A model generated the notes under the pieces. It did no database searches and was not told the origin of the DNA. It worked only from the letters and a program-made list of their open reading frames with translations. From Fluviicola sp. (lineage in GTDB: Bacteria > Bacteroidota > Bacteroidia > Flavobacteriales_D > Crocinitomicaceae), in assembly GCF_039596395.1 (NCBI RefSeq), contig NZ_JBCNJT010000003.1, forward strand, positions 372,001 to 436,000: 64,000 bases of DNA, written 5' to 3'. Positions 1 to 64,000 of this stretch are shown here, piece by piece (the stretch's first letter is position 1; each line of letters starts with the position of its first letter). The translations under genes were made by a program, and so were the position numbers.

Positions 1-1178
1 GCTGTGCTGATTTTTCCCAGGTATCCCAACGAATAGCGATCGGATAGCATGCCGAAAGCGCGGATATTCAGGTAAGTCTTTTTGGAAAGTTTCGAATCGT
101 AATGAAGGGCCAGGATATTCCAGTCTACTTTGAACCAGTTGCGGTCGCGCACGCTTTGTTTCGGATCTTCTTCGAATTGCTTATCGGTTAATCCGCCAGG
201 CTGTTTTGCCAGGTAGCTCATGCGCGTGTATTCGAGCCGGATTTGGTTGTTCTCGTTGATGCGGTAGCCCAACTGAACAAATCCCTGCTGTTGATTGAAA
301 TCCGAATTGGGACGGTAACCGTTCCCGGTTTTCAATTGGTAGTATGCCTGGTACTCAAAGCGCCCTGCTGTTCCTGAAATGCGGTTGAAGGTACCGAAAT
401 AGCCGTAGTTTCCTACCGTGTTGCGGGAAGTAAACTGGAACGGGCTGGTTTGAACCGGATCTTTGATGATGAAGTTCATGAGTCCGCCAAATTGTGTTCC
501 GTACTGCAAACTTGCCGACCCGCGGATGATTTCGATGGCCTGAAGTGCCTCCAGGGGTGGCGTGTAATAACTTTCCGGGTATCCGAGTGCATCGGCCGAA
601 ATATCGTAGCCATTTTGACGCGTGTTGAAATTGGCGGCGCGGTTCGGGCTTAATCCTCTTCCTCCGACACCCATCTGGATTCCGGCACCGTCGCTCTCCC
701 AAATATTTAAGCCGGGAACTTTAGCGAATAATTCTCTCGGATTCGCGCTCGATTTAGCACCGCCCTGGCGTTCTGTTTCAATCAGTGTATTGGTACCGGT
801 GGCAATCTGCACTCCTTTGATAGGAGGAATGAAACCAATGTCGAAATAATGCAGGCGTTTTCCGCGAACTTCTACTTCTTCCACGGCTGCCGACGTTTGT
901 ACCTGTATAATGGGATTCGGAGCTACGATTCCGTTCAGTACATAAACCAGTGTATCGATTTGATCGCCGTAAATGATCAGCGGGCCTTTGTCGCAGGGAA
1001 CCCGGAATTTTCCCTGTTCATCCGTCATGGTTTTCTGATTGCCGCATTGCACAAAAATCCCGAATTGCGGGCTCTTCGTCTGATCGATGATTGTTCCTTC
1101 GAAATTCTGGGACCAGGAAAAGGACACAAGCACAGAAAACAGGAAAGAAAGGCTTAATTTTCGAGAGGTAAAATCCAT
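1..1178 (-). CDS. TonB-dependent receptor, FecA-like (3' end outside window)
   Basis: Outer-membrane receptor for active uptake of a metal chelate, driven by TonB/ExbBD. Reading the minus strand from the ATG at 1178 gives about 392 residues with a signal peptide ending near SWSQ (residue 24), a small carboxypeptidase-like beta domain (about 25-90), then a TonB plug with GVGGRGLSPNR (about 170-180) and IEIIRGSASLQYG (about 215-227), followed by the first barrel strands. The stop lies beyond the left edge. Its start overlaps the end of the HTTM gene by 25 nt, so the two are probably translationally coupled. The plug resembles Fe(III)-dicitrate receptors, but the substrate cannot be read from sequence. 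Confidence 0.9.
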   Translation of the reverse strand, partial: MDFTSRKLSLSFLFSVLVSFSWSQNFEGTIIDQTKSPQFGIFVQCGNQKTMTDEQGKFRVPCDKGPLIIYGDQIDTLVYVLNGIVAPNPIIQVQTSAAVEEVEVRGKRLHYFDIGFIPPIKGVQIATGTNTLIETERQGGAKSSANPRELFAKVPGLNIWESDGAGIQMGVGGRGLSPNRAANFNTRQNGYDISADALGYPESYYTPPLEALQAIEIIRGSASLQYGTQFGGLMNFIIKDPVQTSPFQFTSRNTVGNYGYFGTFNRISGTAGRFEYQAYYQLKTGNGYRPNSDFNQQQGFVQLGYRINENNQIRLEYTRMSYLAKQPGGLTDKQFEEDPKQSVRDRNWFKVDWNILALHYDSKLSKKTYLNIRAFGMLSDRYSLGYLGKIST

Positions 1179-2521
1179 TTCCGGTGTTTCAAATTGTATT
1201 CTTCTTGCATTAAATCAGTTTCCCGGCTCACAAAATGCCGGTTCGGCCTTCCGTTTAAGGTGACGTAAACATCTGCGGTTACCCTTGGTCGCGACAAATG
1301 TACGCTTTTGCTGCCGAAATGAAGCGTGGTATCCCGGTACTTTTTCCCCAGGAAGTGTGCGAATTGCAGGATCATATCCGGCTGGCGCGACATCTGGTCG
1401 ATCTGTTGCGGCGTTAAGTAATCCGAGTTCGTGATCTCAATGGAACGGCGCGTATGGCGGTCTTCCACGTAAAAAGTGGCGTATCCTTTCTTTTCCATCA
1501 GCATAACCCTCCAGGAAAACCGGAACCCTTCCTCGTGCCAGAACAGGTTTTCAGGGTAAAGCAGGTAACGGAACGGGAGAATCAACTGAACCGCCAGAAA
1601 TACAGACAAACAGCTGGTAATGGTGCGTGAGCGCGAAATGTATTTTTGAGAAGGCCGGCTGGTCCAGCGGAATAGTTTTTTTAGCGGGTTGAGCCATTTG
1701 TGGTGGAAACCGGCCGGGAAGAAAATAAGCGTGCTCAGGATCATAACCCATGGAAAAACTCCGATAGGGAACAAAAGCCAGGTCAGAATGTGAAAGACAA
1801 CCACGAACAAATAGGCGATATTCCGGGTTTTATTGCCGGAAAGGAAAAAAGGGATCGTGAGGTCGTAAAAGCAGGAAAACCAGGAAAAAACGAAGGCCAG
1901 CCAGGAAGTTGCCAGTAAATCACCGACCAGCGGTAAATCGCGGAATGCCTGCAGCCACATGCGCAGCGGTTGTGCTTCCAGCAGCCAGTCGGGGTTGATT
2001 TTGGCGATTCCTGCGAAACAATAAACGATTCCCAGTTGAAAGCGCAGTAAAAAAATAGGCCAGTTGGGAATGGTTTCCCGCTGAATGGAAGGCTTACGCT
2101 TCGCATCCACGCTGAATTGCGCATGTGCGGGCAGCCAGATCAGGATGAATGCTATGAGGCTTACGAAATAATAATGATTGAGGTAATAACTCTTGTCCAG
2201 CAATTCCACATACGTAAATGCCAGGAAGAACAAGCTTGCCGAAACGCGGTAAAATGCTCCGAAAATGATTCCCAGGCTGGCAAGGATCATGATCACAAAA
2301 GGAAGATACATCCAGTTTCCCGGCAAGGTGTGAACCCAATCGAAACCGAGATACGTGAAATGGAAGGGAGGATCGATGTACAGTTGCTTCACCCATCCGT
2401 TGGAAACAAAACGCAGCGTGCTGAACAAGAACAGCGCCCCGATGATGATCCGGAAAGCAATGAGCGGAGTGATCGAAACCTCTCTGAAAAGGAGTTCCTG
2501 CCAGCGATTCTTAATCGCCAT
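1154..2521 (-). CDS. HTTM-domain integral membrane protein
   Basis: A 455-residue multi-pass protein of the HTTM family, the membrane domain shared with vitamin K-dependent gamma-carboxylase. It begins with an amphipathic stretch and an Arg/Ile-rich first helix (about 20-40), has several further hydrophobic helices up to about residue 300 with the family-like segment FLLRFQLGIVYCFAGIAKINPDW broken here as FQLGIVYCFAGIAK, and ends in a soluble domain of about 130 residues. It overlaps imelysin by 11 nt upstream and the TonB receptor by 25 nt downstream. In Bacteroidota this trio recurs, suggesting a shared role in metal acquisition; the biochemical role of these HTTM proteins is unknown. Confidence 0.85.
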   Translation of the reverse strand: MAIKNRWQELLFREVSITPLIAFRIIIGALFLFSTLRFVSNGWVKQLYIDPPFHFTYLGFDWVHTLPGNWMYLPFVIMILASLGIIFGAFYRVSASLFFLAFTYVELLDKSYYLNHYYFVSLIAFILIWLPAHAQFSVDAKRKPSIQRETIPNWPIFLLRFQLGIVYCFAGIAKINPDWLLEAQPLRMWLQAFRDLPLVGDLLATSWLAFVFSWFSCFYDLTIPFFLSGNKTRNIAYLFVVVFHILTWLLFPIGVFPWVMILSTLIFFPAGFHHKWLNPLKKLFRWTSRPSQKYISRSRTITSCLSVFLAVQLILPFRYLLYPENLFWHEEGFRFSWRVMLMEKKGYATFYVEDRHTRRSIEITNSDYLTPQQIDQMSRQPDMILQFAHFLGKKYRDTTLHFGSKSVHLSRPRVTADVYVTLNGRPNRHFVSRETDLMQEEYNLKHRKWILPLEN

Positions 2522-3566
2522 CGGTATCCTGGTAAGTGATCAAGACACCAAAAGCAGACGCCATATCCGTTTTCATATTGATCACAGATCCCTGCTGATA
2601 ATCGTAGAAGTTTTCCAGTGTGCCCGGAGAAGAAGTCATGAGTTGCTCCAATGTTCCTGTCCAGGATTGCGGAGTGGAGTACATGTAATCAAAACGCGAC
2701 GCGATCGTGGCGGAAAGTGTTCCTTTGTCCAAAGCGTTCAAATAATCGTCAAAACCTTGTCCGTTGCTGCTTCCGCTCAGATTTAACCCGTAGTAAATGC
2801 AGCGGGAAGCGCGGAGGTTTTCCGTCAACAAGATCCTTCCGATCCCGGAGCGGCGTGCTTCCAGATAATTCGGCTGCTGAATTCCCAGGGTGTGGTTCCC
2901 GATCGGGAAACCAAGCTTGGTGGTTTTACTCAATTCGAAATCCTTGCAGAAGTTGTTTACCAATAAGGCAAAAGGACTGGTAGACTCGTTACTTGTTCCG
3001 TTCACGAAAGTGCTCCGGTAACTTGCCCATCCCGCAACAACCGCCGTGATTTCCGTTTTCATTTTAGCAATAACAGCCGATACGTAAACGCATGCATTGG
3101 AAGTCGATTGAAAAGCGATCAGTGCATCCTGTTTGTAGAATAAATAGTCCAAAGCATCCAGCCCGGAAGCGTCCAAAGCGAGGTCACTGCTGTTGCCACT
3201 GGAAATACTGCTGTTGATATGAGCCGTATCCGTAGGGAAAGTTCCGAAAGTGAAGGCGATATTTGCAGTCATTGCCGGCCCGAAATCAAATGCTTTTACA
3301 TGCTGGAACGAAATATTGGCGTCGACCCATGCCTGTTTTGCCACATCCAGTTTAGCCTGTGTTTTATCTCCCAGGAAATCATTCCACGCAGTTTCCAACG
3401 AAATTACCTTCGATTTCAAATCCGCATAACCCGGAATGATGTAATTATCGGCCATATTGACCATGATTGGTCCTTTGTCAAATTCCGTATCTTCATTTTT
3501 CTTCTTTTTACATTGGGTAAAAACCAGAAGAGCCAATAGGATGGTGCAATAAGCTTTTAATTTCAT
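2511..3566 (-). CDS. Imelysin family lipoprotein
   Basis: A 351-residue lipoprotein: a short hydrophobic leader ends in LVFTQC with the lipidated Cys at 19, followed by a Lys-rich linker. The remainder is the all-helical imelysin (IrpA/insulin-cleaving, M75) fold, with the helix AKLDVAKQAWVDANISFQHV near 70-90. Imelysins are iron-regulated periplasmic or surface proteins of unclear mechanism. The place where the family usually has GxHxxE reads GLDALD (135-140), so the His is Asp here. It is the first gene of the imelysin-HTTM-TonB receptor operon, with a promoter box at 3646-3653. Confidence 0.85.
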   Translation of the reverse strand: MKLKAYCTILLALLVFTQCKKKKNEDTEFDKGPIMVNMADNYIIPGYADLKSKVISLETAWNDFLGDKTQAKLDVAKQAWVDANISFQHVKAFDFGPAMTANIAFTFGTFPTDTAHINSSISSGNSSDLALDASGLDALDYLFYKQDALIAFQSTSNACVYVSAVIAKMKTEITAVVAGWASYRSTFVNGTSNESTSPFALLVNNFCKDFELSKTTKLGFPIGNHTLGIQQPNYLEARRSGIGRILLTENLRASRCIYYGLNLSGSSNGQGFDDYLNALDKGTLSATIASRFDYMYSTPQSWTGTLEQLMTSSPGTLENFYDYQQGSVINMKTDMASAFGVLITYQDTDGD

Positions 3567-3645
3567 GAATCTTACATTTTGAAAATAAGGTCAACAACCG
3601 CTTGTGCCTGCGTGTGCTTACGCGCGTGCGTGTTGTTTCAGCGTG

Positions 3646-3653
3646 CAAAATTA
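3646..3653 (-). promoter_or_regulatory. Bacteroidota -7 box for the imelysin operon
   Basis: Minus-strand TAATTTTG matches TAnnTTTG. A TTG (complement of 3674-3676) lies 20 nt upstream, the expected -33 spacing. The start codon at 3566 is about 80 nt downstream, leaving room for a leader that could carry regulation. I see no clear Fur-like palindrome. Confidence 0.55.
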
Positions 3654-3690
3654 GGCCGGGAATGAGCGTCAGACAATACCCTAAAAAAGG

Positions 3691-3698
3691 TATTTTTG
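3691..3698 (+). promoter_or_regulatory. -7 box immediately upstream of the BadF-like kinase
   Basis: TATTTTTG matches TAnnTTTG and ends only 4 nt before the ATG at 3703, so transcription would start at or next to the start codon. No convincing -33 TTTG is present. Confidence 0.4.
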
Positions 3699-3702
3699 AA
3701 AT

Positions 3703-4512
3703 ATGGATGCCAAATACATCATTGCAGATTCGGGAGGTTCGTCGACAACCTGGGGAATTGTGCTCAAAAACAACGAAGTAATCTTTCTTCAAACGGACAG
3801 TTTACACCCGAAGTATGCGCTTTCGGAAGGATTTTCCATGGGAGGATTAAAAACACAATTCGAAGGAATGCAGGTGCCGCTTCATTTTTACGGAGCCGGT
3901 TGTTCCAGTGAAGTGGTGCAGGCACAAATGCGCGGATTGTTGCAGCAATTGGGGTTTTCAGAAGTACATGTTTATCCCGATACCCTTGCGGCGTGCAGGG
4001 CTTTGTACGGAAATCAACCGGGATGGGTTGCTATTTTGGGCACAGGTTCGGTGTTGGTTGCATATGACGGTTCAACGATTACCAAAAGAATTGGCGGCTA
4101 TGGTTCACTGGTCGGCGATGAAGGTAGCGGGTTCTATTTCGGGAAATTACTTGTGAGGCATTTACTCCGCACTGAAAAATGGGAAGAAGCCTGGGTAAAA
4201 GCTTTCCAGTCGCGTGAGTTTGTCCTGTCGAAACTGGCCGGTTCGGATTCACAGCAATGGATTTCCGGTTTGGCGGGTGAAACTGCCGGAATGGACTTCG
4301 GTTTTTTGCACCGACGGAACGCTGAATTGTTTGTGGAGCAATATTGTATGGGAATTCCCGGATTGCAGGAAATTTCGTTTATCGGGACCTATGGCAAGGA
4401 GCAGGAAAGGGTTTTTACACAGGTGTTTGAAAGCCGGAATATCCGGCCAGGAAAGCGTATCGCAAGCCCGATCAGGGATTTGGTGCGCTATCACCAGGCG
4501 AATGAATATTAA
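3703..4512 (+). CDS. BadF/BadG/BcrA/BcrD-type ATPase, N-acetylglucosamine kinase-like
   Basis: A 269-residue protein of the actin/hexokinase ATPase fold. Phosphate-1 loop: ADSGGSSTTW (8-17). Phosphate-2 region: ILGTGSVLVA (111-120). A conserved VGDEGSGFYFGK follows (about 137-148). This pattern is that of Bacteroidota proteins annotated as N-acetylglucosamine kinases, which would phosphorylate amino sugars from peptidoglycan or chitin recycling. At 269 residues it is slightly short of the usual 280-ish. It is divergent from the imelysin operon and stands alone; the next gene is 120 nt away. The substrate is inferred from family only. Confidence 0.75.
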   Translation: MDAKYIIADSGGSSTTWGIVLKNNEVIFLQTDSLHPKYALSEGFSMGGLKTQFEGMQVPLHFYGAGCSSEVVQAQMRGLLQQLGFSEVHVYPDTLAACRALYGNQPGWVAILGTGSVLVAYDGSTITKRIGGYGSLVGDEGSGFYFGKLLVRHLLRTEKWEEAWVKAFQSREFVLSKLAGSDSQQWISGLAGETAGMDFGFLHRRNAELFVEQYCMGIPGLQEISFIGTYGKEQERVFTQVFESRNIRPGKRIASPIRDLVRYHQANEY

Positions 4513-4634
4513 GGATATGTTAAGATTTTTGGCTCTTGATACAGAGCTGTTTAGTCGAAAATATTAAATCTTTCGTAGAAAAGTACCTTGTGGTTTGGAA
4601 AATAATTTACAACTTGCAGGAGCGAAAGTGAGAA

Positions 4635-5033
4635 ATGGATATATTATTAATTCAGGCAACTGCTCAGACCCCCATGGTAAATTTGAATCCTGATACAGGA
4701 ATCATGGAAATTAGAGGACGTTCAATTCCGGATGATCCAGAAGCTTTTTGGGGTGCAGTTTTAACATGGTTTGATAATTACATGGCGAATCCGATTGAAG
4801 AAACGCTTGTAAGAATCGATTTGGAGTATTTCAACATTACTTCCTCCAAGCGTATTTTATTCTTGCTTTATAAATTGAATGAACTGGTTGATTCTGGCAA
4901 GAAGGCGAAAGTAGAATGGTACTACAGACAATCGGATGAAGATATGTATGAAGTAGGGCAGGATTATGCTTTCATGGTCCATGTTCCGTTTGATTTCCGG
5001 GAATATACGGACAACGACCTGGTAGTAGCTTAG
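4635..5033 (+). CDS. SiaC-like regulatory phosphoprotein (DUF1987)
   Basis: A 132-residue DUF1987 protein. It keeps the family core LEYFNITSSKRIL (about 63-75), in which a Thr/Ser of the TSSK motif (T69 here) corresponds to the phosphorylated Thr of Pseudomonas SiaC, and the preceding PDDPEAFW and FDNYMANP segments. In Pseudomonas SiaC binds the diguanylate cyclase SiaD and is controlled by the kinase SiaB and phosphatase SiaA. None of those partners is in this window, so its partner is unknown here. The gene has its own 120-nt upstream region and is followed by an AT-rich 215-nt gap. Confidence 0.8.
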   Translation: MDILLIQATAQTPMVNLNPDTGIMEIRGRSIPDDPEAFWGAVLTWFDNYMANPIEETLVRIDLEYFNITSSKRILFLLYKLNELVDSGKKAKVEWYYRQSDEDMYEVGQDYAFMVHVPFDFREYTDNDLVVA

Positions 5034-5233
5034 AATTCAAAATGCAAAAGTGAAAATTGAAAAGATTGTAATTAGTTGCTATTTTCAATGTTTTAACTCC
5101 TGCCTTCGGTAGTCTTTGAGTCTTTTCAATTCTCCATTGTCAATTTTGCATTTTATCTGTCGGAAAACCTCCCTTTTTGAGCGCTTTTCAATTTTCAATT
5201 CTTCATTATCAATTATTTTTCCAATTTCATTAT
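5034..5233. repeat. AT-rich intergenic repeats of the TTTTCAATTTTCAATT type
   Basis: The spacer holds several direct and inverted versions of TTTTCAATTTTCAATTCTTC and its complement, e.g. at 5039-5062 (GAAAATTGAAAAG) and 5186-5217. The same wording recurs at 27060-27085 and 27136-27165, so it is a dispersed intergenic element of this genome. No coding potential. Confidence 0.55.
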
Positions 5234-5241
5234 TATTTTTG
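5234..5241 (+). promoter_or_regulatory. -7 box for the 81-aa protein operon
   Basis: TATTTTTG matches TAnnTTTG and ends 7 nt before the ATG at 5249, predicting a 5' leader of only a few nucleotides. No clear -33 partner. Confidence 0.4.
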
Positions 5242-5248
5242 TCGGAAT

Positions 5249-5494
5249 ATGCGTGTTATAGCAGACATTCCACATCCCCGTTACAAGATCCAGATATTTT
5301 CGTACAATGCGAAGTATTTGGTGAAGATTGAATTGGGCCAGTTTGAGCAGACTTTTAAGATTGCCGAAACGGACGTGAACGGATTGGAGGAGCTGAAACG
5401 CATGGTAACAGATCAATTATTACGTAACTCGCTTGATCGCTTTCTTTCTATGAGAACAGATTGGGAAGAAGCATTTAAAAACAAAGAAGGATGA
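5249..5494 (+). CDS. Small conserved hypothetical protein (81 aa)
   Basis: I chose the ATG at 5249 (MRVIADIPHPRYKIQIFSYN) because upstream codons in the same frame fall in AT-rich repeat. The product is a soluble mixed alpha/beta protein without signal peptide: two predicted strands (residues 10-40) then a charged helix LEELKRMVTDQLLRNSLDRF. I do not recognise a named domain, but the gene is tightly linked: its stop overlaps the start of the OmpH-like gene (ATGA). That suggests a function beside the lipoprotein and DUF4924 downstream. Confidence 0.7.
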   Translation: MRVIADIPHPRYKIQIFSYNAKYLVKIELGQFEQTFKIAETDVNGLEELKRMVTDQLLRNSLDRFLSMRTDWEEAFKNKEG

Positions 5495-6102
5495 AATTAG
5501 GACACGTTATTGCAGCAGGTTTAGTGCTTGGATTGACAACTTTTGCTTGTTCAGATAAAAAAGAAGACCCGAAAACAAAGGAAGAAAAAGCTCCTGAAGT
5601 TCCGGTAGTTAATTCCAAAGGGTTGAAGATTGCGTTCTATTATTCCGATAGTTTGAAAAGCGGCTTTACGTACTACAAGAACGAAGATGCGCGTATCACC
5701 AAGAAAGGCGAGGCTTTCCAGAACGAAATGATGGCAAAGCAGCGTGCATTGGAGCAAAAAGCACAGAACTACGAAAAATACATGCGTGAAGGTACGATGA
5801 CCGGAGCGGACATGCAGAACCTGGAAAACGAGATCATGCGTATGCGTGAGCAATTGTTGAACCAGCAGCAAACGAGAGGAGCCCAGTTGGAAAAAGAAAC
5901 CAACGAGGCTTTGACGGTGCTTTCCAAAAAGATCGAAGTAGCAGGGAAGAAGTACTGCGAAAAATACGGAATTGACGTGCTTTTGATCCATGGCCAGGGT
6001 GGACAAATCAATTTCATCAATGAGAAAATGAATGTGACACAATCATTCGTTGATTTCCTGAACCACGAACAAGAAATGATGGACAAAGACCTGGGCAAAT
6101 AA
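5491..6102 (+). CDS. OmpH/Skp-like periplasmic chaperone lipoprotein
   Basis: A 203-residue protein with a lipobox-like leader (LTTFAC, Cys 20), an acidic/Lys linker, a beta strand LKIAFYYSDSL (about 46-56), a long charged coiled coil (about 70-165) and a closing strand YGIDVLLIHGQGGQINFIN. That strand-hairpin-strand plan is the OmpH/Skp fold: trimeric holdases that escort unfolded outer-membrane proteins. It differs from classic Skp in being lipidated. It overlaps the upstream 81-aa gene by 4 nt and is 3 nt before the DUF4924 gene. Confidence 0.8.
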   Translation: MKLGHVIAAGLVLGLTTFACSDKKEDPKTKEEKAPEVPVVNSKGLKIAFYYSDSLKSGFTYYKNEDARITKKGEAFQNEMMAKQRALEQKAQNYEKYMREGTMTGADMQNLENEIMRMREQLLNQQQTRGAQLEKETNEALTVLSKKIEVAGKKYCEKYGIDVLLIHGQGGQINFINEKMNVTQSFVDFLNHEQEMMDKDLGK

Positions 6103-6105
6103 ATT

Positions 6106-6657
6106 ATGCTGATAGCACAACAAAAACTTAGGGAGAACGTCGCGGAATATATCCTGTACATGTACCAGATCGAAGATCTGATCCGTGCATACCAGTTTGA
6201 CCTGGACCGTATCATGAAGGAGGTTGTGGAACCGAATCTTCCTGATCGCGCTTATCTGGAGCGTTACAGGGCGTGGTACGCAGGTTTGATCCAGGATATG
6301 AAATCGGAGCGCATCATTGAATCCGGGCACCGCCTGGAACTACAGGATGTGATGGTGGAATTGTCGTACCTGCACAATTCTTTGCTGACGGTAGTAAACG
6401 ATGAGAAATACCGGACGCTTTATTCCACGGCGCTTCCTTTTATCGAAGATTTTATTGAGCATTCCAACCTGAAAGGCATGAACCACCTGGAAGTGTGTTT
6501 CCATGCTTTGTATATGAAATTGCTTTTGAAGCTGCAGAAAAAAGAAATCAGCCAGGAAACGGAAGAGGCCTTTGATGCGATGCGCATTTTACTTGCTTAT
6601 TTGACGCGTTCTTACCACCAGATGAAAGGCGGGGAAGGGCAGTATTGGAATAATTAA
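6106..6657 (+). CDS. DUF4924 family protein
   Basis: A 183-residue, all-helical, cytosolic protein beginning MLIAQQKLRENVAEYILYMY, the recognisable start of the Bacteroidota DUF4924 family. Motifs such as EDLIRAYQFDLDRI (25-38) and the C-terminal LLAYLTRSYHQMK fit. Function unknown. It is the last gene of the 81-aa/OmpH-like/DUF4924 operon (3-nt gap) and is followed by a terminator-like hairpin at 6704-6733. Confidence 0.8.
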   Translation: MLIAQQKLRENVAEYILYMYQIEDLIRAYQFDLDRIMKEVVEPNLPDRAYLERYRAWYAGLIQDMKSERIIESGHRLELQDVMVELSYLHNSLLTVVNDEKYRTLYSTALPFIEDFIEHSNLKGMNHLEVCFHALYMKLLLKLQKKEISQETEEAFDAMRILLAYLTRSYHQMKGGEGQYWNN

Positions 6658-6733
6658 CCCTTCGACTTCGCTCAGGATACTTAGATTCTGATAGCAGTTT
6701 AAAGGTGACTGAGCGGAGTCGAAGTCACCTTTT
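6658..6733. repeat. Dispersed TGAGCGGAGTCGAA element, inverted pair, terminator-like
   Basis: TTCGACTTCGCTCA (6661-6674) and TGAGCGGAGTCGAA (6710-6723) form an inverted pair. The right copy is flanked by GGTGAC and GTCACC, making a hairpin with the conserved 14-mer as loop, followed by TTTTATT. It could terminate the DUF4924 operon. Related copies are at 27103-27125 and 40057-40084. Confidence 0.6.
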
Positions 6734-6952
6734 ATTGTGTTTATGCTCGTTTGTGAGAAACGGAATTTGCATGAAAAAAAGAGGATTTGATCCGGAAAAG
6801 GTGCATTTTTTAGCTTGATAAATGGTTTGATGATCTCTTTGATTTGCTCTCTTTGTTTAAAGAAACGCTGCTTTATCAAAGGTTTCGGTTGATTTGGTGA
6901 ATTGTTGAAAATCCGGTGATTTGTTACAGGAATAACGTTTTGGTACTATATC

Positions 6953-6996
6953 CATACTTGACCTATACTTGATCCGTACTTGACCCGTATATGACC
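6953..6996. repeat. Four tandem 11-mers (NNTACTTGACC)
   Basis: Four consecutive 11-nt units: CATACTTGACC, TATACTTGATC, CGTACTTGACC, CGTATATGACC. The rest of the 6734-7117 spacer shows no open frame with coding character. One unit per helical turn could suit a protein-binding array, but nothing else supports that. Confidence 0.7.
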
Positions 6997-7117
6997 TCTG
7001 CTTATTCCGAAAATGTGTTTTTGAATGTTACACTTGTGGGAAACAGGGATTGAAAAGATTTGAAGTGAGGAAATTCATTTTTGAGCTTCTTTTCAATTTT
7101 CAATTGAACATGTTCAA

Positions 7118-7891
7118 TTAATAAAGGTCGAGTTTGCTCACGTTCAGATCTACCATTCCTTTGATGCCGGGTAATCTTCCGGATTCTGAGAACTGCCAGT
7201 GCAATACTTCGCGGTCTGTCATGTACTGAGGTTCGCGGCTGTAGGCAGCTATCCAAAAGTTATAGCCTTCCATTTTTCCCCGGAATTTCGTCTCGTAGAA
7301 GCTTAAAGAGGTGTAGATGATGGGTTTTATGCCGGTTGCTTTTTTCACTTCTTCGCACCAGATGAGCACTTTTGCGCGCAGGTCTTCGTCTGAAAATCCT
7401 TCATCTTCCACGTCAATAACGGGCGGCAGGTCTATGCTCCGGATTTTGTAGACGGAAAGGAAATGGGCAGCCTGTGGCCTTGGCGCTGATTTCGGGTTGA
7501 AATAGTGATAGGCCCCGTTCGAGATTCCGTGCTTGTTCAGGTATTCGCGGTTGCGTTCCCATTGGGTGTCTAAATGATCGGCCCCTTCGGTTACTTTGCA
7601 GTAGACAAAGTCGATAACGGTATCAAATCCCTTTTTGTCGAGCAGTAAATCCCAGTCTATTTCTCCCTGGTGGTGGGAAACATCCAGTCCGACTGCTTTG
7701 TATCCCGGCGGGATGATCTCGTGGAAATGTGTCGATGTCTGGACCATTCCTTCTGTTTTGTACCAGAAGAAAAAGAATGCCAGAACCCCGGCTACAAGTG
7801 CGATCCAGATCCACCTGTTTTTACCTTTTTTGCGCGATGCCGATCTGCGTTTGGGAGCAGCTTTTTTACGGGTTTGTTTTCTTTTGGCCAT
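7118..7891 (-). CDS. Glycoside hydrolase family 25 (lysozyme), membrane anchored
   Basis: A 257-residue protein: a very basic N-terminus (about 1-26), one transmembrane helix (27-43), then a GH25 muramidase domain. Catalytic landmarks of the family are visible: VGLDVSHHQGEIDW (67-80, the start-of-barrel Asp) and PPVIDVEDEG (156-165) with the D-x-E pair. It would cleave the MurNAc-GlcNAc bond of peptidoglycan in the periplasm, for wall remodelling. It ends near residue 257 with a strand typical of the barrel end, so the domain looks complete. It is a single gene with a 200-nt upstream region. Confidence 0.85.
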   Translation of the reverse strand: MAKRKQTRKKAAPKRRSASRKKGKNRWIWIALVAGVLAFFFFWYKTEGMVQTSTHFHEIIPPGYKAVGLDVSHHQGEIDWDLLLDKKGFDTVIDFVYCKVTEGADHLDTQWERNREYLNKHGISNGAYHYFNPKSAPRPQAAHFLSVYKIRSIDLPPVIDVEDEGFSDEDLRAKVLIWCEEVKKATGIKPIIYTSLSFYETKFRGKMEGYNFWIAAYSREPQYMTDREVLHWQFSESGRLPGIKGMVDLNVSKLDLY

Positions 7892-7991
7892 TTTCTTCCT
7901 GCGAAATTAGGAGTAAAATGCAAATAAATGGATAGGAAGAGTAATATTGTTCAAAAGGTTCAAAAGGTTCAAGGGGTCGAACTGGTAGCAA

Positions 7992-8007
7992 ATCAGCCGC
8001 GGCTGAT
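7992..8007. repeat. 16-nt palindrome ATCAGCCGCGGCTGAT, copy 1
   Basis: A perfect palindrome between the GH25 and glycosyltransferase genes, followed by CGTTGCGGTTTAAA. A second copy with a similar 3' flank is at 15709-15724. Just upstream (7950-7975) are three TTCAAAAGG-type repeats. Confidence 0.75.
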
Positions 8008-8096
8008 CGTTGCGGTTTAAAGTTTTCAATGGCCGCTGGCTTAAATTGTATTTTAAACTTTTGGATCTTTAAACGATTGAACTTCCGAAGGAATGA

Positions 8097-9509
8097 TCAA
8101 AGTTTGTAAACGGCCCAGTCCTCGGTATCCATTACCCTGGTAAGCGGCAAATAGAGTTCACCGCCGAGGTAGCGTTTCAGAATGACGATGTATTTGCATC
8201 CTTTTTGGTGAATATCTTCCCGGAATGAGGCATTCAGCAATTCGTCGTTGCTGGCTACCCAGCCTTTCCGGTGCGCAAAATAAATAGCTGTGGGGTTATC
8301 GCCGGTATTGACTGCAATCAGGTCGGAACGTTTGGAAAAGCTGTCCATGTATGCTTCCAGTTTCTCGAATGCCGCTTCGTGTTCTTTCAACCGGAAGTCG
8401 TGGAGTTGGTTCAGTGTTCCTTCCAGGACGATTAGTGTAAGTAAGATGATTTGAACGGTTTTATTCCGGAAGCCTGCAACGCCATAACCTGCAGCCAGGG
8501 CCATCAACGGAACAAATGGGATGATGTAGTAGGAGTGATGTGTGAAGGTGAAACCGGCTTTCAGAGCAATTACCAGGAAGGCCGCAAAACCTAGTCCGAG
8601 GATGCGTAAGAGCAATTTGTCCCGTTTCCGGAAAGCAAAGAACAATCCGGCCAGGAATAGCCCGAAGCCTGCGAATTTCAAGGCGGAATCGTAGAAGTGT
8701 TTCAATCCGTCGCCCAGGTTGTCGACCAATTCTTTTGCCCCGATGCTGATAGGTTTTCCCATGAAGAAATGCCAGAATTGATATTTTTCGACCAGGTAAG
8801 GAACCCAGCTGAAATACCACCAGGCGATGGGGGCGAGAATCATTCCGCTCACGGTAAAAAAGACGATTTTGAGACGGATAGATATGTATCTATTCAGGAT
8901 GAAAAAGGCGTAGAGCACCAGTAGAAATCCGGCGGGCAGTTTCGCCAGTACACCTAAAAGGGTGAAGCAGGCAAAAAGCACTAAATTCAGCCACCGGCGC
9001 TTTTGTTCTTCGAAATAGCAGGCTGCATAATAAAACCCGATAATGACCAGGGAAGTGGCAAATGTGTCGGGCATGATTTTGCGGCTGTATGCAAACCAGA
9101 TAGAAGCCAAAAGAATGATGGAAGCGTTGAATGCGGTTTCGGGGCTGAAATAGCGTTTCAACAACCGGAAAAAGTACCAGATTCCCAAACTGCTGACGAT
9201 GAGGTTGATCAGGCGTCCGTACCAATGCCGGTAACCGAATATTTCCGAAACGCAGTAATCGAGGTAATTCAGGAGCGGGAATTCCATGCCGGTGATGCCG
9301 GTTTTTTCTCCTGCAAAATCAATACGCGGATAAAGGATATTGGCAGAACCTTCGTAAAAATTCCGGGTAACCATGGTTCCGGTTGTTTGTCTCCAGTTGT
9401 GAGCAACTTCAAGCGGAGGATTGGTAATTCCATACATGCGAACCAGGAAAAACAGGATGATCCAGAAGCGAATGTCTTTAAAAATGGGAAGTGCAAGGAA
9501 TGATTTCAC
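8097..9509 (-). CDS. Membrane glycosyltransferase, ArnT/PMT (GT39/GT83-like) family
   Basis: A 470-residue multi-pass protein with about a dozen hydrophobic helices. The first periplasmic loop holds the acidic/substrate-binding signature of C-type GT-C enzymes (EVAHNWRQTTGTMVTRNFY, about 34-52) and a Glu-rich FPLLNYLDY segment; the C-terminus is a soluble domain of about 110 residues. The family moves sugars from polyprenyl-phosphate carriers onto lipids or proteins on the periplasmic side. Donor and acceptor cannot be predicted. Single gene, no polysaccharide locus nearby. Confidence 0.75.
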   Translation of the reverse strand: MKSFLALPIFKDIRFWIILFFLVRMYGITNPPLEVAHNWRQTTGTMVTRNFYEGSANILYPRIDFAGEKTGITGMEFPLLNYLDYCVSEIFGYRHWYGRLINLIVSSLGIWYFFRLLKRYFSPETAFNASIILLASIWFAYSRKIMPDTFATSLVIIGFYYAACYFEEQKRRWLNLVLFACFTLLGVLAKLPAGFLLVLYAFFILNRYISIRLKIVFFTVSGMILAPIAWWYFSWVPYLVEKYQFWHFFMGKPISIGAKELVDNLGDGLKHFYDSALKFAGFGLFLAGLFFAFRKRDKLLLRILGLGFAAFLVIALKAGFTFTHHSYYIIPFVPLMALAAGYGVAGFRNKTVQIILLTLIVLEGTLNQLHDFRLKEHEAAFEKLEAYMDSFSKRSDLIAVNTGDNPTAIYFAHRKGWVASNDELLNASFREDIHQKGCKYIVILKRYLGGELYLPLTRVMDTEDWAVYKL

Positions 9510-9829
9510 CGGTTTTCTTTAGAATGCTAAGTTAGGAGAAAACTTCTAAAAATGACCATATGTCCATAATATCAACATGGCAATATTGCAATGTTCAAAT
9601 GTTGAGAAATGGCAATATTGAAAGATGGCGATGAGCCAAATTTGGAAATTCCTGATCGAATCCCGGGTTGAATTTCATGATATCCGGATATTATGATGTC
9701 TTGAGAACATGAGATTATGTTTTCGTGATATAACGATCACATATTGGTTGTCCGGAGGATTGCTCAGTCTATCTGTCAGTGCTCAGAGTTACTTGCGATC
9801 AATTTTCTATTAGACCTTCCAAACCCGAA
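9510..9829. other. 320-nt spacer with short repeats
   Basis: No gene seen. The spacer contains two copies of ATGGCAATATTG (9577-9588 and 9609-9620) and a 12-nt palindrome ATATCCGGATAT (9680-9691) among other AT-rich partial palindromes. Confidence 0.6.
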
Positions 9830-10894
9830 TTACTTCTTTTTGGGTTTTGCGTGCAATTTTTCAAGTGCTTTCCTGCGTTTTTGAAGTGTTTCGATGGTTT
9901 CCCGGCTCTGTTCGGTATAATCGACACCAAAAACGGTATGAATGTGCTTGACCAGGTTTTGGATACGGGAGATCCGTTCATCGTAAAACTGCAGTGTAAC
10001 TCCGTGGTTGCTTTCCGGTTTCACCAATGCGATGTCCAACTCGTAGCGAAACAGGGAATACAGGGTAGGAACATTGGAATAGCGAAAGCTCTCATCCACG
10101 AACGCACGTGAAAACAGGGTGTTTTGTTGTTTCCAGATGGAATCCAGGACTTCGTTGCAGCGGTAATTTTCGCGGTAAGTGAGTTGTTTTTTCGGTGATT
10201 TCCGGATGGATTTGAAGGTTGGAACATCAGAGTAAAGACTGAAAGCCGGATGAATGGGAGCATGTGTCTTCGCCATAAATTCCGGGGACGGGTTGTAATA
10301 AGTGCGGTCCACAGAAATAATATTCAGCGATTTCATTGTTTTGGTTTGGGGATCAGGAACTGAGATTTTGGTTTTGGAACTGATCTCTGTCCAGGTGGGG
10401 TCCATGAGCATCCAATTCCCGTTTACCCGCACTATGTTCCATTGGTGATTGGTTTGGGTGCTTACCCGGTGAAATTTCCGGCCGATGTATTCAAAAACCG
10501 ACATTTTGGTTTTTCCACTGATGGCAAAACAGGGAATGTTGCTTTTGGTGCACAGGTATTCGAAGACACGGGCAAAATCGCGACACACTCCTTTTGATTT
10601 CTTAGCAGTCAGTTCCGGGTTATAGAACGGAGCTTTCATGTCGCCCATGCGTTTTTTGTCGTATTTGAAACAAGCGCCCAGGTACCCGTAAAACAGCCAG
10701 ACTTTTTCTTCGTCGTTTTGCGCGCAGGCATTGAGGTAACGGTGCGCAGCTTCCAGGTCTTTCCGGGTAGAAAGATCCAAAGACGAAACGATGCTGTCGA
10801 GAGAAAATTTGCGCTGATCTGAAATCTGAGCGAAAACGCCTGTACCTGCCAGGATGAAAACGAGTAAGGAAACCAGTTGGTGCTTTGCGATCAT
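9830..10894 (-). CDS. Secreted transglutaminase-like protein
   Basis: A 354-residue protein with a Sec signal peptide (cleavage after VFAQ, about 23). The transglutaminase-like (papain fold) triad is visible: Cys in KGVCRDFARVFEYL (C104), His in TNHQWNIVRVNGNW (H150) and Asp in LMDPTW (D165). The C-terminal 150 residues are charged and Lys-rich without a recognisable domain. Such proteins are peptidases or amide-transferring enzymes, often of unknown substrate. No operon partner; the downstream side is a repeat-bearing spacer. Confidence 0.8.
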   Translation of the reverse strand: MIAKHQLVSLLVFILAGTGVFAQISDQRKFSLDSIVSSLDLSTRKDLEAAHRYLNACAQNDEEKVWLFYGYLGACFKYDKKRMGDMKAPFYNPELTAKKSKGVCRDFARVFEYLCTKSNIPCFAISGKTKMSVFEYIGRKFHRVSTQTNHQWNIVRVNGNWMLMDPTWTEISSKTKISVPDPQTKTMKSLNIISVDRTYYNPSPEFMAKTHAPIHPAFSLYSDVPTFKSIRKSPKKQLTYRENYRCNEVLDSIWKQQNTLFSRAFVDESFRYSNVPTLYSLFRYELDIALVKPESNHGVTLQFYDERISRIQNLVKHIHTVFGVDYTEQSRETIETLQKRRKALEKLHAKPKKK

Positions 10895-10933
10895 AAGGGT
10901 TTAACGTACGATTCAAACAGGGTTACACAAAAA

Positions 10934-10961
10934 AAGCGGAATTCTTTTCAGAACTCCGCTT
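10934..10961 (-). terminator. Rho-independent terminator of the hydroxybutyryl-CoA dehydrogenase gene
   Basis: An 11-bp stem (one mismatch) AAGCGGAGTTC / GAATTCCGCTT on the minus strand, followed by a run of T (complement of 10929-10935). It sits 20 nt after the stop codon. Confidence 0.75.
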
Positions 10962-10981
10962 CTCCGTTTATTTTTATAAAA

Positions 10982-11875
10982 TTACTTTTTAGCGAAGTTC
11001 GGTGCCACGATCAGATCTTTTGTTCCATGGTTCCAGGAATAGAATCCTTCACCTGTTTTCACACCTTTTTTACCAGCAGTTACCATGTTTACCAATAGCG
11101 GACAAGGAGCGTATTTCGGGTTTCCGAAACCATCGTGAAGTACTTCCAGAATTGCCAGGCAAACATCCAAACCGATGAAATCTGCCAATTGCAACGGTCC
11201 CATCGGGTGAGCCATTCCCAGTTTCATGACCGTATCGATTTCTTCCACACCGGCAACACCTTCATACAAGGTATAAATGGCTTCGTTGATCATCGGCATT
11301 AAAATGCGGTTTGCCACGAATCCCGGGTAATCATTTACTTCAACAGGAACTTTGTTCAGTTTTCTGGAGGTTTCCATAATCAGGTTTGTTACCTCATCTG
11401 TTGTGGAATACCCGCGAATGATCTCAACCAGTTTCATCACCGGAACCGGGTTCATGAAGTGCATCCCGATTACTTTTTCCGGACGGTTGGTCACAGAAGC
11501 AATTTTCGTGATGGAAATAGAAGAAGTATTGGAAGCAAGGATCACATCTTCCGGGGTCAAAGCATCCAGTTGTTTGAAGATGTTCAATTTCAGGTCTACG
11601 TTTTCTGTTGCAGCTTCAACCACCAATTCCACTCCTTTTACACCTTCTTCCATGGAAGTGAAAGTGGTGATGTTTGCCAATGTTGCCGCTTTGTCAGCTT
11701 CTGTAATGGCTTCTTTTGCCACCTGGCGGTCCAGGTTTTTCGTGATCGTTGCCAATCCCTTGTCCAATGAAGCTTGAGCTACGTCGATCAACGATACTGT
11801 ATATCCAAATTGTGCGAATGTGTGGGCAATTCCATTTCCCATTGTTCCTGCACCAATTACTGCTACCTTTTTCAT
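10982..11875 (-). CDS. 3-hydroxybutyryl-CoA dehydrogenase
   Basis: A 297-residue cytosolic enzyme that reversibly oxidises 3-hydroxyacyl-CoA to 3-oxoacyl-CoA with NAD(P). The start at 11875 (MKKVAVIGAGTMGNGIAHTF) puts the Rossmann loop GAGTMG at 8-13; the longer open frame upstream has no family similarity. The HADH signatures NTSSISIT and HFMNPVPVMKLVEII with the catalytic His, and PGFVANRILMPMINEA, are present. Length matches short-chain HBD/PaaH enzymes. Used in fatty acid or polyhydroxybutyrate-type metabolism. Ends in a clear terminator. Confidence 0.93.
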   Translation of the reverse strand: MKKVAVIGAGTMGNGIAHTFAQFGYTVSLIDVAQASLDKGLATITKNLDRQVAKEAITEADKAATLANITTFTSMEEGVKGVELVVEAATENVDLKLNIFKQLDALTPEDVILASNTSSISITKIASVTNRPEKVIGMHFMNPVPVMKLVEIIRGYSTTDEVTNLIMETSRKLNKVPVEVNDYPGFVANRILMPMINEAIYTLYEGVAGVEEIDTVMKLGMAHPMGPLQLADFIGLDVCLAILEVLHDGFGNPKYAPCPLLVNMVTAGKKGVKTGEGFYSWNHGTKDLIVAPNFAKK

Positions 11876-11990
11876 GAAGTGAGTTCTTATTTTTTTCGTA
11901 CGCGAAGATAATGAAAGTTTGATTCCGACAGGATGGCACATTTTGATTTTCGAAGTATTTGCATTAATTTGGTTTAAATCAATTACTGCC

Positions 11991-13403
11991 ATGAGAATCA
12001 GCGTCTTCATCGTTTCGTTGTTAATTACAGCCCAATGCTTCACCCAAAATGAAGTGAGCACGATCTATTGGGGAACATGTATTTTGGATTTCCGGTTTTC
12101 ACCTTTCCAGGTACTTTCATCCAACGCGGTGAGTTCGAGGGAATCGGGCGCATCTATCTGTGACTCTGCCGGGAACCTGTTATTTTATTCCAACGGCGGA
12201 ACTTCCCCGACTTCGAATTATACCGGCGGTGCGTGGGGAGCAAACGGGCAGTTTCTTCAAAACGGCCAAAACCTGGAGCATCTCGGGTGTTTCAGTACGC
12301 AACAGGGAGCGATCATATTACCGGACCCTGCGGGAATTTCGGCCACCAGCAAAAAATATTACCTGTTGACAAAAGATTGTATTGAAGCGGCTTTCACGGG
12401 ACCTCAATCCGATCATTCGGGACTTTCTTACGGAATAATCGACATGCTGGCCAATGGCGGGAACGGTGCGGTTATTTCGCAAAACAACGTGGTAGTACCT
12501 TATCTGAATGGCGGCGGATCTACGGATTGGGAACCTCTGAACGTGGTATTGGACACAGACGATGAACAAAAATCGGGAGCTTTGGGATACTGGGTGTATT
12601 CTTACCAGGGCGACTCGCTGTATAAGATTCATTTCGGGGTGAACGGGTTTGATTCTTTCCAAACTCTTTTCCAGGAAGGCGGGAGAATTATCGTTGCCCC
12701 GGACCGTACCCATCTGATGATTAAATCCCGCTTATACGAACTGGATGCCCCGACCGGGAATTTAGTACTTGTGCATACTTTTCCAACTACGAATGACGGA
12801 GTGTTTTCATCAGACGGCAGAAAAATATACCGTGCGGAGAACAACAAGCTGATGCAGTACAATATGGACCAGGCGAATTGGCAGAATACTCCCTATGAAG
12901 TTGCATCATTCTCTCAAACTGCTCCGCAATTTTTCCTGGTTCCGTCCGGAAGAATCTTTTTGTGGAATAGCAATTCAGCTTTTTCCGCACAAATCATGTG
13001 TCCGAATACCTTCGGCCCCAATTGCAATTATACGGCATCGAATTTGTCTTTGCAGGGAGGCTCGTTAACAACACCTCCGAATATTCCGGCTCATTACCTG
13101 TATAATGCCGGGTCGGGATGTCTTTTAGGTTTGGATGAGCAAGCCGCCGAAAAGATTTCATTAGTACCCAATCCTTCGACAGGAAGCTTTAAAGTGTATT
13201 GTGACCAGCTGGACCAGTCACAACTTACAATCCGCATCACTGACCTGACGGGGAGAGTAATACGAACGGATAAAGCCACGAACCTGGAAGTGGAAGGGCA
13301 ATTGGAAATCCATGCGGAAGATCTTCCAAACGGGGAGTATTTCCTGGAGTTTGTACAAAAAGACCAGGAACCGGTCATGAAGCGGTTTGTCATCCGGCAG
13401 TAA
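11991..13403 (+). CDS. Secreted protein with T9SS type A sorting domain
   Basis: The start at 11991 gives a clean signal peptide (MRISVFIVSLLITAQCFTQ). The body of about 370 residues looks like a beta-propeller: repeated strands with LLFYSNGGTSP, LLTKDCIE, LYELDAPTGNLV, and a DGRKIYRAENNKL motif. The last 80 residues form the type A T9SS C-terminal domain, with the hallmark SLVPNPSTGSFKVY, ITDLTGRVI and LPNGEYFLEF. The protein should be exported by the PorT-containing T9SS and attached to the surface or released. Specific function unknown. Confidence 0.85.
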   Translation: MRISVFIVSLLITAQCFTQNEVSTIYWGTCILDFRFSPFQVLSSNAVSSRESGASICDSAGNLLFYSNGGTSPTSNYTGGAWGANGQFLQNGQNLEHLGCFSTQQGAIILPDPAGISATSKKYYLLTKDCIEAAFTGPQSDHSGLSYGIIDMLANGGNGAVISQNNVVVPYLNGGGSTDWEPLNVVLDTDDEQKSGALGYWVYSYQGDSLYKIHFGVNGFDSFQTLFQEGGRIIVAPDRTHLMIKSRLYELDAPTGNLVLVHTFPTTNDGVFSSDGRKIYRAENNKLMQYNMDQANWQNTPYEVASFSQTAPQFFLVPSGRIFLWNSNSAFSAQIMCPNTFGPNCNYTASNLSLQGGSLTTPPNIPAHYLYNAGSGCLLGLDEQAAEKISLVPNPSTGSFKVYCDQLDQSQLTIRITDLTGRVIRTDKATNLEVEGQLEIHAEDLPNGEYFLEFVQKDQEPVMKRFVIRQ

Positions 13404-13493
13404 TTTTTTCGGGGAATAATAAGGGGCTTCGAGGGTTTCCCCTTGGTTTTGAGGCTTTTCAGGAACGAAAAACGGAGGATTGAATTTATTCGT

Positions 13494-13505
13494 TACTTTA
13501 GCGGC
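13494..13505 (+). promoter_or_regulatory. Candidate -7 region TACTTTAGCGGC
   Basis: Lies 18 nt upstream of the ATG at 13524. Nearly the same word, TATTTTAGCGGC, precedes the WG-repeat gene at 17637-17648, suggesting a shared promoter variant of TAnnTTTG. Confidence 0.4.
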
Positions 13506-13523
13506 TCTTAACTATTATTCATT

Positions 13524-14150
13524 ATGGCTGACAACAATTCTTCAGGAGTTGAATACCGGATCAACTTCATCAACAATTCCATGAACCCGGGAAGTTTTAT
13601 GATTTTCCAGCAATACCCGGAGCTAAATACACCGGATTCTTATTCCTTAGCGTGGTTCACCAAGTATCTTTATCCGTCTACACTCGGCTCGTTCAGCTGG
13701 GAACCCGCATACGATTTTGCGTGGATGGAACAGAAAGCAATCAATGCGCGTATGAAATCGGTGACGTCTCAATGTATTCCTGCAAGTTTGACGGAGTATA
13801 ATACCGCATTGCTGACGTATGATAGCGGATACAATTTTGTGATCCAACCTGATAACGGGCCGGAAGGGACTTTGTACATCAAAACAGATAACACGATTCC
13901 TGCGAACCAGTTGGGGATAGGACTGGGAATGGCCGGAGCACCGACTTTTTTGATGCCTGCTCAACCGGATTCCAACCTGGCATTGAATCCTCATCCGGAG
14001 TACTGGGTAGCATTCGGAGATTACGAACAGGGAGAAATATTGAATGTGAAAGAGATGACCAATTCCGCGTTGGTCCAATTCCTGGAAGGAGTATCGGCGA
14101 TCAACGTGACCCTGAACCCGGACAATACCTGGACGGTCCAGCCTGCGTAA
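13524..14150 (+). CDS. RhiA-like protein of unknown function
   Basis: A 208-residue protein without signal peptide. The order of segments INFINNSMNPGSFMIFQQYP (13-32), SLAWFTKYLYPSTLGSFSW (41-59), the middle LLTYDSGYNFVIQPDNGPEG, GIGLGMAGAPTFLMPAQP, and LNPHPEYWVAFGDYEQGEI resembles, from memory, the rhizosphere-expressed RhiA protein of Rhizobium, whose function is unknown. It is a compact all-beta protein by appearance. It stands alone between a T9SS gene and a strong terminator. The RhiA assignment needs a profile search; without it the gene is simply uncharacterised. Confidence 0.6.
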   Translation: MADNNSSGVEYRINFINNSMNPGSFMIFQQYPELNTPDSYSLAWFTKYLYPSTLGSFSWEPAYDFAWMEQKAINARMKSVTSQCIPASLTEYNTALLTYDSGYNFVIQPDNGPEGTLYIKTDNTIPANQLGIGLGMAGAPTFLMPAQPDSNLALNPHPEYWVAFGDYEQGEILNVKEMTNSALVQFLEGVSAINVTLNPDNTWTVQPA

Positions 14151-14166
14151 GTATAAACTTTTAATG

Positions 14167-14201
14167 AAAAATCCCGGCTGCTTTATCAGACCGGGATTTT
14201 T
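14167..14201. terminator. Bidirectional Rho-independent terminator
   Basis: Stem AAAAATCCCGG (14167-14177) pairs with CCGGGATTTTT (14191-14201), with T/A runs on both sides. It serves the RhiA-like gene (+) and the convergent membrane-protein gene (-) whose stop is 4 nt away. Confidence 0.85.
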
Positions 14202-14204
14202 TTA

Positions 14205-14732
14205 TCAGTACCGCATCACTCTTTCGGATGATTCGTCGAGCATTTGATTACGCAGTTTTTGTGGAAACTGGGTGGGAGAATAGTAGATCAATTTCTCCCG
14301 GAAATGCTTTTTGATTTTCCGGGCAAAGGTACTTCCGCCTTCTATGGTAGCAAAGAAGACCGAATCGCGCTCCTTCCTGAAATAAAGCGTAGCATTCGAC
14401 TTTACATGGAATGCATGCAATTCCGTCCATTCCGAATGCGGAATAATCCATTTGCTCTGTCGCTTGCGGAACAGCCCGAAACGCCTCCAGGGTTTGGTGA
14501 AAATTATCTCCCGGGGAGTTATTTCCATCACAGAGTACATAAAATAGATGAGCTCCAGGTAGAAGATAAAGATCAGGAACCCGATCAGTACCCAGATGAA
14601 ATAAATCACGCTCAGGTAATCCCTTTTGATTCCCCAGACAATGATTTGGTAGTTTACGCAAAGAATTAGAATTCCTCCTAGTAATAAAGGTATTAAGTTA
14701 AGTGTGTTTCGATATTTTGCGGATCGATACAT
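14205..14732 (-). CDS. Hypothetical membrane protein with two N-terminal helices
   Basis: A 175-residue protein: two transmembrane helices (about 12-32 and 42-66) then a soluble domain of about 105 residues starting SVMEITPREIIFTKPW, with alternating strands as in bacterial PH-like (bPH2) membrane proteins. No catalytic motif is apparent. I do not recognise a named family. It is a single gene convergent with the RhiA-like gene. Confidence 0.65.
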   Translation of the reverse strand: MYRSAKYRNTLNLIPLLLGGILILCVNYQIIVWGIKRDYLSVIYFIWVLIGFLIFIFYLELIYFMYSVMEITPREIIFTKPWRRFGLFRKRQSKWIIPHSEWTELHAFHVKSNATLYFRKERDSVFFATIEGGSTFARKIKKHFREKLIYYSPTQFPQKLRNQMLDESSERVMRY

Positions 14733-14912
14733 AAACTTAAATATTACAGTGAATAGATAAGTAAGTTACAGAATGCTTCTTTTGATTACAAAAAATGTTT
14801 GTTAAAATTTGGGAGGAATCATTCAGCAGGAGACAGAAAATTTTCTGCCTCTGCAATTGTACCAAATTTATCTTTTTCTGCTTATGTCGGTATAGACGAA
14901 AACCCACTGACC

Positions 14913-15689
14913 ATGAGCAAAACAATCAACAATGTAACCGGAGATATCTACATCGGGGAAGGATCCGGGAAAATGATTCTCGACGATATGCTGAAAGCCA
15001 AACGATCCATCCGGGTAATGTCGCCGTATTTGTCTGCAAAGCTGGTGGATATTCTCCTGGAACGTTTCAGATTCGGCGTACACATCGAACTGGTGACTTC
15101 CAACGAAGTGGAAGATCACGCCCATGCGGACAAGAACAGCTACCGTATCATTCAACAGCACAAGCACGTGGACAAAGAATTGAAAAGCCGCAAGGAATTC
15201 CTGTACGTGTCGGGAATTGTTTTGATGCTCGTGTTCGGATTCCTGGCGGTTGCCAACCTTTCGGACCTGTTTGCCGAGTCGGTCAATGTTTCCGATGTCG
15301 TCGCATTTACGCTGTTTACAGGAATTGCGTTTATCGGTCAATGGATGCGCAACTACGCTAAAGGAATCCGTTTCTGGCATTACTCTTACAGTTCGCTTTT
15401 TCCCATCAAGATCTTCGGTTCGTATTTCACCCGCAAAAAGCCAGGCCGCTCCAGGGATTTTAACCTGCACAGTAAACTCTACATCATCGACGATTGCATT
15501 GCCTACCTGGGCTCTGTCAATTTCACCCGTTCGGGCTGTTTGTTCAACCACGAAACCCGTATCCGCATCACCGACCCGGAAGCCATTCGCCAACTAAAAC
15601 AGGAATTCAGCGAATTGCTGTGGAACGAAGAGTATAGCCATACAAGCGTGGAGGAGTGGGGAAGAGAGGTTTATGAGAGAACGGAATGA
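14913..15689 (+). CDS. Phospholipase D-like membrane protein with one HKD motif
   Basis: The ATG at 14913 (MSKTINNVTGDIYIGEGSGK) is preferred to the upstream in-frame start because PLD similarity begins there. The 258-residue product has an N-terminal half-PLD fold (ILDDMLKAKRSIRVMSPYLS, 22-41), two transmembrane helices inserted in the middle (about 97-113 and 128-143), and one complete HKD motif: H186, K188, D193, followed by N203 and a Ser/Gly stretch. PLD enzymes need two HKD motifs, so it must dimerise to be active, as Nuc-type nucleases do. The substrate could be lipid or nucleic acid. Confidence 0.75.
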   Translation: MSKTINNVTGDIYIGEGSGKMILDDMLKAKRSIRVMSPYLSAKLVDILLERFRFGVHIELVTSNEVEDHAHADKNSYRIIQQHKHVDKELKSRKEFLYVSGIVLMLVFGFLAVANLSDLFAESVNVSDVVAFTLFTGIAFIGQWMRNYAKGIRFWHYSYSSLFPIKIFGSYFTRKKPGRSRDFNLHSKLYIIDDCIAYLGSVNFTRSGCLFNHETRIRITDPEAIRQLKQEFSELLWNEEYSHTSVEEWGREVYERTE

Positions 15690-15708
15690 GAGTGAGAATC
15701 CAAAGCAG

Positions 15709-15724
15709 ATCAGCCGCGGCTGAT
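15709..15724. repeat. 16-nt palindrome ATCAGCCGCGGCTGAT, copy 2
   Basis: A perfect palindrome downstream of the PLD-like gene, followed by CGCTTCGGATTAAA, which matches the flank of copy 1 (7992-8007) at most positions. The conserved flank shows this is a dispersed element, not a chance palindrome. Confidence 0.75.
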
Positions 15725-15825
15725 CGCTTCGGATTAAATGAGAATAAGAGAGTAAGAAGCATTTACGCGCTTACACGTGAGAAGGGCAGGATGAGATAAT
15801 TGTTTGTCAGAAAGTCATAGTTGAC

Positions 15826-16233
15826 TCATCTGGATATCAAACTCAAAATTTCCCTGTAAAGGGTTTGTTTCTGCTCTTCCGATAAGGGATAAGGAATATC
15901 CTGGTGGTTGGCGAATTCGATTTTGGAGGATGTTCCGGCTTTACACCATTCCACCAGTTTGCGGATGCCGGCCGGAGTGATGATTCCCTGTTCGTTTTCA
16001 AACTTCGGACATTCAATACAGACGCTTCCCTGGCTGTGACGCAAATTGATTGCTGCCAGGCGTTTGTCGTCTTCCTGCTGCAATCCGTAAATAATGGAAT
16101 GCGACTGATCTTCAGCAACGAGTTGGAGCCGGTCTCCGTCAAAGCGCGATTCATTATACTCGTTGTATACCCACCAGAAATAGGTTTTTCCGCCCACAAC
16201 GATTTTGCGTTTCCCTTTTTTCGAGATTCCCAT
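15826..16233 (-). CDS. Hypothetical protein (135 aa)
   Basis: The start at 16233 (MGISKKGKRKIVVGGKTYFW) removes six unlikely leading residues. The product is a small soluble alpha/beta protein, with a basic N-terminus, several short strands (IVVGGKTYFWWVY, RLQLVAEDQSHSIIYG) and a C-terminal helix. No signal peptide or recognised domain. It is divergent from the vWA-like secreted protein, with start codons 80 nt apart. Confidence 0.6.
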   Translation of the reverse strand: MGISKKGKRKIVVGGKTYFWWVYNEYNESRFDGDRLQLVAEDQSHSIIYGLQQEDDKRLAAINLRHSQGSVCIECPKFENEQGIITPAGIRKLVEWCKAGTSSKIEFANHQDIPYPLSEEQKQTLYREILSLISR

Positions 16234-16312
16234 GCGGATGAAGATAACCAAAATTATTTTTGGAGGAGGTTGTTACCTTTTCACGTTTCCGACACTACCT
16301 TCAAAAATCACC

Positions 16313-17587
16313 ATGAGAAAAACAATTCTTGCCTTCGTATTCGTTTGTTCCGTTTTGGGGGCTCACGCAACGACCATCCTTCCTGCCTGTAAACGCTTGC
16401 AGGTTGCCAAATACGACGCACCGACCGGAGCGCTTTCACATGCTTTCATCCCGATGCGTTTCGGAAAGGCGCAATCGACCGTTGAACTAACAGAAAAGCT
16501 GCCTGCGCATGCCGAAGTCATAGCCGTTGATATCGTCTACACCGATTTCCCGAAAGGAAGATCGTTTGATGTGCTGAATGAAAAACGCGCGCAAACTTTA
16601 TTGGAATTGTACCCGGTGATCAGGAAAAGTAATGTCTCCGAATGGAACCTGGTGGCTCAAACGGAATGTGAAAACCTGGAAGAAGCTGCTGCGCTTTTTC
16701 ATGGAGTGGTGGTTCATTACCGTGTTCCGCCAACGATTGAAAGTATGAAAAGTGAAATTTCGTTCCTGAAAACAGTTGGTGCGCCATCAAAACCGGAATC
16801 AAAAACAATGTCACACAAAAGTTTTGAGCGGACAATGGGAGCCTCAACCCGTGAAGTGGCTATAACGGGAACAGGAACGGATTTTCTCTCCGGAACAGCG
16901 GTTTGTGCAACAACTTCCGTGACACCGGTTGCGGGAAGTATGGTATTTCCAAATGCTTCTGCCGACCAGGTGATAGCGAATGTTTTTAACCGGAATAAAT
17001 GGAAAAATATGACTATTGCCGCAGATATTACCGGAAGTATGTCGCCCTACACCGGGCAGTTGTTATTGTGGCTGGCACTTCAGTTCAACAATGAAAAAGT
17101 CAAACAGATCACGTTTTTCAACGACGGCGACCGGAAAACCGAAGCTCAAAAGCAGATCGGGCAAATAGGGGGGATTTACCAAACGGCAACCTGTGACATA
17201 GAAACCGTGCGTAAACTGGCCATCAAAGCGATGACCGGGGGCTGTGGCGGCGATGGACCAGAAAATAACATCGAAGGCTTGCTGAAAGCGTATCAAAGCA
17301 ACCCGGGTTGTAAAGAATTGATCCTGGTTGCAGATGCATTGGCGCCGGTGAAAGACATCCGTTTACTGGAGCAGGTCAAAGTGCCCGTGCGCGTTGTTCT
17401 TTGCGGAACGTATTACGGACTGCACCCGGATTACCTGTTGATTGCGGCCAAAACCGGCGGATCGGTGCATACCATAGAGGATGATATTTTGAACCTGGCA
17501 ACGATGAAAGAAGGAGAAACGTTCAAAATCAGCGGCCGTACATACCAAATAACGAAAGGTACATTTATTCTAATAAAGAACAGTTAA
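16313..17587 (+). CDS. Secreted protein with von Willebrand A-like domain
   Basis: The start at 16313 gives a signal peptide (MRKTILAFVFVCSVLGAHA). The 424-residue product has an N-terminal region of about 190 residues without known domain, then a vWA-like Rossmann domain: strand IAADITGSMS with a MIDAS-like D228-x-T230-x-S232 (DxTGS in place of DxSxS), a second loop GGCGGDGPENNIEG (about 309-322) supplying the acidic residue, and strands ELILVADA and VRVVLCGT. Such domains bind metal-dependent protein ligands or chaperone assembly. The partner is unknown. The tandem WG-repeat genes follow on the same strand. Confidence 0.7.
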   Translation: MRKTILAFVFVCSVLGAHATTILPACKRLQVAKYDAPTGALSHAFIPMRFGKAQSTVELTEKLPAHAEVIAVDIVYTDFPKGRSFDVLNEKRAQTLLELYPVIRKSNVSEWNLVAQTECENLEEAAALFHGVVVHYRVPPTIESMKSEISFLKTVGAPSKPESKTMSHKSFERTMGASTREVAITGTGTDFLSGTAVCATTSVTPVAGSMVFPNASADQVIANVFNRNKWKNMTIAADITGSMSPYTGQLLLWLALQFNNEKVKQITFFNDGDRKTEAQKQIGQIGGIYQTATCDIETVRKLAIKAMTGGCGGDGPENNIEGLLKAYQSNPGCKELILVADALAPVKDIRLLEQVKVPVRVVLCGTYYGLHPDYLLIAAKTGGSVHTIEDDILNLATMKEGETFKISGRTYQITKGTFILIKNS

Positions 17588-17636
17588 GTGATTGAAATGA
17601 ATCCATTTTCAGCAGGGATTGAAACTTAAAAATTCC

Positions 17637-17648
17637 TATTTTAGCGGC
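17637..17648 (+). promoter_or_regulatory. Candidate -7 region TATTTTAGCGGC
   Basis: 16 nt before the ATG at 17665; shares the TAnTTTAGCGGC word with 13494-13505. Confidence 0.4.
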
Positions 17649-17664
17649 GTTATCAATCCCTGTA

Positions 17665-19626
17665 ATGAAAATAATTCTGACCTTACTTCTTGGTGTTTTT
17701 ATTCAAACCGCCTTTGCTCAAAATTCCGCTGCAAACCTCCTGTTCGAGATCGATAACCAGTACATTTTTGCCGATACAAACGGGAATGTTGCCTTTGGAA
17801 AACGCTTTGATGATGTCTATGTAACGGATTATCAAAACCGGGAATACATTGTCCGTTTTAAAGGGAAATACGGCGTTGTGCGCCATAATCAAGCTGTTTT
17901 TCCGGTAGAATATGACCAGATTACGAGCCTGAATCCGACTTACTATTCTTATTTATACATCCTGCGCCGTGGACAGTTGAATGCACTAGCCACAACGGAC
18001 GGAGTTATCCATACCGGGTTTGATTACCAGCGAATTGCTTTGTATTCACTCGATGGTGCCTCGGAAAATAAAGGATTGAATGACAACGGTAATTTCTTTC
18101 AATTGTACCTGCCAACAGCTAAAAGCCTGTTGATGTATGTGGATAAATCGAATAAAAGCAAGCTGCTTACCGGTGAGCCGGTCGACGGAATAAAGGATGC
18201 AAACGGCATGTTTGTATTGAAAAAAGGAAAGCAGCAGGCGCTGTTCGAATTTGACAAGACGACTTTGAGCCTGAAACAAATTCATCCGTATGCGGAACAA
18301 TCTTTCAACCTGCAATATGGCATTTATTCCGTTTGGAACCCGCAAAAAGGGATCACTAAAAAATATTCCTACGATCATGTCCTGCTGGAAACCTTTAAGG
18401 GACCGGAAGTGTATGATGAAGCTATGATAGGCCCCGGAGAAGAGGAGGAAGAAAACGATCCGCCAATGGAAATGGTAATGGAGAAAAAAGATCTGGACCG
18501 CGCACGAAAATCCCTCCAGGCAGGATACAGGGATAACGTGTTCCAATCTTTTAAAACCATAGAAACGCCTCCTTCTTTGCTTGGAGACTTATTGAAGTAC
18601 ACGGCAACATTTGAAGTGACAGGCAAAAAAGGAGATTGGTTGGTGAACGCCCATTTTCGGAAAATATGGGCAAGCCCGAAAGACAATCAAAAAGATACTG
18701 CTTTTCATGTATTAGCGAATGAAGTGTTTGTTCCGGAATTTCCGACAGGAATCATTTTGACAAAAACGGGGAAATTATATGGCGCCGTGGATAGCCGCGG
18801 GAATGAGTTATTCGCACCCCGTTTTGAAAAAATAGAACGTTTACGTGGAGAAGATGGAGAGGACTGGATGCTGGTAAAAGAAGGAAAAGAATCCGTGCTG
18901 TATTTTTACGAACAGGTAAGCGGCCAAATATATACGGTTTTGAAGGGTACAAATAAGGATGAAATCGAGATCCACACGGAGTATTTGCTTGTAAAAAGAC
19001 CTGTAAGTAAAAAGAAATACCAGGTAAAACTAGTGAAATGGATGCCGCCGTTTAAGACCATCAAACCGGTTGTCCTGGATTTCAATGACTTTTATGAAAA
19101 TATTGTACCCGGTAACCCCTTTCCTTATTTCCTGAATACCAGTAGAAACGGTAAAAAAGGAATTCTAACCGTGATGGGAATACCTGTAATTGCCTGTCAG
19201 TACGATTCCATTCAACTTGATGCCTATTATGCGCCGCTAATCTCCAGGTTTCAGGGGTATCCGGATTACCGGGTATTGCAGCCCATTTTTTCGGCGTACC
19301 TTAACGGGAAGAAACACATTTATCATCCTACGAATAATCAGCAATCCGCGGTAATGATTCATTCGTTCAAAGAAAGCACTTTGAATGCCACAGCAAAGAT
19401 CTCCGACGACGGGCTTTTTGTAATAGACGACGTGGGAACCAACCTGGTAAATATCTATTCCATCAACGGAAACCTGTTGTCCCGGGAACCGGTTTCTTTG
19501 CACCCGGATAACCGGAAATATGCTTCTTTCAATCAAACATACTGGTACATCCGCGGAAAAAATGCGCAGGGTAAAGATGTCCTGATGGGTAGGAACGGGG
19601 CGTGGTTTGTGCTGCCGGATAAGTAG
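17665..19626 (+). CDS. Secreted WG-repeat-like protein, paralogue 1
   Basis: A 653-residue protein with a signal peptide (IQTAFAQ). Repeated strand-turn units of the KWG/WG type recur along it: YIFADTNGNVAFGKRFDDV, IVRFKGKYGVVRHNQAVFP, LYGAVDSRGNELFAPRFEKI, RNGKKGILTVMGIPVIACQYDSI. The segment 255-300 is acidic (EEEEEN) and variable. The last residues GAWFVLPDK are shared with the next gene. No T9SS domain is visible, so it probably stays in the periplasm or outer membrane. Function unknown. It is followed 114 nt later by a clear paralogue of the same length and order. Confidence 0.75.
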   Translation: MKIILTLLLGVFIQTAFAQNSAANLLFEIDNQYIFADTNGNVAFGKRFDDVYVTDYQNREYIVRFKGKYGVVRHNQAVFPVEYDQITSLNPTYYSYLYILRRGQLNALATTDGVIHTGFDYQRIALYSLDGASENKGLNDNGNFFQLYLPTAKSLLMYVDKSNKSKLLTGEPVDGIKDANGMFVLKKGKQQALFEFDKTTLSLKQIHPYAEQSFNLQYGIYSVWNPQKGITKKYSYDHVLLETFKGPEVYDEAMIGPGEEEEENDPPMEMVMEKKDLDRARKSLQAGYRDNVFQSFKTIETPPSLLGDLLKYTATFEVTGKKGDWLVNAHFRKIWASPKDNQKDTAFHVLANEVFVPEFPTGIILTKTGKLYGAVDSRGNELFAPRFEKIERLRGEDGEDWMLVKEGKESVLYFYEQVSGQIYTVLKGTNKDEIEIHTEYLLVKRPVSKKKYQVKLVKWMPPFKTIKPVVLDFNDFYENIVPGNPFPYFLNTSRNGKKGILTVMGIPVIACQYDSIQLDAYYAPLISRFQGYPDYRVLQPIFSAYLNGKKHIYHPTNNQQSAVMIHSFKESTLNATAKISDDGLFVIDDVGTNLVNIYSINGNLLSREPVSLHPDNRKYASFNQTYWYIRGKNAQGKDVLMGRNGAWFVLPDK

Positions 19627-19740
19627 TTCATGTAAAAACGCACCCACTAGTTAGTTCTAATCATTTATTGGTTGCAGCTGCCGAAAGGTTGAAATCGGGG
19701 AGGTAAAATGGATAAATTTAGCCTGCCTTATATTTTAACC

Positions 19741-21687
19741 ATGACAAAAGCACTTTTGTTTTTTGGGTGCATGCTGAGCGCAGGCTTGTTTGCCCAGAAT
19801 CACTACCAACCCTTTAAGATCGATAACCAGTTTATTCTTGCCGATACCAATGGCAATATTCCTTTTTCCGTGCGATTTGATGAGGTGCAGGATATGATTT
19901 CGCATAAGAGCGAATACATTGTACGCGCTAAAGGAAAAGAGGGTGTGGTCATGAACGGTAAATATGTTTTTCCCTGTGAATATGACCGGGTACTTCCCGT
20001 TTACCTGTTCAGGTATCATCTGTTTTCATTGGAGAAAAACGGGAAGAAAGCTCTTGGAACAACAGATGGAGTGATTCATTCGGGATTTGAGTATGAAGAT
20101 ATCCGGAAATACACCACATCGGAAAGTCCGCCGGATTATGAGCCGGATTATGAGGGAAATTTTTTGTTCGCTGAGAAAGAAGAGCAATTTCAGTTGTTTT
20201 ATAACGTCGAATCCGGTAAAACGGTTTTACTGACCAAAGACCCTGTTGACAATATCCAGGACTGGAAAGAGTTCTTCGTGTTCCGGAAAGGAAAGCAGGA
20301 AGCGTTGTATCATTTCGATACGAAAACATTTGTTTTAAAAGAAATCATCCCGTTTTCCAACCAGTATATTCAATTGACAAGGGAGGTTTACACGATTTTG
20401 GACCAAACTGCAAAGACCGCTAAAACGTATACTTACGAACATGTCTTAACGGAAACCAGAGAGAATGTATTTATACCGGCCGTTATGCCTAAAAATTACC
20501 GGTTGAAAAAAGAACGGGAAGGACCAGCTCCTTTGGGTCAGCCACTAGGTAAGCAGAGTTTTGTATTGGCGAATGATCGGGAAAATTTGCTTGCAGGAAG
20601 ATATGGGAACTTTTTCAATGCCTTCCAGAGACCGAGATGGCTGGATAACTCAATAACCAGGCCTTTCCAGGCAAAAATGAGCGTTTCCGGTGCGAAAGAT
20701 GAGTGGGAAGTAAGCTCACATTTTTACGAAGGAGTAAGCCAGTTTAAGCAGAAGGATACGTTGTTTAAAGTTGAAGCGGATGGATTTATCGGAAACGATA
20801 CTATGAGTTCCATTTTGCTGATCCGGAAAGGGAAATACACTGGCGCGCTGGACAGTCACGGAAATGAAATTCTCCCGGCAAAATACACGGAGTTGGAGCA
20901 TTTGTACGGAAACAACAACTCTGAGTGGCTGGTGGTAAGAGAAGCAAACCGTTCTCTTTTGTTGTTTTATAACCCGCTGAAGAAATGGATAGATACCATT
21001 TTTACCGGAGGTAAGGACGACCAGTTTGAGTTTTACGGGTATTTTATTCGGGTCAAACAAACTGTTTCAAGGAAAACCACCCGGATGAAACTGCTGCAGC
21101 TGAAAGATTTCAACCTGTTTAAGCGATTAACGGTCAGTGACGAAAATGAATATTTTGATTCCATCGTACCGGACGATAAGCTTCCTGTCTTTTTTAAGGC
21201 CTTTCAGGATGGAAAAGCGGGAATGCTCTCCAATAAAGGAAAAGTGCTCATTCCGTTCGAATACGATTCGGTGACTGTGAACGGGTACTATTTCACGGAA
21301 TGGAAATACGGTAATCCCAGATACAATGGAATTCAACCGGTTTTTTCTGCTTACATCAACGGGAAACAGCATGTTTTTCATCCGACCGGTGACCGCGCAT
21401 CGGAGCACCTGATCCATACTTTTGCGGATGGTTCGCTGAGTGCGGCGGCATCTATTTCCGACGACGCAATGTTTGCAGCAGAACCTGCCGGAAATGGACT
21501 GGTGCATATTTATTCCATCGCTACAGGAAAAAAACTGACCAGGGAACCGGTTCGTTTAGATCCTGAAAGCCTGAAAAAAACAGCTTCGGTAGATTATTAC
21601 TGGTTTGTGAGTGCAAAAGATCAGAAGGGCAAAGATGTTTTCATCGGTCAGAACGGGGCGTGGTTTGTGCTGCCGGATAAAAATTAG
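19741..21687 (+). CDS. Secreted WG-repeat-like protein, paralogue 2
   Basis: The start at 19741 (MTKALLFFGCMLSAGLFAQ) yields a good signal peptide; the TTG/ATG starts 33 nt earlier do not. The 648-residue product matches paralogue 1 from end to end (KIDNQFILADTNGN vs EIDNQYIFADTNGN; GKDVFIGQNGAWFVLPDK vs GKDVLMGRNGAWFVLPDK), with a divergent middle around residue 260-320. It is the product of a tandem duplication that has since diverged substantially. A weak GGGAGG/CCTCCC hairpin lies at 21698-21718 after it. Confidence 0.75.
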   Translation: MTKALLFFGCMLSAGLFAQNHYQPFKIDNQFILADTNGNIPFSVRFDEVQDMISHKSEYIVRAKGKEGVVMNGKYVFPCEYDRVLPVYLFRYHLFSLEKNGKKALGTTDGVIHSGFEYEDIRKYTTSESPPDYEPDYEGNFLFAEKEEQFQLFYNVESGKTVLLTKDPVDNIQDWKEFFVFRKGKQEALYHFDTKTFVLKEIIPFSNQYIQLTREVYTILDQTAKTAKTYTYEHVLTETRENVFIPAVMPKNYRLKKEREGPAPLGQPLGKQSFVLANDRENLLAGRYGNFFNAFQRPRWLDNSITRPFQAKMSVSGAKDEWEVSSHFYEGVSQFKQKDTLFKVEADGFIGNDTMSSILLIRKGKYTGALDSHGNEILPAKYTELEHLYGNNNSEWLVVREANRSLLLFYNPLKKWIDTIFTGGKDDQFEFYGYFIRVKQTVSRKTTRMKLLQLKDFNLFKRLTVSDENEYFDSIVPDDKLPVFFKAFQDGKAGMLSNKGKVLIPFEYDSVTVNGYYFTEWKYGNPRYNGIQPVFSAYINGKQHVFHPTGDRASEHLIHTFADGSLSAAASISDDAMFAAEPAGNGLVHIYSIATGKKLTREPVRLDPESLKKTASVDYYWFVSAKDQKGKDVFIGQNGAWFVLPDKN

Positions 21688-21751
21688 CAAGTACCAGGGA
21701 GGAAAACCAAAACCTCCCCGGTCATCAAGCTTTTGTTAAGCGGAAATAAGA

Positions 21752-23272
21752 TCAGTTTTTCATCGCCATTTCCAGTTCGTTGTAGGAGAATGGTTTGAAT
21801 TCGCTGATGGTGAGTTCTTTTGTGGTCAACTGAACCGTTTGGTTGGCCATCAAAGGTTTATCGCCATCGAAGGAAAAAGCAATTACGCGTACGGATTGAT
21901 CCAGCGGTATGTCTTCAAATTTCCATCCTTGCAGCGTTTGTTTGCCGGCCAGCTGTGCCTGGAATTTGTCAAACACCAGGATTACTTTTACCGGTTTTTT
22001 CTGATCGCCTTTCACTAAAATGTCTTCTTTCTGATCGGATTCTTTAAAATGATCGCAGTTGTGCCATCCCAGCTGGTTGACCTCGAGGATGTAGTTGTTC
22101 AATTCTTTGGCCGTGAAATCATCGACCAGTTCGGCTTTGAATTTACCGTATTTGCGTTTTACACGGTTGCGGATCTTGTCTTCCGAAACTCCTTTTTTAC
22201 CGGTGAAAGACAAGAACAGGGAAGTTTGGTTGTAGAAGGCCGACATGGTTTTGATGTCCAGAGCGGGGGCTTTGTCAAACAACCGCTGCAATTCATCCAG
22301 GATATCTTCATGTGCCACCAGGTCGGATTCCATGAGCTTGATCCGTCCCTTCCGGTTCAGGTGCAGCTTGGTTTGGATCTTACGTCCGGGTAAAGCCAGC
22401 CAGGATTGCAGTTTGGTGCCGTTGATATCCTGTTCTTCCAGCCAGTCGAGTAAGGATTGATCGGTATTTTCCATCATCCAGTTCACATCTTTTTCATTCA
22501 ATTTGGCGGTGAATTCATGGATACGTAAGTGAAGGCTTTTGTCTTTTTTAGCGCTAATCTCCGCAGCAACAACCGGTTCTTCCAAAACTTCCGGAGCAGG
22601 TGTGTGCAGGTTCCATTTCACCAGGTCACCGTCCATCACACCGCTAAATGATTGCATGTCGAGGTTCGTACCGAATTTCGGGAAGAGCACAATGGCTTCT
22701 TTTTCAGGGTCCAAAACCAGTTTCTGATCATTCAGGAGTGCCTGGATATGGATCATACCGCCGGATTCCAACAGTTTTCCGTCGCTGGTTTCTGTTACCA
22801 GGTTGTTGGCCAGGAATGCCAGCTGGTTGTCACAAACTTTCAGTTCAATGGTAACCGGCTCGCTGACCACATTTCCCTGTTCGTCTTTGAAGGCAGATTC
22901 CTGGAAGAAAACCTGCGTGCCGTTGGTACTGGTAACCGAAGAAGGCTCCGTAGGATCAATGGTAAATACTTCTGTTTCCGGATTGTATTTTGCCAGCAAA
23001 GCTCCGAGTTTTTCCAGGTCCGTTATTTCGGGAATAACCGGTTGCGGTTCTACGGGTTGAGTTCTCAATCGTTTGAACGTTGGATTGGCTGTTTCCGGTT
23101 CACGGGTGAAGGCAGCCAACCGGAAGGTTTCCGAAGGTTTTGAGGCAGGTAATTTTGCCTGGTCTTTGTTTTTGATGATCGCTGTGTGCTTTGTAGCAGC
23201 CGGCGAAGTGCAGGAGGTGTGGATGAGGAAACACACACCCATAGCCATGAGGTAAGATAAGTAGTTTCGCAT
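21752..23272 (-). CDS. Large lipoprotein, function unknown
   Basis: A 506-residue lipoprotein (leader ending in IHTSC, Cys 21). Residues about 95-215 read like the beta-sandwich found in many Bacteroidota surface proteins (NGTQVFFQESAFKDEQGNVV, VTIELKVCDN, LLESGGMIHIQA). The C-terminal half carries a domain with three short helices and strands (WLALPGRKIQTKLHLNRKG, IRNRVKRKYGKFKAELVDDF) and a closing extracellular-type beta region. I cannot name a family. It is a single gene convergent with WG paralogue 2. Confidence 0.65.
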   Translation of the reverse strand: MRNYLSYLMAMGVCFLIHTSCTSPAATKHTAIIKNKDQAKLPASKPSETFRLAAFTREPETANPTFKRLRTQPVEPQPVIPEITDLEKLGALLAKYNPETEVFTIDPTEPSSVTSTNGTQVFFQESAFKDEQGNVVSEPVTIELKVCDNQLAFLANNLVTETSDGKLLESGGMIHIQALLNDQKLVLDPEKEAIVLFPKFGTNLDMQSFSGVMDGDLVKWNLHTPAPEVLEEPVVAAEISAKKDKSLHLRIHEFTAKLNEKDVNWMMENTDQSLLDWLEEQDINGTKLQSWLALPGRKIQTKLHLNRKGRIKLMESDLVAHEDILDELQRLFDKAPALDIKTMSAFYNQTSLFLSFTGKKGVSEDKIRNRVKRKYGKFKAELVDDFTAKELNNYILEVNQLGWHNCDHFKESDQKEDILVKGDQKKPVKVILVFDKFQAQLAGKQTLQGWKFEDIPLDQSVRVIAFSFDGDKPLMANQTVQLTTKELTISEFKPFSYNELEMAMKN

Positions 23273-23400
23273 TTGGATTCAGTTTGCAGCTATTAATGCA
23301 AAAAGAATGAATTGGTTACAAAAAATGTGAATGATCAATGAGTTAAGTATCAATTATCAAGGAAACCACACTCATTCTCATTCTGTTTCCCACACTGTCC

Positions 23401-24471
23401 TTAGCATCCGTCGTCCCACGGACCTTCCCTGGTAATTATTTTGAAAGAATCCCCGGTGAAGCGAACCAACCCGCCGCCGCCGCCAATCCACATCAGACCA
23501 AATTTATCCTGGTAAAATGCTTGCACTGCTCCCATGTGGAGTCCTTGCTTTTCATGGTAGTTGTAAATCTTCTGGTTTTGGTATAGGTAAATCCCGAAAC
23601 CTTCGCAGGAAAACCAGATGTTCTCTTTCGGGTCTTCGTAGACGGTCCATACCTCATTGCCACCGATCCCGTTTTGGGCATTGAACGTTTGAAAATCCTT
23701 CTTTCCTTTCCCCGTAGGAGTGTATTTGCTGATACCGTTATCCATGGAGCCGAACCACATATATCCGTGTTTGTCTTCCAGGATGCAGGTCAGGTTGTTT
23801 GAGCACAAGCCGTCTTTTGTGTTCAGTTGCAGGAAGTTCTTCCCGTCGAATTTAAAAGCGCCCTTGTCTGCGGTAGCAAACCACAAATTTCCTTTCCGGT
23901 CTTCTGTAATGGCTCGGATCCAGCTTTTTTGAGCGTTAGGCAAGGAGAAAGCTTCAAAGGTTTCCCCGTTAAAACGGCACAATCCCCGGGATGTTCCTGC
24001 CCAAATGGTGCCTCTGCTGTCCTGGAAAATACACCAGGTGCTTTTATCGCTCAAACCTTCTTTTTCCCCGAAATTCCGGAAGCTTTTTCCCGGACCGGCA
24101 GCAATGTCATACCTGGAAATGCCGTTATTGGTAGAAAACCATACTTTACCCTGTTTGTCTTCCATGATTCCTGTAACCTGCGACCCGCTGAGCCCGTCTG
24201 AAGTAGTCAGGTAAGAAAGTTTATACCCGTCGAAAAGCGCCAGGCCGTCTGAGTTTGTTCCGAACCACAAAAATCCCCGGCTGTCCTGGAAAACACGCCG
24301 AACGTATTCACTCACAGCATTGCTGTAATAACAAGGTGGCTGAGGGCCGTAAACCACGGTATCTTCCCGGTAATCCGGTTTTGGAATGGATGCTTCCTGT
24401 TTTTTGACGTCTGAAGTTTGCGCGCTGTAAAGGCAAAAAATGACCGATGCCCCGATTAAAAATGCTTTCAT
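23401..24471 (-). CDS. Secreted beta-propeller of two-component-regulator (Reg_prop) repeats
   Basis: The start at 24471 (MKAFLIGASVIFCLYSAQT) gives a signal peptide; the longer start adds charged residues in front. The 356-residue product is made of about seven Reg_prop units with the hallmark VFQDSRGFLWFGTNSDGLALFDG, IMEDKQGKVWFSTNNGISRYD and similar repeats, each ending in WFGT/WFAT. This is the sensor propeller of hybrid histidine kinases, but no kinase, transmembrane or Y_Y_Y domain is present, so it is a free-standing secreted propeller. Ligand unknown. Confidence 0.8.
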   Translation of the reverse strand: MKAFLIGASVIFCLYSAQTSDVKKQEASIPKPDYREDTVVYGPQPPCYYSNAVSEYVRRVFQDSRGFLWFGTNSDGLALFDGYKLSYLTTSDGLSGSQVTGIMEDKQGKVWFSTNNGISRYDIAAGPGKSFRNFGEKEGLSDKSTWCIFQDSRGTIWAGTSRGLCRFNGETFEAFSLPNAQKSWIRAITEDRKGNLWFATADKGAFKFDGKNFLQLNTKDGLCSNNLTCILEDKHGYMWFGSMDNGISKYTPTGKGKKDFQTFNAQNGIGGNEVWTVYEDPKENIWFSCEGFGIYLYQNQKIYNYHEKQGLHMGAVQAFYQDKFGLMWIGGGGGLVRFTGDSFKIITREGPWDDGC

Positions 24472-24845
24472 AATTTTTCCGTTTCCATAAAAGTAGAGCC
24501 TGCTCAATTCAATTCATTTAAAGCAATGTAAATTAGTGTAAACAGAAAGGAAAATTTTGTCAGATACAAGTAAAAGAGGCGACTGGTAAGGGCCATAAAA
24601 ATCTGCATCTGTGGTAAACTATCATTTGATTCTTTGAACAAAATTGCCATAAGAATCTCTGAAAGAGATTACCTGACTTAGGTACATAACTCCCACTGGT
24701 AAGCGCCTCCAAACATTTGTGCATCTGCGGTAGAATAACAAAATTGGTTAATAGTGGTTAGTGTCATGGAATTTGTGTCATGGAAATAGGTGTTTATAAT
24801 CGTTAACTATTCCCGGGTTATTGCATCATTGTTCTGAATAATCCC
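24472..24845. repeat. Spacer with two diverged direct repeats
   Basis: No gene seen. ACTGGTAAG...TGCATCTGTGGTA (24582-24616) recurs as ACTGGTAAG...TGCATCTGCGGTA (24695-24732), 113 nt apart, so an ancient repeat lies upstream of the aminotransferase promoter. A short GTCATGGAA duplication follows at 24763-24785. Confidence 0.6.
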
Positions 24846-24853
24846 TAAATTTG
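24846..24853 (+). promoter_or_regulatory. -7 box of the aminotransferase-hldA operon
   Basis: TAAATTTG matches TAnnTTTG. A TTG at 24821-24823 is 22 nt upstream. The ATG at 24876 leaves a leader of about 20 nt. Confidence 0.6.
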
Positions 24854-24875
24854 AAACTCATTAACGAAGCAATTT

Positions 24876-26066
24876 ATGATTCAATTATCTAATCGCGTAT
24901 TGGAAATGGAAGAGTCGGCAACCCTGGCCATGTCTCGAAAAAGCAGAGAATTACGTGCCCAGGGAAAAGACATCATTTCATTGAGTTTGGGAGAACCGGA
25001 TTTTCATACCCCGGATTTCATTAAAAAAGCAGCCGAAGAGGCCATGGAGCAGAACTTCACTACATATACACCTGTTCCCGGATACGATGATTTGAGAGAT
25101 GCCATTGCGAATAAATTCAACCGTGATAACGGGATTCCGTACAAACGTGAAAACATTGTTGTTTCAACCGGGGCAAAGCAATCGATTGCCAACCTGGTGA
25201 TGGCTGTTATCAATCCGGGCGATGAGGTTATCATTCCGGCGCCTTACTGGGTTTCCTATGCAGAGATCGTGAAAGTGGCCGGTGGTATTCCGGTGGTGGT
25301 TGCTACGACTATTGAAAGCGATTTTAAATTTACCCCGGAGCAATTCCGCCAAGCACTTTCCCCGAAAACCAAAATGATGATGTTCTCATCGCCTTGTAAT
25401 CCTACGGGAACGGTTTATACCAAAGAAGAATTGAGAGCATTGGCAGATGTGGTGAAAGAAAATCCGGATATTCTTGTAATGTCGGACGAAATCTACGAAC
25501 ACATCAATTTCGTGGGACACAACCATTCCATGGCACAATTTGAAGACGTTCGTGAGCAAATCGTAACCGTAAACGGCGTTTCGAAAGCCTGGGCAATGAC
25601 CGGTTGGAGAGTCGGATACATCGGTGCTCCGAAAGAAATTGCAGAAGCCTGTAATAAAATCCAGGGACAGTTCACTTCAGGAACATGTTCCATCGCACAA
25701 CGTGCAACCATTGCCGCAGTCAATGCAGATCCTGCTATTCTGAAAGACATGGTGAAAGCATTTGAGAACAGACGGAAACTGGTGTTGGATGCTTTGGACA
25801 AGATGCCGGGTGTGAAGAGCAATCAACCGGGCGGAGCATTTTATGTGTTCCCGGACATTTCCAGTTTCTTCGGGAAAAAGCATGGAGATGCGACGATCAA
25901 TACTGCAGAGGATTTGTGCATGTACCTGTTGGATAAAGGAGTGGCGCTGGTTTCCGGCGAAGCTTTCGGTGATGCCAACTGTATGCGTATTTCCTACGCA
26001 GCTTCAGAAGAAACATTGACCGAAGCCATGAAACGCGTTGCAAACGCATTAGCAGAATTGAATTAA
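24876..26066 (+). CDS. Pyridoxal-phosphate aminotransferase, aspartate aminotransferase-like
   Basis: A 396-residue class I aminotransferase (fold type I), about the usual length. The PLP lysine is K237 in VNGVSKAWAMTGWR; N175 in SSPCNPTGTV and D204/Y207 in VMSDEIYEH complete the cofactor site. It moves an amino group between Glu/2-oxoglutarate and a 2-oxo acid, most often oxaloacetate, in amino acid synthesis. The family includes several specificities, so the substrate is inferred. The heptose kinase starts directly after its stop codon. Confidence 0.9.
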   Translation: MIQLSNRVLEMEESATLAMSRKSRELRAQGKDIISLSLGEPDFHTPDFIKKAAEEAMEQNFTTYTPVPGYDDLRDAIANKFNRDNGIPYKRENIVVSTGAKQSIANLVMAVINPGDEVIIPAPYWVSYAEIVKVAGGIPVVVATTIESDFKFTPEQFRQALSPKTKMMMFSSPCNPTGTVYTKEELRALADVVKENPDILVMSDEIYEHINFVGHNHSMAQFEDVREQIVTVNGVSKAWAMTGWRVGYIGAPKEIAEACNKIQGQFTSGTCSIAQRATIAAVNADPAILKDMVKAFENRRKLVLDALDKMPGVKSNQPGGAFYVFPDISSFFGKKHGDATINTAEDLCMYLLDKGVALVSGEAFGDANCMRISYAASEETLTEAMKRVANALAELN

Positions 26067-27056
26067 ATGACGATACACGAAATACTTGCTGCATTCAAAA
26101 CCAAACGCATTTTAGTGATTGGTGATGTGATGATAGATGCTTACATGCTGGGAAAAGTTCACCGCATAAGCCCCGAAGCACCGGTTCCCATTATCAGTTT
26201 GGGGAAAGAAGAGCAGCGATTGGGTGGAGCAGCAAATGTGGGATTGAACCTGCAGTCTTTGGGCGCAAACCCGGTTATCTGTTCTGTAGTTGGCAACGAC
26301 CAAAAAGGACATGACCTGACAGATCTGCTGAACGGGTTGAACATGTCAGTAAACGGGATTTTGAAAAGTTCCGAACGTGTAACGACTGTGAAAACACGTG
26401 TAATCGGGAACAATCAGCACCTGTTGCGAATTGACGCGGAAGATACGCACGCTTTATCCGCAGCGGAAGAAGATGCTTTCCTGGAGAAGATCCGTTCTGT
26501 TTTGGATGCAGAAGCCATTGATGCGATCATTTTTGAAGATTACAACAAGGGAGTACTGACTCCGAAAGTAATCAGTGAAGTGGTGAAATGGGCTTCCGAG
26601 AAAAAGATTCCAACCACGGTTGACCCGAAAAAAGAGAATTTCCTGGCATATAAAGGAGTAACGCTTTTCAAGCCGAACCTGAAAGAATTGAAAGAAGGAA
26701 TAGGGATTGATTGCTCTTACCAACAGCGCGATTTGTTTAACCAGGCCGTTTCCGAACTGGAAAAAGCACTGGATAATGAAATTACGTTCGTAACACTTTC
26801 GGAACACGGCGTTTTTATTAAGAAAGACGAAGCGGATTACCACACACCGGCGCATTTCCGGAACATTGCGGATGTAAGCGGGGCAGGTGATACGGTTATT
26901 TCCGTGGCAACCTTGTGCCTCACAGCCGAACTTTCTATCGAAAGCATTGCGGAATTATCCAATTTGGCCGGAGGTTTGGTTTGTGAAAAAAGCGGGGTGG
27001 TAAGTATTGATCCGGATCAGTTGATCCAGGAATGTGAAGGAAAACAATATAATTAA
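26067..27056 (+). CDS. hldA: D-glycero-beta-D-manno-heptose 7-phosphate kinase (RfaE domain I)
   Basis: A 329-residue PfkB/ribokinase-family enzyme: ILVIGDVMIDAYMLGKVHRISPEAP (15-39 region), RLGGAANVGLNL and the C-terminal anion hole/catalytic Asp motif DVSGAGDTVISVATL near 270. The beginning and the HRISPEAPVP signature are those of HldE/RfaE kinases, which make heptose-1,7-bisphosphate for LPS. The nucleotidyltransferase half is absent, as in species with separate HldA and HldC. The gene follows the aminotransferase without gap. Downstream spacer holds a TGAGCGGAGTCGAA repeat. Confidence 0.88.
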   Translation: MTIHEILAAFKTKRILVIGDVMIDAYMLGKVHRISPEAPVPIISLGKEEQRLGGAANVGLNLQSLGANPVICSVVGNDQKGHDLTDLLNGLNMSVNGILKSSERVTTVKTRVIGNNQHLLRIDAEDTHALSAAEEDAFLEKIRSVLDAEAIDAIIFEDYNKGVLTPKVISEVVKWASEKKIPTTVDPKKENFLAYKGVTLFKPNLKELKEGIGIDCSYQQRDLFNQAVSELEKALDNEITFVTLSEHGVFIKKDEADYHTPAHFRNIADVSGAGDTVISVATLCLTAELSIESIAELSNLAGGLVCEKSGVVSIDPDQLIQECEGKQYN

Positions 27057-27102
27057 ATGTAAAATTGAAAATTGAGAATTGAAAAGCCGACAATAAATAA
27101 GG

Positions 27103-27125
27103 TGGCTGAGCGGAGTCGAAACCCC
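27103..27125. repeat. Dispersed TGAGCGGAGTCGAA element (in GGTGGC...ACCCCG)
   Basis: TGAGCGGAGTCGAA at 27107-27120, flanked by GGTGGC and ACCCCG followed by TTTTATTTTT. The stem is weaker than at 6704-6729. It lies between hldA and ubiE/menG and is flanked by AATTGAAAATTGAGAATTG-type repeats. Confidence 0.55.
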
Positions 27126-27167
27126 GTTTTATTTTTCAATGATCCATTTTCCATTCTCAATTAAAAG

Positions 27168-27899
27168 ATGGAGAGAAAAGTTGTAAAACCATACGGTAAA
27201 GACGATAAATCGAAGAAGGAAGAAGTTGCGGAGATGTTCAACAAGATCTCCAAGCGTTATGATTTCCTGAATCATTTTTTATCGGTTGGAATTGACAAGA
27301 TCTGGAGAAGAAAGGCAGTTAACATGCTGAAAGAGATCCAGCCGAAACGTATTCTGGACCTGGCTACCGGAACAGGCGATTTTGCTATTCAGTTGATGAA
27401 ATTGAAACCGGAAGAAATCGTAGGAATGGATATTTCCGAAGGGATGCTGGAAGTAGGGCGCGAAAAAATGAAGAAACGCAAGTTGGATAAAACCATTTCC
27501 ATGCGTTTGGGCGATTCCGAAAACCTGCCTTTTGAAGACAATTACTTCGATGCATTGACCGTTGGTTTCGGAGTGCGTAACTATGAGAACCTGGAAAAAG
27601 GCTTGTCGGAAATGCTGCGCGTAGTTCGTCCGGGAGGAAAACTGATCATCCTGGAATTCTCCAAACCGAAGAAATTCCCCGTAAAACAGTATTATGCCTT
27701 CCATTCCAAATACATCATTCCGTTCTTTGGTAAACGTATTTCGAAGGACGATAAAGCGTATGCTTACTTACCGGAATCGGTTGCCGCATTCCCGGAAGGA
27801 AAAGCATTTACGGATATCCTCGAAAAACTGGGGTATCACAAAGTAGCTGCCAGATTGGTTTCAGGAGGAATTGCAACGATCTATTCGGGGATAAAGTAA
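27168..27899 (+). CDS. ubiE: UbiE/MenG demethylmenaquinone methyltransferase
   Basis: A 243-residue SAM-dependent methyltransferase. UbiE landmarks: [18 protein letters not shown] (about 30-47), motif [15 protein letters not shown] (about 60-73), [17 protein letters not shown], and the family signature [24 protein letters not shown]. It methylates demethylmenaquinone, the last step of menaquinone synthesis. Bacteroidota with only menaquinone use this as MenG. Neighbour porT follows on the same strand, an arrangement known across the order. Confidence 0.93.
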
Positions 27900-28026
27900 G
27901 TTTCAAAAGTTCAAAAGTTCAAAGGGTTCAAAAGGTTCAAAGAGTTCAATAGTTTAGACCTTTGAACATTTTAAACTCTTGAACTCATTTTTTAGAATAA
28001 AAAATGATAAATCACGTTTGAAAGGT

Positions 28027-28749
28027 ATGAATACAAAATGGGCCATAACGTTTGTCGGTGTTTTAATGACCGGTATGCTGTTCGCGCAACCTGAAAAACC
28101 GAAGAACTACAAACGTTTTGATGAACGCTGGATTCACTTCGGGTTCATGCTGGGTGTGAATACGGCCAATTTTAAAGCCGTTCCGGCCACGGATGCCTAT
28201 TCCAGTTACGGATTAAGATCCCTGGAAACCAAACGTCAGCCCGGCGGACAGGTCGGAATTGTGACAACGGTCAAGCTGGGCCATCCGGTGGTTCGTTTGC
28301 GTTTTATTCCTACTTTATCTTTCCAGGAACGGGCTGTCCAGTATTATTACCAGGATCCGGATCCAAGCAAAACAAAAGACCTTTTCAAGGAAGAACGGGT
28401 GAATTCCACGAACCTGGATTTCCCGCTGATGCTCCAGTTCCGTACATTGCGCATTAATAATTTTGCGGCGTATGTGCTGGTCGGCGGACAATATTCCTAC
28501 GATTTGCAATCCCAGGAAGAAGCTTCCCAAAACTTCATCGACCCGTTTATCAAGATCAAGGCAAATGATTTCCAGGGACAGGTTGGGGGAGGCCTCGAGT
28601 GGTTTGCTCCTTTCTTCAAGTTCGGCTTCGAAGTAAAATTCTCCCAGAGTTTCCAGAATTCATTGATCCAGGATAATTCACCGGTTTCCAAACCGATCAA
28701 CAGTCTTTACAACAAGGTGCTTTGGATCTCGCTCATCTTCGAAGGATAA
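28027..28749 (+). CDS. porT: PorT-like outer membrane protein of the type IX secretion system
   Basis: The start at 28027 (MNTKWAITFVGVLMTGMLFAQ) gives a proper signal peptide. The 240-residue product is an eight-stranded outer-membrane barrel protein; the YKRFDERWIHFGFMLGVNTANF opening, the loop YYYQDPDPSKTKDLF and the C-terminal strand VLWISLIFEG fit PorT. PorT is required for T9SS export of gliding adhesins and secreted enzymes. The adjacent ubiE gene supports the call. This machinery serves the three T9SS-tagged proteins in this window. Confidence 0.82.
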   Translation: MNTKWAITFVGVLMTGMLFAQPEKPKNYKRFDERWIHFGFMLGVNTANFKAVPATDAYSSYGLRSLETKRQPGGQVGIVTTVKLGHPVVRLRFIPTLSFQERAVQYYYQDPDPSKTKDLFKEERVNSTNLDFPLMLQFRTLRINNFAAYVLVGGQYSYDLQSQEEASQNFIDPFIKIKANDFQGQVGGGLEWFAPFFKFGFEVKFSQSFQNSLIQDNSPVSKPINSLYNKVLWISLIFEG

Positions 28750-28935
28750 TTAAAAACCGTAAGAAAATAAGAACGCAAAGGTTAAAATCATTGATAACAC
28801 CTCTTTTTTCTTTTTCTCTTTGCGGTAAAAACGAGAAGGGCCCTGCTGAAGGCGAAAATCTGGTCCCATAAAACTTTACGCTCTTTTTCTCTTTGCTGTA
28901 AAAAGAAAATATCTTTGCAGCAGAATCCTTTTTGA

Positions 28936-30492
28936 ATGCAGGTACAATTCCAATTTTCTCCGGAAGAAGCAAGAGATGAACAATTCATCCGCTCGGCTAT
29001 TTCCCGCGAATTAAAACTTCCTATCGATTCCTTTGCGTATAAATGGCACAAACGTTCCATCGATGCCCGTAAACGCGATATTAAGATCAATGCCAGTTTT
29101 GAAGTGTTCCCGGATGGAGTTATTCCGCCGTTTGAACCGGAATTCAACCCGCAAAAAGTAACGGAAGATTCGAAAACAGTTCACATTATCGGTGCCGGGC
29201 CCGCAGGTTTGTATGCCGGTTTGAGAGCATTGGAACTCGGCTTGAAACCCATTGTTTTTGAACGGGGAAAAGACGTGCGTTCCAGGAGACGCGACCTGGC
29301 AAAGCTCAATAAAGAACACATCGTAAACCCCGAATCCAATTATTGTTTCGGAGAAGGCGGTGCGGGAACGTATTCGGACGGGAAGTTGTATACGCGTTCC
29401 AAAAAGCGGGGAGATGTGATGCGTGCCCTGAAGTGGTTTGTCCATTTTGGTGCTCGCGAAGACATCATTGTAGATGCACACCCGCATATCGGAACGAACA
29501 AGTTGCCCCAAATCATCGTTTCCATGCGCGATTGTATCCGCGAATACGGAGGCGAAGTGCATTTTGAATCGAAGCTCACAGATATCAGTATTACAAACGG
29601 CGAAGTTGAGGCGATTACCATCAACGGAGATCAAACGATTCCCTGTAAGGCATTGGTGCTGGCAACCGGACATTCGGCGCGTGATATTTTTTACCTGTTA
29701 AAAGAAAAACAAGTCGCTATCCAGGCCAAAGCATTTGCCCTGGGAGTCCGGGTAGAGCACACGCAGCAAATCATCGACGAAATCCAATACCACGGACGCC
29801 ACAACGACTGGTTCCTGCCTCCGGCATCTTATGCCCTGGTAACGCAGGTTGCAGATCAGGGAGTTTACTCGTTCTGTATGTGTCCGGGTGGAATTATTGC
29901 GCCCTGTGCAACGGAGAACGGGGAAGTGGTAACCAATGGCTGGTCGCCTTCCAAACGCAATAACCCCACAGCCAATTCGGGGATTGTAGTAAGTGTAGAA
30001 CCAACCGAATTGCCGGGTTATTCCCCGGAAAATTCGTTGGTGAGCCTGGAATTCCAGCAAAAAGTAGAACAGGATTGCTGGAGAGCAGCGGGAAGTACGC
30101 AAGCTGTTCCGGCTCAGCGCCTGAAGGATTTTGTGGAAGGAAAGAAGTCGAAAGATTTCCCGAGAACCTCTTATCAGCCGGGAATTGTTTCCGTGGACCT
30201 AAATACGGTTTTACCCGATTTTATTGCGAAAAGGTTGCGCCAGGCTTTCAAGGATTTCGATCGTAAAATGCGCGGTTTTTTGACGAATGATGCGGTGCTG
30301 CACGCTCCTGAATCACGTACATCCAGCCCGGTTTCTGTTCCCCGCGACAGTGAAACCTGTATGAGCGTCAATACCAAAGGATTGTTTCCGTGCGGAGAAG
30401 GTGCGGGCTACGCCGGCGGAATTATTTCTGCAGCTATCGACGGGATGAAATGTGTTGATGCGGTGAAAGCGTATTACGATTTGAATGCGTAA
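28936..30492 (+). CDS. Uncharacterised FAD-dependent dehydrogenase (COG2509-like)
   Basis: A 518-residue cytosolic flavoprotein. N-terminal alpha/beta domain (1-80), then a Rossmann FAD site VHIIGAGPAGLYAGLRALELG (about 87-107) and PESNYCFGEGGAGTYSDGKLYTR (about 131-153), and a C-terminal FAD-closing motif GLFPCGEGAGYAGGIISAAIDG. The family is widely distributed, often annotated as an FAD-dependent oxidoreductase or glutamate-synthase-like dehydrogenase; no reaction has been established to my knowledge. The ATG at 28936 is preceded by direct repeats of TCTTTTTCTCTTTGCNGTAAA (28807-28830 and 28881-28905). Confidence 0.8.
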   Translation: MQVQFQFSPEEARDEQFIRSAISRELKLPIDSFAYKWHKRSIDARKRDIKINASFEVFPDGVIPPFEPEFNPQKVTEDSKTVHIIGAGPAGLYAGLRALELGLKPIVFERGKDVRSRRRDLAKLNKEHIVNPESNYCFGEGGAGTYSDGKLYTRSKKRGDVMRALKWFVHFGAREDIIVDAHPHIGTNKLPQIIVSMRDCIREYGGEVHFESKLTDISITNGEVEAITINGDQTIPCKALVLATGHSARDIFYLLKEKQVAIQAKAFALGVRVEHTQQIIDEIQYHGRHNDWFLPPASYALVTQVADQGVYSFCMCPGGIIAPCATENGEVVTNGWSPSKRNNPTANSGIVVSVEPTELPGYSPENSLVSLEFQQKVEQDCWRAAGSTQAVPAQRLKDFVEGKKSKDFPRTSYQPGIVSVDLNTVLPDFIAKRLRQAFKDFDRKMRGFLTNDAVLHAPESRTSSPVSVPRDSETCMSVNTKGLFPCGEGAGYAGGIISAAIDGMKCVDAVKAYYDLNA

Positions 30493-31452
30493 TTATTTAT
30501 CCAGTTCTTCCGCAAATTTCAAATCTTCTTCCATCAATTTGGTTTCGCCCAATTCCTTGTAAATGTCGGCACGCATTCTCAAAAGTGTCGGCGTTGGATA
30601 AACCAATTGTAGCAAAAGGTTGATATCGCCGAGTGCTTCCGGGAATTTTTTCGCAGCCATGTAAACCTGTGTCCGGTTGTTCAGCGAAGTTGTCAGAAAT
30701 GGATTGTAGGAAAGCGCTTTGTTGAGGTCATCCAGTGCGCCGGTTCCGTCATTGTTGGAAATTTTGATCTGCGCCCGTTTGTCATACGCTTCTGCATAGC
30801 GCGGATCGATCTGAATGGCTTTGTTGATTGCGGATAAAGCCTTTTTGTTGTCGCCCATGCGGTAATAGCAATAACCGATGTTGTTCCAGGCTTCCTTGTA
30901 AAGCGAATCCTTGGTCAGAATCGTCTTGAAATGACTGATGGCTTTATCGAAATGTTCCAGTTTTGATTCGCAGTAACCCAGGTAAAGAAGCTGGGAAAGG
31001 TCGTCCGGATTGTGTTTCAGTAAAAGCAGCAAATCGGCCTTGCAGGCTTCGTAATTCCCGGTTTTATAGTACAAGGTTGAACGGTCATTGATGGCTTCAT
31101 AATAATCCGGTTTGAGCGCGATTGCTTTGTTGATATCCACGATTGCCTGCTGCAAGTCTCCTTTTTCGTAGTTTACTTTTGCACGCGATTTATAGGTGGA
31201 AGCCTCAGCCGGTTTCAGGGAAAGATACTTGTCGATATCCTGCAGTGCTCCGTCGAAATCTCTGAGTAAATTCCGGTAATAACCTCTTTGAAGGTAAGCT
31301 TCCGCATTGTTACTGTCGGCCTTGATGCGGTTATTGGCAATGCGCACCGATAATCGGTAGGAGGCGTATTTACTGGTGTCGGGAGTTTGCTCGAATTGGG
31401 CGAACAGCTGAAACGAACTGCAAATAAAAAGGAGTGTGTATATGAACTTCAT
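30493..31452 (-). CDS. Secreted tetratricopeptide-repeat protein
   Basis: A 319-residue protein with a signal peptide (SSFQLFAQ) and about seven TPR units, recognisable as helices ending in Pro/Tyr such as AEAYLQRGYYRNLLRDFDGA and EAWNNIGYCYYRMGDNKKA, with a conserved acidic-basic spacing of 34 residues. It is convergent with the FAD dehydrogenase: the stop codons abut (30492/30493). TPR proteins in the periplasm scaffold assemblies; no partner is indicated. It lies 3 nt after the upstream SpoU gene on the same strand, so the two may share a transcript. Confidence 0.8.
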   Translation of the reverse strand: MKFIYTLLFICSSFQLFAQFEQTPDTSKYASYRLSVRIANNRIKADSNNAEAYLQRGYYRNLLRDFDGALQDIDKYLSLKPAEASTYKSRAKVNYEKGDLQQAIVDINKAIALKPDYYEAINDRSTLYYKTGNYEACKADLLLLLKHNPDDLSQLLYLGYCESKLEHFDKAISHFKTILTKDSLYKEAWNNIGYCYYRMGDNKKALSAINKAIQIDPRYAEAYDKRAQIKISNNDGTGALDDLNKALSYNPFLTTSLNNRTQVYMAAKKFPEALGDINLLLQLVYPTPTLLRMRADIYKELGETKLMEEDLKFAEELDK

Positions 31453-31455
31453 GAT

Positions 31456-32184
31456 TTATTGAATGATTTCTGCCAGCAAAATGGCTGTTGCAGTGGCTAC
31501 ATTGAGCGATTCTGCTTCCCCGAAACGCGGAATGGTTACCGGAACATCGATCAGTGCTTCAATCTCCGGACGGACACCTTTTCCCTCATTTCCCATGATC
31601 AGGATTCCGTCTTTCGGATAATCGATTGTTTTATAATTCGTTCCGTTCAGCATGGCACCGTATTTTTGCTGCGGACTGTTCTTCAAATAGCTTGCCAGAT
31701 CCGTATAATGGACCGGAATGCGGTAAATTGCTCCCATGGAGGATTGGATCACTTTCGAATTGTAACAATCCACCGTGTCTTTGGAACAAACAACCTGTTT
31801 CACCCCGAACCAATCGGCTAATCGCAGGATTGTTCCCATATTTCCGGGATCCTGGATTCCGTCCAGAACAATGGTAAATGCATCGTTCAATAACCCCGTG
31901 TCGGGGCGTTTAAAAACAGCCATGCATTTATTGGGAGTTTTCAATTCGGAGATTTGTTCTAACTCCTTTGTTGTAACCGTAAAAGTTTTGGAATGGAACT
32001 GGCCCGGAATTTGCTCGGAGAATGCTTCCAGTGAAACGACCAATTCTAAATGCGAGGCAAAGGCAGAAAGTCCTTCAAGTACTGATTTTTCGCCTTCCAC
32101 AACGAAAAGCATTTCCTGGTCCCGGTTTTTTTTCAACTGCAGGGATCGGATCCATTTTTGTTTAGCTTTAGAAAGGGCTTCCAC
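31456..32184 (-). CDS. SpoU/TrmH family RNA 2'-O-methyltransferase
   Basis: A 242-residue protein of the SPOUT superfamily. N-terminal L30e-like substrate-binding domain (1-100) then the knotted methyltransferase domain with the three family motifs: VLDGIQDPGNMGTILRLADWFG (motif 1, about 107-128), LIMGNEGKGVRPEI (motif 2) and VTIPRFGEAESLNVATATAILLAE (motif 3). It methylates ribose in rRNA or tRNA; RlmB and TrmH-type members cannot be separated here. It is 3 nt upstream of the TPR gene. Confidence 0.88.
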   Translation of the reverse strand: MEALSKAKQKWIRSLQLKKNRDQEMLFVVEGEKSVLEGLSAFASHLELVVSLEAFSEQIPGQFHSKTFTVTTKELEQISELKTPNKCMAVFKRPDTGLLNDAFTIVLDGIQDPGNMGTILRLADWFGVKQVVCSKDTVDCYNSKVIQSSMGAIYRIPVHYTDLASYLKNSPQQKYGAMLNGTNYKTIDYPKDGILIMGNEGKGVRPEIEALIDVPVTIPRFGEAESLNVATATAILLAEIIQ

Positions 32185-32243
32185 TTTTTTTTGTCAAACA
32201 TACCAAATTCGCGTCTTTTAAATGAATTTTTGTTTTGGTTTCT

Positions 32244-32251
32244 TATTTTTG
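32244..32251 (+). promoter_or_regulatory. -7 box of the TamA/BamA-like gene
   Basis: TATTTTTG matches TAnnTTTG and ends 5 nt before the ATG at 32257, as at 3691-3698 and 5234-5241. No clear -33 box. Confidence 0.4.
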
Positions 32252-32256
32252 TCTGT

Positions 32257-35130
32257 ATGTTGAGGGGATTGGAACAACTTAAGTTGAAGCACTTATTCGT
32301 ATTATTTGCGCTGGCCTTTGCTGTTCAGGGGTGTTTGTCCACCAAACTGGTCCCGGAAAACAAACACCTGCTCAAGAAAAATAAGTTCAAAATAGAAGGG
32401 GATAAGATCAGCACCTCAGAGGTGGAAGACGTTCTCAAACAAAAACCGAATTTAAGAGTACTAGGAATCCCGTTCCGGTTGAAATTGTATAATTCCATTG
32501 ACAGTGCACGAACAGAACGCGGAAGAATCCGCAAATTGGACCGCCTGAATGCCAAAAATGTCAAAAGGACCAAACGCGAGATCCGCATCAATGAAAAAAG
32601 AAGACAGCGGGCAATCCGCAGAGGAGATCCGGACTATATCTACAAAAAGATCAAGCTGAAAGATACGCTCGATCCGAATTTGACCCTGAGACAATTGATC
32701 AAATACAAATTCGGGGAAGCACCCGTGATAGCAGATACGGGAGCTATGTCGCGTTCACTCACCCAGGTTCAGGCCTACATGCACTCGAAAGGGTATTTTT
32801 ACGCGGAAGTCAGCGGTCATTTTGATACGATCCACCGCATGCTGAATAAGCAAAAAACGAAGAAAAAAGTCATTGCGAATTACGAGATCAAAACCGGGAT
32901 CCGCATTTACATCGATACCGTTAAACTGCTGTGTAAAAACCCTGTGATGCAGGACGAGTTCCAACGCTACATCCAGAAGGAATCGGATAAGAGCGGGCTG
33001 AACCCGGATTTCAAGGCGAGTATTATTGATAAAAAAGTTGTAAATATTCCTTTCGATGCCGATAAGTTCAGTGCCTATCGCGGAGAATTTGCCCGTTACA
33101 TGCGCGACAAAACGTATTATGGGTTCGTGGAATCGAACGTGACTTTCAAGGCGGATACCTCACGTGCAACGAACTCAAAGAACAAAGAGTTGAAAATGAC
33201 CTTCACCGTTGTGATCGGAGACCGCGTGATCCAGGACGAGGACAATCCGAGACTGGTGAGATACATTCCGCATGTTTCCACGAAAGTGGAAGATGTTTAT
33301 TTCCATTTTTCGGATACCAGCAATTTCAAGGGGAATTTCAGACAAACGGTAGCGGAAAAAGGATTGGAGTTGAAAGAAAACGGTTTCATCATATCATTGG
33401 ATTCCCTGGTATATCGCAAAGTCCGCAAAAAAGTGGAAGATCCGGTTGCCAAAGAATTGGGGCTTCCGAGAAGCCAGCGGGTTTACCTGAAGAGCAATGT
33501 GGATTTTACCCTGTCGGGAAAGGCGAAAGACAGTGTGGACTATGATCCGAACCGCGTTGCGATCTTCTATTACAACGGGAAGCCTTTTGTAAGTCCGACC
33601 CTTATCGAAGCGCAGAACTACCTGGAAAACGATAATTATTACAAAGAATATTACCTGGAACGTTCTTTCACCCGTTTGGTGCAATTGAACCTGTTTTCTG
33701 TCATTAAACCGGAGATCCGTGAAACTTATCCGGGAAGTGGTATCGTCCGGGTTCATTATTACCTGGTACCGGCAACGAAACAAAGTTTCAGTTTTGAACC
33801 TCGCGCCAAGAACTCCAACGGATTCCTGGGATTAAGTGCTTCTTTGAACTACACGAACAGGAATATTTTCCGGACCGGAACGAACTTTATTTTCTCGGTT
33901 TCGGGAGGTTTTGAATCCAACCCGAGTGTATTCGGTAAAGACGACAAAGGAAATACCATCAAAACGCAGGGAAGAAGTTTCAACACTTTTGAATTCGGTC
34001 CTTCTGCAAAACTCGATATTCCAGGGCTTTTCCCATTCGGGGTAACCATTCTCGGAAAAAGACAGCGTCCGCGTACGGAACTCTCTGCTGCATACAATTA
34101 CCAGCAGCGCCCGGATTTCATCAGAAGCGTTTTACAGTTCAATTACCTGTATAAATTCCTGGTCGGAGACGGGAAAACACAATCCGTTTCCTTCGGTTTA
34201 CCTTTCGCATCGGTGATTAAATATGTTTCTTTGAATCCGAAACCAGATTTTACGGAGAAACTAAACCAATTGAATGACCTGTTCCTGAAAAATGCTTACC
34301 GCGATCAGTTTATCTGGGAAGATTTCAAATTGACATTTGACTTTGACAACTTGCTGAAAACACGTAAAAAGTTCCCGAAACTTCGTTTGACTTATTCCGG
34401 AAGTTTTTCTATTGCAGGGAATTTGTTGAATGCCATTACGTCCATCAATCCGAGTTACGATACACTCGGACACAAATTATTCTTTGGAATTCCATATTCA
34501 CAGTTCTCGGTTATCGACAATAAAGTAGTGGCGTATTATAAAACGGGAAAACACAGTTTGATTGCCTTCAGAACCATGGCAGGAGTTGGTTTCCCGATGA
34601 AAAACTCCCCGACTTCCCTTCCTTACGATTACTCCTTCTTTGCCGGGGGATCGAATGACAACCGGGGATGGGCAGCGAGAACACTTGGTCCGGGTGCTTA
34701 CCAGGGTTTACTGGATCCTTACCAGGTTGCCACGCAAATCGGGGATATCCGTTTCAACGCCTCATTGGAATACCGTTTTGGTTCGGGAGGAATTTTGAAT
34801 CACGGCTTGTTTGTAGATGCGGGGAATATCTGGACAAGGAATAACGATGTGAACCGTCCGGGCGGACAAATCTCTGCGCGTTTCCTGAAAGAACTGGGTG
34901 TTTCCGTAGGTTACGGACTTCGTTTCGACTTCAACTATTTCGTCCTTCGATTTGACTTGGGGCTTCCGATCCACGATCCGGGCTTCCCGACAGGCGAGCG
35001 CTGGATTTTCTCGAAGAAAACCGAATTCTACAGTCTGGCCGAACAAGTTTACGGGCCGAGCTACCGCGATGAACTTCCGAGATACCTGTACCAATTGCGT
35101 TTGAACTTCGGTATCGGTTTCCCATTCTAG
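32257..35130 (+). CDS. BamA/TamA (Omp85) family outer membrane protein, lipidated
   Basis: The ATG at 32257 (MLRGLEQLKLKHLFVLFALAFAVQGC) gives a lipoprotein-type leader; the longer frame has a less convincing N-terminus. The 957-residue product has POTRA-like segments (about 40-500, with VEDVLKQKPNLRVLGIPFRLKLYN and similar), then an Omp85 beta barrel (about 530-957) with the strand RGWAARTLGPGAYQG and the C-terminal Phe-ended LNFGIGFPF. The family inserts outer-membrane or exported proteins. The Cys makes it a lipid-anchored TamL-type protein, a Bacteroidota habit. Single gene. Confidence 0.85.
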   Translation: MLRGLEQLKLKHLFVLFALAFAVQGCLSTKLVPENKHLLKKNKFKIEGDKISTSEVEDVLKQKPNLRVLGIPFRLKLYNSIDSARTERGRIRKLDRLNAKNVKRTKREIRINEKRRQRAIRRGDPDYIYKKIKLKDTLDPNLTLRQLIKYKFGEAPVIADTGAMSRSLTQVQAYMHSKGYFYAEVSGHFDTIHRMLNKQKTKKKVIANYEIKTGIRIYIDTVKLLCKNPVMQDEFQRYIQKESDKSGLNPDFKASIIDKKVVNIPFDADKFSAYRGEFARYMRDKTYYGFVESNVTFKADTSRATNSKNKELKMTFTVVIGDRVIQDEDNPRLVRYIPHVSTKVEDVYFHFSDTSNFKGNFRQTVAEKGLELKENGFIISLDSLVYRKVRKKVEDPVAKELGLPRSQRVYLKSNVDFTLSGKAKDSVDYDPNRVAIFYYNGKPFVSPTLIEAQNYLENDNYYKEYYLERSFTRLVQLNLFSVIKPEIRETYPGSGIVRVHYYLVPATKQSFSFEPRAKNSNGFLGLSASLNYTNRNIFRTGTNFIFSVSGGFESNPSVFGKDDKGNTIKTQGRSFNTFEFGPSAKLDIPGLFPFGVTILGKRQRPRTELSAAYNYQQRPDFIRSVLQFNYLYKFLVGDGKTQSVSFGLPFASVIKYVSLNPKPDFTEKLNQLNDLFLKNAYRDQFIWEDFKLTFDFDNLLKTRKKFPKLRLTYSGSFSIAGNLLNAITSINPSYDTLGHKLFFGIPYSQFSVIDNKVVAYYKTGKHSLIAFRTMAGVGFPMKNSPTSLPYDYSFFAGGSNDNRGWAARTLGPGAYQGLLDPYQVATQIGDIRFNASLEYRFGSGGILNHGLFVDAGNIWTRNNDVNRPGGQISARFLKELGVSVGYGLRFDFNYFVLRFDLGLPIHDPGFPTGERWIFSKKTEFYSLAEQVYGPSYRDELPRYLYQLRLNFGIGFPF

Positions 35131-35413
35131 GTTTGAGCAGAACGACAAGGCACATAAAGCACACAAGGATAATTTATTGATTTGATTTTATGACTTATTT
35201 GTAATGAGTAAAACAAAAAATCGATGTCAAACAAAATGAGTTCAGCAGCCCTGAGTTTGTCACTACAATTATAATTCCTTGTGGTCTTCCTGTTCTTCGT
35301 GGTGAGAAACCTTGCTGCTGCGCGCATCTTTGGGAAATAAAAAGCGTTCAGACAATATTCTTATTTTGAACAGGTGTTATTCGGTGCTTTTCATTACTTT
35401 TACACCCCAAATA
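35131..35413. repeat. Spacer with inverted CACAAGGAWAATT repeats
   Basis: No gene seen. CACACAAGGATAATT (35160-35174) and AATTATAATTCCTTGTGG (35267-35284) form an imperfect inverted pair around an AT-rich core. Part of it resembles the widespread TTCGTGGTGA intergenic repeat. Confidence 0.5.
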
Positions 35414-36496
35414 ATGACTAAAATGGCTTATTCAATTAAACCCGGAGTTGCTTCCGGAGATGAGGTTCAGGAAATTTTTCGTTATGCGAAAGAAAAAGGA
35501 TTTGCACTTCCGGCAGTCAATGTAACAAGTACTTCTACAGTCAATGCAGTAATGGAAACAGCTGCGAAGTTAAACTCCCCGGTGATCATTCAATTCTCTA
35601 ATGGCGGAGCACATTTCTTTGCAGGAAAATCCTTGTCGAATAAAGATGAGCAGGCTGCTATTTTAGGAGGTATTTCCGGTGCGAAACACGTTCACGCTTT
35701 GGCAGAAGCCTATGGTGTAACCGTGATTCTTCATACAGACCATTGTGCGAAAAATTTGCTTCCGTGGATGGATGGTTTGCTGGATGCCGGTGAAAAATTC
35801 TATCAGGAAACGGGAAAACCATTGTACTCTTCCCACATGCTGGACCTTTCCGAGGAACCGATCGAAGAAAACATTGAGATCTGTAAAAAGTATTTGGCTC
35901 GTATGAGCAAAATCGGGATGACCCTGGAAATTGAATTGGGAATTACAGGTGGAGAAGAAGACGGAGTAGATAACAGCGATGTGGATTCTTCCAAATTATA
36001 TACACAACCGGAAGAAGTGGCATATGCTTACGAAGAACTGATGAAAGTAAGCCCACGCTTTACGATTGCGGCTGCATTCGGGAATGTTCACGGGGTATAC
36101 AAACCGGGTAATGTGAAACTGACTCCGAAAATCTTGTTGAACTCACAGAACTACGTGCAGGAAAAATTCAATACGGGACACAATCCGGTTGATTTCGTAT
36201 TCCACGGAGGTTCCGGTTCAACAGTAGAAGAAATCCGCGAGGCAATCGGGTACGGTGTGATTAAGATGAACCTGGATACAGACCTTCAGTTTGCATTTAC
36301 GGAAGGAGTTCGCGATTATGTGACTTCTAAAATTGATTATTTGAAAACACAGATCGGTAACCCGGAAGGAGACGATGTTCCGAATAAGAAATACTACGAT
36401 CCGAGAAAATGGCTGCGTGAAGGAGAATTGACATTTGTGAAGCGCCTTGAAAAATCGTTTGAAGATTTGAATAACATAAACACATTGAATAAATAA
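35414..36496 (+). CDS. fbaA: Class II fructose-bisphosphate aldolase
   Basis: A 360-residue zinc enzyme; the internal ATG at 35423 would give 357, the usual class II length. It splits fructose-1,6-bisphosphate into dihydroxyacetone phosphate and glyceraldehyde-3-phosphate in glycolysis, and works in reverse for gluconeogenesis. Landmarks: the zinc His in VILHTDHCAKNLLPW, LEIELGITGGEEDG and the FHGGSGSTVEEI phosphate loop. The 35312 start adds a non-conserved leader and is not used. Followed by accD after 9 nt. Confidence 0.93.
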   Translation: MTKMAYSIKPGVASGDEVQEIFRYAKEKGFALPAVNVTSTSTVNAVMETAAKLNSPVIIQFSNGGAHFFAGKSLSNKDEQAAILGGISGAKHVHALAEAYGVTVILHTDHCAKNLLPWMDGLLDAGEKFYQETGKPLYSSHMLDLSEEPIEENIEICKKYLARMSKIGMTLEIELGITGGEEDGVDNSDVDSSKLYTQPEEVAYAYEELMKVSPRFTIAAAFGNVHGVYKPGNVKLTPKILLNSQNYVQEKFNTGHNPVDFVFHGGSGSTVEEIREAIGYGVIKMNLDTDLQFAFTEGVRDYVTSKIDYLKTQIGNPEGDDVPNKKYYDPRKWLREGELTFVKRLEKSFEDLNNINTLNK

Positions 36497-36505
36497 GAGA
36501 GTGAT

Positions 36506-37351
36506 ATGAGTTGGTTTAAACGTTCCAAAGAAGGTATTACTACCTCAACGAAAGATAAGAAAGAAACTCCGGAAGGTTTGTGGAATAAGTGTTCCCGTTG
36601 TAAAACATTGTTTACGCACGACGACCTGGAGAAAAACAACTACGTGTGCGACCGTTGTTCACACCACGAGCGCATCGGTTCCGAGCAGTACTTCAAAATC
36701 ATTTTTGATGAAGGGAAATACACGGAGATCAACGAGAAAGTAACTTCAGGTGACCCGTTGGAATTCGTTGATACGAAAAAGTACACAGACCGGATTAAAG
36801 CTACACAAAAATCAACAGGTTTAAAAGATGCTATCCGCACAGCTTATGGAGATTTGAACGGATTCCCGTTTGTAGTTGCTGCAATGGACTTTACGTTTGT
36901 TGGTGGATCCATGGGATCCGTAATGGGAGAGAAGATTGCCCGCGCAATTGACAAGGCAATCGAATTGAAAGCACCGTTTATGATCATCTCAAAGTCAGGA
37001 GGTGCACGTATGATGGAAGCAGGATTTTCGTTGATGCAGATGGCGAAAGTGTCCGGTAAACTGGGACAATTGGCAAGCCACAAGCTTCCTTATATTTCGT
37101 ATCTGACAGATCCGACAACGGGTGGTGTTACCGCTTCATTTGCGATGCTGGGAGATATCAATATTGCAGAGCCGGAAGCATTGATCGGATTTGCGGGGCC
37201 GCGCGTAGTAAAGGAAACAATCGGACGTGATCTTCCGGATGGCTTCCAGACTTCCGAGTTCGTTTTAGAGCATGGTTTCCTGGATTATATCATCAATCGA
37301 ACAGAATTAAGAGAAAAATTAGGACATTCCCTGAAACTTTTCAGATCATAA
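36506..37351 (+). CDS. accD: Acetyl-CoA carboxylase carboxyltransferase subunit beta
   Basis: A 281-residue AccD. The N-terminal zinc ribbon is intact: LWNKCSRCKTLF (C29, C32 region) and NYVCDRCSHHERIG. The crotonase-like body holds FTFVGGSMGSVMGEKI and GAPFMIISKSGGARMMEAGFSLMQM (broken here as SKSGGARMMEAG). With AccA it transfers the carboxyl group from biotin to acetyl-CoA to make malonyl-CoA for fatty acid synthesis. 9 nt after the aldolase; ended by a strong terminator. Confidence 0.95.
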   Translation: MSWFKRSKEGITTSTKDKKETPEGLWNKCSRCKTLFTHDDLEKNNYVCDRCSHHERIGSEQYFKIIFDEGKYTEINEKVTSGDPLEFVDTKKYTDRIKATQKSTGLKDAIRTAYGDLNGFPFVVAAMDFTFVGGSMGSVMGEKIARAIDKAIELKAPFMIISKSGGARMMEAGFSLMQMAKVSGKLGQLASHKLPYISYLTDPTTGGVTASFAMLGDINIAEPEALIGFAGPRVVKETIGRDLPDGFQTSEFVLEHGFLDYIINRTELREKLGHSLKLFRS

Positions 37352-37357
37352 TACGTT

Positions 37358-37390
37358 AATCCTCCTGACTAAACAGGAGGATTTTTTTTT
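37358..37390 (+). terminator. Rho-independent terminator after accD
   Basis: Stem AATCCTCCTG (37358-37367) and CAGGAGGATT (37374-37383), a 6-nt loop, followed by a run of T. The HutD-like ORF begins 4 nt after the T run. Confidence 0.9.
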
Positions 37391-37393
37391 ACT

Positions 37394-37954
37394 ATGAAAA
37401 TACTGACAGAGACTGATTTTTTAAGTTCAAAATGGAGTGGGGGCACGAGTACCCAATTGTTTATTTCGCCGGAAGGAGCAAGCCTGGCGGAACGTAATTT
37501 TGACTGGAGGATTAGTTCGGCAGTAGTAGAAATAGAGGTATCTGATTTCTCGCCCTTCGAAGGATATGAGCGCATTTTAATACCCCTGAAGGGACAGCTG
37601 AAAATGGAGCATCAAACTCCCAACGGGGTTATTCATCAAAATGTGAATGAATTTCAGTTGGCGCGTTTCAGCGGTTCCTGGCCTACCAAAGGAACGGGAA
37701 AGCTTACGGATTTCAATGTGATCTTCAGGCCCAATTACCACCCGAAAGTCCACGTGATTGATTTTCCAGAGGAAACCCTTTCAACACTGGGAGAAACTAT
37801 GGGTGTTGTTTTTCTGCAGGAAGGAAGCTGCCGGATCAAAGACCAATTATTCCATGCTCCTGTTTTGCTGGTAAATGATCAGCATGAGGCACTGGAAATA
37901 CGTTATTCGGCGTATTCCCGGATTATTTCCGTTGAAATGGATTTAGTAGGTTGA
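37394..37954 (+). CDS. HutD/Ves family protein
   Basis: A 186-residue cupin-like HutD family protein: the N-terminal SSKWSGGTSTQLFISPEG (11-28) corresponds to the family's W-[KR]-x-G-G-T motif, and FDWRISSAVVEIEVSDFSPFEGYERILIPLKG is the conserved strand pair. In Pseudomonas HutD limits the rate of histidine catabolism; in Bacteroidota these proteins occur without the hut operon, so the role is uncertain. It has only 10 nt after a terminator, and I find no clear promoter of its own. Confidence 0.8.
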   Translation: MKILTETDFLSSKWSGGTSTQLFISPEGASLAERNFDWRISSAVVEIEVSDFSPFEGYERILIPLKGQLKMEHQTPNGVIHQNVNEFQLARFSGSWPTKGTGKLTDFNVIFRPNYHPKVHVIDFPEETLSTLGETMGVVFLQEGSCRIKDQLFHAPVLLVNDQHEALEIRYSAYSRIISVEMDLVG

Positions 37955-38149
37955 TTTCCCGGATAATTCGCGAAAATTACCTGCCGAATCAATTATTTAA
38001 GCCGGATTTCCTTTAAAAATGCATTGTTCAATGAAATAGTATGAATATTCATTTGTTCAGAAAATATTTTCATCAGGAGTTACCGAATATGGATGAAAAG
38101 TATATATTCGTTCTACTGGAAACTATTACAGAACTAAAGACGCATTACC

Positions 38150-39073
38150 TTGAACAAATTAATTGGCATACTCACTTTTTTCTTTTTGCTTACCAATGTC
38201 AGCTGGTCTGCAAAAGTTAGGGAAGCAGATACGTTGAATAAACTGGATGCTTACGGTAAAAGAACGGGCTACTGGGTTGTTGACGAGGAAAATGATGGGA
38301 CTACACTGGATAGTAAAACCAAAAGAAAAGAAGGAAGATACATTAAAGGCCGTAAGTTCGGTGCCTGGATCTGTTATTATCCGGATGGAAAAACTCCGAG
38401 ACTGATCGGGGAATATTTGGATAACAGACCCGGAGGTGCTTATTTCCGCTTCGATAAAAAAGGAGAATTGCTTCAGGCAAGTACAGTTCCGAGAAAAATC
38501 TCCCAATCCCAGAATTTAGAAGTACACAACGGTTTGTTTGATTGCCGCATGATGTTCCACAACCGTGAAATGGTTGCCGGACAGGTTTTCTTCGCAAAAC
38601 GCGCGTTTAGTGTTCCTTATTCTTACCAGTTCTGGGTGGAAGAATCCTTGAATCAGAACCAGTCTGAAAATGCACATGTAAACTTTGTGTGGTTGTCACA
38701 AAACTACCCGCAATTGTATTCGACTTATTTGAATGTAAGAACACCGCATAAAGTAACGGTTGAGAATCCGGAAATCCAAAACGTGGTAAGCAAGATCGAG
38801 CGTATCCAGGATTCAAACACCAATAACTCTCACGTACGCAATTCCATGATGAATGCACCCTTTGTTCATGCACCGCGTGTGGCGAAAGGAGCAACGTTCC
38901 AACCGAACGGGTTCAACAAATTGTATACGACATCCGATGAAATCTGGATTGACGGACAATTCAAGAACGGACAGTTGAAAGACGGAAAAGTATTCGTGTA
39001 TGACCACGACGGCGTCTTGCTGAAAGTGCGTATCTTCAAAGATGGAATGTACGTCTCCGATGGAGGGCTTTAA
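38150..39073 (+). CDS. Secreted MORN-repeat-like protein
   Basis: Initiates at TTG (38150): this codon gives a signal peptide MNKLIGILTFFFLLTNVSWS and no ATG fits (the ATG at 38089 is out of frame). The 307-residue product has MORN/YwqK-like units, GKRTGYWVVDEEN, KEGRYIKGRKFGAWICYYPDGKTPRLIGEYLDNRPGGAYFRFDKKG and a final GQFKNGQLKDGKVFVYDHDG. These repeats often mediate membrane or protein contact; a specific role is unknown. The next gene starts 10 nt later. Confidence 0.65.
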   Translation: MNKLIGILTFFFLLTNVSWSAKVREADTLNKLDAYGKRTGYWVVDEENDGTTLDSKTKRKEGRYIKGRKFGAWICYYPDGKTPRLIGEYLDNRPGGAYFRFDKKGELLQASTVPRKISQSQNLEVHNGLFDCRMMFHNREMVAGQVFFAKRAFSVPYSYQFWVEESLNQNQSENAHVNFVWLSQNYPQLYSTYLNVRTPHKVTVENPEIQNVVSKIERIQDSNTNNSHVRNSMMNAPFVHAPRVAKGATFQPNGFNKLYTTSDEIWIDGQFKNGQLKDGKVFVYDHDGVLLKVRIFKDGMYVSDGGL

Positions 39074-39083
39074 TTAGCTGCGA

Positions 39084-39587
39084 ATGAATAATTTCGAATT
39101 CCGGATTATTCTTTTCGCTTTTCCATTCATTTTTCTCTGCAATTTTATCTCCCATTCCCAGGAGAATTACCGCTGGTTTGGCCGCAAATATGCTTTGTAT
39201 GTTTCAGCCGGTTATATGAATGGCAAACGCCTGGTTTCAGGTCTTGAGATCTACCCGAAAGATTCGGTAAACCGGGAAATACACGTGAAATTGGAAATCC
39301 TGGAGAACTGGAAAATAGTGGATTCCGCCGCATTTGATTTATACCTTGATACTTCCAGGCTGGAATTCATCGCAGTGGATGACAGGAAATACGAAGCGAT
39401 TCAATACCGTTCGAAAGACAACACTGTTCGGGTCAACTTTGAGAAACCTGAGAAGCATGAATCAATACTCGAAAACGGAATGGAATGGGTCTACTGGAGT
39501 TGTAATTACGCAACGGTAAATTATGCTTCAACTTATAACCGGTTCAAAAAATACCGGAAGGTGCTGAAGGTTTATTATGAAAAGTAG
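39084..39587 (+). CDS. Hypothetical secreted protein (167 aa)
   Basis: Signal-peptide start (MNNFEFRIILFAFPFIFLCN), then a small beta-rich domain of about 135 residues without a recognised family (EIYPKDSVNREIHVKLEILENW). No catalytic motif is seen. It follows the MORN-like gene by 10 nt on the same strand and may be co-transcribed with it. Confidence 0.55.
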   Translation: MNNFEFRIILFAFPFIFLCNFISHSQENYRWFGRKYALYVSAGYMNGKRLVSGLEIYPKDSVNREIHVKLEILENWKIVDSAAFDLYLDTSRLEFIAVDDRKYEAIQYRSKDNTVRVNFEKPEKHESILENGMEWVYWSCNYATVNYASTYNRFKKYRKVLKVYYEK

Positions 39588-39711
39588 CCTTTTCAATGAT
39601 TAATTATGAATGAGCTAATTATCAAACGCATTTTACTGGACAATTTGTAGATTTTGAATGGGTAATTACATCTAATTTGGCATTCGCAATCCGAAATTCA
39701 GAATTATGTGT

Positions 39712-39719
39712 TATATTTG
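39712..39719 (+). promoter_or_regulatory. -7 box of rpsO
   Basis: TATATTTG matches TAnnTTTG exactly. The start codon at 39775 is about 55 nt downstream, so the transcript has a leader that could host S15 autoregulation. Confidence 0.6.
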
Positions 39720-39774
39720 CACCGTAATTCCAAAAGTTGGAGTTCTACATAATAATCATTCAAGTAATATTGGC

Positions 39775-40044
39775 ATGTATTTAGATTCAGCAAAAAAGAA
39801 AGAAATCTTCGCTAAACACGGAGGTTCAGAGACAAACACAGGTTCAACAGAAGCACAAGTTGCTTTGTTTACATTTCGTATCGCTCACTTAACGGAGCAT
39901 TTGAAAAAGAACCGCAAAGATTACGGAACACAAAGATCTTTGCAATTGTTGGTTGGTAAACGTCGTAGTATGTTAGATTACCTTAAGAAAAAGGATATCG
40001 AGAAATACCGTGCGTTGATCAAAGAATTAGGTTTACGTCGTTAA
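39775..40044 (+). CDS. rpsO: 30S ribosomal protein S15
   Basis: An 89-residue S15, the usual length, starting MYLDSAKKKEIFAKHGGSET at 39775 (a longer frame from 39706 adds a non-conserved leader). The conserved core includes GSTEAQVALFTFRIAHLTEHLK and the RSLQLLVGKRRSMLDYLKKKD helix. S15 binds 16S rRNA h20-h22 during small-subunit assembly. It is upstream of pnp, the widespread rpsO-pnp arrangement, with 288 nt between. Confidence 0.97.
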   Translation: MYLDSAKKKEIFAKHGGSETNTGSTEAQVALFTFRIAHLTEHLKKNRKDYGTQRSLQLLVGKRRSMLDYLKKKDIEKYRALIKELGLRR

Positions 40045-40056
40045 TTCGAAAACAAC

Positions 40057-40090
40057 GGTGGCAGAGCGGAGTCGAAGCCACGGTGTTTTT
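40057..40090 (+). terminator. Hairpin built on the TGAGCGGAGTCGAA repeat, after rpsO
   Basis: GGTGGC...GCCAC flanks AGAGCGGAGTCGAA (40063-40076), followed by a T-rich stretch (40083-40089). It is probably a terminator or attenuator between rpsO and pnp. Confidence 0.6.
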
Positions 40091-40165
40091 GTGACAAAAT
40101 ATTAAAAGGGGGGCTTGTCGGAATGATCCGGTGTCCCCCTTTTTGGTTTATTCGAAAGGATAATA

Positions 40166-40294
40166 GTAGGTACGCAATGCATCGCGTGCGTGCTGAACAC
40201 AAAGCATGGATAAAATGGTGGGGACGCGATGCATCAAAGATTGATGTTTGCTGGAACACAAACAGGGTGGGGACGCGATGCATCGCGTCCGTAC
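40166..40294. repeat. Three copies of a GACGCGATGCATCGCGTC-type palindromic repeat
   Basis: Copy 1 40166-40190 (TACGCAATGCATCGCGTGCG), copy 2 40217-40235 (truncated, GGGGACGCGATGCATC), copy 3 40265-40294 with the perfect 20-nt palindrome GGACGCGATGCATCGCGTCC at 40271-40290. AACACAAA precedes copies 2 and 3. They sit in the rpsO-pnp spacer. Confidence 0.75.
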
Positions 40295-40332
40295 ACAGAA
40301 TAGAAGGCTTTATAAATAAGTAATAGATAAAT

Positions 40333-42483
40333 ATGAATATAGGAATCAAAAAGTCCATCGTTACTGGCGGGAAAGAAATTTCCATCGAGACCGGAAAATT
40401 GGCGAAACAAGCCGACGGGTCAGTAGTGTTACAAATGGGCAACACGGTGCTTTTGGCAACAGTAGTTGCAGCACCAGAGGCAAAAGAAGGAGTAGATTTC
40501 CTTCCGTTAACGGTAGATTACCGTGAAAAATATGCAGCAGCAGGGCGTTTCCCGGGAGGTTTCTTCCGCAGAGAAGCTCGTCCGTCTGAAGCAGAAATTT
40601 TAATCATGCGTTTGGTGGACCGCGCTTTGCGTCCGTTATTCCCGGATGATTACCACGCTGAAGTTCAGTTGATGATCCAGTTGTTGGCTTACGATGGTGT
40701 AAACAACCCGGATGCATTGTGTGGTTTGGCAGCTTCTGCAGCAATTGCAGTTTCTGATATCCCATTCAACGGGCCAATGTCTGAAGTACGTGTAGGTCGT
40801 GTAAACGGTGAGTGGATCGTGAACCCTACTATGGAAGAAATGAAATCTGCCGATATCGATTTGATGATCGCAGGTACCATGAAGGATGTGAACATGATCG
40901 AAGGAGAGTTCAAGGAAATCTCTGAATTGGAAATGGTTGAAGCAATCAAGATCGGACACGCGGCTATTAAAGAGCAGTGCCAGTTCCAGTTGGATCTTGC
41001 TGGATTGATCCCAACAGCTAACCCGAAACGCGAATACTCCCACGAAGTACATGATGAAGCTGTAAAAGCGAAAGTGTACGAACTGGCAATGGAAAAGTGT
41101 AAAGAGGTTGCCCGTCAGGGTATTGCAAATAAAGCGAAACGCACAGAATTATTCGATGCGATCAAAACAGAAGTAAAAGCAGCGTTCACAGAAGAAGAAT
41201 TGTTGCTGGTTGGCGGATTCATTTCTACTTACTTCTCCGAAGTGAAGAAAAAAGCGGTTCGTTGGGTGATGTTGCACGAACAATTGCGTTTGGATGGCCG
41301 TAAATTTGACGAAATCCGTCCGATTTGGGCTGAGGTGGATTACTTACCGATGGTTCACGGATCTTCTGTATTTACACGCGGGGAAACTCAGTCATTGACA
41401 ACATTGACCCTGGGTGGTAAAATGGACGAGCAATTGATCGACGGAGTTACTTTCCACGGAACAGAGAAATTCTTATTGCATTATAACTTCCCTCCGTTCT
41501 CTACAGGAGAAGCGAAGCCATTGCGCGGAACTTCCCGTCGTGAGATCGGGCACGGAAACCTGGCATTGCGTGCATTGAAGCCGGTTTTACCGGAAGATAA
41601 CGCATACACGATCCGCTTGGTATCGGATATTTTGGAATCAAACGGTTCGTCTTCCATGGCGACAGTTTGTGCCGGTACGCTGGCATTGATGGACGGTGGT
41701 GTTCAGATCAAAGCTCCGGTATCCGGTATTGCAATGGGATTGGTTGCTGATGATGGTAAATTCGCAGTATTGTCTGATATCTTAGGAGACGAAGATCACC
41801 TGGGAGATATGGACTTTAAAGTAACCGGAACGGCAAAAGGAATCACAGCTTGTCAGATGGATATCAAAGTAGACGGATTGCCATACGAAGTATTGATCCA
41901 GGCATTGGATCAGGCTCGTGCAGGTCGTTTACACATCTTGAACAAAATCGTTGAGACCATCGCGAAACCGAACCCGGATTTCAAACCGCAAACTCCTCGT
42001 ATCGAAGCATTCAATGTGCCAAACGATATGATCGGAGCAATCATCGGGCCTGGAGGAAAAATCATCCAGGGAATCCAGAAAGACACGAATACAACCATTA
42101 CCATCGAAGAATTGGAAACAGGTGAAGGCCGTGTTCAGATCATGTCCAATAACGGAGATGATATGAAAGCAGCGGTATCCCGTATCCGTTCAATCGCATT
42201 CCCTCCAACTGTTGAAGAAGGTGCGGAATACGAAGGAAAAGTGAAAGCAATCAAAGATTTCGGTGTATTCGTAGAAATCCTTCCGGGAACAGACGGATTG
42301 ATCCACATTTCGGAGTTCTCTCATGAGAAAGTAGCGAAGATGGAAGACGTAGTAAAAGAAGGTGACGTATTGAAGTTTAAAGTAGTCGGAAAAGATCCGA
42401 AAACGAAAAAATGGAAATTGTCCCGCAAAGTGTTATTACCGAAACCGGAAAAACCGGCTGCTGAAGCTCCAAAAGCTGAGTAA
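40333..42483 (+). CDS. pnp: Polyribonucleotide nucleotidyltransferase
   Basis: A 716-residue PNPase, complete. Domain order: RNase PH core 1 (about 1-145), helical linker, RNase PH core 2 (about 315-545) with the phosphorolytic site [27 protein letters not shown] and DGDDVAGTA-like strand, KH domain ([17 protein letters not shown] at about 565-580) and S1 domain ([21 protein letters not shown]). It degrades RNA 3'-5' phosphorolytically and is part of the degradosome. rpsO is upstream; a perfect-stem terminator follows. Confidence 0.96.
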
Positions 42484-42501
42484 TTTAGAACAGCATAAAG
42501 T

Positions 42502-42533
42502 AAAAGCCCTGACGATTAATCGTCAGGGCTTTT
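42502..42533. terminator. Long palindromic bidirectional terminator
   Basis: AAAAGCCCTGACGATT / AATCGTCAGGGCTTTT, a 16-bp perfect stem with no loop beyond the centre, T-rich on both sides. It ends pnp (+) and probably the T9SS gene (-) that stops at 42560. Confidence 0.9.
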
Positions 42534-42559
42534 TTAGTTCATAAGAAAATGAATCTTAT

Positions 42560-44038
42560 TTATTCTACGATCAATTTTTCCACTGCAATCACATTTCCAG
42601 CTTGGTCCAGGAGCTGCACAAAGTACATTCCGGCCTCCTGTGGTGCGTTGAAAACGGATTTGTCTATTGCCGCATTTTCCATGATTTTTCCGGAAAGTGA
42701 CAGGATTTGAATCGTATGTCCGGATTCTTTTTCCATTGCGAGATCGACTTTTTGTCCTTTTACGGCAGGGTTTGGATAGAGAAGAAGGTTTGTTTTGGTA
42801 GTTTCTTTGAGTTCGAGACTATTGAGACAAGTCAATGTCATAGACACATCGTTGGTTATGGTAAATATTGGTGTATAGTTACTAATATTACCGATGTCTT
42901 CAATTAAAATTTGTTCATTAGAAATACTACTAGGATAAACTGTGAGTTCTAAAAGTGAATTATTAAAAGTTGTATTATCAAAGCATCCCATCTGATCATT
43001 TTCAAGATTCAAATAAATCATGGAATTAGAATGATCCAAGAAATTCATAGTTTCATTAGCATAAATTGGAAGCCCTGATATTTGTATTTGATTTTCATAG
43101 TGAGTGTTTTCTATTGAATTATTAAATAAATTCATTTTGAGTCTAAATCCCCTACAATCAACAAATTCAATAGAATCGTCGTTTATCACATTATATGCGA
43201 ATGGGTAGCATAAATCAATATTATATTTGTATGATAATAAATTACCATTTGGATCGACATTAGCAATATACGTTGAACTATCACCGGTTCCGATAATACA
43301 ATAATTGCCATTGGGTAATATAGCTCCTACTTTGGGATGGCTATAATAATCAATACTCCATTTTTTTGCCCAATTAACTTCTAATTCAGAATCTAATTTT
43401 ATAATTGTTGGATTATTACTAGCCTTCATGGTTATTAAATAACCTCCATCGGGTGTTGAAATAGTTGAAAATCCTGGATTTTTACCATCACCACCATTTT
43501 GACTTTGAATACTTTTTGAAAAGATGAGATTTCCATCTGTATCCAATTTGGATAGAAAAAGCCTATCAACTGGAGTTAATGTTATTGTAATTTCATCTTG
43601 TTCATTTATTGATAAGGGATTTGAATTTGAGCCGTAATCTGTCCAATAGGAAGGATATGAAAGAATTTTACCCCAAATAACATTTCCATTAGGTGTCATT
43701 TTCAGCACAATACAGAAATCATTATAAGTGGATTGGATACAAATAATGATATCATTAGATAAATTACAAGTAGCCATAGCTGTCTTGTGGGGTAGAAAGT
43801 TTTCAGAAAAGACAAGGTTTTTTTTCCAACCAGATTGTCCATTTTTAGGTAGGTAGCTAATGGAACAAGTTAATGGATAATCGAAATTATTTACGGTGAT
43901 ATTAGAATAGTAAATTCCATTGTTATGAGAAAGGAAATAATCGTAATGAGAGGGAAATATCCCATTCAAATGATAAGCTGCTTGCTGTCCAAAGGATAAA
44001 TTTGAAACAAGAAACAAAAAGAAAAGTAGGTTTTTCAT
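42560..44038 (-). CDS. Secreted protein with T9SS type A sorting domain (AT-rich gene)
   Basis: The start at 44038 gives a signal peptide (MKNLLFFLFLVSNLSFGQ). Product 492 residues: a beta-propeller-like body with repeated GNVIWGKILSYPSYW / DTDGNLIFSKSIQ / TPDGGYLITMKASN units (blades of the SBBP or PQQ kind), then a type A sorting domain from about residue 410 (LLLYPNPAVKGQKVDLAME, ...). From about 42880 to 43990 the DNA is distinctly richer in A+T than neighbouring genes, so recent acquisition or relaxed selection is possible. Function unknown. Confidence 0.82.
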   Translation of the reverse strand: MKNLLFFLFLVSNLSFGQQAAYHLNGIFPSHYDYFLSHNNGIYYSNITVNNFDYPLTCSISYLPKNGQSGWKKNLVFSENFLPHKTAMATCNLSNDIIICIQSTYNDFCIVLKMTPNGNVIWGKILSYPSYWTDYGSNSNPLSINEQDEITITLTPVDRLFLSKLDTDGNLIFSKSIQSQNGGDGKNPGFSTISTPDGGYLITMKASNNPTIIKLDSELEVNWAKKWSIDYYSHPKVGAILPNGNYCIIGTGDSSTYIANVDPNGNLLSYKYNIDLCYPFAYNVINDDSIEFVDCRGFRLKMNLFNNSIENTHYENQIQISGLPIYANETMNFLDHSNSMIYLNLENDQMGCFDNTTFNNSLLELTVYPSSISNEQILIEDIGNISNYTPIFTITNDVSMTLTCLNSLELKETTKTNLLLYPNPAVKGQKVDLAMEKESGHTIQILSLSGKIMENAAIDKSVFNAPQEAGMYFVQLLDQAGNVIAVEKLIVE

Positions 44039-44193
44039 AGTGGGTGATTTTAATGTTGTCTCAAAGATGTATTCAAAATCAAAAGGTTGGAATTCACCTT
44101 TTTTAAAGCAGGGCATTTTATTTTTCCCAATAAATCCTAATTCCACAATATCCCGGATTCCTTGCGTTCCTGTACAAAGTCAATACATAGTCT

Positions 44194-44583
44194 ATGGGAT
44201 CATCCAAACGATTTTCACTTTCCGAACGCATCAAAAGCTTTCAATATGCTTATGCAGGTTTAAAAACACTGTTTGCGGAGGAACACAATGCACGGATCCA
44301 TTTGGTGGCTGCTGTTCTTGCAATTGTTCTGGGTTTTGTACTGAACATTTCCTTCAATGAATGGATGGCTTTGGTCATTGTAGCGGGGCTGGTCTTTATC
44401 TGTGAATTATTCAATACGTCACTGGAAGCACTGGCCGATTTCGTTTCGCCGGAAAGACATCCTCAAATCAAGAAAGTAAAAGACCTGGCTGCTGCAGCCG
44501 TATTGATCAGTGCTGTTTTGGCGCTTATAACCGGAATACTCATTTTCTTACCTAAAATCATCGCATCATGTACAAACAACTAA
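44194..44583 (+). CDS. dgkA: Diacylglycerol/undecaprenol kinase (DgkA family)
   Basis: A 129-residue integral membrane kinase with three helices. Active-site motif: VFICELFNTSLEALADFVSPERHPQIKKVKDLAAAAVL (about 68-106 as E-x-x-N-T-x-x-E, then the D-x-x-A-A helix). It phosphorylates diacylglycerol or undecaprenol for lipid recycling. The stop overlaps the start of the DUF1361 gene by 16 nt, so the two should be co-translated. Confidence 0.9.
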   Translation: MGSSKRFSLSERIKSFQYAYAGLKTLFAEEHNARIHLVAAVLAIVLGFVLNISFNEWMALVIVAGLVFICELFNTSLEALADFVSPERHPQIKKVKDLAAAAVLISAVLALITGILIFLPKIIASCTNN

Positions 44584-45236
44584 TCAAAACCAATCAATTC
44601 CGGATTTCCCTGTTTATGGGAATTCTATCCTTATTCTGCTTCGGATTATCCCTTTTCAGGGTGGAATTTTCCGGAACACGCCATTTCCTGTTCTTAAACT
44701 GGAACCTGTTCCTGGCATTTGTTCCCTGGCTGTTTACAATGATTCTCACGATGAGTCTCCATTTGCAGAAAAGCCGTTTGGCAGTTTTCGGAATGCTCGG
44801 AGTTTGGCTCTTGTTTTTCCCGAATGCATCTTACATTCTGACGGATTTATTCCATCTGAGCCACCATTCTTCCATGCCGATCTGGTTTGACCTCGTTTTG
44901 ATTTTGTCTTTTGCATGGACAGGCCTGCTGTTTGGTTTCCTGAGTTTGTGGAACCTGGAAGAACTGATGGAGCAATTCCTTTCTAAAAAAGTGATCACTG
45001 GGCTTTCGGTCTTTTTATTGTTTGTAGGCAGTTTCGGTATTTACATCGGGAGATACCTGCGCTGGAATAGTTGGGATATTTTGCATCATCCGACGCGGCT
45101 CATGGGCGATGTGGGCGATCGCATTCTGAACCCATTTGATCACACCCGGACGTGGGGAGTAACTATTTTCATGGGCTTATTCCTGACAATGCTGTATTTT
45201 ACCTTCCGATTTTTGAGAAGAGAACGGGAGCATTAA
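44568..45236 (+). CDS. DUF1361 integral membrane protein
   Basis: A 222-residue protein with about six helices. Family signature: VWLLFFPNASYILTDLFHLSHH (about 83-104) and GIYIGRYLRWNSWDI (about 151-165). Function unknown. It overlaps dgkA by 16 nt. Its stop codon overlaps the end of the convergent lipoprotein gene by 4 nt (45233-45236). Confidence 0.85.
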   Translation: MYKQLIKTNQFRISLFMGILSLFCFGLSLFRVEFSGTRHFLFLNWNLFLAFVPWLFTMILTMSLHLQKSRLAVFGMLGVWLLFFPNASYILTDLFHLSHHSSMPIWFDLVLILSFAWTGLLFGFLSLWNLEELMEQFLSKKVITGLSVFLLFVGSFGIYIGRYLRWNSWDILHHPTRLMGDVGDRILNPFDHTRTWGVTIFMGLFLTMLYFTFRFLRREREH

Positions 45237-45706
45237 TAGGAAATTCTGGCGTGTCCTTCCGTAATTTGAATGGTATCTGAATGTGAATTATCTTCCAGCA
45301 TTTCGAATTCAAAGTCACATTCCATTTGTTTTAAAATGGTGTCGTTCGAAAGAACAGTAAGATTTCCGTGATTTACAACATAAACCAATTGATCGGAGAT
45401 CATCATAAACTGAATAACGTCATCTATACCGCCCTGGTATTCATAAGTTCCGGGAAGCAGGTTTTTCTTAATTCCGACTTGGTAAAAGTTACCGGTTTCA
45501 CCGATTGTTCCGGCTGTTACTCCGATCCATACCGTATTAGAGGATGCGTCAGGAGAATCGGTAGTGTACAAAACACCGTCTTGTTTCAAGCTGAATGAAT
45601 CCACGAATACGGTTGCGTCTGATTTCGGCTTTTCCTCTTTTTTCTTTTTGCAAGCTCCAAATACCAGGAAAGAAAGGCCTAAAAGGATAAAAAAGTAGTG
45701 TTTCAT
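45233..45706 (-). CDS. Small lipoprotein, paralogue A
   Basis: A 157-residue lipoprotein (leader ending in LVFGAC, Cys 19, then a Lys-rich linker). The beta-rich body contains SFSLKQDGVLYTTD and KKNLLPGTYEYQ (about 80-92), which align with paralogue B (SFFLKKDGIAFNPA, NKDIPVGTYDYE). No family is recognised. It follows paralogue B by 10 nt on the minus strand, so the two form an operon. Confidence 0.7.
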   Translation of the reverse strand: MKHYFFILLGLSFLVFGACKKKKEEKPKSDATVFVDSFSLKQDGVLYTTDSPDASSNTVWIGVTAGTIGETGNFYQVGIKKNLLPGTYEYQGGIDDVIQFMMISDQLVYVVNHGNLTVLSNDTILKQMECDFEFEMLEDNSHSDTIQITEGHARISY

Positions 45707-45716
45707 GATTTTTTAA

Positions 45717-46211
45717 TCAATAATAAACCTTGAATTTGCCTTCTGTCACCTGGTAAGTCTGTCCGGTGTTTGGGTCTTCCAGTTCGAATTGGAATTTCAT
45801 TTCCAGGATTCCCGCTGATGTATTTTGATTTGTGATCTGGAAAGTGCCGTCATTGATAGCATATAGTTCCAGGTTCGGCGAAGAATAAGAAAACCAGCAG
45901 CCATATTCTTCCACCAGTGTCTCGTAATCGTAAGTTCCCACAGGAATGTCCTTATTGATCATCATACTGTAAACATCTGCATTCGATTGGGTAGTTGCTG
46001 CGGCATATACTGAAACGGCATATTCGAAAGGATCGCTGACTTCCAGGTAAGCGGGATTGAATGCAATACCGTCCTTCTTCAGGAAAAAAGAATTGACCGT
46101 AGTAAAAGGATTTGTCGGGCCGGTAGCATTTGTCTTCGGTTTCGTTTCCGGTTTTTTACAGGAAGCAACCAATAATCCGGCAAATATAAGGAGTAAGAAG
46201 TTGATTTTCAT
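45717..46211 (-). CDS. Small lipoprotein, paralogue B
   Basis: A 164-residue lipoprotein (LLVASC, Cys 18). The body shares the SFFLKKDGIAF and IPVGTYDYE motifs with paralogue A and ends in a similar VTEGKFKVYY (A: ITEGHARISY). The gene starts 10 nt upstream of paralogue A and is divergent from the thiamine operon; the TPP riboswitch lies 100 nt away on the other strand. Function unknown. Confidence 0.7.
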   Translation of the reverse strand: MKINFLLLIFAGLLVASCKKPETKPKTNATGPTNPFTTVNSFFLKKDGIAFNPAYLEVSDPFEYAVSVYAAATTQSNADVYSMMINKDIPVGTYDYETLVEEYGCWFSYSSPNLELYAINDGTFQITNQNTSAGILEMKFQFELEDPNTGQTYQVTEGKFKVYY

Positions 46212-46310
46212 GGCGTAAGTTTACTGCAAAATAGTGAACTTTCGACAGTTAGTCAACATTTAACAGTTTTCATTTTTAATTCGTTGCGATTCATTCTATC
46301 TTTATCATCG

Positions 46311-46386
46311 CTTTAGGGGTGTCTGCATACTGCGACTGAGAAATACCCTTTGAACCTGATTCGGTTTGTACCGACGTAGGGAAAAG
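46311..46386 (+). ncRNA. TPP (THI-box) riboswitch
   Basis: All conserved parts are in order: GGGGTGTC (46316-46323), CTGAGA (46336-46341) with the P3 arm, ACCCTTTGAACCTGAT (46345-46360), the P4/P5 loop, and CGTAGGGAA (46375-46383). P1 pairs CTTT (46311-46314) with AAAG (46383-46386). It senses thiamine pyrophosphate and should repress the thiS-thiF operon when TPP is plentiful. I see no terminator after it, so control is likely translational. Confidence 0.95.
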
Positions 46387-46441
46387 TGAAATGGATACAT
46401 TCTTTGTAGTCATTCCTAAAGTGCGTAAATTACCAATTGGA

Positions 46442-46645
46442 ATGACAATATCAGTAAACAATCAAACACTCGAAGTAGCAGCTCAATCGATGCTTTCGAA
46501 CATCGTTTTTCATCAGTTGGGGGAAAACTCAAAGGGAATTGCTGTGGCCGTAAACGGGCAGGTCATCCCGAAAGATTCCTGGCAGGAAACGCCTGTCAGC
46601 GAAAATGACGATATATTAATTATTAAAGCAACGCAGGGTGGATAA
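46442..46645 (+). CDS. thiS: Sulfur carrier protein ThiS
   Basis: A 67-residue ubiquitin-fold protein ending in the essential Gly-Gly (KATQGG). The start at 46442 (MTISVNNQTLEVAAQ) matches ThiS length; an in-frame ATG at 46391 would add 17 residues right after riboswitch P1. ThiS thiocarboxylate, activated by ThiF, gives sulfur to the thiazole ring made by ThiG. First gene of the operon. The S23-type gene follows 60 nt later, separating it from thiC. Confidence 0.92.
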   Translation: MTISVNNQTLEVAAQSMLSNIVFHQLGENSKGIAVAVNGQVIPKDSWQETPVSENDDILIIKATQGG

Positions 46646-46669
46646 CGGACTTCAGGATATTAAGATATC

Positions 46670-46684
46670 AGGATTTCAGGACTA
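46670..46684. repeat. Left inverted repeat flanking the four-helix-bundle gene
   Basis: GGATTTCAGGACTA (46671-46684) is matched with one mismatch by the complement of TAGTCCTAAAATCC at 47102-47115. Further inside, TTCAGGATATTAAGA (46651-46665) has a rough partner in the complement of 47081-47098. Confidence 0.7.
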
Positions 46685-46705
46685 GAAAATCTAAAAAGAT
46701 TAAAT

Positions 46706-47059
46706 ATGATCAAAACGCACAATTTTAGAGAACTGCAGATTTGGAAAGAATCGATGTCTTTCGTGAAGTCAATTTATGTCCTGACAAATTCTTTGAAAAT
46801 TGATGAAAAATTTGGTTTGATTTCTCAGATGAACAGATGCGCTGTTTCGATCCCCTCAAATATTGCTGAGGGCTCAGGCAGATCCTCTGAAAAGGAATTT
46901 ATCCGCTTTTTAGATATTGCAATTTCGTCATCTTATGAATTAGAAACCCAATTAATATTAGTTGGTGAAATTTATCAAATCCCAACAGAAACGATTGTTG
47001 ATCAACTTACAATTATCCAAAAGAAAATAGGAGCATTTAAACGAACACTAAATAATTAA
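46706..47059 (+). CDS. Four-helix-bundle protein (S23/23S rRNA IVP family)
   Basis: A 117-residue protein with the four-helix-bundle signature of the S23 intervening-sequence family, which is structurally related to the bAvd protein of diversity-generating retroelements: FRELQIWKESMSFVKSIY, FGLISQMNRCAVSIPSNIAEGSGRSS (about 45-70) and FIRFLDIAISSSYELETQL. These proteins are usually found as insertions in 23S rRNA or as scattered genes of unknown function. Here it sits in the middle of the thiamine operon, in low-GC sequence and flanked by inverted repeats, which suggests a mobile cassette. Confidence 0.85.
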   Translation: MIKTHNFRELQIWKESMSFVKSIYVLTNSLKIDEKFGLISQMNRCAVSIPSNIAEGSGRSSEKEFIRFLDIAISSSYELETQLILVGEIYQIPTETIVDQLTIIQKKIGAFKRTLNN

Positions 47060-47101
47060 TAGGGCAACTACATATTTAAGTCTTAAGATCCTGAAATCAT
47101 G

Positions 47102-48973
<1,872 letters not shown>

Positions 48974-48976
48974 AGA

Positions 48977-49040
48977 AAATGTTCAAATGTTCAAATGTTC
49001 AAATGTTCAAATGTTCAAATGTTCAAATGTTCAAATGTTT
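48977..49040. repeat. Octamer microsatellite AAATGTTC x 8
   Basis: Seven perfect copies of AAATGTTC (48977-49032) and one imperfect AAATGTTT (49033-49040). It lies between thiC and the TenI-like gene and is followed by further TTTGAACC-like words (49087-49138). Repeats of the same TTCAAA family recur at 7950-7975, 27901-27960 and 58285-58340. Confidence 0.85.
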
Positions 49041-49144
49041 CATTCTTTCAACAACATTGAACCTTCGGAGCTCGCAGAGCGAAGAAGATTTGAACCCTTT
49101 GAACCTTTTTGAACTTTTTAAACTTTGTTTGAACCCTTCAAGAC

Positions 49145-49759
49145 ATGTTGATCGTCCTTTCAGATAGCGATTTCAGATCCGGTGAGACAGCGCTTGTCAA
49201 TCAACTCTTTCACGCCGGATTGGATTTGTTCCATATTCGAAAATACGGAGCAAGTGAAGAATCGCTGTTGAAATGGGTGAATGAGATTTCTGTAGAATAC
49301 CGTTCGAAACTGGTTTTACATCACGATCATGAATGGGGGAAAAGTATCGGGCTGAACCGTTTTCATTATTCCGAAAGAGACCGCCAGAAGTGGGAATCGG
49401 AGAACTGGAACGGAGAAGCGCAGGAGTTTACTTATTCGACTTCCGTTCACAGTGTCGAAGCATATAACGAACTTCCGGACCATTTTGCCTATGCGTTTTT
49501 GAGTCCGGTGTTTGACAGTATTTCGAAAACCGAATACAAAGCTGTGGAGTTTGACCTCGGAAACCGAAGAAATAAAACCATGCGATTAATCGGTTTAGGG
49601 GGAATTCAGGCAGAGAATGTGAAGCAGGTAATCGAAATGGGATTTGACGGAGCAGCATTATTAGGGAGCATCTGGAATAATCCGGATCCCATCAATGAAT
49701 TGAAATTGTGTAGAGACGTCCCGTACGTACGGGACGCCCCCAACAAATTGATATTTTAA
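49145..49759 (+). CDS. TenI/ThiE-like thiamine-phosphate synthase family protein
   Basis: A 204-residue TIM-barrel protein of the ThiE/TenI family, a partner to the true ThiE encoded at 50514. Motifs: LFHIRKYGASEESLLKWV (about 28-45), FAYAFLSPVFDSISKTEYK and MRLIGLGGIQAENVKQVIEMGFDGAALLG. In Bacillus TenI is a thiazole tautomerase, which is the likely role. The last 16 residues (RDVPYVRDAPNKLIF) are encoded by a palindromic repeat (49717-49736) and are probably not part of the ancestral protein. Confidence 0.75.
   Translation: MLIVLSDSDFRSGETALVNQLFHAGLDLFHIRKYGASEESLLKWVNEISVEYRSKLVLHHDHEWGKSIGLNRFHYSERDRQKWESENWNGEAQEFTYSTSVHSVEAYNELPDHFAYAFLSPVFDSISKTEYKAVEFDLGNRRNKTMRLIGLGGIQAENVKQVIEMGFDGAALLGSIWNNPDPINELKLCRDVPYVRDAPNKLIF
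49717..49736. repeat. Palindromic repeat read as the C-terminus of the TenI-like protein
   Basis: CGTCCCGTACGTACGGGACG, a perfect 20-nt palindrome, preceded by TAGAGA and in frame inside the TenI-like gene. Preceding wording GTAGAGACG is typical of the dispersed element at 40166-40294. Confidence 0.75.
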
Positions 49760-49765
49760 ATAAAC

Positions 49766-50524
49766 ATGAAATACAAACGTCCCATAGTTCTCAGCATGGC
49801 GGGTTTCGACCCCACGGGTGGAGCAGGTGTGCTTGCAGACGTGAAAACGTTTGAACAGCATCGCTGCCTGGGAATGGCCGTTCTGACTGCGAATACCAAC
49901 CAAACGGAAAGCGAGTTCCTTTCGGTTGACTGGTTCGGTAAGCAAACAATTACTGCCCAGTTGCAGCCGCTTTTAAGCACTTACGAAATGGCAGCTGTGA
50001 AGATCGGGATTGTGCAAAACCTGGAAATCCTGCTGGAACTGGTTGCACTCGTAAGAAGAACCTTTCCGCGGATTCCCATCGTTTGGGACCCGGTTTTATC
50101 CGCTTCATCCGGTTTTGAACTGCATGATAGCTGGAATGAAGATTGGCTGAACCAGATTCTGGACAGCATCGATCTGATCACTCCGAATGTGCATGAAGTG
50201 AGAAGGATTGCCAAAATGGAGGATGAGATTGAGGCGGCTTTCCAACTGGCAAAACGGACGAATGTACTTTTGAAAGGGGGACACAGCGCTGTGCGTTTGG
50301 GAGTAGATCTGTTGTTTGAAGGTGGAATTCCACGGGAAATACCTTCGAAATCAGAGACTGCAAAACATCCTTCCAAACACGGTTCGGGATGCATCCTTTC
50401 CGCAGCAATTGCTTCCAGCCTGGCACTGGGAAAAAAATTACCGGAGGCTTGCCGGGAAGCAAAAGAATACATCGAAAAAAGACTTTCAAGTAACGAATAT
50501 TTATTAGCATACCATGTTGAGTAA
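49766..50524 (+). CDS. thiD: Hydroxymethylpyrimidine/phosphomethylpyrimidine kinase
   Basis: A 252-residue ribokinase-fold kinase. MAGFDPTGGAGVLADVKTFEQ (about 11-31) is the HMP site, and LLKGGHSAVRL plus the C-terminal KHGSGCILSAAIASSLALGK (about 203-222) the anion-hole/phosphate motif. It phosphorylates HMP and HMP-P to HMP-PP. Starts 6 nt after the TenI-like gene and overlaps thiE by 11 nt. Confidence 0.93.
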   Translation: MKYKRPIVLSMAGFDPTGGAGVLADVKTFEQHRCLGMAVLTANTNQTESEFLSVDWFGKQTITAQLQPLLSTYEMAAVKIGIVQNLEILLELVALVRRTFPRIPIVWDPVLSASSGFELHDSWNEDWLNQILDSIDLITPNVHEVRRIAKMEDEIEAAFQLAKRTNVLLKGGHSAVRLGVDLLFEGGIPREIPSKSETAKHPSKHGSGCILSAAIASSLALGKKLPEACREAKEYIEKRLSSNEYLLAYHVE

Positions 50525-51143
50525 GATTCAGTACATATCTCACGGAGATACTGTCGAAGAACAAAAAAAGAATATTTCAAATGCGCTGGAAGCCGGTTGT
50601 AAAATGATACAGGTCCGGTTTAAAAAAGCTTCGCGGGAAGAATTCCTGGAAGTTGCTTCACAGGCCCGCATTTGGTGTACGTATGCAAATGCACTTTTGA
50701 TCATCAACGATTCCATTGAAATAGCCAAAGCAGTAGATGCAGACGGTATTCATTTGGGATTGACGGATGATTCGATCGAAGAAGCACGTAAAGCTTTAGG
50801 ATCTTCTAAAATTATCGGGGGAACAGCGAATACATTGGAGGATGTATTGCAGCGAATCCGTGAAAAGTGCGATTATGTAGGATTAGGACCATTGCGTTTT
50901 ACTGCTACAAAAGAGAAGTTAAGTCCGCTTCTTGGTTTTGAAGGATACCAACGGATTACGAAAGAACTGGAATTAGCCGGACTATCGATCCCGATCTATG
51001 CAATCGGGGGAATTGTACAAAATGATGTGGAACTGTTGAAAAGAACAGGTGTTTACGGAATCGCCGTTTCGGGAATGATCTCGGAAGCACCGGACAGGGG
51101 AACATTGGTAAGTGAAATTGATCAAACATTGAATTATGCTTAA
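50514..51143 (+). CDS. thiE: Thiamine-phosphate synthase
   Basis: A 209-residue TIM-barrel Thi[19 protein letters not shown] (about 32-49), [22 protein letters not shown] (the Mg/pyrophosphate site) and the [17 protein letters not shown] loop, then [11 protein letters not shown]. It joins HMP-PP and thiazole phosphate. Overlaps thiD by 11 nt and thiG by 8 nt (ATGCTTAA), pointing to coupled translation. Confidence 0.94.
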
Positions 51144-51900
51144 ACTGGCAGATAAAGAATTAAAGTCGCGTTTGTTTTTAGGTACCGGGAAATTCGGTTC
51201 TTCCAAACAAATGGAACAAGCCGTGTTGGCTTCGGGTTCCGAATTGGTGACTGTGGCGTTGAAACGTGTGGATTTGGAGACCGAAACAGATGACCTGTTG
51301 GCTCATTTGAATCATAACCACATCAACTTATTGCCGAATACTTCCGGCGCAAGAAATGCGAAAGAAGCTGTTTTTGCGGCACAATTGGCACGCGAGGCCA
51401 TGGAAACGAATTGGTTGAAACTGGAGATCCACCCGGATCCCAAGTACTTGCTTCCGGATCCTATAGAAACATTGAAAGCAACCGAAGAGTTGGCAAAATT
51501 AGGATTTGTGATCCTGCCGTACATTCATGCTGATCCTGTTCTGTGCAAGCGATTGGAAGATGCAGGAACAGCTGCTGTGATGCCATTGGGAGCACCGATC
51601 GGTACGAATAAAGGACTGAAAACCCTGGATTTTTTGGAAATTATCATTGAGCAAAGTCGTGTTCCTGTTATTGTGGATGCGGGAATCGGCTCTCCGTCGC
51701 ATGCTGCACACGCCATGGAATTGGGGGCAGATGCTGTCTTGGTAAATACGGCAATTGCTGTTGCAAAGAACCCGGAAGAAATGGCTTTGGCTTTTAAAAT
51801 GGCAGTGGAATCCGGAAGAATGGCTTATGAAGCCGGTTTGGGAGCAATTTCCCGTTCTGCAAATGCTTCCAGCCCGTTGACAGGATTTTTGAATATGTGA
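51136..51900 (+). CDS. thiG: Thiazole synthase ThiG
   Basis: A 254-residue TIM barrel that assembles the thiazole from DXP, iminoglycine and ThiS thiocarboxylate. Conserved: [22 protein letters not shown] (about 14-35), the Lys of [10 protein letters not shown] forming the Schiff base with DXP, and [33 protein letters not shown]. Its start overlaps thiE by 8 nt. Followed by a 130-nt spacer with palindromic repeats before thiH. Confidence 0.95.
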
Positions 51901-51901
51901 A

Positions 51902-52022
51902 ATAATAATTGCCACCTCCTCTGACGGAGTCTGATACTCGTTAGAGTCGTCAGACCTTAATCCCTCCTCAAGGAGGGAAATTGAATTCGCCTCCTCCCTT
52001 GAGGGAGGATCGAGGAGGGGGG
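51902..52022. repeat. Palindromic CCTCCCTTGAGGGAGG repeats between thiG and thiH
   Basis: Two related blocks: an inverted partner CCCTCCTCAAGGAGGGA (about 51962-51978) and CCTCCCTTGAGGGAGGATCG (about 51994-52013) continuing into AGGAGGGGGG. A third related block is inside thiH (53149-53182). Confidence 0.7.
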
Positions 52023-52039
52023 TAATATGAGGATTGATT

Positions 52040-53236
52040 ATGAATTTCAAAGAAATATTCGCTGAAACAAATTGGGACGAAATAAAGTCTTCCATTTACA
52101 GCAAAACAGCTGCAGATGTAGAGCGTGCCTTGTCTGCCGGGAAACGAACCTTGGAAGATTTCAAGGCATTGATTTCTCCGGCTGCCGAACCTTACCTGGA
52201 ACAGATGGCGCAGGAAAGCAATGCACTGACCCAAAAACGTTTTGGAAAAACCATTCAGCTTTATACACCGATGTACCTGAGCAACGAATGCAACAATATT
52301 TGTACTTATTGCGGGTTCAGTTTCGACAATAAGATCCGTCGTAAAACGCTGACGGATGACGAAATCCTGCAGGAAGTTGCTTACTTGAAGGAACGTGGAT
52401 TCAATCATATTTTGCTGGTTACGGGTGAAGCGAACCATACGGTTCACGTGCCTTATTTCAAGCGGGTCATGGATTTGATCCGGAATGAATTTGCCAACAT
52501 TTCGATCGAAGTACAACCTCTGGATGAAGCCGAATACGGTGTTTTACATGAGGCCGGGGTGTATTCCGTTTTGGTTTACCAGGAAACGTATCACCAGGAA
52601 GTATACAAAGCATATCACCCGAAAGGGAAGAAATCGAATTTTGAGTACCGTTTGGACACACCCGACCGTTGTGGAAGAGCGGGAATTCACAAGATCGGTT
52701 TAGGTATTTTACTGGGCCTGGAAGACTGGCGTACAGATTCGTTTTTCTGCGCGTTGCATTTAGACTATTTGCAGAAAACGTACTGGCAAACCAAGTACTC
52801 GATCTCTTTCCCGAGAATGCGCCCGGCAGAAGGAATCATTGAACCCAATGTGATAGTTGGCGACCGGGAATTGGTACAGCTGATCTGCGCTTACCGCCTG
52901 TTCAATGAAGATGTGGAATTATCCGTTTCTACCCGCGAATCGGAACATTTCAGAAACCATGTCATTCCTTTGGGAGTTACCACCATGAGCGCCGGTTCGA
53001 AAACCAACCCGGGAGGATATGTCGTTGAGCCTGAATCCCTGGAGCAATTTGAAATTTCGGATGAACGCCCGGTGGAGGAAATCGCTGAACTAATCCGGAA
53101 ACAAGGTTACGAAGCCGTTTGGAAAGACTGGGACAGAAGTTATTCTTTTTCCTCCCTTGAGGGAGGACCAAGGAGGGTGGCTGACAATTTAGGGGATGAA
53201 GGAGTTTCCAATAAAGAAAGAACTTCTCATGTTTAG
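52040..53236 (+). CDS. thiH: 2-iminoacetate synthase ThiH
   Basis: A radical-SAM enzyme that cleaves tyrosine to dehydroglycine for the thiazole; the 4Fe-4S motif CxxxCxxC is CNNICTYC (about 89-96). ATG 52040 gives 398 residues; ThiH is usually about 370-377. The normal family end (YEAVWKDW) falls near 53131, and the remaining about 34 residues are encoded by a palindromic repeat (53149-53182) plus following sequence. The stop overlaps the thiF start by 8 nt (ATGTTTAG), like the thiE-thiG junction. Confidence 0.92.
   Translation: MNFKEIFAETNWDEIKSSIYSKTAADVERALSAGKRTLEDFKALISPAAEPYLEQMAQESNALTQKRFGKTIQLYTPMYLSNECNNICTYCGFSFDNKIRRKTLTDDEILQEVAYLKERGFNHILLVTGEANHTVHVPYFKRVMDLIRNEFANISIEVQPLDEAEYGVLHEAGVYSVLVYQETYHQEVYKAYHPKGKKSNFEYRLDTPDRCGRAGIHKIGLGILLGLEDWRTDSFFCALHLDYLQKTYWQTKYSISFPRMRPAEGIIEPNVIVGDRELVQLICAYRLFNEDVELSVSTRESEHFRNHVIPLGVTTMSAGSKTNPGGYVVEPESLEQFEISDERPVEEIAELIRKQGYEAVWKDWDRSYSFSSLEGGPRRVADNLGDEGVSNKERTSHV
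53149..53182. repeat. Palindromic repeat read as the C-terminal tail of ThiH
   Basis: CCTCCCTTGAGGGAGGACCA followed by AGGAGGGTGG. It is homologous to the block at 51994-52022 and is in frame (SSLEGGPRRVA). Confidence 0.75.
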
Positions 53237-53939
53237 TTCCAACGAATCAAAACGCTACACCAAACAAACAATCCTGGATGAGGTGGGATTGTTAGGCCAG
53301 GCAAAGCTAAAAAACGCAAGAGTTGTGGTTATTGGTGCCGGAGGTTTGGGTTGTCCGATCGTGCAGTATTTGTCTGCATGTGGTGTAGGAACAATCGGCA
53401 TTGTGGATTTTGATGTGATCGAACATTCGAATTTACACCGCCAGGTTTTGTACGGTCCCGAAGATGTGGGGGAGAAGAAAGCGGAAGTAGCTAAAGAACG
53501 GGCGTTGGCCCAAAACCCCGATACGCAAATAGAGCTTTTTGATTGTGCACTCACGGATGAAAATGCAGCATTCATTTTGTCACAATTCGATTTGGTGATC
53601 GATGGCTGTGATAATTTCCTGACGCGCTATACGGTAAATGATACTTGTGTGGAATTGGGAAAATCATTGGTCTACGGAAGCATTCTCGGTTTCCAGGGAC
53701 AGTTGGCGGTTTTCAATCACCGGGGAAGTAAAAACCTGCGGGATTTATTTCCGGAGCCTCCGAACGCAGAAGATGTTCCGAATTGCTCGGATAACGGTGT
53801 TTTAGGAGTTGTTCCGGGAGTGATCGGAACATTGATGGCCAATGAAGCCTTAAAATGCATCCTGGAATTGGAGATCAATCTCAATATCTTTCACATTTTC
53901 GATCTGTTGAGTCTGGAAATGACGAAACTGAGGTTTTAA
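53229..53939 (+). CDS. thiF: ThiF/MoeB-family adenylyltransferase
   Basis: A 236-residue E1-like enzyme; the start at 53229 (MFSSNESKRYTKQTIL) is the one overlapping the thiH stop. Rossmann ATP site VVVIGAGGLGCPIVQYLSACG (about 32-52), D-x-x-x-N-L-x-R as VIEHSNLHRQVLY, and DGCDNFLTRYTVND. It adenylates the ThiS C-terminus. The MoeB-type zinc Cys pairs are not visible at the C-terminus. Last gene of the thiamine operon. Confidence 0.92.
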   Translation: MFSSNESKRYTKQTILDEVGLLGQAKLKNARVVVIGAGGLGCPIVQYLSACGVGTIGIVDFDVIEHSNLHRQVLYGPEDVGEKKAEVAKERALAQNPDTQIELFDCALTDENAAFILSQFDLVIDGCDNFLTRYTVNDTCVELGKSLVYGSILGFQGQLAVFNHRGSKNLRDLFPEPPNAEDVPNCSDNGVLGVVPGVIGTLMANEALKCILELEINLNIFHIFDLLSLEMTKLRF

Positions 53940-53958
53940 CCAAATAGATTCTATGTGG

Positions 53959-54513
53959 TCAATCCACTGCTTCCATCGTTTCATTATCTCCGCTCTGGCT
54001 TTCCAGACGCAACCAATACTGTGTTTTGGAACTACCGTTTCGCACTTCAATAGCATCCGGAATATTCTGCTCGAAGAAATACGTAATCTCATTACCGGGC
54101 AAAAAGACTTCGAAGGCTGAGTGAGGAGCTATTTCATAATCACCGTCGGCATGCACGCTGTTCGCATTATCCGTGTAAATAACCTCTTCCAGGATTAATT
54201 TGAATTCGGATTTATTAATGATGGTAACATCATCAAAGCGGTTTGGAGAAACAGAGATGGTTTTCCCGTTACCCAAAGCCTGTTTGGTGCTTCCCATCAG
54301 GTAGTATTCCTCGTAAATCAGGTCCCTGTCAATGATGTAAACTTTGGAGCAGGTCAACTGAACGGCGCTGAAGCCAATTACTCCGGCGAGGATGCTGATC
54401 ACCGTTTTCTTCTTTTGCTCCAGGTGCTGTTTGATTAGGTAAAAACAGATTGCAAATAAAGCGATCCCCGCAGCAAACTTGAAAATTAAAAAAGCAGTAG
54501 TTGAAATCAGCAT
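53959..54513 (-). CDS. Hypothetical protein with one N-terminal helix
   Basis: The start at 54513 (MLISTTAFLIFKFAAGIALF) is chosen because it sits 2 nt after the stop of the DUF1456 gene and gives a hydrophobic N-terminal helix, followed by a second (about 36-52). The remaining 130 residues are beta-rich without a known domain (184 aa total). Operon with the DUF1456 gene. Confidence 0.6.
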   Translation of the reverse strand: MLISTTAFLIFKFAAGIALFAICFYLIKQHLEQKKKTVISILAGVIGFSAVQLTCSKVYIIDRDLIYEEYYLMGSTKQALGNGKTISVSPNRFDDVTIINKSEFKLILEEVIYTDNANSVHADGDYEIAPHSAFEVFLPGNEITYFFEQNIPDAIEVRNGSSKTQYWLRLESQSGDNETMEAVD

Positions 54514-54515
54514 AA

Positions 54516-54983
54516 CTATGTCCGTTTTTGATTGGTTCCTAACTGAAGTCCGCGGAGAAAGTTGCGCAGGAACTGGTCGCCGCAAACCCGGTAATGCGGG
54601 TGTTTCGGATCTCTGAAAAAAGCATTCAGTTCGGGTTTACCGATTCGGATATCCGCCTTCTTCAATGTTTCCACAATATCATCGTCCTTGAAATTCAAGG
54701 CAATTCGCAGCTTGCGGAAAATAATGTTATTGGTAAGTTTTTCCTCTGCTTCCGGGATTTTTCCGTCTTTCAATCCTCTCCGGTCTACGATGAAACCGTT
54801 CAGTAAAGCTGCCAGTGCCTGGTCGGGCATGGCTTTGAAACCTTCGTACTGTTCCTGCTTCATCCAGGCAAAAATGTCCAGCGGAGAAACAATGAATTCA
54901 ACCGACTTGAAGAGGTTCCCGATTTTCTCTTCGTCCCATTGATAAATTTTGCGAAGCTTGTAAAAAACGTAATTGTTATCCAT
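54516..54983 (-). CDS. DUF1456 (YehS-like) protein
   Basis: A 155-residue cytosolic protein with two copies of the DUF1456 motif: NNYVFYKLRKIYQWDEEKI (about 3-21) and NNIIFRKLRIALNFKDDDI (about 85-103), each followed by a Lys/Asp-rich turn and a helix with AFMKQEQYEGF / AFFRDPKHPHY. Homologues include Escherichia coli YehS, function unknown. Co-transcribed with the membrane-anchored gene downstream (2-nt gap). Confidence 0.85.
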   Translation of the reverse strand: MDNNYVFYKLRKIYQWDEEKIGNLFKSVEFIVSPLDIFAWMKQEQYEGFKAMPDQALAALLNGFIVDRRGLKDGKIPEAEEKLTNNIIFRKLRIALNFKDDDIVETLKKADIRIGKPELNAFFRDPKHPHYRVCGDQFLRNFLRGLQLGTNQKRT

Positions 54984-55029
54984 AATGCAAAGGTAGAATA
55001 AAACGCATTAACGGATAGCGCCCGGTTAC

Positions 55030-55569
55030 TCACTCTTTGATATTGTCCAGGAAAAGGTCGTTTTTAATTCCTCTTGCTTCGAGTGTTTGAACAATTCCAA
55101 GAATTACAGACTGAGGTGTTTTTATATTCGTTTGAATACTGTTTTCTCCTTCCCTGAAACGCAACCAGGCCAGGTTTTGTGTAACACCATCGTATGTGAC
55201 TGTATCGGTCGATTGGACTATGGAAACAACCAGGTTTTCAACGTTGAATTCGTGGATTTTATAGGAAATGTTTTTGGCTTGCGGCTTGTAAATCAACCGG
55301 TCGTTTTCAAGGATAAAATATTCTTTTCCGTGCTTGTTCCAGGTCGCCAGCCGGTAGAAAAAGTAAGCGATAAAACCAAAAATGGCCCAGGAAATGAACA
55401 ACCCGAAGCTAGGTTTCCCACCTGACGAAAAAATCAGGATGCTTACAATGACCGGAATCAAAATTGTAATGTACATCAGGATCAGAGTGATGGAATATCC
55501 GCTTTTGTTCAGTCTGAAATTCGAAAGTTCGATGTGATTGGAAGTGATAATTACCGGTGAAAGCATCAT
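55030..55569 (-). CDS. Hypothetical membrane protein (179 aa)
   Basis: Two transmembrane helices (about 27-46 and 56-74) flanked by a short N-terminal strand region, then a soluble domain with FILENDRLIYKPQ and LAWLRFREGENSIQTNI, similar in plan to bacterial PH-like membrane proteins and to the protein at 14205-14732. No family assigned. Single gene. Confidence 0.6.
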   Translation of the reverse strand: MMLSPVIITSNHIELSNFRLNKSGYSITLILMYITILIPVIVSILIFSSGGKPSFGLFISWAIFGFIAYFFYRLATWNKHGKEYFILENDRLIYKPQAKNISYKIHEFNVENLVVSIVQSTDTVTYDGVTQNLAWLRFREGENSIQTNIKTPQSVILGIVQTLEARGIKNDLFLDNIKE

Positions 55570-55653
55570 GAGATTGATTAAACGATTACGATCAATGAGT
55601 TAGCCGGAACAAAAGTACCGAATTTTCAAGTACCTTTCTCCTGACAATAATCC

Positions 55654-56205
55654 ATGAAAGAAAGAGTTTTTTTAATCACCTTGATGATTGCTTGCCTGAG
55701 CTGTGCCCAAAAACCGGCAATAGATTCATTGAAACAACTTCCGGGAATAAACCGGCAAGTGCTGGATACTGCAATGATCTACGGAAGAACCATTTCCCCG
55801 ACTTATGAAAGTGCTGTCTGTACCGAATTTGTGATCGGAGTTTTGGGACATTTTATGCAATTGACTTCGGAAGATACCGTCAATATCCGGATAGATCAGC
55901 CGCGGGAAAGCATCAAGGACGTTTACCGGCAAATGAAAGAAGGATTGCCTTATCCGAAAGGAGTTGTTCACGCGCTTGTTTCCAACGGAAGAGGAATCGA
56001 AATTACTGATCCGTCACAGGTTCTCCCGGGAGATTTTGTTCAGTTCTGGTATCCGAATTCCTGGGGACATTGTGGAATTGTTTCGCACATGGATCTCAAA
56101 AATAAAGTCTTGTGGCTGCATTCATCTTATCCGAGCACGGAAGGTTATGGCATTCAACCTTTTCACATGCCGGAATATTGTCATTTTGTGCGGTTGAAAG
56201 AATAA
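55654..56205 (+). CDS. Secreted NlpC/P60-like cysteine peptidase, putative
   Basis: A 183-residue exported protein (leader with MIACLSC, possibly lipidated at Cys 17). A papain-like Cys is likely in ESAVCTEFVIG (about 52-62), the His in GHCGIVSHMD (about 138-147) and a preceding LPGDFVQFW, which is the usual NlpC/P60 or CHAP layout. It would hydrolyse peptidoglycan stems or other amides in the envelope. The family assignment rests on motif order only. A SLT-like gene follows in the same direction. Confidence 0.55.
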   Translation: MKERVFLITLMIACLSCAQKPAIDSLKQLPGINRQVLDTAMIYGRTISPTYESAVCTEFVIGVLGHFMQLTSEDTVNIRIDQPRESIKDVYRQMKEGLPYPKGVVHALVSNGRGIEITDPSQVLPGDFVQFWYPNSWGHCGIVSHMDLKNKVLWLHSSYPSTEGYGIQPFHMPEYCHFVRLKE

Positions 56206-56262
56206 TCCGTCTAAGGAATTGATTTTTATTTGCTCATTCGAATAAACTTAGTTGAAACATAG

Positions 56263-56270
56263 TACTTTTG
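56263..56270 (+). promoter_or_regulatory. -7 box of the SLT-like gene
   Basis: TACTTTTG matches TAnnTTTG; GTG start at 56290 lies 19 nt downstream. Confidence 0.5.
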
Positions 56271-56289
56271 CGCCAAAATTTATCTTCCA

Positions 56290-57417
56290 GTGAAAAGATT
56301 ATTTAAAAGCAAATGGTTTAAAATTCCATTCTTCACCCTGACCTTTCTGTTTGCCGCGATCGGCTTTTTCCTGACGGTTTCCTATGCAGCCATTCAACTC
56401 GGATGGACCAAGGAAGGTGGTATTGTTGATGCAAACAACCGTTATTTCCAGGAAATGCAGGATAAGTATAACCAGGATTTTAAGGTCGACAGTGCAACCA
56501 TGGTACAAAAACGCTACGAAGCAATGGAGCGTATCATTGTCCTGAATGAATATTATCCTCAAAATGCACAGTACATTTTGGCGGCTCTTCAAAAAGGGGC
56601 GGATGAATACGAAGTATTGCGTATGCTCGATGCGGTCGATTTGCAGTTAAAAGACAATAAATCGTATAGAAAGGCACTTTCACGGATTAAATTCAACGCG
56701 AAGCAAACCAAAGAAGTAACGAATCTGAGTGCTTTTGAGTGGATGAATATCGCGGAATGGAAAACCTTTAAGGAAGCTGTTTCGAAAGACAAGAAACTAA
56801 TCGATTCGGTGGCAAAGCAAACGGGGGTAGAGGGCCGCTTAATCGTATCCTGCCTGGTTGGAGAACAAATCCGTTTGTTTAATTCTTCGCGGGAAGCATA
56901 TAAAAAATGGATCGGGCCGCTGAAAGTACTTTCCGTGGAGTCGCAATTCTCGTTCGGTGTAACCGGTATTAAGGAGCAAACGGCAATGAATATCGAGCAC
57001 AACCTGAAAGATCCGTCGAGCATTTACTATCTGGGGCCTCAATACGAGGGGTTATTGAATTTTGTGGGACAAGACACGGCAAGCATTAACAAAGAACGTA
57101 TTGATCGCCTCACGGACTTTCACAACCATTATTATTCCTACCTGTATGCAGCTTTGTTTTTAAAGCAGGTGAAAGTACAGTGGGAAAAAGCCGGTTACCC
57201 GATTGACAAACGTCCGGAAATTTTGGCTACCTTGTTCAATGTAGGATATCCGCAATCGAAACCAAAACCCAATCCGAGAGTTGGAGGTTCTACGATCAAG
57301 ATTTATGAAAAACCTTATTCTTTCGGTGCAATTGCGTACCAGTTCTATTATTCCGGCGAGCTTTTTGATCTTTTCCCGTTTGAAAAAAAGAAGTTTGACT
57401 GGAATGAGAAGTCTTAG
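56290..57417 (+). CDS. Lytic transglycosylase-like membrane-anchored protein
   Basis: GTG start. A 375-residue protein with one N-terminal transmembrane helix (about 11-33), a helical region to about 170, then an SLT/lysozyme-like motif: GVEGRLIVSCLVGEQIRLFNSS (catalytic Glu candidate E192) followed by QFSFGVTGIKEQTAMNI, the same shape as the G-x-x-G-x-x-Q-x-x-x-x-T-A loop of SLT domains. A DUF1402-like identity is possible. The end overlaps the NAGPA-like gene by 14 nt. Confidence 0.6.
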   Translation: MKRLFKSKWFKIPFFTLTFLFAAIGFFLTVSYAAIQLGWTKEGGIVDANNRYFQEMQDKYNQDFKVDSATMVQKRYEAMERIIVLNEYYPQNAQYILAALQKGADEYEVLRMLDAVDLQLKDNKSYRKALSRIKFNAKQTKEVTNLSAFEWMNIAEWKTFKEAVSKDKKLIDSVAKQTGVEGRLIVSCLVGEQIRLFNSSREAYKKWIGPLKVLSVESQFSFGVTGIKEQTAMNIEHNLKDPSSIYYLGPQYEGLLNFVGQDTASINKERIDRLTDFHNHYYSYLYAALFLKQVKVQWEKAGYPIDKRPEILATLFNVGYPQSKPKPNPRVGGSTIKIYEKPYSFGAIAYQFYYSGELFDLFPFEKKKFDWNEKS

Positions 57418-58279
57418 TGCCGGAATCACGATATTTCTTTTAGGTTGTTCCGGGATTATTTTCGCCCAGGACAGAACAGATACGCTTTATAAGCGACCGA
57501 AAGATACCATGGACCTGGTGGTGAAATGGCAGCAGATCGGGAAGGGTGTGCAATTTTGTGAAACGGATGCACCTTTGAAGTCCATTATCGGTGATTCCAA
57601 ACTGACTATGTTGAAAATCGATCCGAAGCAAGTGGAATTTGACCTGTTTACCGCTTCTGCCATGGACAGTATTTCCAGGCCCGTGAATGTATGGGCAGAT
57701 ACCATGAATCTGAATATCGTCTTCAACGCGGGAATGTATGACCTTGCAAAACCGCTGATCAGCAGGGGATTGTTGAAAAACCGGGATCACCACAACCAGT
57801 TTGCATTCAAAGAAGGATGGAATGTCATGTTTGCGATCAACCCGGTTGACACACTCAATGCAATGGATGCGGTAGTATATGATATGCAGTGCATTGCCTA
57901 CGATTCGATCCGGGAAAAATATACGAGCTTTGCCCAGGGAATACGCATGTTGGATTGTGCCGGTAACCCGATGAACTGGAAAAAGAACCAAGCGTGCAGC
58001 ATGCTGGTTTGTGCCCACGACGACCAGGAGAACCTGATCCTTATTTTCAACCGGTCTCCTTTTACTCCGAATGAACTGATCGCTTTTATGAAGCAATTCC
58101 CTGATCCGCTTCACAATGCCATTTACATGGAGGGCGGCCCGGAAACCAGTTTGTATGTCAGCATCGGGGATTTTTGCCTGCAAAAGGTGGGAAGCTATGT
58201 TGCGGGAACTTATGCAAAGGATACCAATGAAACTTTCTGGCGCTTACCGAATGTGATCGGGATACGGGTGAAGAAATAG
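57404..58279 (+). CDS. Phosphodiester glycosidase (NAGPA) domain protein
   Basis: The start at 57404 gives a signal peptide (MRSLSAGITIFLLGCSGIIFAQ). The 291-residue product has the NAGPA fold landmarks: IVFNAGMYD (about 107-115) and the C-terminal YMEGGPETSLYVSI (about 244-257, corresponding to the LDGGGSS motif with conserved Gly-Gly). The domain cleaves GlcNAc from phosphodiesters in mammals and is found in bacterial cell-wall or exopolysaccharide clusters. It overlaps the SLT-like gene, suggesting a shared envelope job. Confidence 0.7.
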   Translation: MRSLSAGITIFLLGCSGIIFAQDRTDTLYKRPKDTMDLVVKWQQIGKGVQFCETDAPLKSIIGDSKLTMLKIDPKQVEFDLFTASAMDSISRPVNVWADTMNLNIVFNAGMYDLAKPLISRGLLKNRDHHNQFAFKEGWNVMFAINPVDTLNAMDAVVYDMQCIAYDSIREKYTSFAQGIRMLDCAGNPMNWKKNQACSMLVCAHDDQENLILIFNRSPFTPNELIAFMKQFPDPLHNAIYMEGGPETSLYVSIGDFCLQKVGSYVAGTYAKDTNETFWRLPNVIGIRVKK

Positions 58280-58288
58280 GGTAAGTTC

Positions 58289-58328
58289 AATGGTTCAAAA
58301 GTTTAAATGTTCAACATTTTGAACCATT
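58289..58328. terminator. Inverted repeat between convergent genes
   Basis: AATGGTTCAAAA (58289-58300) pairs with TTTTGAACCATT (58317-58328), a 12-bp stem. It may act as a terminator for both flanks or belong to the TTCAAA repeat family. Confidence 0.5.
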
Positions 58329-58388
58329 TAAACAAAAGAATTCGTGTAATATCCAATTACCCGCATTCTTTTAGTTGAACTTTGTTTC

Positions 58389-60917
58389 TTACCTGATCAC
58401 CGTCACGAATCCATTGTATCGGGTTTTGTGCCCGTTGTTATCTGAGATAATAAAAACATACGTGTAAACTCCATCCTGTACCATCATTCCGTCCTGGGTT
58501 CTTCCGTCCCATTTCAGGTCGTTTTCGTGGAATTCCTTGATGGTATTTCCCCATCTGTTCAGGATGAAACCTTCCACCAGGTAACCTCCCATGATACTTA
58601 CCGAGAAGAAGTCATTGATGTTGTCATTATTCGGCGTGAACACGTTCGGGATGAAAACCGCATAGTCTTCAATGCTGCAATCCTCAAATACGATTTGAGT
58701 AGTATGGGTTGTCGGACAACCGTTTGCATCTGTAATGTTGATCACTACATTGTCTGATTCATAGTACCAGGTTCCTTCAACGATGACAGAATCTCCCTCA
58801 CAACGCGTAATGTTATTGGAACTCGGAGTGACAGTGAATACCGAAAGATTCAACGTATGTGTACTATCGCAGCCGTTTTGTCCGGTAAATACAAAGGGGT
58901 AGGAACCTGCGTTCGTAAAAGTTTGTCCGTTGAAGGTGTAAGAATCGCCCGGACAGATACTGTGCGATTCACTGGTTGTTTGAGGAGTACATCCTGTTAC
59001 TACGATACTTTTGCAATCCTGGTCGGAACATCCGCCGTTTCCTACCGTATAGCAAATCTGGTATGTTCCTGCTCCGGCAGAAGCAGGATTGAACACTCCG
59101 GAAGCTGAAATACACGTTCCGCAATTTGCTGTCCATGTTCCTCCGGGAGTTGTTGCGGTAAATTGAACAGGAGCGTCTGTGGTAGCGAAAGGACCTGTTG
59201 TAATAATGGTTGCATCGGGGGCAGCCGGGCCGGCTCCTACGGTTCCGGAAGCATTTCCGGTACAACCATTCTGGTCGGTTACAGTTACCGAGTAAGTTCC
59301 GGGACATTTATTCGAAATATTCGCAAAAGTGCTGTTGTCAGACCATAAATAGGAGTAAGGCGTTGCTCCTCCCGAAGCGCTTCCCGTTAATCCGCCGTCG
59401 CATGCACCTGCACACGTTTCATTGGAAGAAGTGATTGTTACGTTCAAGCCTGCTCCGGCACTAACTGTTGCCTGTGCAGAACCTGTACAACCGTTTTGGT
59501 CGGTTACAGTAACGGAATAATTATTCGGGCATAAATTGGAAATAATTGCTGTGGTAGCCGGGTTTCCGGTCCAGGAATAGCTGTAGGGAGCCGATCCGCC
59601 GGTTACTGTTGTTGAAACAGAACCGTTGCATGCATTCGTACACGTTTCGTTCACCGCACCTGCTGTTACATTTAAAGCTGTTCCTGCTGCAACTGTTGCC
59701 TGTGCAGAACCTGTACAACCATTCTGGTCTGTTACGGTAACGGAATAATTGTTCGGGCATAAATTGGAAATGGTTGCTGTTGTAGCCGGGTTTCCTGTCC
59801 AGGAATAACTGTATGGAGCCGATCCGCCGGTAACTGTTGCAGAGACTGAACCGTTGCATGCACCCGGACAGGTTTCATTTACAGCAGTTGCAGTAACATT
59901 GATAGTTGCGCCACCGGAAGAAGTTACGGTAGCTTGTGCAGTTGTCGAACATCCTCCTGCATCTGTTACGGTCACCGTATAAGTTCCTGCACATTGGGAG
60001 GAAAGGTTTGCTGTTGTAGCTCCGCTTCCTGTCCAGGAATAGCTGTATGGAGCCGTTCCGCCTGTAACAGTAGTTGTAACAGTTCCGGTGCAAGTTGGCC
60101 CGCAACCTGTAGGTGTTGCTGTTGCAGTGGCTTGCAATCCGTTGGTAATTCCACATTGCGGATTCATAGAAGCGATCCATGCACTGTTTGCGGTGTTATT
60201 CGCGGCTCCGGGAGTTTCATTCGTTCCCACATTTCCGGAAGTCCAGTTTGCCTGAAGTGAGGGATTGTTATTGGTGTTATTGGTCATGGAGAATACTTTT
60301 CCGGACGCTCCTCCGGAAAAATAAATAATCGCATTGGTGCTGTTGTTTCCGTAGCTTACAGCGTGAGAAGGGGAAGCAGCACTGATGCTCGTCATAATCA
60401 GGAAAGAATCCCCTGAATTTGACATAGCAACCTGGTTCCACGTACCTGCGCCTGCAAACCAGCCAGTCGTCGGGTAAGCCGTGTTTCCTGCTGCCGGACT
60501 GATGCTTTGTCCTTCCAACAAGTTGGAATTTACCGGGATAATCAACCGGCAGTTTCCGTCCGACATACTTAAATCATCCGGTGGAATAGCCGTATTGCGG
60601 TCATTGTCGTTGTACACCACAATCATAGTTCCCTGTGGAATACAGCTCCAAAATGCATTATTGGCAAAACGTACCGCACCTTGTGCAATCCCTGTTCCGC
60701 TTCCTGCCGCAAAATACCCGTTATTGTCATCCAGGACAACTCCTCTCAAATCCATGCAAGGTGTTGGAGTCTGACAGCTTGGAGTTCCGATAACCAGTAA
60801 TTCTACATATTCGGCAGAACCGGTTCCCTGGGAAACTTCATTGATGATTAGTTGTTGTGAGTAGGATTGAAATGAAATAATTCCTAATAGTGGAATAAGT
60901 ACGCTGAGAAAACGCAT
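58389..60917 (-). CDS. Type B T9SS surface protein with SprB-like repeats
   Basis: The start at 60917 (MRFLSVLIPLLGIISFQ) gives a signal peptide. The 842-residue product begins with a lamin-tail-like domain (LIINEVSQGTGSAEYVELLVIG), then about five SprB-type repeats of around 76 residues (VTGGSAPYSYSWTGNPATTA, CTGSAQATV), a Gly/Thr/Pro-rich region, and a gliding-motility type B C-terminal domain (IPNVFTPNNDNINDFF, DGMMVQDGVYTYVF). Exported by the T9SS and attached to the surface, probably an adhesin. Two of the repeats (59467-59694 and 59695-59922) are close copies at the DNA level. Confidence 0.85.
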   Translation of the reverse strand: MRFLSVLIPLLGIISFQSYSQQLIINEVSQGTGSAEYVELLVIGTPSCQTPTPCMDLRGVVLDDNNGYFAAGSGTGIAQGAVRFANNAFWSCIPQGTMIVVYNDNDRNTAIPPDDLSMSDGNCRLIIPVNSNLLEGQSISPAAGNTAYPTTGWFAGAGTWNQVAMSNSGDSFLIMTSISAASPSHAVSYGNNSTNAIIYFSGGASGKVFSMTNNTNNNPSLQANWTSGNVGTNETPGAANNTANSAWIASMNPQCGITNGLQATATATPTGCGPTCTGTVTTTVTGGTAPYSYSWTGSGATTANLSSQCAGTYTVTVTDAGGCSTTAQATVTSSGGATINVTATAVNETCPGACNGSVSATVTGGSAPYSYSWTGNPATTATISNLCPNNYSVTVTDQNGCTGSAQATVAAGTALNVTAGAVNETCTNACNGSVSTTVTGGSAPYSYSWTGNPATTAIISNLCPNNYSVTVTDQNGCTGSAQATVSAGAGLNVTITSSNETCAGACDGGLTGSASGGATPYSYLWSDNSTFANISNKCPGTYSVTVTDQNGCTGNASGTVGAGPAAPDATIITTGPFATTDAPVQFTATTPGGTWTANCGTCISASGVFNPASAGAGTYQICYTVGNGGCSDQDCKSIVVTGCTPQTTSESHSICPGDSYTFNGQTFTNAGSYPFVFTGQNGCDSTHTLNLSVFTVTPSSNNITRCEGDSVIVEGTWYYESDNVVINITDANGCPTTHTTQIVFEDCSIEDYAVFIPNVFTPNNDNINDFFSVSIMGGYLVEGFILNRWGNTIKEFHENDLKWDGRTQDGMMVQDGVYTYVFIISDNNGHKTRYNGFVTVIR
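59467..59922. repeat. Two tandem 228-nt SprB repeat copies
   Basis: Units 59467-59694 and 59695-59922 (76 codons each) share most bases, including a common GTTGCCTGTGCAGAACCTGT start. More diverged units lie on either side (about 59230-59466 and 59923-60110). Confidence 0.8.
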
Positions 60918-61001
60918 TTTTGACCGTAAATAAACTCTAATTGAACCTGGTTTCAGCAACGGATCTTGTGCCTCAAGGATTACAAGTTCAATTTTTCACC
61001 G

Positions 61002-61009
61002 CAAAGATA
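61002..61009 (-). promoter_or_regulatory. -7 box of the type B T9SS protein
   Basis: TATCTTTG on the minus strand matches TAnnTTTG. The start codon at 60917 is about 85 nt downstream. Confidence 0.5.
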
Positions 61010-61113
61010 GGGTGAAATAATGAATGTTTTGAGAGCAAAATGTTATTAAAAGGTTATGATCCTGTAATTCTAACCTGCGAATAGGTAACTTTAAGTGAAA
61101 CAATTTTGTCTGC

Positions 61114-61629
61114 ATGAAATCGCTTTTGTTATTCCTATTATTTTTCGGATTTTATTCCTTTGTTAGTGGCCAGGAAATCGTGGAGCTAAAAGGAGAGGTG
61201 GATTTTCCGTGGATAAACAGATTCAGTGCCTACGGTTTACCTGAGGATCAGGCTGAAAAAGAACTTGCAGGGTATGAGCATGCTTACAAAAAAGCACAGC
61301 GAAAGAACCGGTTGACAGATGAATTGCGCCTGTATGCGTTGTTGAAGGAAAACAACCAGTTGTATGCGCCCTATGTATCTATCCGGAATGACCAGGAAAA
61401 ACCACTGGTGATTTACATGGATTCTGCTTCCTATAAGAAGACCGGTGTCTGGAATTATAACGAAGAGGATTTGACACGAAAACAACAGTTTTTGTTCTTC
61501 GAGGCAAAAGGCTACCCGATTGGCGAGAACGCTTACCTGCTCACGGAATTCATTCAAATCAGGGAAGTAACGGACCCTTTCCGTTCGAAAGCACTTTCCA
61601 AATTTGCCATGGATGTTTACCGGAAATAA
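61114..61629 (+). CDS. Hypothetical secreted protein (171 aa)
   Basis: A 171-residue protein with a signal peptide (FYSFVSGQE) and a helical-plus-beta body without a recognised domain (YEHAYKKAQRKNRLTDELRL, a basic helix; GVWNYNEEDLTRKQQFLFFEAKGY). It precedes the sigma factor by 57 nt in the same direction, with no clear promoter in the gap. It may or may not belong to the metal module. Confidence 0.6.
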   Translation: MKSLLLFLLFFGFYSFVSGQEIVELKGEVDFPWINRFSAYGLPEDQAEKELAGYEHAYKKAQRKNRLTDELRLYALLKENNQLYAPYVSIRNDQEKPLVIYMDSASYKKTGVWNYNEEDLTRKQQFLFFEAKGYPIGENAYLLTEFIQIREVTDPFRSKALSKFAMDVYRK

Positions 61630-61686
61630 ATCCGGGCAATTAAACTTTTAGTATCATTATGCTTCTTAAGGACTACTGGAACATAA

Positions 61687-62190
61687 ATGACACTCGAACT
61701 ACTGTATGAAAAATATGCCAAACAGGTTTATAACCTGGCATTGCAGTATGTTCAAAATTCAAACGATGCCGAAGAAATCACACAGGATGTTTTCCTGGCG
61801 GCTTATAAATCATTGGATAAATTCCGGAATGAAGCCAATCACAGTACCTGGCTTTACCGGATTACCATCAATAAATCACTGGATTTCCTGAAAGCAAAAA
61901 AACGGAAGAAACGCTTCTTTTGGTTTACGAGCGAACTGACCGAAAATGATTCCGTTGAATTCAATCACCCGGGAGTTTTAATCGAGAACAAGGAGGAAAC
62001 AGCATTCATTTTTTCGTGTATCAATGAACTTCCGGATAATCAAAAAACTGCTTTAATCCTGAATAAAATAGAGCAGCTTCCATTGGCTGAAATAGCAGTG
62101 ATTATGGAGCTTACACCGAAGGCTGTAGAATCTTTGGTGCAGCGGGCAAAAACAAATCTTTCAAAAAAAATAACGGACAGCGAGGGTTAA
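61687..62190 (+). CDS. ECF RNA polymerase sigma factor
   Basis: A 167-residue ECF sigma-70 factor. Region 2: LELLYEKYAKQVYNLALQYVQ, NDAEEITQDVFLAAYKSLDKFR (-10 recognition, about 27-48) and HSTWLYRITINKSLDFLKA. Region 4: ELPDNQKTALILNKIEQLPLAEIAVIMELTPKAVESLVQRAKT (helix-turn-helix, about 122-164). No extra domains. The 89-residue transmembrane protein follows by 22 nt and the Spy-like protein after it, the same order and sizes as the CnrH-CnrY-CnrX group. Confidence 0.9.
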   Translation: MTLELLYEKYAKQVYNLALQYVQNSNDAEEITQDVFLAAYKSLDKFRNEANHSTWLYRITINKSLDFLKAKKRKKRFFWFTSELTENDSVEFNHPGVLIENKEETAFIFSCINELPDNQKTALILNKIEQLPLAEIAVIMELTPKAVESLVQRAKTNLSKKITDSEG

Positions 62191-62212
62191 CCTTCAAAAT
62201 GTCGTCTAAAAA

Positions 62213-62482
62213 ATGAACAGCATGAAAAAAGATTCATTACATATCCTGGAAAAAATAGAAGCGGCAGAAGTTTCGCCCTTCCTTTTTACGCGTATCCAGG
62301 CGAAAGTGCAGGAACAATTGCTCGAAAAGCTTTCAACGAAGCAGACAGTGATTTACCTGGCGGGAATTGCAATGATCATCACTTTGAACATCCTGGTGCT
62401 GGGGGCAAAAAGTTCCTCCGAAACCGATGCGAATCTGGTTTCAGAAATGAATTTGACACCTTCCAATCAATTGTACCCATGA
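62213..62482 (+). CDS. Short single-TM protein, candidate anti-sigma factor
   Basis: An 89-residue protein (a second in-frame ATG at 62222 would give 86): a cytoplasmic N-terminal region of about 45 residues with EAAEVSPFLFTRIQAKVQEQ, one transmembrane helix (about 45-65), and a short periplasmic tail. Small proteins of this shape follow ECF sigma genes throughout Bacteroidota and resemble CnrY in layout. I infer anti-sigma function from position and shape, not from sequence homology. Its stop overlaps the next start (ATGA). Confidence 0.6.
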   Translation: MNSMKKDSLHILEKIEAAEVSPFLFTRIQAKVQEQLLEKLSTKQTVIYLAGIAMIITLNILVLGAKSSSETDANLVSEMNLTPSNQLYP

Positions 62483-62913
62483 AAAAGTCAGTGATCAGGA
62501 ACGGATTCATAGTCGTATTGCTGCTAAGTAATGCTTTGTTCATTTACAAATGGTGGATGGCTCCGGAGAGAAGGCATCACGGGCCCCGGAATGAAATTAT
62601 CGAAAGATTACACTTCGATGAGAAGCAGGTAGCCGAATACGATGTGTTGATACAAGGCCACAGAAGTGCAATTGAAAACGCTCAAAAAGAATTGCAGCAG
62701 CAAAAACAAAAACTCTACGCAAACCTGGATGAACCTTTTTCAGATAGTTTATTGCAGGAAATTTTGAAGGTGGAAGCAAAGATCGAGCATATTCATTTCA
62801 ATCATTTCAAAGACATACAGAAGTTGTGCAGGCCGGATCAGAAAAAACAGTTTAAAGCCCTGAACCGGGAAATTGCTCACTTGTTTTCACCCGGAAAAAG
62901 ACCTCGTCCTTGA
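62479..62913 (+). CDS. Membrane-anchored Spy/CnrX-like periplasmic protein
   Basis: A 144-residue protein: one N-terminal helix (about 8-27), then a periplasmic helical hairpin region with His-rich stretches, APERRHHGPRNEIIERLHFDEKQ, IEHIHFNHFKDIQKLC and EIAHLF. This is the plan of Spy/CpxP and CnrX (heavy-metal sensor) proteins, which bind metal or unfolded protein. His clusters and the location after a sigma/anti-sigma pair suggest a metal sensor. Its start overlaps the upstream gene (ATGA), and its stop overlaps the MbnP start (TTGA). Confidence 0.65.
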   Translation: MKKSVIRNGFIVVLLLSNALFIYKWWMAPERRHHGPRNEIIERLHFDEKQVAEYDVLIQGHRSAIENAQKELQQQKQKLYANLDEPFSDSLLQEILKVEAKIEHIHFNHFKDIQKLCRPDQKKQFKALNREIAHLFSPGKRPRP

Positions 62914-63578
62914 TTAAAATTGCCACATATTGCCTGTTCCTGGTACCACTTTTCGGGTGGGGACAATTGACCGTGGACATAAGCCTGAAATGTGAGAATC
63001 AGGCCATCGGTTTAAATACTCCTGTTCAATCAGACGCTTATTCTTTCCAGCTGGAGCAGGCACGGTTTTACCTGTCGAAATTTGAGTTTTATCATAACGG
63101 ACAGCTGACATTCCGGGATCCGGTTCCGGCTTATTTGGTGGATTTTGAAATTGATTCGACACGAAAATTGGTTTTTCCGGGTATAGCTGCCTTTGAAGTG
63201 GACGAAATCCGTTTTTTATTCGGAATAGATAGCGCTACAAATACTTCAGGTGCTATGGCCGGAGCATTGGACCCGATGCACGGCATGTACTGGAGTTGGC
63301 AAAGCGGTTATATCAACTGCAAACTGGAAGGAACGTTCTTAACGCCGGAAAAAGAAGCATTTCAGTTGCATCTCGGTGGGTACGCTCATCCATTTTTCGG
63401 TGCACAGCAAATTGTATTGAAAACAGATTCCGGGAAAACCCCGCAAATAACTATCGACCTGAATTTCCTGTTGGAGCGTGTTATAAGCGGCAAAACAGAA
63501 CGACAAGTAATGTCGCCGGGTTCCCGGGCTGTTGAATATGCCCGATTGCTGGCTAAATCCATTGACCTGAAACGATGA
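62910..63578 (+). CDS. MbnP-like copper-associated protein
   Basis: TTG start overlapping the previous stop (TTGA), with a signal peptide (CLFLVPLFGWGQ). The 222-residue product matches the MbnP family: LEQARFYLSKFEFYHNGQ (about 49-66) and LDPMHGMYWSWQSGYINCKLEG (about 110-131), with the two Trp of the WSW segment. In methanobactin operons MbnH oxidises a Trp in MbnP to kynurenine, forming a copper site; orphan MbnP/MbnH pairs are common in other bacteria. The di-heme protein starts at its stop (ATGA). Confidence 0.8.
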   Translation: MIKIATYCLFLVPLFGWGQLTVDISLKCENQAIGLNTPVQSDAYSFQLEQARFYLSKFEFYHNGQLTFRDPVPAYLVDFEIDSTRKLVFPGIAAFEVDEIRFLFGIDSATNTSGAMAGALDPMHGMYWSWQSGYINCKLEGTFLTPEKEAFQLHLGGYAHPFFGAQQIVLKTDSGKTPQITIDLNFLLERVISGKTERQVMSPGSRAVEYARLLAKSIDLKR

Positions 63579-64000
63579 AAAAGGTTGAACTGGTTTGCCT
63601 GCTGGTCATTTTACTGACAATTTCTTTTCGTTATACGGAAAGACTTTGGAAAACACCTGCGCATTGGCCTGAACCGGTCTATAATTTCAAAAAGAATCCC
63701 CTGGATTCTGCAACCGTGCAATTAGGCAGGGTTCTTTTCTACGATCCGGTTTTGTCTTCAGACAGTTCGGTTTCCTGCGCAAGTTGTCATTCTCCCTACA
63801 ATGCATTCACACACGCAGATCACGCATTGAGCCATGGAATCAAAGACCGCATCGGAACACGGAATTCCCCGGTTTTGGTGAATTTGGCCTGGGGAAAAAC
63901 GTTTATGTGGGACGGAGCGGTCAATCATCTCGATATGCAGGCACTTGCTCCTTTGGAAAACCACCTGGAAATGGATGAAACCTTGCCGAATGTGCTTCAA
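63575..64000 (+). CDS. MauG/MbnH-like di-heme cytochrome c peroxidase family protein (3' end outside window)
   Basis: Begins MKKVELVCLLVILLTISF with an N-terminal signal anchor, overlapping the MbnP stop by 4 nt. The 142 visible residues show the first heme site SCASCH (about 67-72) within VSCASCHSPYNAFTHADHAL, then GTRNSPVLVNLAWGKTFMWDGAV and the conserved NHLEMDETLP, all hallmarks of MauG/cytochrome c peroxidases. Beside MbnP the best guess is MbnH, which uses high-valent di-heme iron to oxidise a Trp in MbnP. The second heme site lies beyond the window edge. Confidence 0.88.
   Translation, partial: MKKVELVCLLVILLTISFRYTERLWKTPAHWPEPVYNFKKNPLDSATVQLGRVLFYDPVLSSDSSVSCASCHSPYNAFTHADHALSHGIKDRIGTRNSPVLVNLAWGKTFMWDGAVNHLDMQALAPLENHLEMDETLPNVLQ

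Follow-up and report, generated by a model that had tools for sequence, protein, structure and literature searches.

A 64,000-nt stretch of a 4.6-Mb Fluviicola sp. genome (C3:372001-436000, hereafter the window) ends in an operon that probably encodes a membrane-anchored ECF sigma factor switch of the CnrYXH type, one that drives its own operon, has MbnP, MbnH and YHYH proteins as its output and may take copper as its signal. Copper is proposed as the signal from family knowledge.

An ORF check of the window showed that the five genes described in the initial annotation are real, all on the + strand and with junctions of +22 nt, ATGA, TTGA and ATGA. They encode an ECF sigma factor with a CnrH-like role (61687..62190, 167 aa); a single-TM protein of 86-89 aa, the probable anti-sigma factor with a CnrY-like role (62213..62482); a membrane-anchored periplasmic helical protein, the predicted sensor with a CnrX-like fold (62479..62913, 144 aa); a secreted MbnP-family protein with a WxW motif (62910..63578, 222 aa, TTG start); and an MbnH/MauG-family di-heme enzyme (63575..64000) that continues past the window and is complete, at 339 aa, at L002:5576-6595. 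Rightward, the complete MbnH is followed by two PF14240 YHYH proteins with type IX secretion (T9SS) tails. The initial annotation suggested looking in this direction for a second heme site and more copper genes; the heme site is there, at residues 213-217 of MbnH, and inspection by eye of all listed ORFs with a minimum of 100 aa, up to L002 position 14000, showed no known copper genes.

The gene order on which the initial annotation relied is conserved in many Bacteroidota. Counted as contiguous when gaps did not exceed 400 nt on the upstream side and 700 nt on the downstream side, the sigma, sensor, MbnP and MbnH genes stood together in 56 of 81 neighbourhoods from the organism's own order and at 29 of 80 named loci, which are the best 80 of 584 confirmed (more exist). 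These two sets overlap, with at least eight loci probably identical. The order set comprises 79 better neighbourhoods, the locus itself and the genome's own second MbnP, and holds mostly the short MbnP type, to about E 1e-18, lower-scoring and longer MbnP paralogues being mostly left out. At most contiguous loci, yhyh and the gene of the small membrane protein are present as well. The contiguous module is missing at 25/81 and 51/80 MbnP loci, some of which lie at contig ends. Named strains with the module include Fluviicola chungangensis MAH-3 (L197) and Chryseobacterium formosus CCTCC AB2015118 (L269). Near some loci, a query search found sulfatase-like (7/161) and thioredoxin-like (8/161) proteins, both so called by eye, and a third family (3/161); all three were left out of the module. 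The sulfatase-like group had comprised 28 loci in a first, single-linkage clustering, and the stricter query-search count was adopted.

The MbnP-family protein scored 117.7 bits against PF20243 (cut-off 27) and 36.4 bits against the TIGR04052 equivalog, below the cut-off of 140. Residues W128, W130, K138 and H154 are invariant (28/28), W128 and W130 also at 56/56 loci, so that the Trp needed for the oxidation model put forward earlier is kept, with either residue as the candidate. A second MbnP is present in the same genome. Relatives of the window MbnP were looked for in viral contigs and plasmids, and none was found. The di-heme enzyme matched CCP_MauG with E 3.6e-31 for the part inside the window and E 4.7e-56 for the complete protein, and its score of 210 bits against TIGR04039 lies under the 362.85 cut-off. 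Its CXXCH motifs, at 68-72 and 213-217, are conserved at 56/56 and 55-56/56 loci, respectively. Among the relatives of solved structure is 6e1c ('Di-heme enzyme', E 1e-36), which we take to be the Methylosinus MbnH. Bis-Fe(IV) chemistry characterises MbnH, as does the conversion of a Trp in its partner MbnP to kynurenine, which makes a copper-binding site; CorA and MopE, described below, offer a parallel for this conversion. For the YHYH protein, a predicted model (mean pLDDT 76.6) yielded six PDB matches at E <=0.001, to T9SS tails and Ig-like DUF3244 over ~80-90 columns. These matches were taken to be the T9SS tail, so that no function was derived from the fold. The invariance of H181, H188, H190 and H223 (38/38) suggests a putative metal site.

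An ECF-type promoter, GAGGGTTA-N12-TCGTCTAA, is predicted at 62182..62209 (+), where it overlaps the 3' end of the sigma gene and precedes the anti-sigma-like gene. Its form is GAGGGTTA/GAAGGAT-N12-TCGTCTAA in the window lineage and GCAAGTTT-N12-CATCTAA in a sister lineage. The genome itself holds only two copies of the strict promoter, one before the anti-sigma-like gene and one before yhyh2. The former has the same place in relatives, where the promoter also precedes sigma, CotH and VTC(-DUF4956) genes, and in two relatives with the sigma gene elsewhere in the genome, mbnp is still preceded by it. The promoter was also scored with a matrix trained on sigma upstreams only, from a seed chosen by eye, counting matches of at least 12 bits within 60 nt of a gene. 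In two locus sets, matches preceded 22/51 and 16/28 anti-sigma-like genes, and yhyh in 29/48 and 11/29 cases at sigma loci vs 1/14 and 6/46 at sigma-less loci; the rate was 2/595 and 2/528 for other ORFs, these having been called mechanically with a minimum of 150 aa and not being all genes. Only 3/28 sigma upstreams of the named set contained the trained motif.

Across 31 genomes picked largely for carrying the module, the strict pattern gave 27 sites, 22 of them before module genes, CotH or VTC, vs three for the reversed control. The pattern was drawn after inspection of the sites in the window and its relatives, so the refinding of those sites is by construction; the absence of further copies in the window's own genome and the CotH and VTC sites are independent of its design. 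Allowing one mismatch, the A-type pattern gave 51 sites vs 34 reversed, that is, much background. On the sigma tree, the promoter type changes once (shuffled mean 18), a count from which 25 of 79 rows with no clear promoter type were excluded. This split of the tree between two promoter types, together with promoter placement, makes it very probable that the switch turns on the operon in which it lies and that, in relatives, it also controls a small regulon of surface proteins. The self-induction proposed in the initial annotation is thereby backed by promoter statistics, with the promoter in this lineage lying between the sigma and anti-sigma-like genes and not before sigma. Of the five CotH matches in the window's own genome, none has a strict promoter copy, and we therefore do not claim CotH for that regulon. 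Copper-export or efflux genes, antioxidant genes, proteases and chaperones were all absent from the assigned promoter targets.

A separate conserved element, TAAACTTTTRGTATCATTnnnnCTCTTAAG, lies 5' of sigma (61641..61670, +) and is shared by own-genus relatives with this module type. At up to three mismatches it has one site in the genome and none in the reversed control. A shorter pattern gave four exact sites in five genus genomes, each at sigma and in four of the five, and at one mismatch 14 sites vs 71 reversed. We considered TAAACTTTT...TCTTAAG as the sigma's own promoter in this genus and rejected it, its letters being unlike the regulon motif, though its spacing is alike; the element is possibly another promoter or an operator for sigma.

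The promoter targets bear on an alternative that we consider unlikely, namely that the switch runs a programme of the cell surface or matrix, such as adhesion or formation of extracellular matrix, where the Trp oxidised by MbnH serves the cross-linking or maturation of exported proteins, metal handling not being the purpose. Among the targets in relatives are indeed VTC with DUF4956 and two kinds of T9SS-tailed protein, CotH and YHYH, and CotH, polyphosphate polymerase and DUF4956 accompany Gram-positive Pel loci (PMC7112168). However, the functional relatives CorA and MopE are copper proteins (PMC3912023), the strict promoter in the window's own genome is confined to this operon, and the predicted fold of the sensor is that of a metal sensor.

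Support for a CnrYXH-type switch comes from its three regulatory proteins. The sigma factor matched Pfam Sigma70_r2 (E 8.5e-19) and r4_2 (E 4e-13) and is 28% identical to CnrH, a match that is not specific because other ECFs outscore CnrH in a PDB search. The second ORF is as first described, an ECF sigma neighbour with a single TM; its product was given as 89 aa, and a start at ATG 62222, giving 86 aa, is more likely, since 62209 is the last position of the -10 box and the distance from this box to the start codon is 13-14 nt in genus relatives. The protein belongs to no Pfam family (single chance-level match, E 0.12), has a conserved N-terminal segment, 'PPFLxTRI', and one TM by eye, and fits CnrY, a class II anti-sigma factor, in size and in having a single TM. 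No similarity to CnrY in sequence was detectable, which is weak evidence, given that RseA and CnrY themselves share about 3% identity (PMC7406223). We regard it as a probable anti-sigma factor with a CnrY-like role.

The sensor model (pLDDT 88.7) has a TM helix at 2-27 and four further helices. In Foldseek, CnrX ranked first (E 0.016, a modest value and the lowest for any CnrX entry; probability 1.00; TM-score 0.74, normalised to the target) and accounted for 13 of the top 15 matches, with NccX at rank 10, ZraP at rank 26 and CpxP at rank 48; thus the third protein best resembles a membrane-anchored periplasmic sensor with the CnrX fold. With CnrX as the first fold match, the identity of sigma to CnrH and a small single-TM protein of CnrY size, the CnrYXH-like anatomy that had been proposed is supported. 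In sequence comparisons, profile alignment with CnrX (hhalign) covered 127 columns at a probability of only 26% and placed H109 on CnrX H119, the best PDB match was the VirG-like 5ihf (E 0.0044), with Spy 3oeo at E 0.023, and the Pfam family LTXXQ (Spy/CpxP) matched at E 0.0037 and 18.4 bits, below its cut-off of 24.3. We take H42, H46, E63 and H119 of CnrX to be metal ligands. M123 is a further ligand (PMC7689651). This ligand set is mostly not kept in the window: only H119 has a counterpart, H109, which is Tyr, Phe or Gln in 26/56 loci, and the remaining positions hold other residues, with Ile at the place of M123 and also of E63, where 14/38 relatives (set A2) have Glu. The earlier description of the protein as His-rich was overstated; what relatives conserve is a single His, H61, and a single Cys, C117.

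The lone Cys could instead be a redox switch, so that the system would read periplasmic oxidant or thiol stress and MbnH would consume oxidant while modifying MbnP. C117 is conserved in 32/32 sequences (set A3) and at 53/56 loci, as H109 is not, and MbnH belongs to the cytochrome c peroxidase/MauG family; however, H61 is conserved as much as C117, the metal sensors CnrX and NccX give the best matches in fold, and the assigned targets lack antioxidant genes, which makes this reading quite improbable. A Spy/CpxP-like envelope-stress feedback, with the third protein as a chaperone-type sensor of misfolded proteins and not of a ligand, would accord with the weak Spy and LTXXQ sequence matches, but we think it very improbable given that CnrX and NccX outrank ZraP and CpxP, that the 50 fold matches listed do not include Spy, that the protein is membrane-anchored as CnrX is, and that no protease or chaperone occurs among the assigned targets.

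In the CnrYXH-type switch that we favor, the 86-89-aa protein would hold sigma at the inner membrane, and the CnrX-like protein would read a periplasmic signal and cause the anti-sigma factor to let sigma go, as the anatomy of the three proteins suggests. Freed sigma would recognise the two-block promoter and raise anti-sigma, sensor, MbnP and MbnH, the second promoter copy would raise the T9SS-exported YHYH protein, and in relatives CotH and VTC-DUF4956 genes would follow. By family knowledge, MbnH would then oxidise the MbnP Trp to form a copper-binding site. Least certain are the two ends of this scheme, in which the signal would be a periplasmic metal, most likely copper on the conserved His/Cys, and the outputs would form a secreted metal-handling layer. 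A more far-reaching version, which we advance tentatively and with some doubt, is a phylum-wide copper switch in which a new His/Cys site on the CnrX-fold sensor would bind periplasmic Cu(I) and free sigma. The result would be a secreted copper-handling layer, made up of MbnP with an enzymatically formed kynurenine site and a four-His YHYH protein displayed on the surface via T9SS; relatives would add a CotH kinase, also secreted, and polyphosphate synthesis as a metal sink.

Compared with CnrYXH of Cupriavidus metallidurans pMOL28, the operon shares an ECF sigma factor, a small single-TM anti-sigma factor (putative here, and dissimilar to CnrY) and a membrane-anchored helical periplasmic sensor. 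In CnrYXH, sigma activates the genes of its regulators as well as the effectors (PMC4803752), and sequence statistics suggest the same for the window operon. The gene order is sigma-anti-sigma-sensor vs Y-X-H, and the effectors are MbnP, MbnH and YHYH vs an RND efflux pump. The methanobactin operons of Methylosinus likewise contain an ECF sigma factor and can hold MbnP-MbnH, with mbnI/mbnR forming a FecI/FecR-like pair thought to signal via a TonB-dependent transporter (PMC3621798); in contrast, the window operon has a CnrX-like sensor and lacks a FecR-like protein, a transporter and a methanobactin gene. In CorA-CorB and MopE-SACCP of methanotrophs, a copper protein with Trp-derived kynurenine is co-transcribed with a di-heme peroxidase-like protein, and low copper is the condition under which CorA and CorB are produced (PMC3912023). 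The excerpt of that paper names no CnrYXH-like switch for them, and the sequence of MbnP shows no marked similarity to CorA/MopE (PMC3621798). The Gram-positive Pel accessory set unites CotH, polyphosphate polymerase and DUF4956; in the Bacteroidota relatives, whose CotH and VTC(-DUF4956) genes share a promoter type, these differ by their T9SS tails and by the promoter link to an ECF switch with MbnP/MbnH.

Among the open-access literature matches listed, none describes this operon or combination. It ties an MbnP/MbnH pair outside methanotrophs to a dedicated periplasmic signal and links the surface families YHYH and CotH with VTC-DUF4956 to the same switch. A class I anti-sigma factor is encoded close to just 6% of the ECFs of Bacteroidota (PMC7406223), and the module suggests an anti-sigma type for the phylum. 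With the promoter known, the regulon of this ECF family can be predicted for each genome and, the module being present in named strains, its signal and purpose are directly testable.

The five plus-strand genes of the initial annotation, together with their junctions, were all recovered in the ORF listing: an ECF sigma factor (61687-62190), an 89-aa anti-sigma-like protein (62213-62482), a sensor (62479-62913), MbnP (62910-63578) and MbnH (from 63575). Family searches gave clear matches to ECF sigma, CCP_MauG and MbnP (117.7 bits against a cut-off of 27) and a weak LTXXQ match for the sensor, with no family matched for the 89-aa protein. The window is C3:372001-436000 of a 4.6-Mb genome. Further to the right (locus L002; L002 position + 57999 = window coordinate), the second heme site sought by the initial annotation was found, the complete MbnH of 339 aa carrying two CXXCH motifs. 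The additional copper genes sought there did not appear, as no known one was seen by eye among ORFs of at least 100 aa up to L002:14000. Instead, 2 nt past MbnH lies a gene for a divergent YHYH protein (L002:6598-7890, window 64597-65889), followed after 178 nt by a second, yhyh2, both products having a PF14240 domain and a type IX secretion (T9SS) tail. Next comes a divergent gene resembling a short-chain dehydrogenase.

The first YHYH protein lacks several residues and one stretch that most others keep; a similar divergent yhyh is the sole one in a relative (L108/L198). Encoded 57 nt 5' of sigma (61114-61629) is a 171-aa protein that matches no family and starts with a signal-like N-terminus; two own-genus relatives have it at the same place, giving 3 of 81 order-set loci with its own counted. 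On the minus strand, 58389-60959 encodes a protein of 856 aa in which SYSWTG-like segments recur and whose C-terminal end looks, by eye, to be of T9SS type. Elsewhere in the genome, a second MbnP-MbnH pair of a more distant subtype (contig C5, L145:7759-9608, minus strand) adjoins neither a sigma module nor yhyh.

The MbnP family was present in 238 of 245 own-order genomes, so its presence alone is little informative; relatives of the window's own MbnP were found in 109 of the 245 at E 1e-15. In the 81 neighbourhoods fetched from this MbnP (the order set), sequence comparison established the operon and its conservation, with sigma, sensor, MbnP and MbnH contiguous in 56, a recognised anti-sigma-like gene in 50 of these and yhyh in 44. 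Among the 56, one locus (L082) has mbnP-mbnH-yhyh first and sigma, anti-sigma and sensor after, and another (L101) an additional mbnP-mbnH pair ahead of the module. In a named set, the best 80 of 584 confirmed loci, at least 8 of which probably duplicate order-set records, sigma and sensor were contiguous with MbnP in 29, with titles including Fluviicola, Chryseobacterium formosus, Sediminibacterium, Saprospiraceae, Sphingobacteriales, an Ignavibacteria MAG and a Candidatus Kapaibacterium MAG. The other 51 included 29 plain mbnP-mbnH-yhyh units. In the C. formosus locus (L269), additional open frames resembling MbnH occur on both sides of yhyh, the order being mbnp, mbnh, mbnh, yhyh, mbnh.

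In the order set, the regions upstream of sigma shared the motif GCAAGTTT-N12-CATCTAA. After removal of redundancy, 29 of 51 of these regions scored at least 12 bits; when 20 Markov-random sets were each retrained from the same seed, the mean was 7.2 and the maximum 14. The matrix, trained on sigma upstreams alone, was then scored on other genes (within 60 nt, 12 bits; order and named sets, respectively). At sigma loci it detected sites before anti-sigma-like genes (22/51, 16/28) and yhyh (29/48, 11/29), and none before mbnH, the sensor or mbnP (0/57, 0/29 for each). Other ORFs scored 2/595 and 2/528. Without sigma, the counts were 1/14 and 6/46 for yhyh, 2/22 and 3/49 for mbnP, and 1/3 for the sensor. 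Sigma upstreams themselves scored 31/58 in the order set, the training source, but in the named set just 3/28. In the latter set, as in the window, the anti-sigma-like gene is preceded by GAAGGAT(A)-N12-TCGTCTAA, a form with unchanged spacing. The window's first copy (62182-62209) overlaps the end of sigma; the second (66032-66059) lies 8 or 20 nt 5' of yhyh2, depending on the yhyh2 start.

Promoter type followed sigma lineage. A quick tree was built from 79 sigma proteins, of which 25 had the CATCTAA type and 29 the GAAGGAT type, the 25 undecided ones being left out of the count. Type changed once on it, against a shuffle mean of 18, with 0 of 500 shuffles as low; some of its branches are long, and close relatives inflate tests of this kind. 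The sequences link promoter to sigma lineage, and a single change would be expected if sigma reads the promoter.

Across 31 chosen genomes, the strict pattern GARGGWW-N13-TCGTCWAA, derived from window-type sites already found, matched at 27 sites and its reversed control at 3. Of the 27, nine lay before anti-sigma-like genes, eight before yhyh, three before CotH and one each before sigma and VTC, with five unassigned. The own genome had exactly two (control 0), both within this operon and recurring by construction; the informative outcome is the absence of a third. The sister form with at most one mismatch was noisy in 48 chosen genomes (51 sites against 34 reversed); 35 of the 51 preceded yhyh (14), sigma (12), CotH (7) or VTC (2), 14 were unassigned and two places were not fetched. 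All 13 exact sites preceded sigma (6), yhyh (5) or CotH (2). By Pfam, three CotH proteins scanned carry CotH and a lamin-tail domain, with a T9SS tail above cut-off in two and slightly below in the third; two proteins carry VTC, one followed by DUF4956. Of 161 loci, 9 have CotH close to MbnP, and two of these 9 are repeats of the same records. In two relatives' genomes (G041, G046), sigma-anti-sensor-yhyh is separate from mbnP-mbnH-yhyh, and both units have the promoter.

The AlphaFold model of the sensor (mean pLDDT 88.7, pTM 0.66) predicts a TM helix and four more helices. In a PDB fold search, CnrX made up 13 of the top 15 hits (probability 1.00, TM-score by target 0.63-0.76), with NccX at rank 10, a VirG-like protein at 14, ZraP at 26 and CpxP at 48, the best E-value being no better than 0.016. 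The sensor profile aligned with CnrX of Cupriavidus metallidurans pMOL28 over 127 columns (probability 26%, E 7e-4), placing H109 opposite CnrX H119 and I113 where CnrX has its Met ligand, M123. Across overlapping sets (alignments A3 and A2, and the 56 loci), H61 was kept in 31/32, 38/38 and 55/56 and C117 in 32/32, 37/38 and 53/56; H109 was kept in 29/32 (A3) but just 30/56 loci. Because H61 and C117 are conserved instead, and Ile occupies the M123 position, the modelled CnrX-like fold carries a predicted site other than that of CnrX. The anti-sigma-like protein matches CnrY in size and topology, with no detectable sequence similarity; sigma shares 28% identity with CnrH, which is outscored by other ECFs. 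Beside cnrYXH, pMOL28 has a 123-nt gene (L338:12905-13027) annotated 'YHYH domain-containing'; its product, far shorter than the PF14240 domain, is probably unrelated, odd as the coincidence is.

In this family, a di-heme enzyme converts a Trp to kynurenine in a copper protein, a reaction supported by relatives (PMC3912023). In MbnP, W128, W130, K138 and H154 were invariant. Four His kept in 38 of 38 YHYH proteins fit a putative metal site. In Methylosinus, an ECF sigma, MbnI, occurs with MbnR in operons able to hold MbnP/MbnH (PMC3621798); those regulators are of the FecI/FecR type, whereas the switch here is CnrYXH-like. Neither a CnrYXH-like switch joined to MbnP/MbnH nor its YHYH/CotH/VTC-DUF4956 regulon was found among the matches listed from an open-access library with few subscription journals.

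Family knowledge makes copper, as the initial annotation proposed, the most likely signal, but no copper-export gene occurred among the assigned promoter targets, and the switch may instead respond to a redox signal sensed via C117. By analogy with CnrYXH (PMC4803752, PMC7689651), sigma would be sequestered and then freed by a periplasmic ligand. Since the promoter lies 3' of sigma, activation would raise the anti-sigma and sensor alongside the effectors, providing negative feedback.
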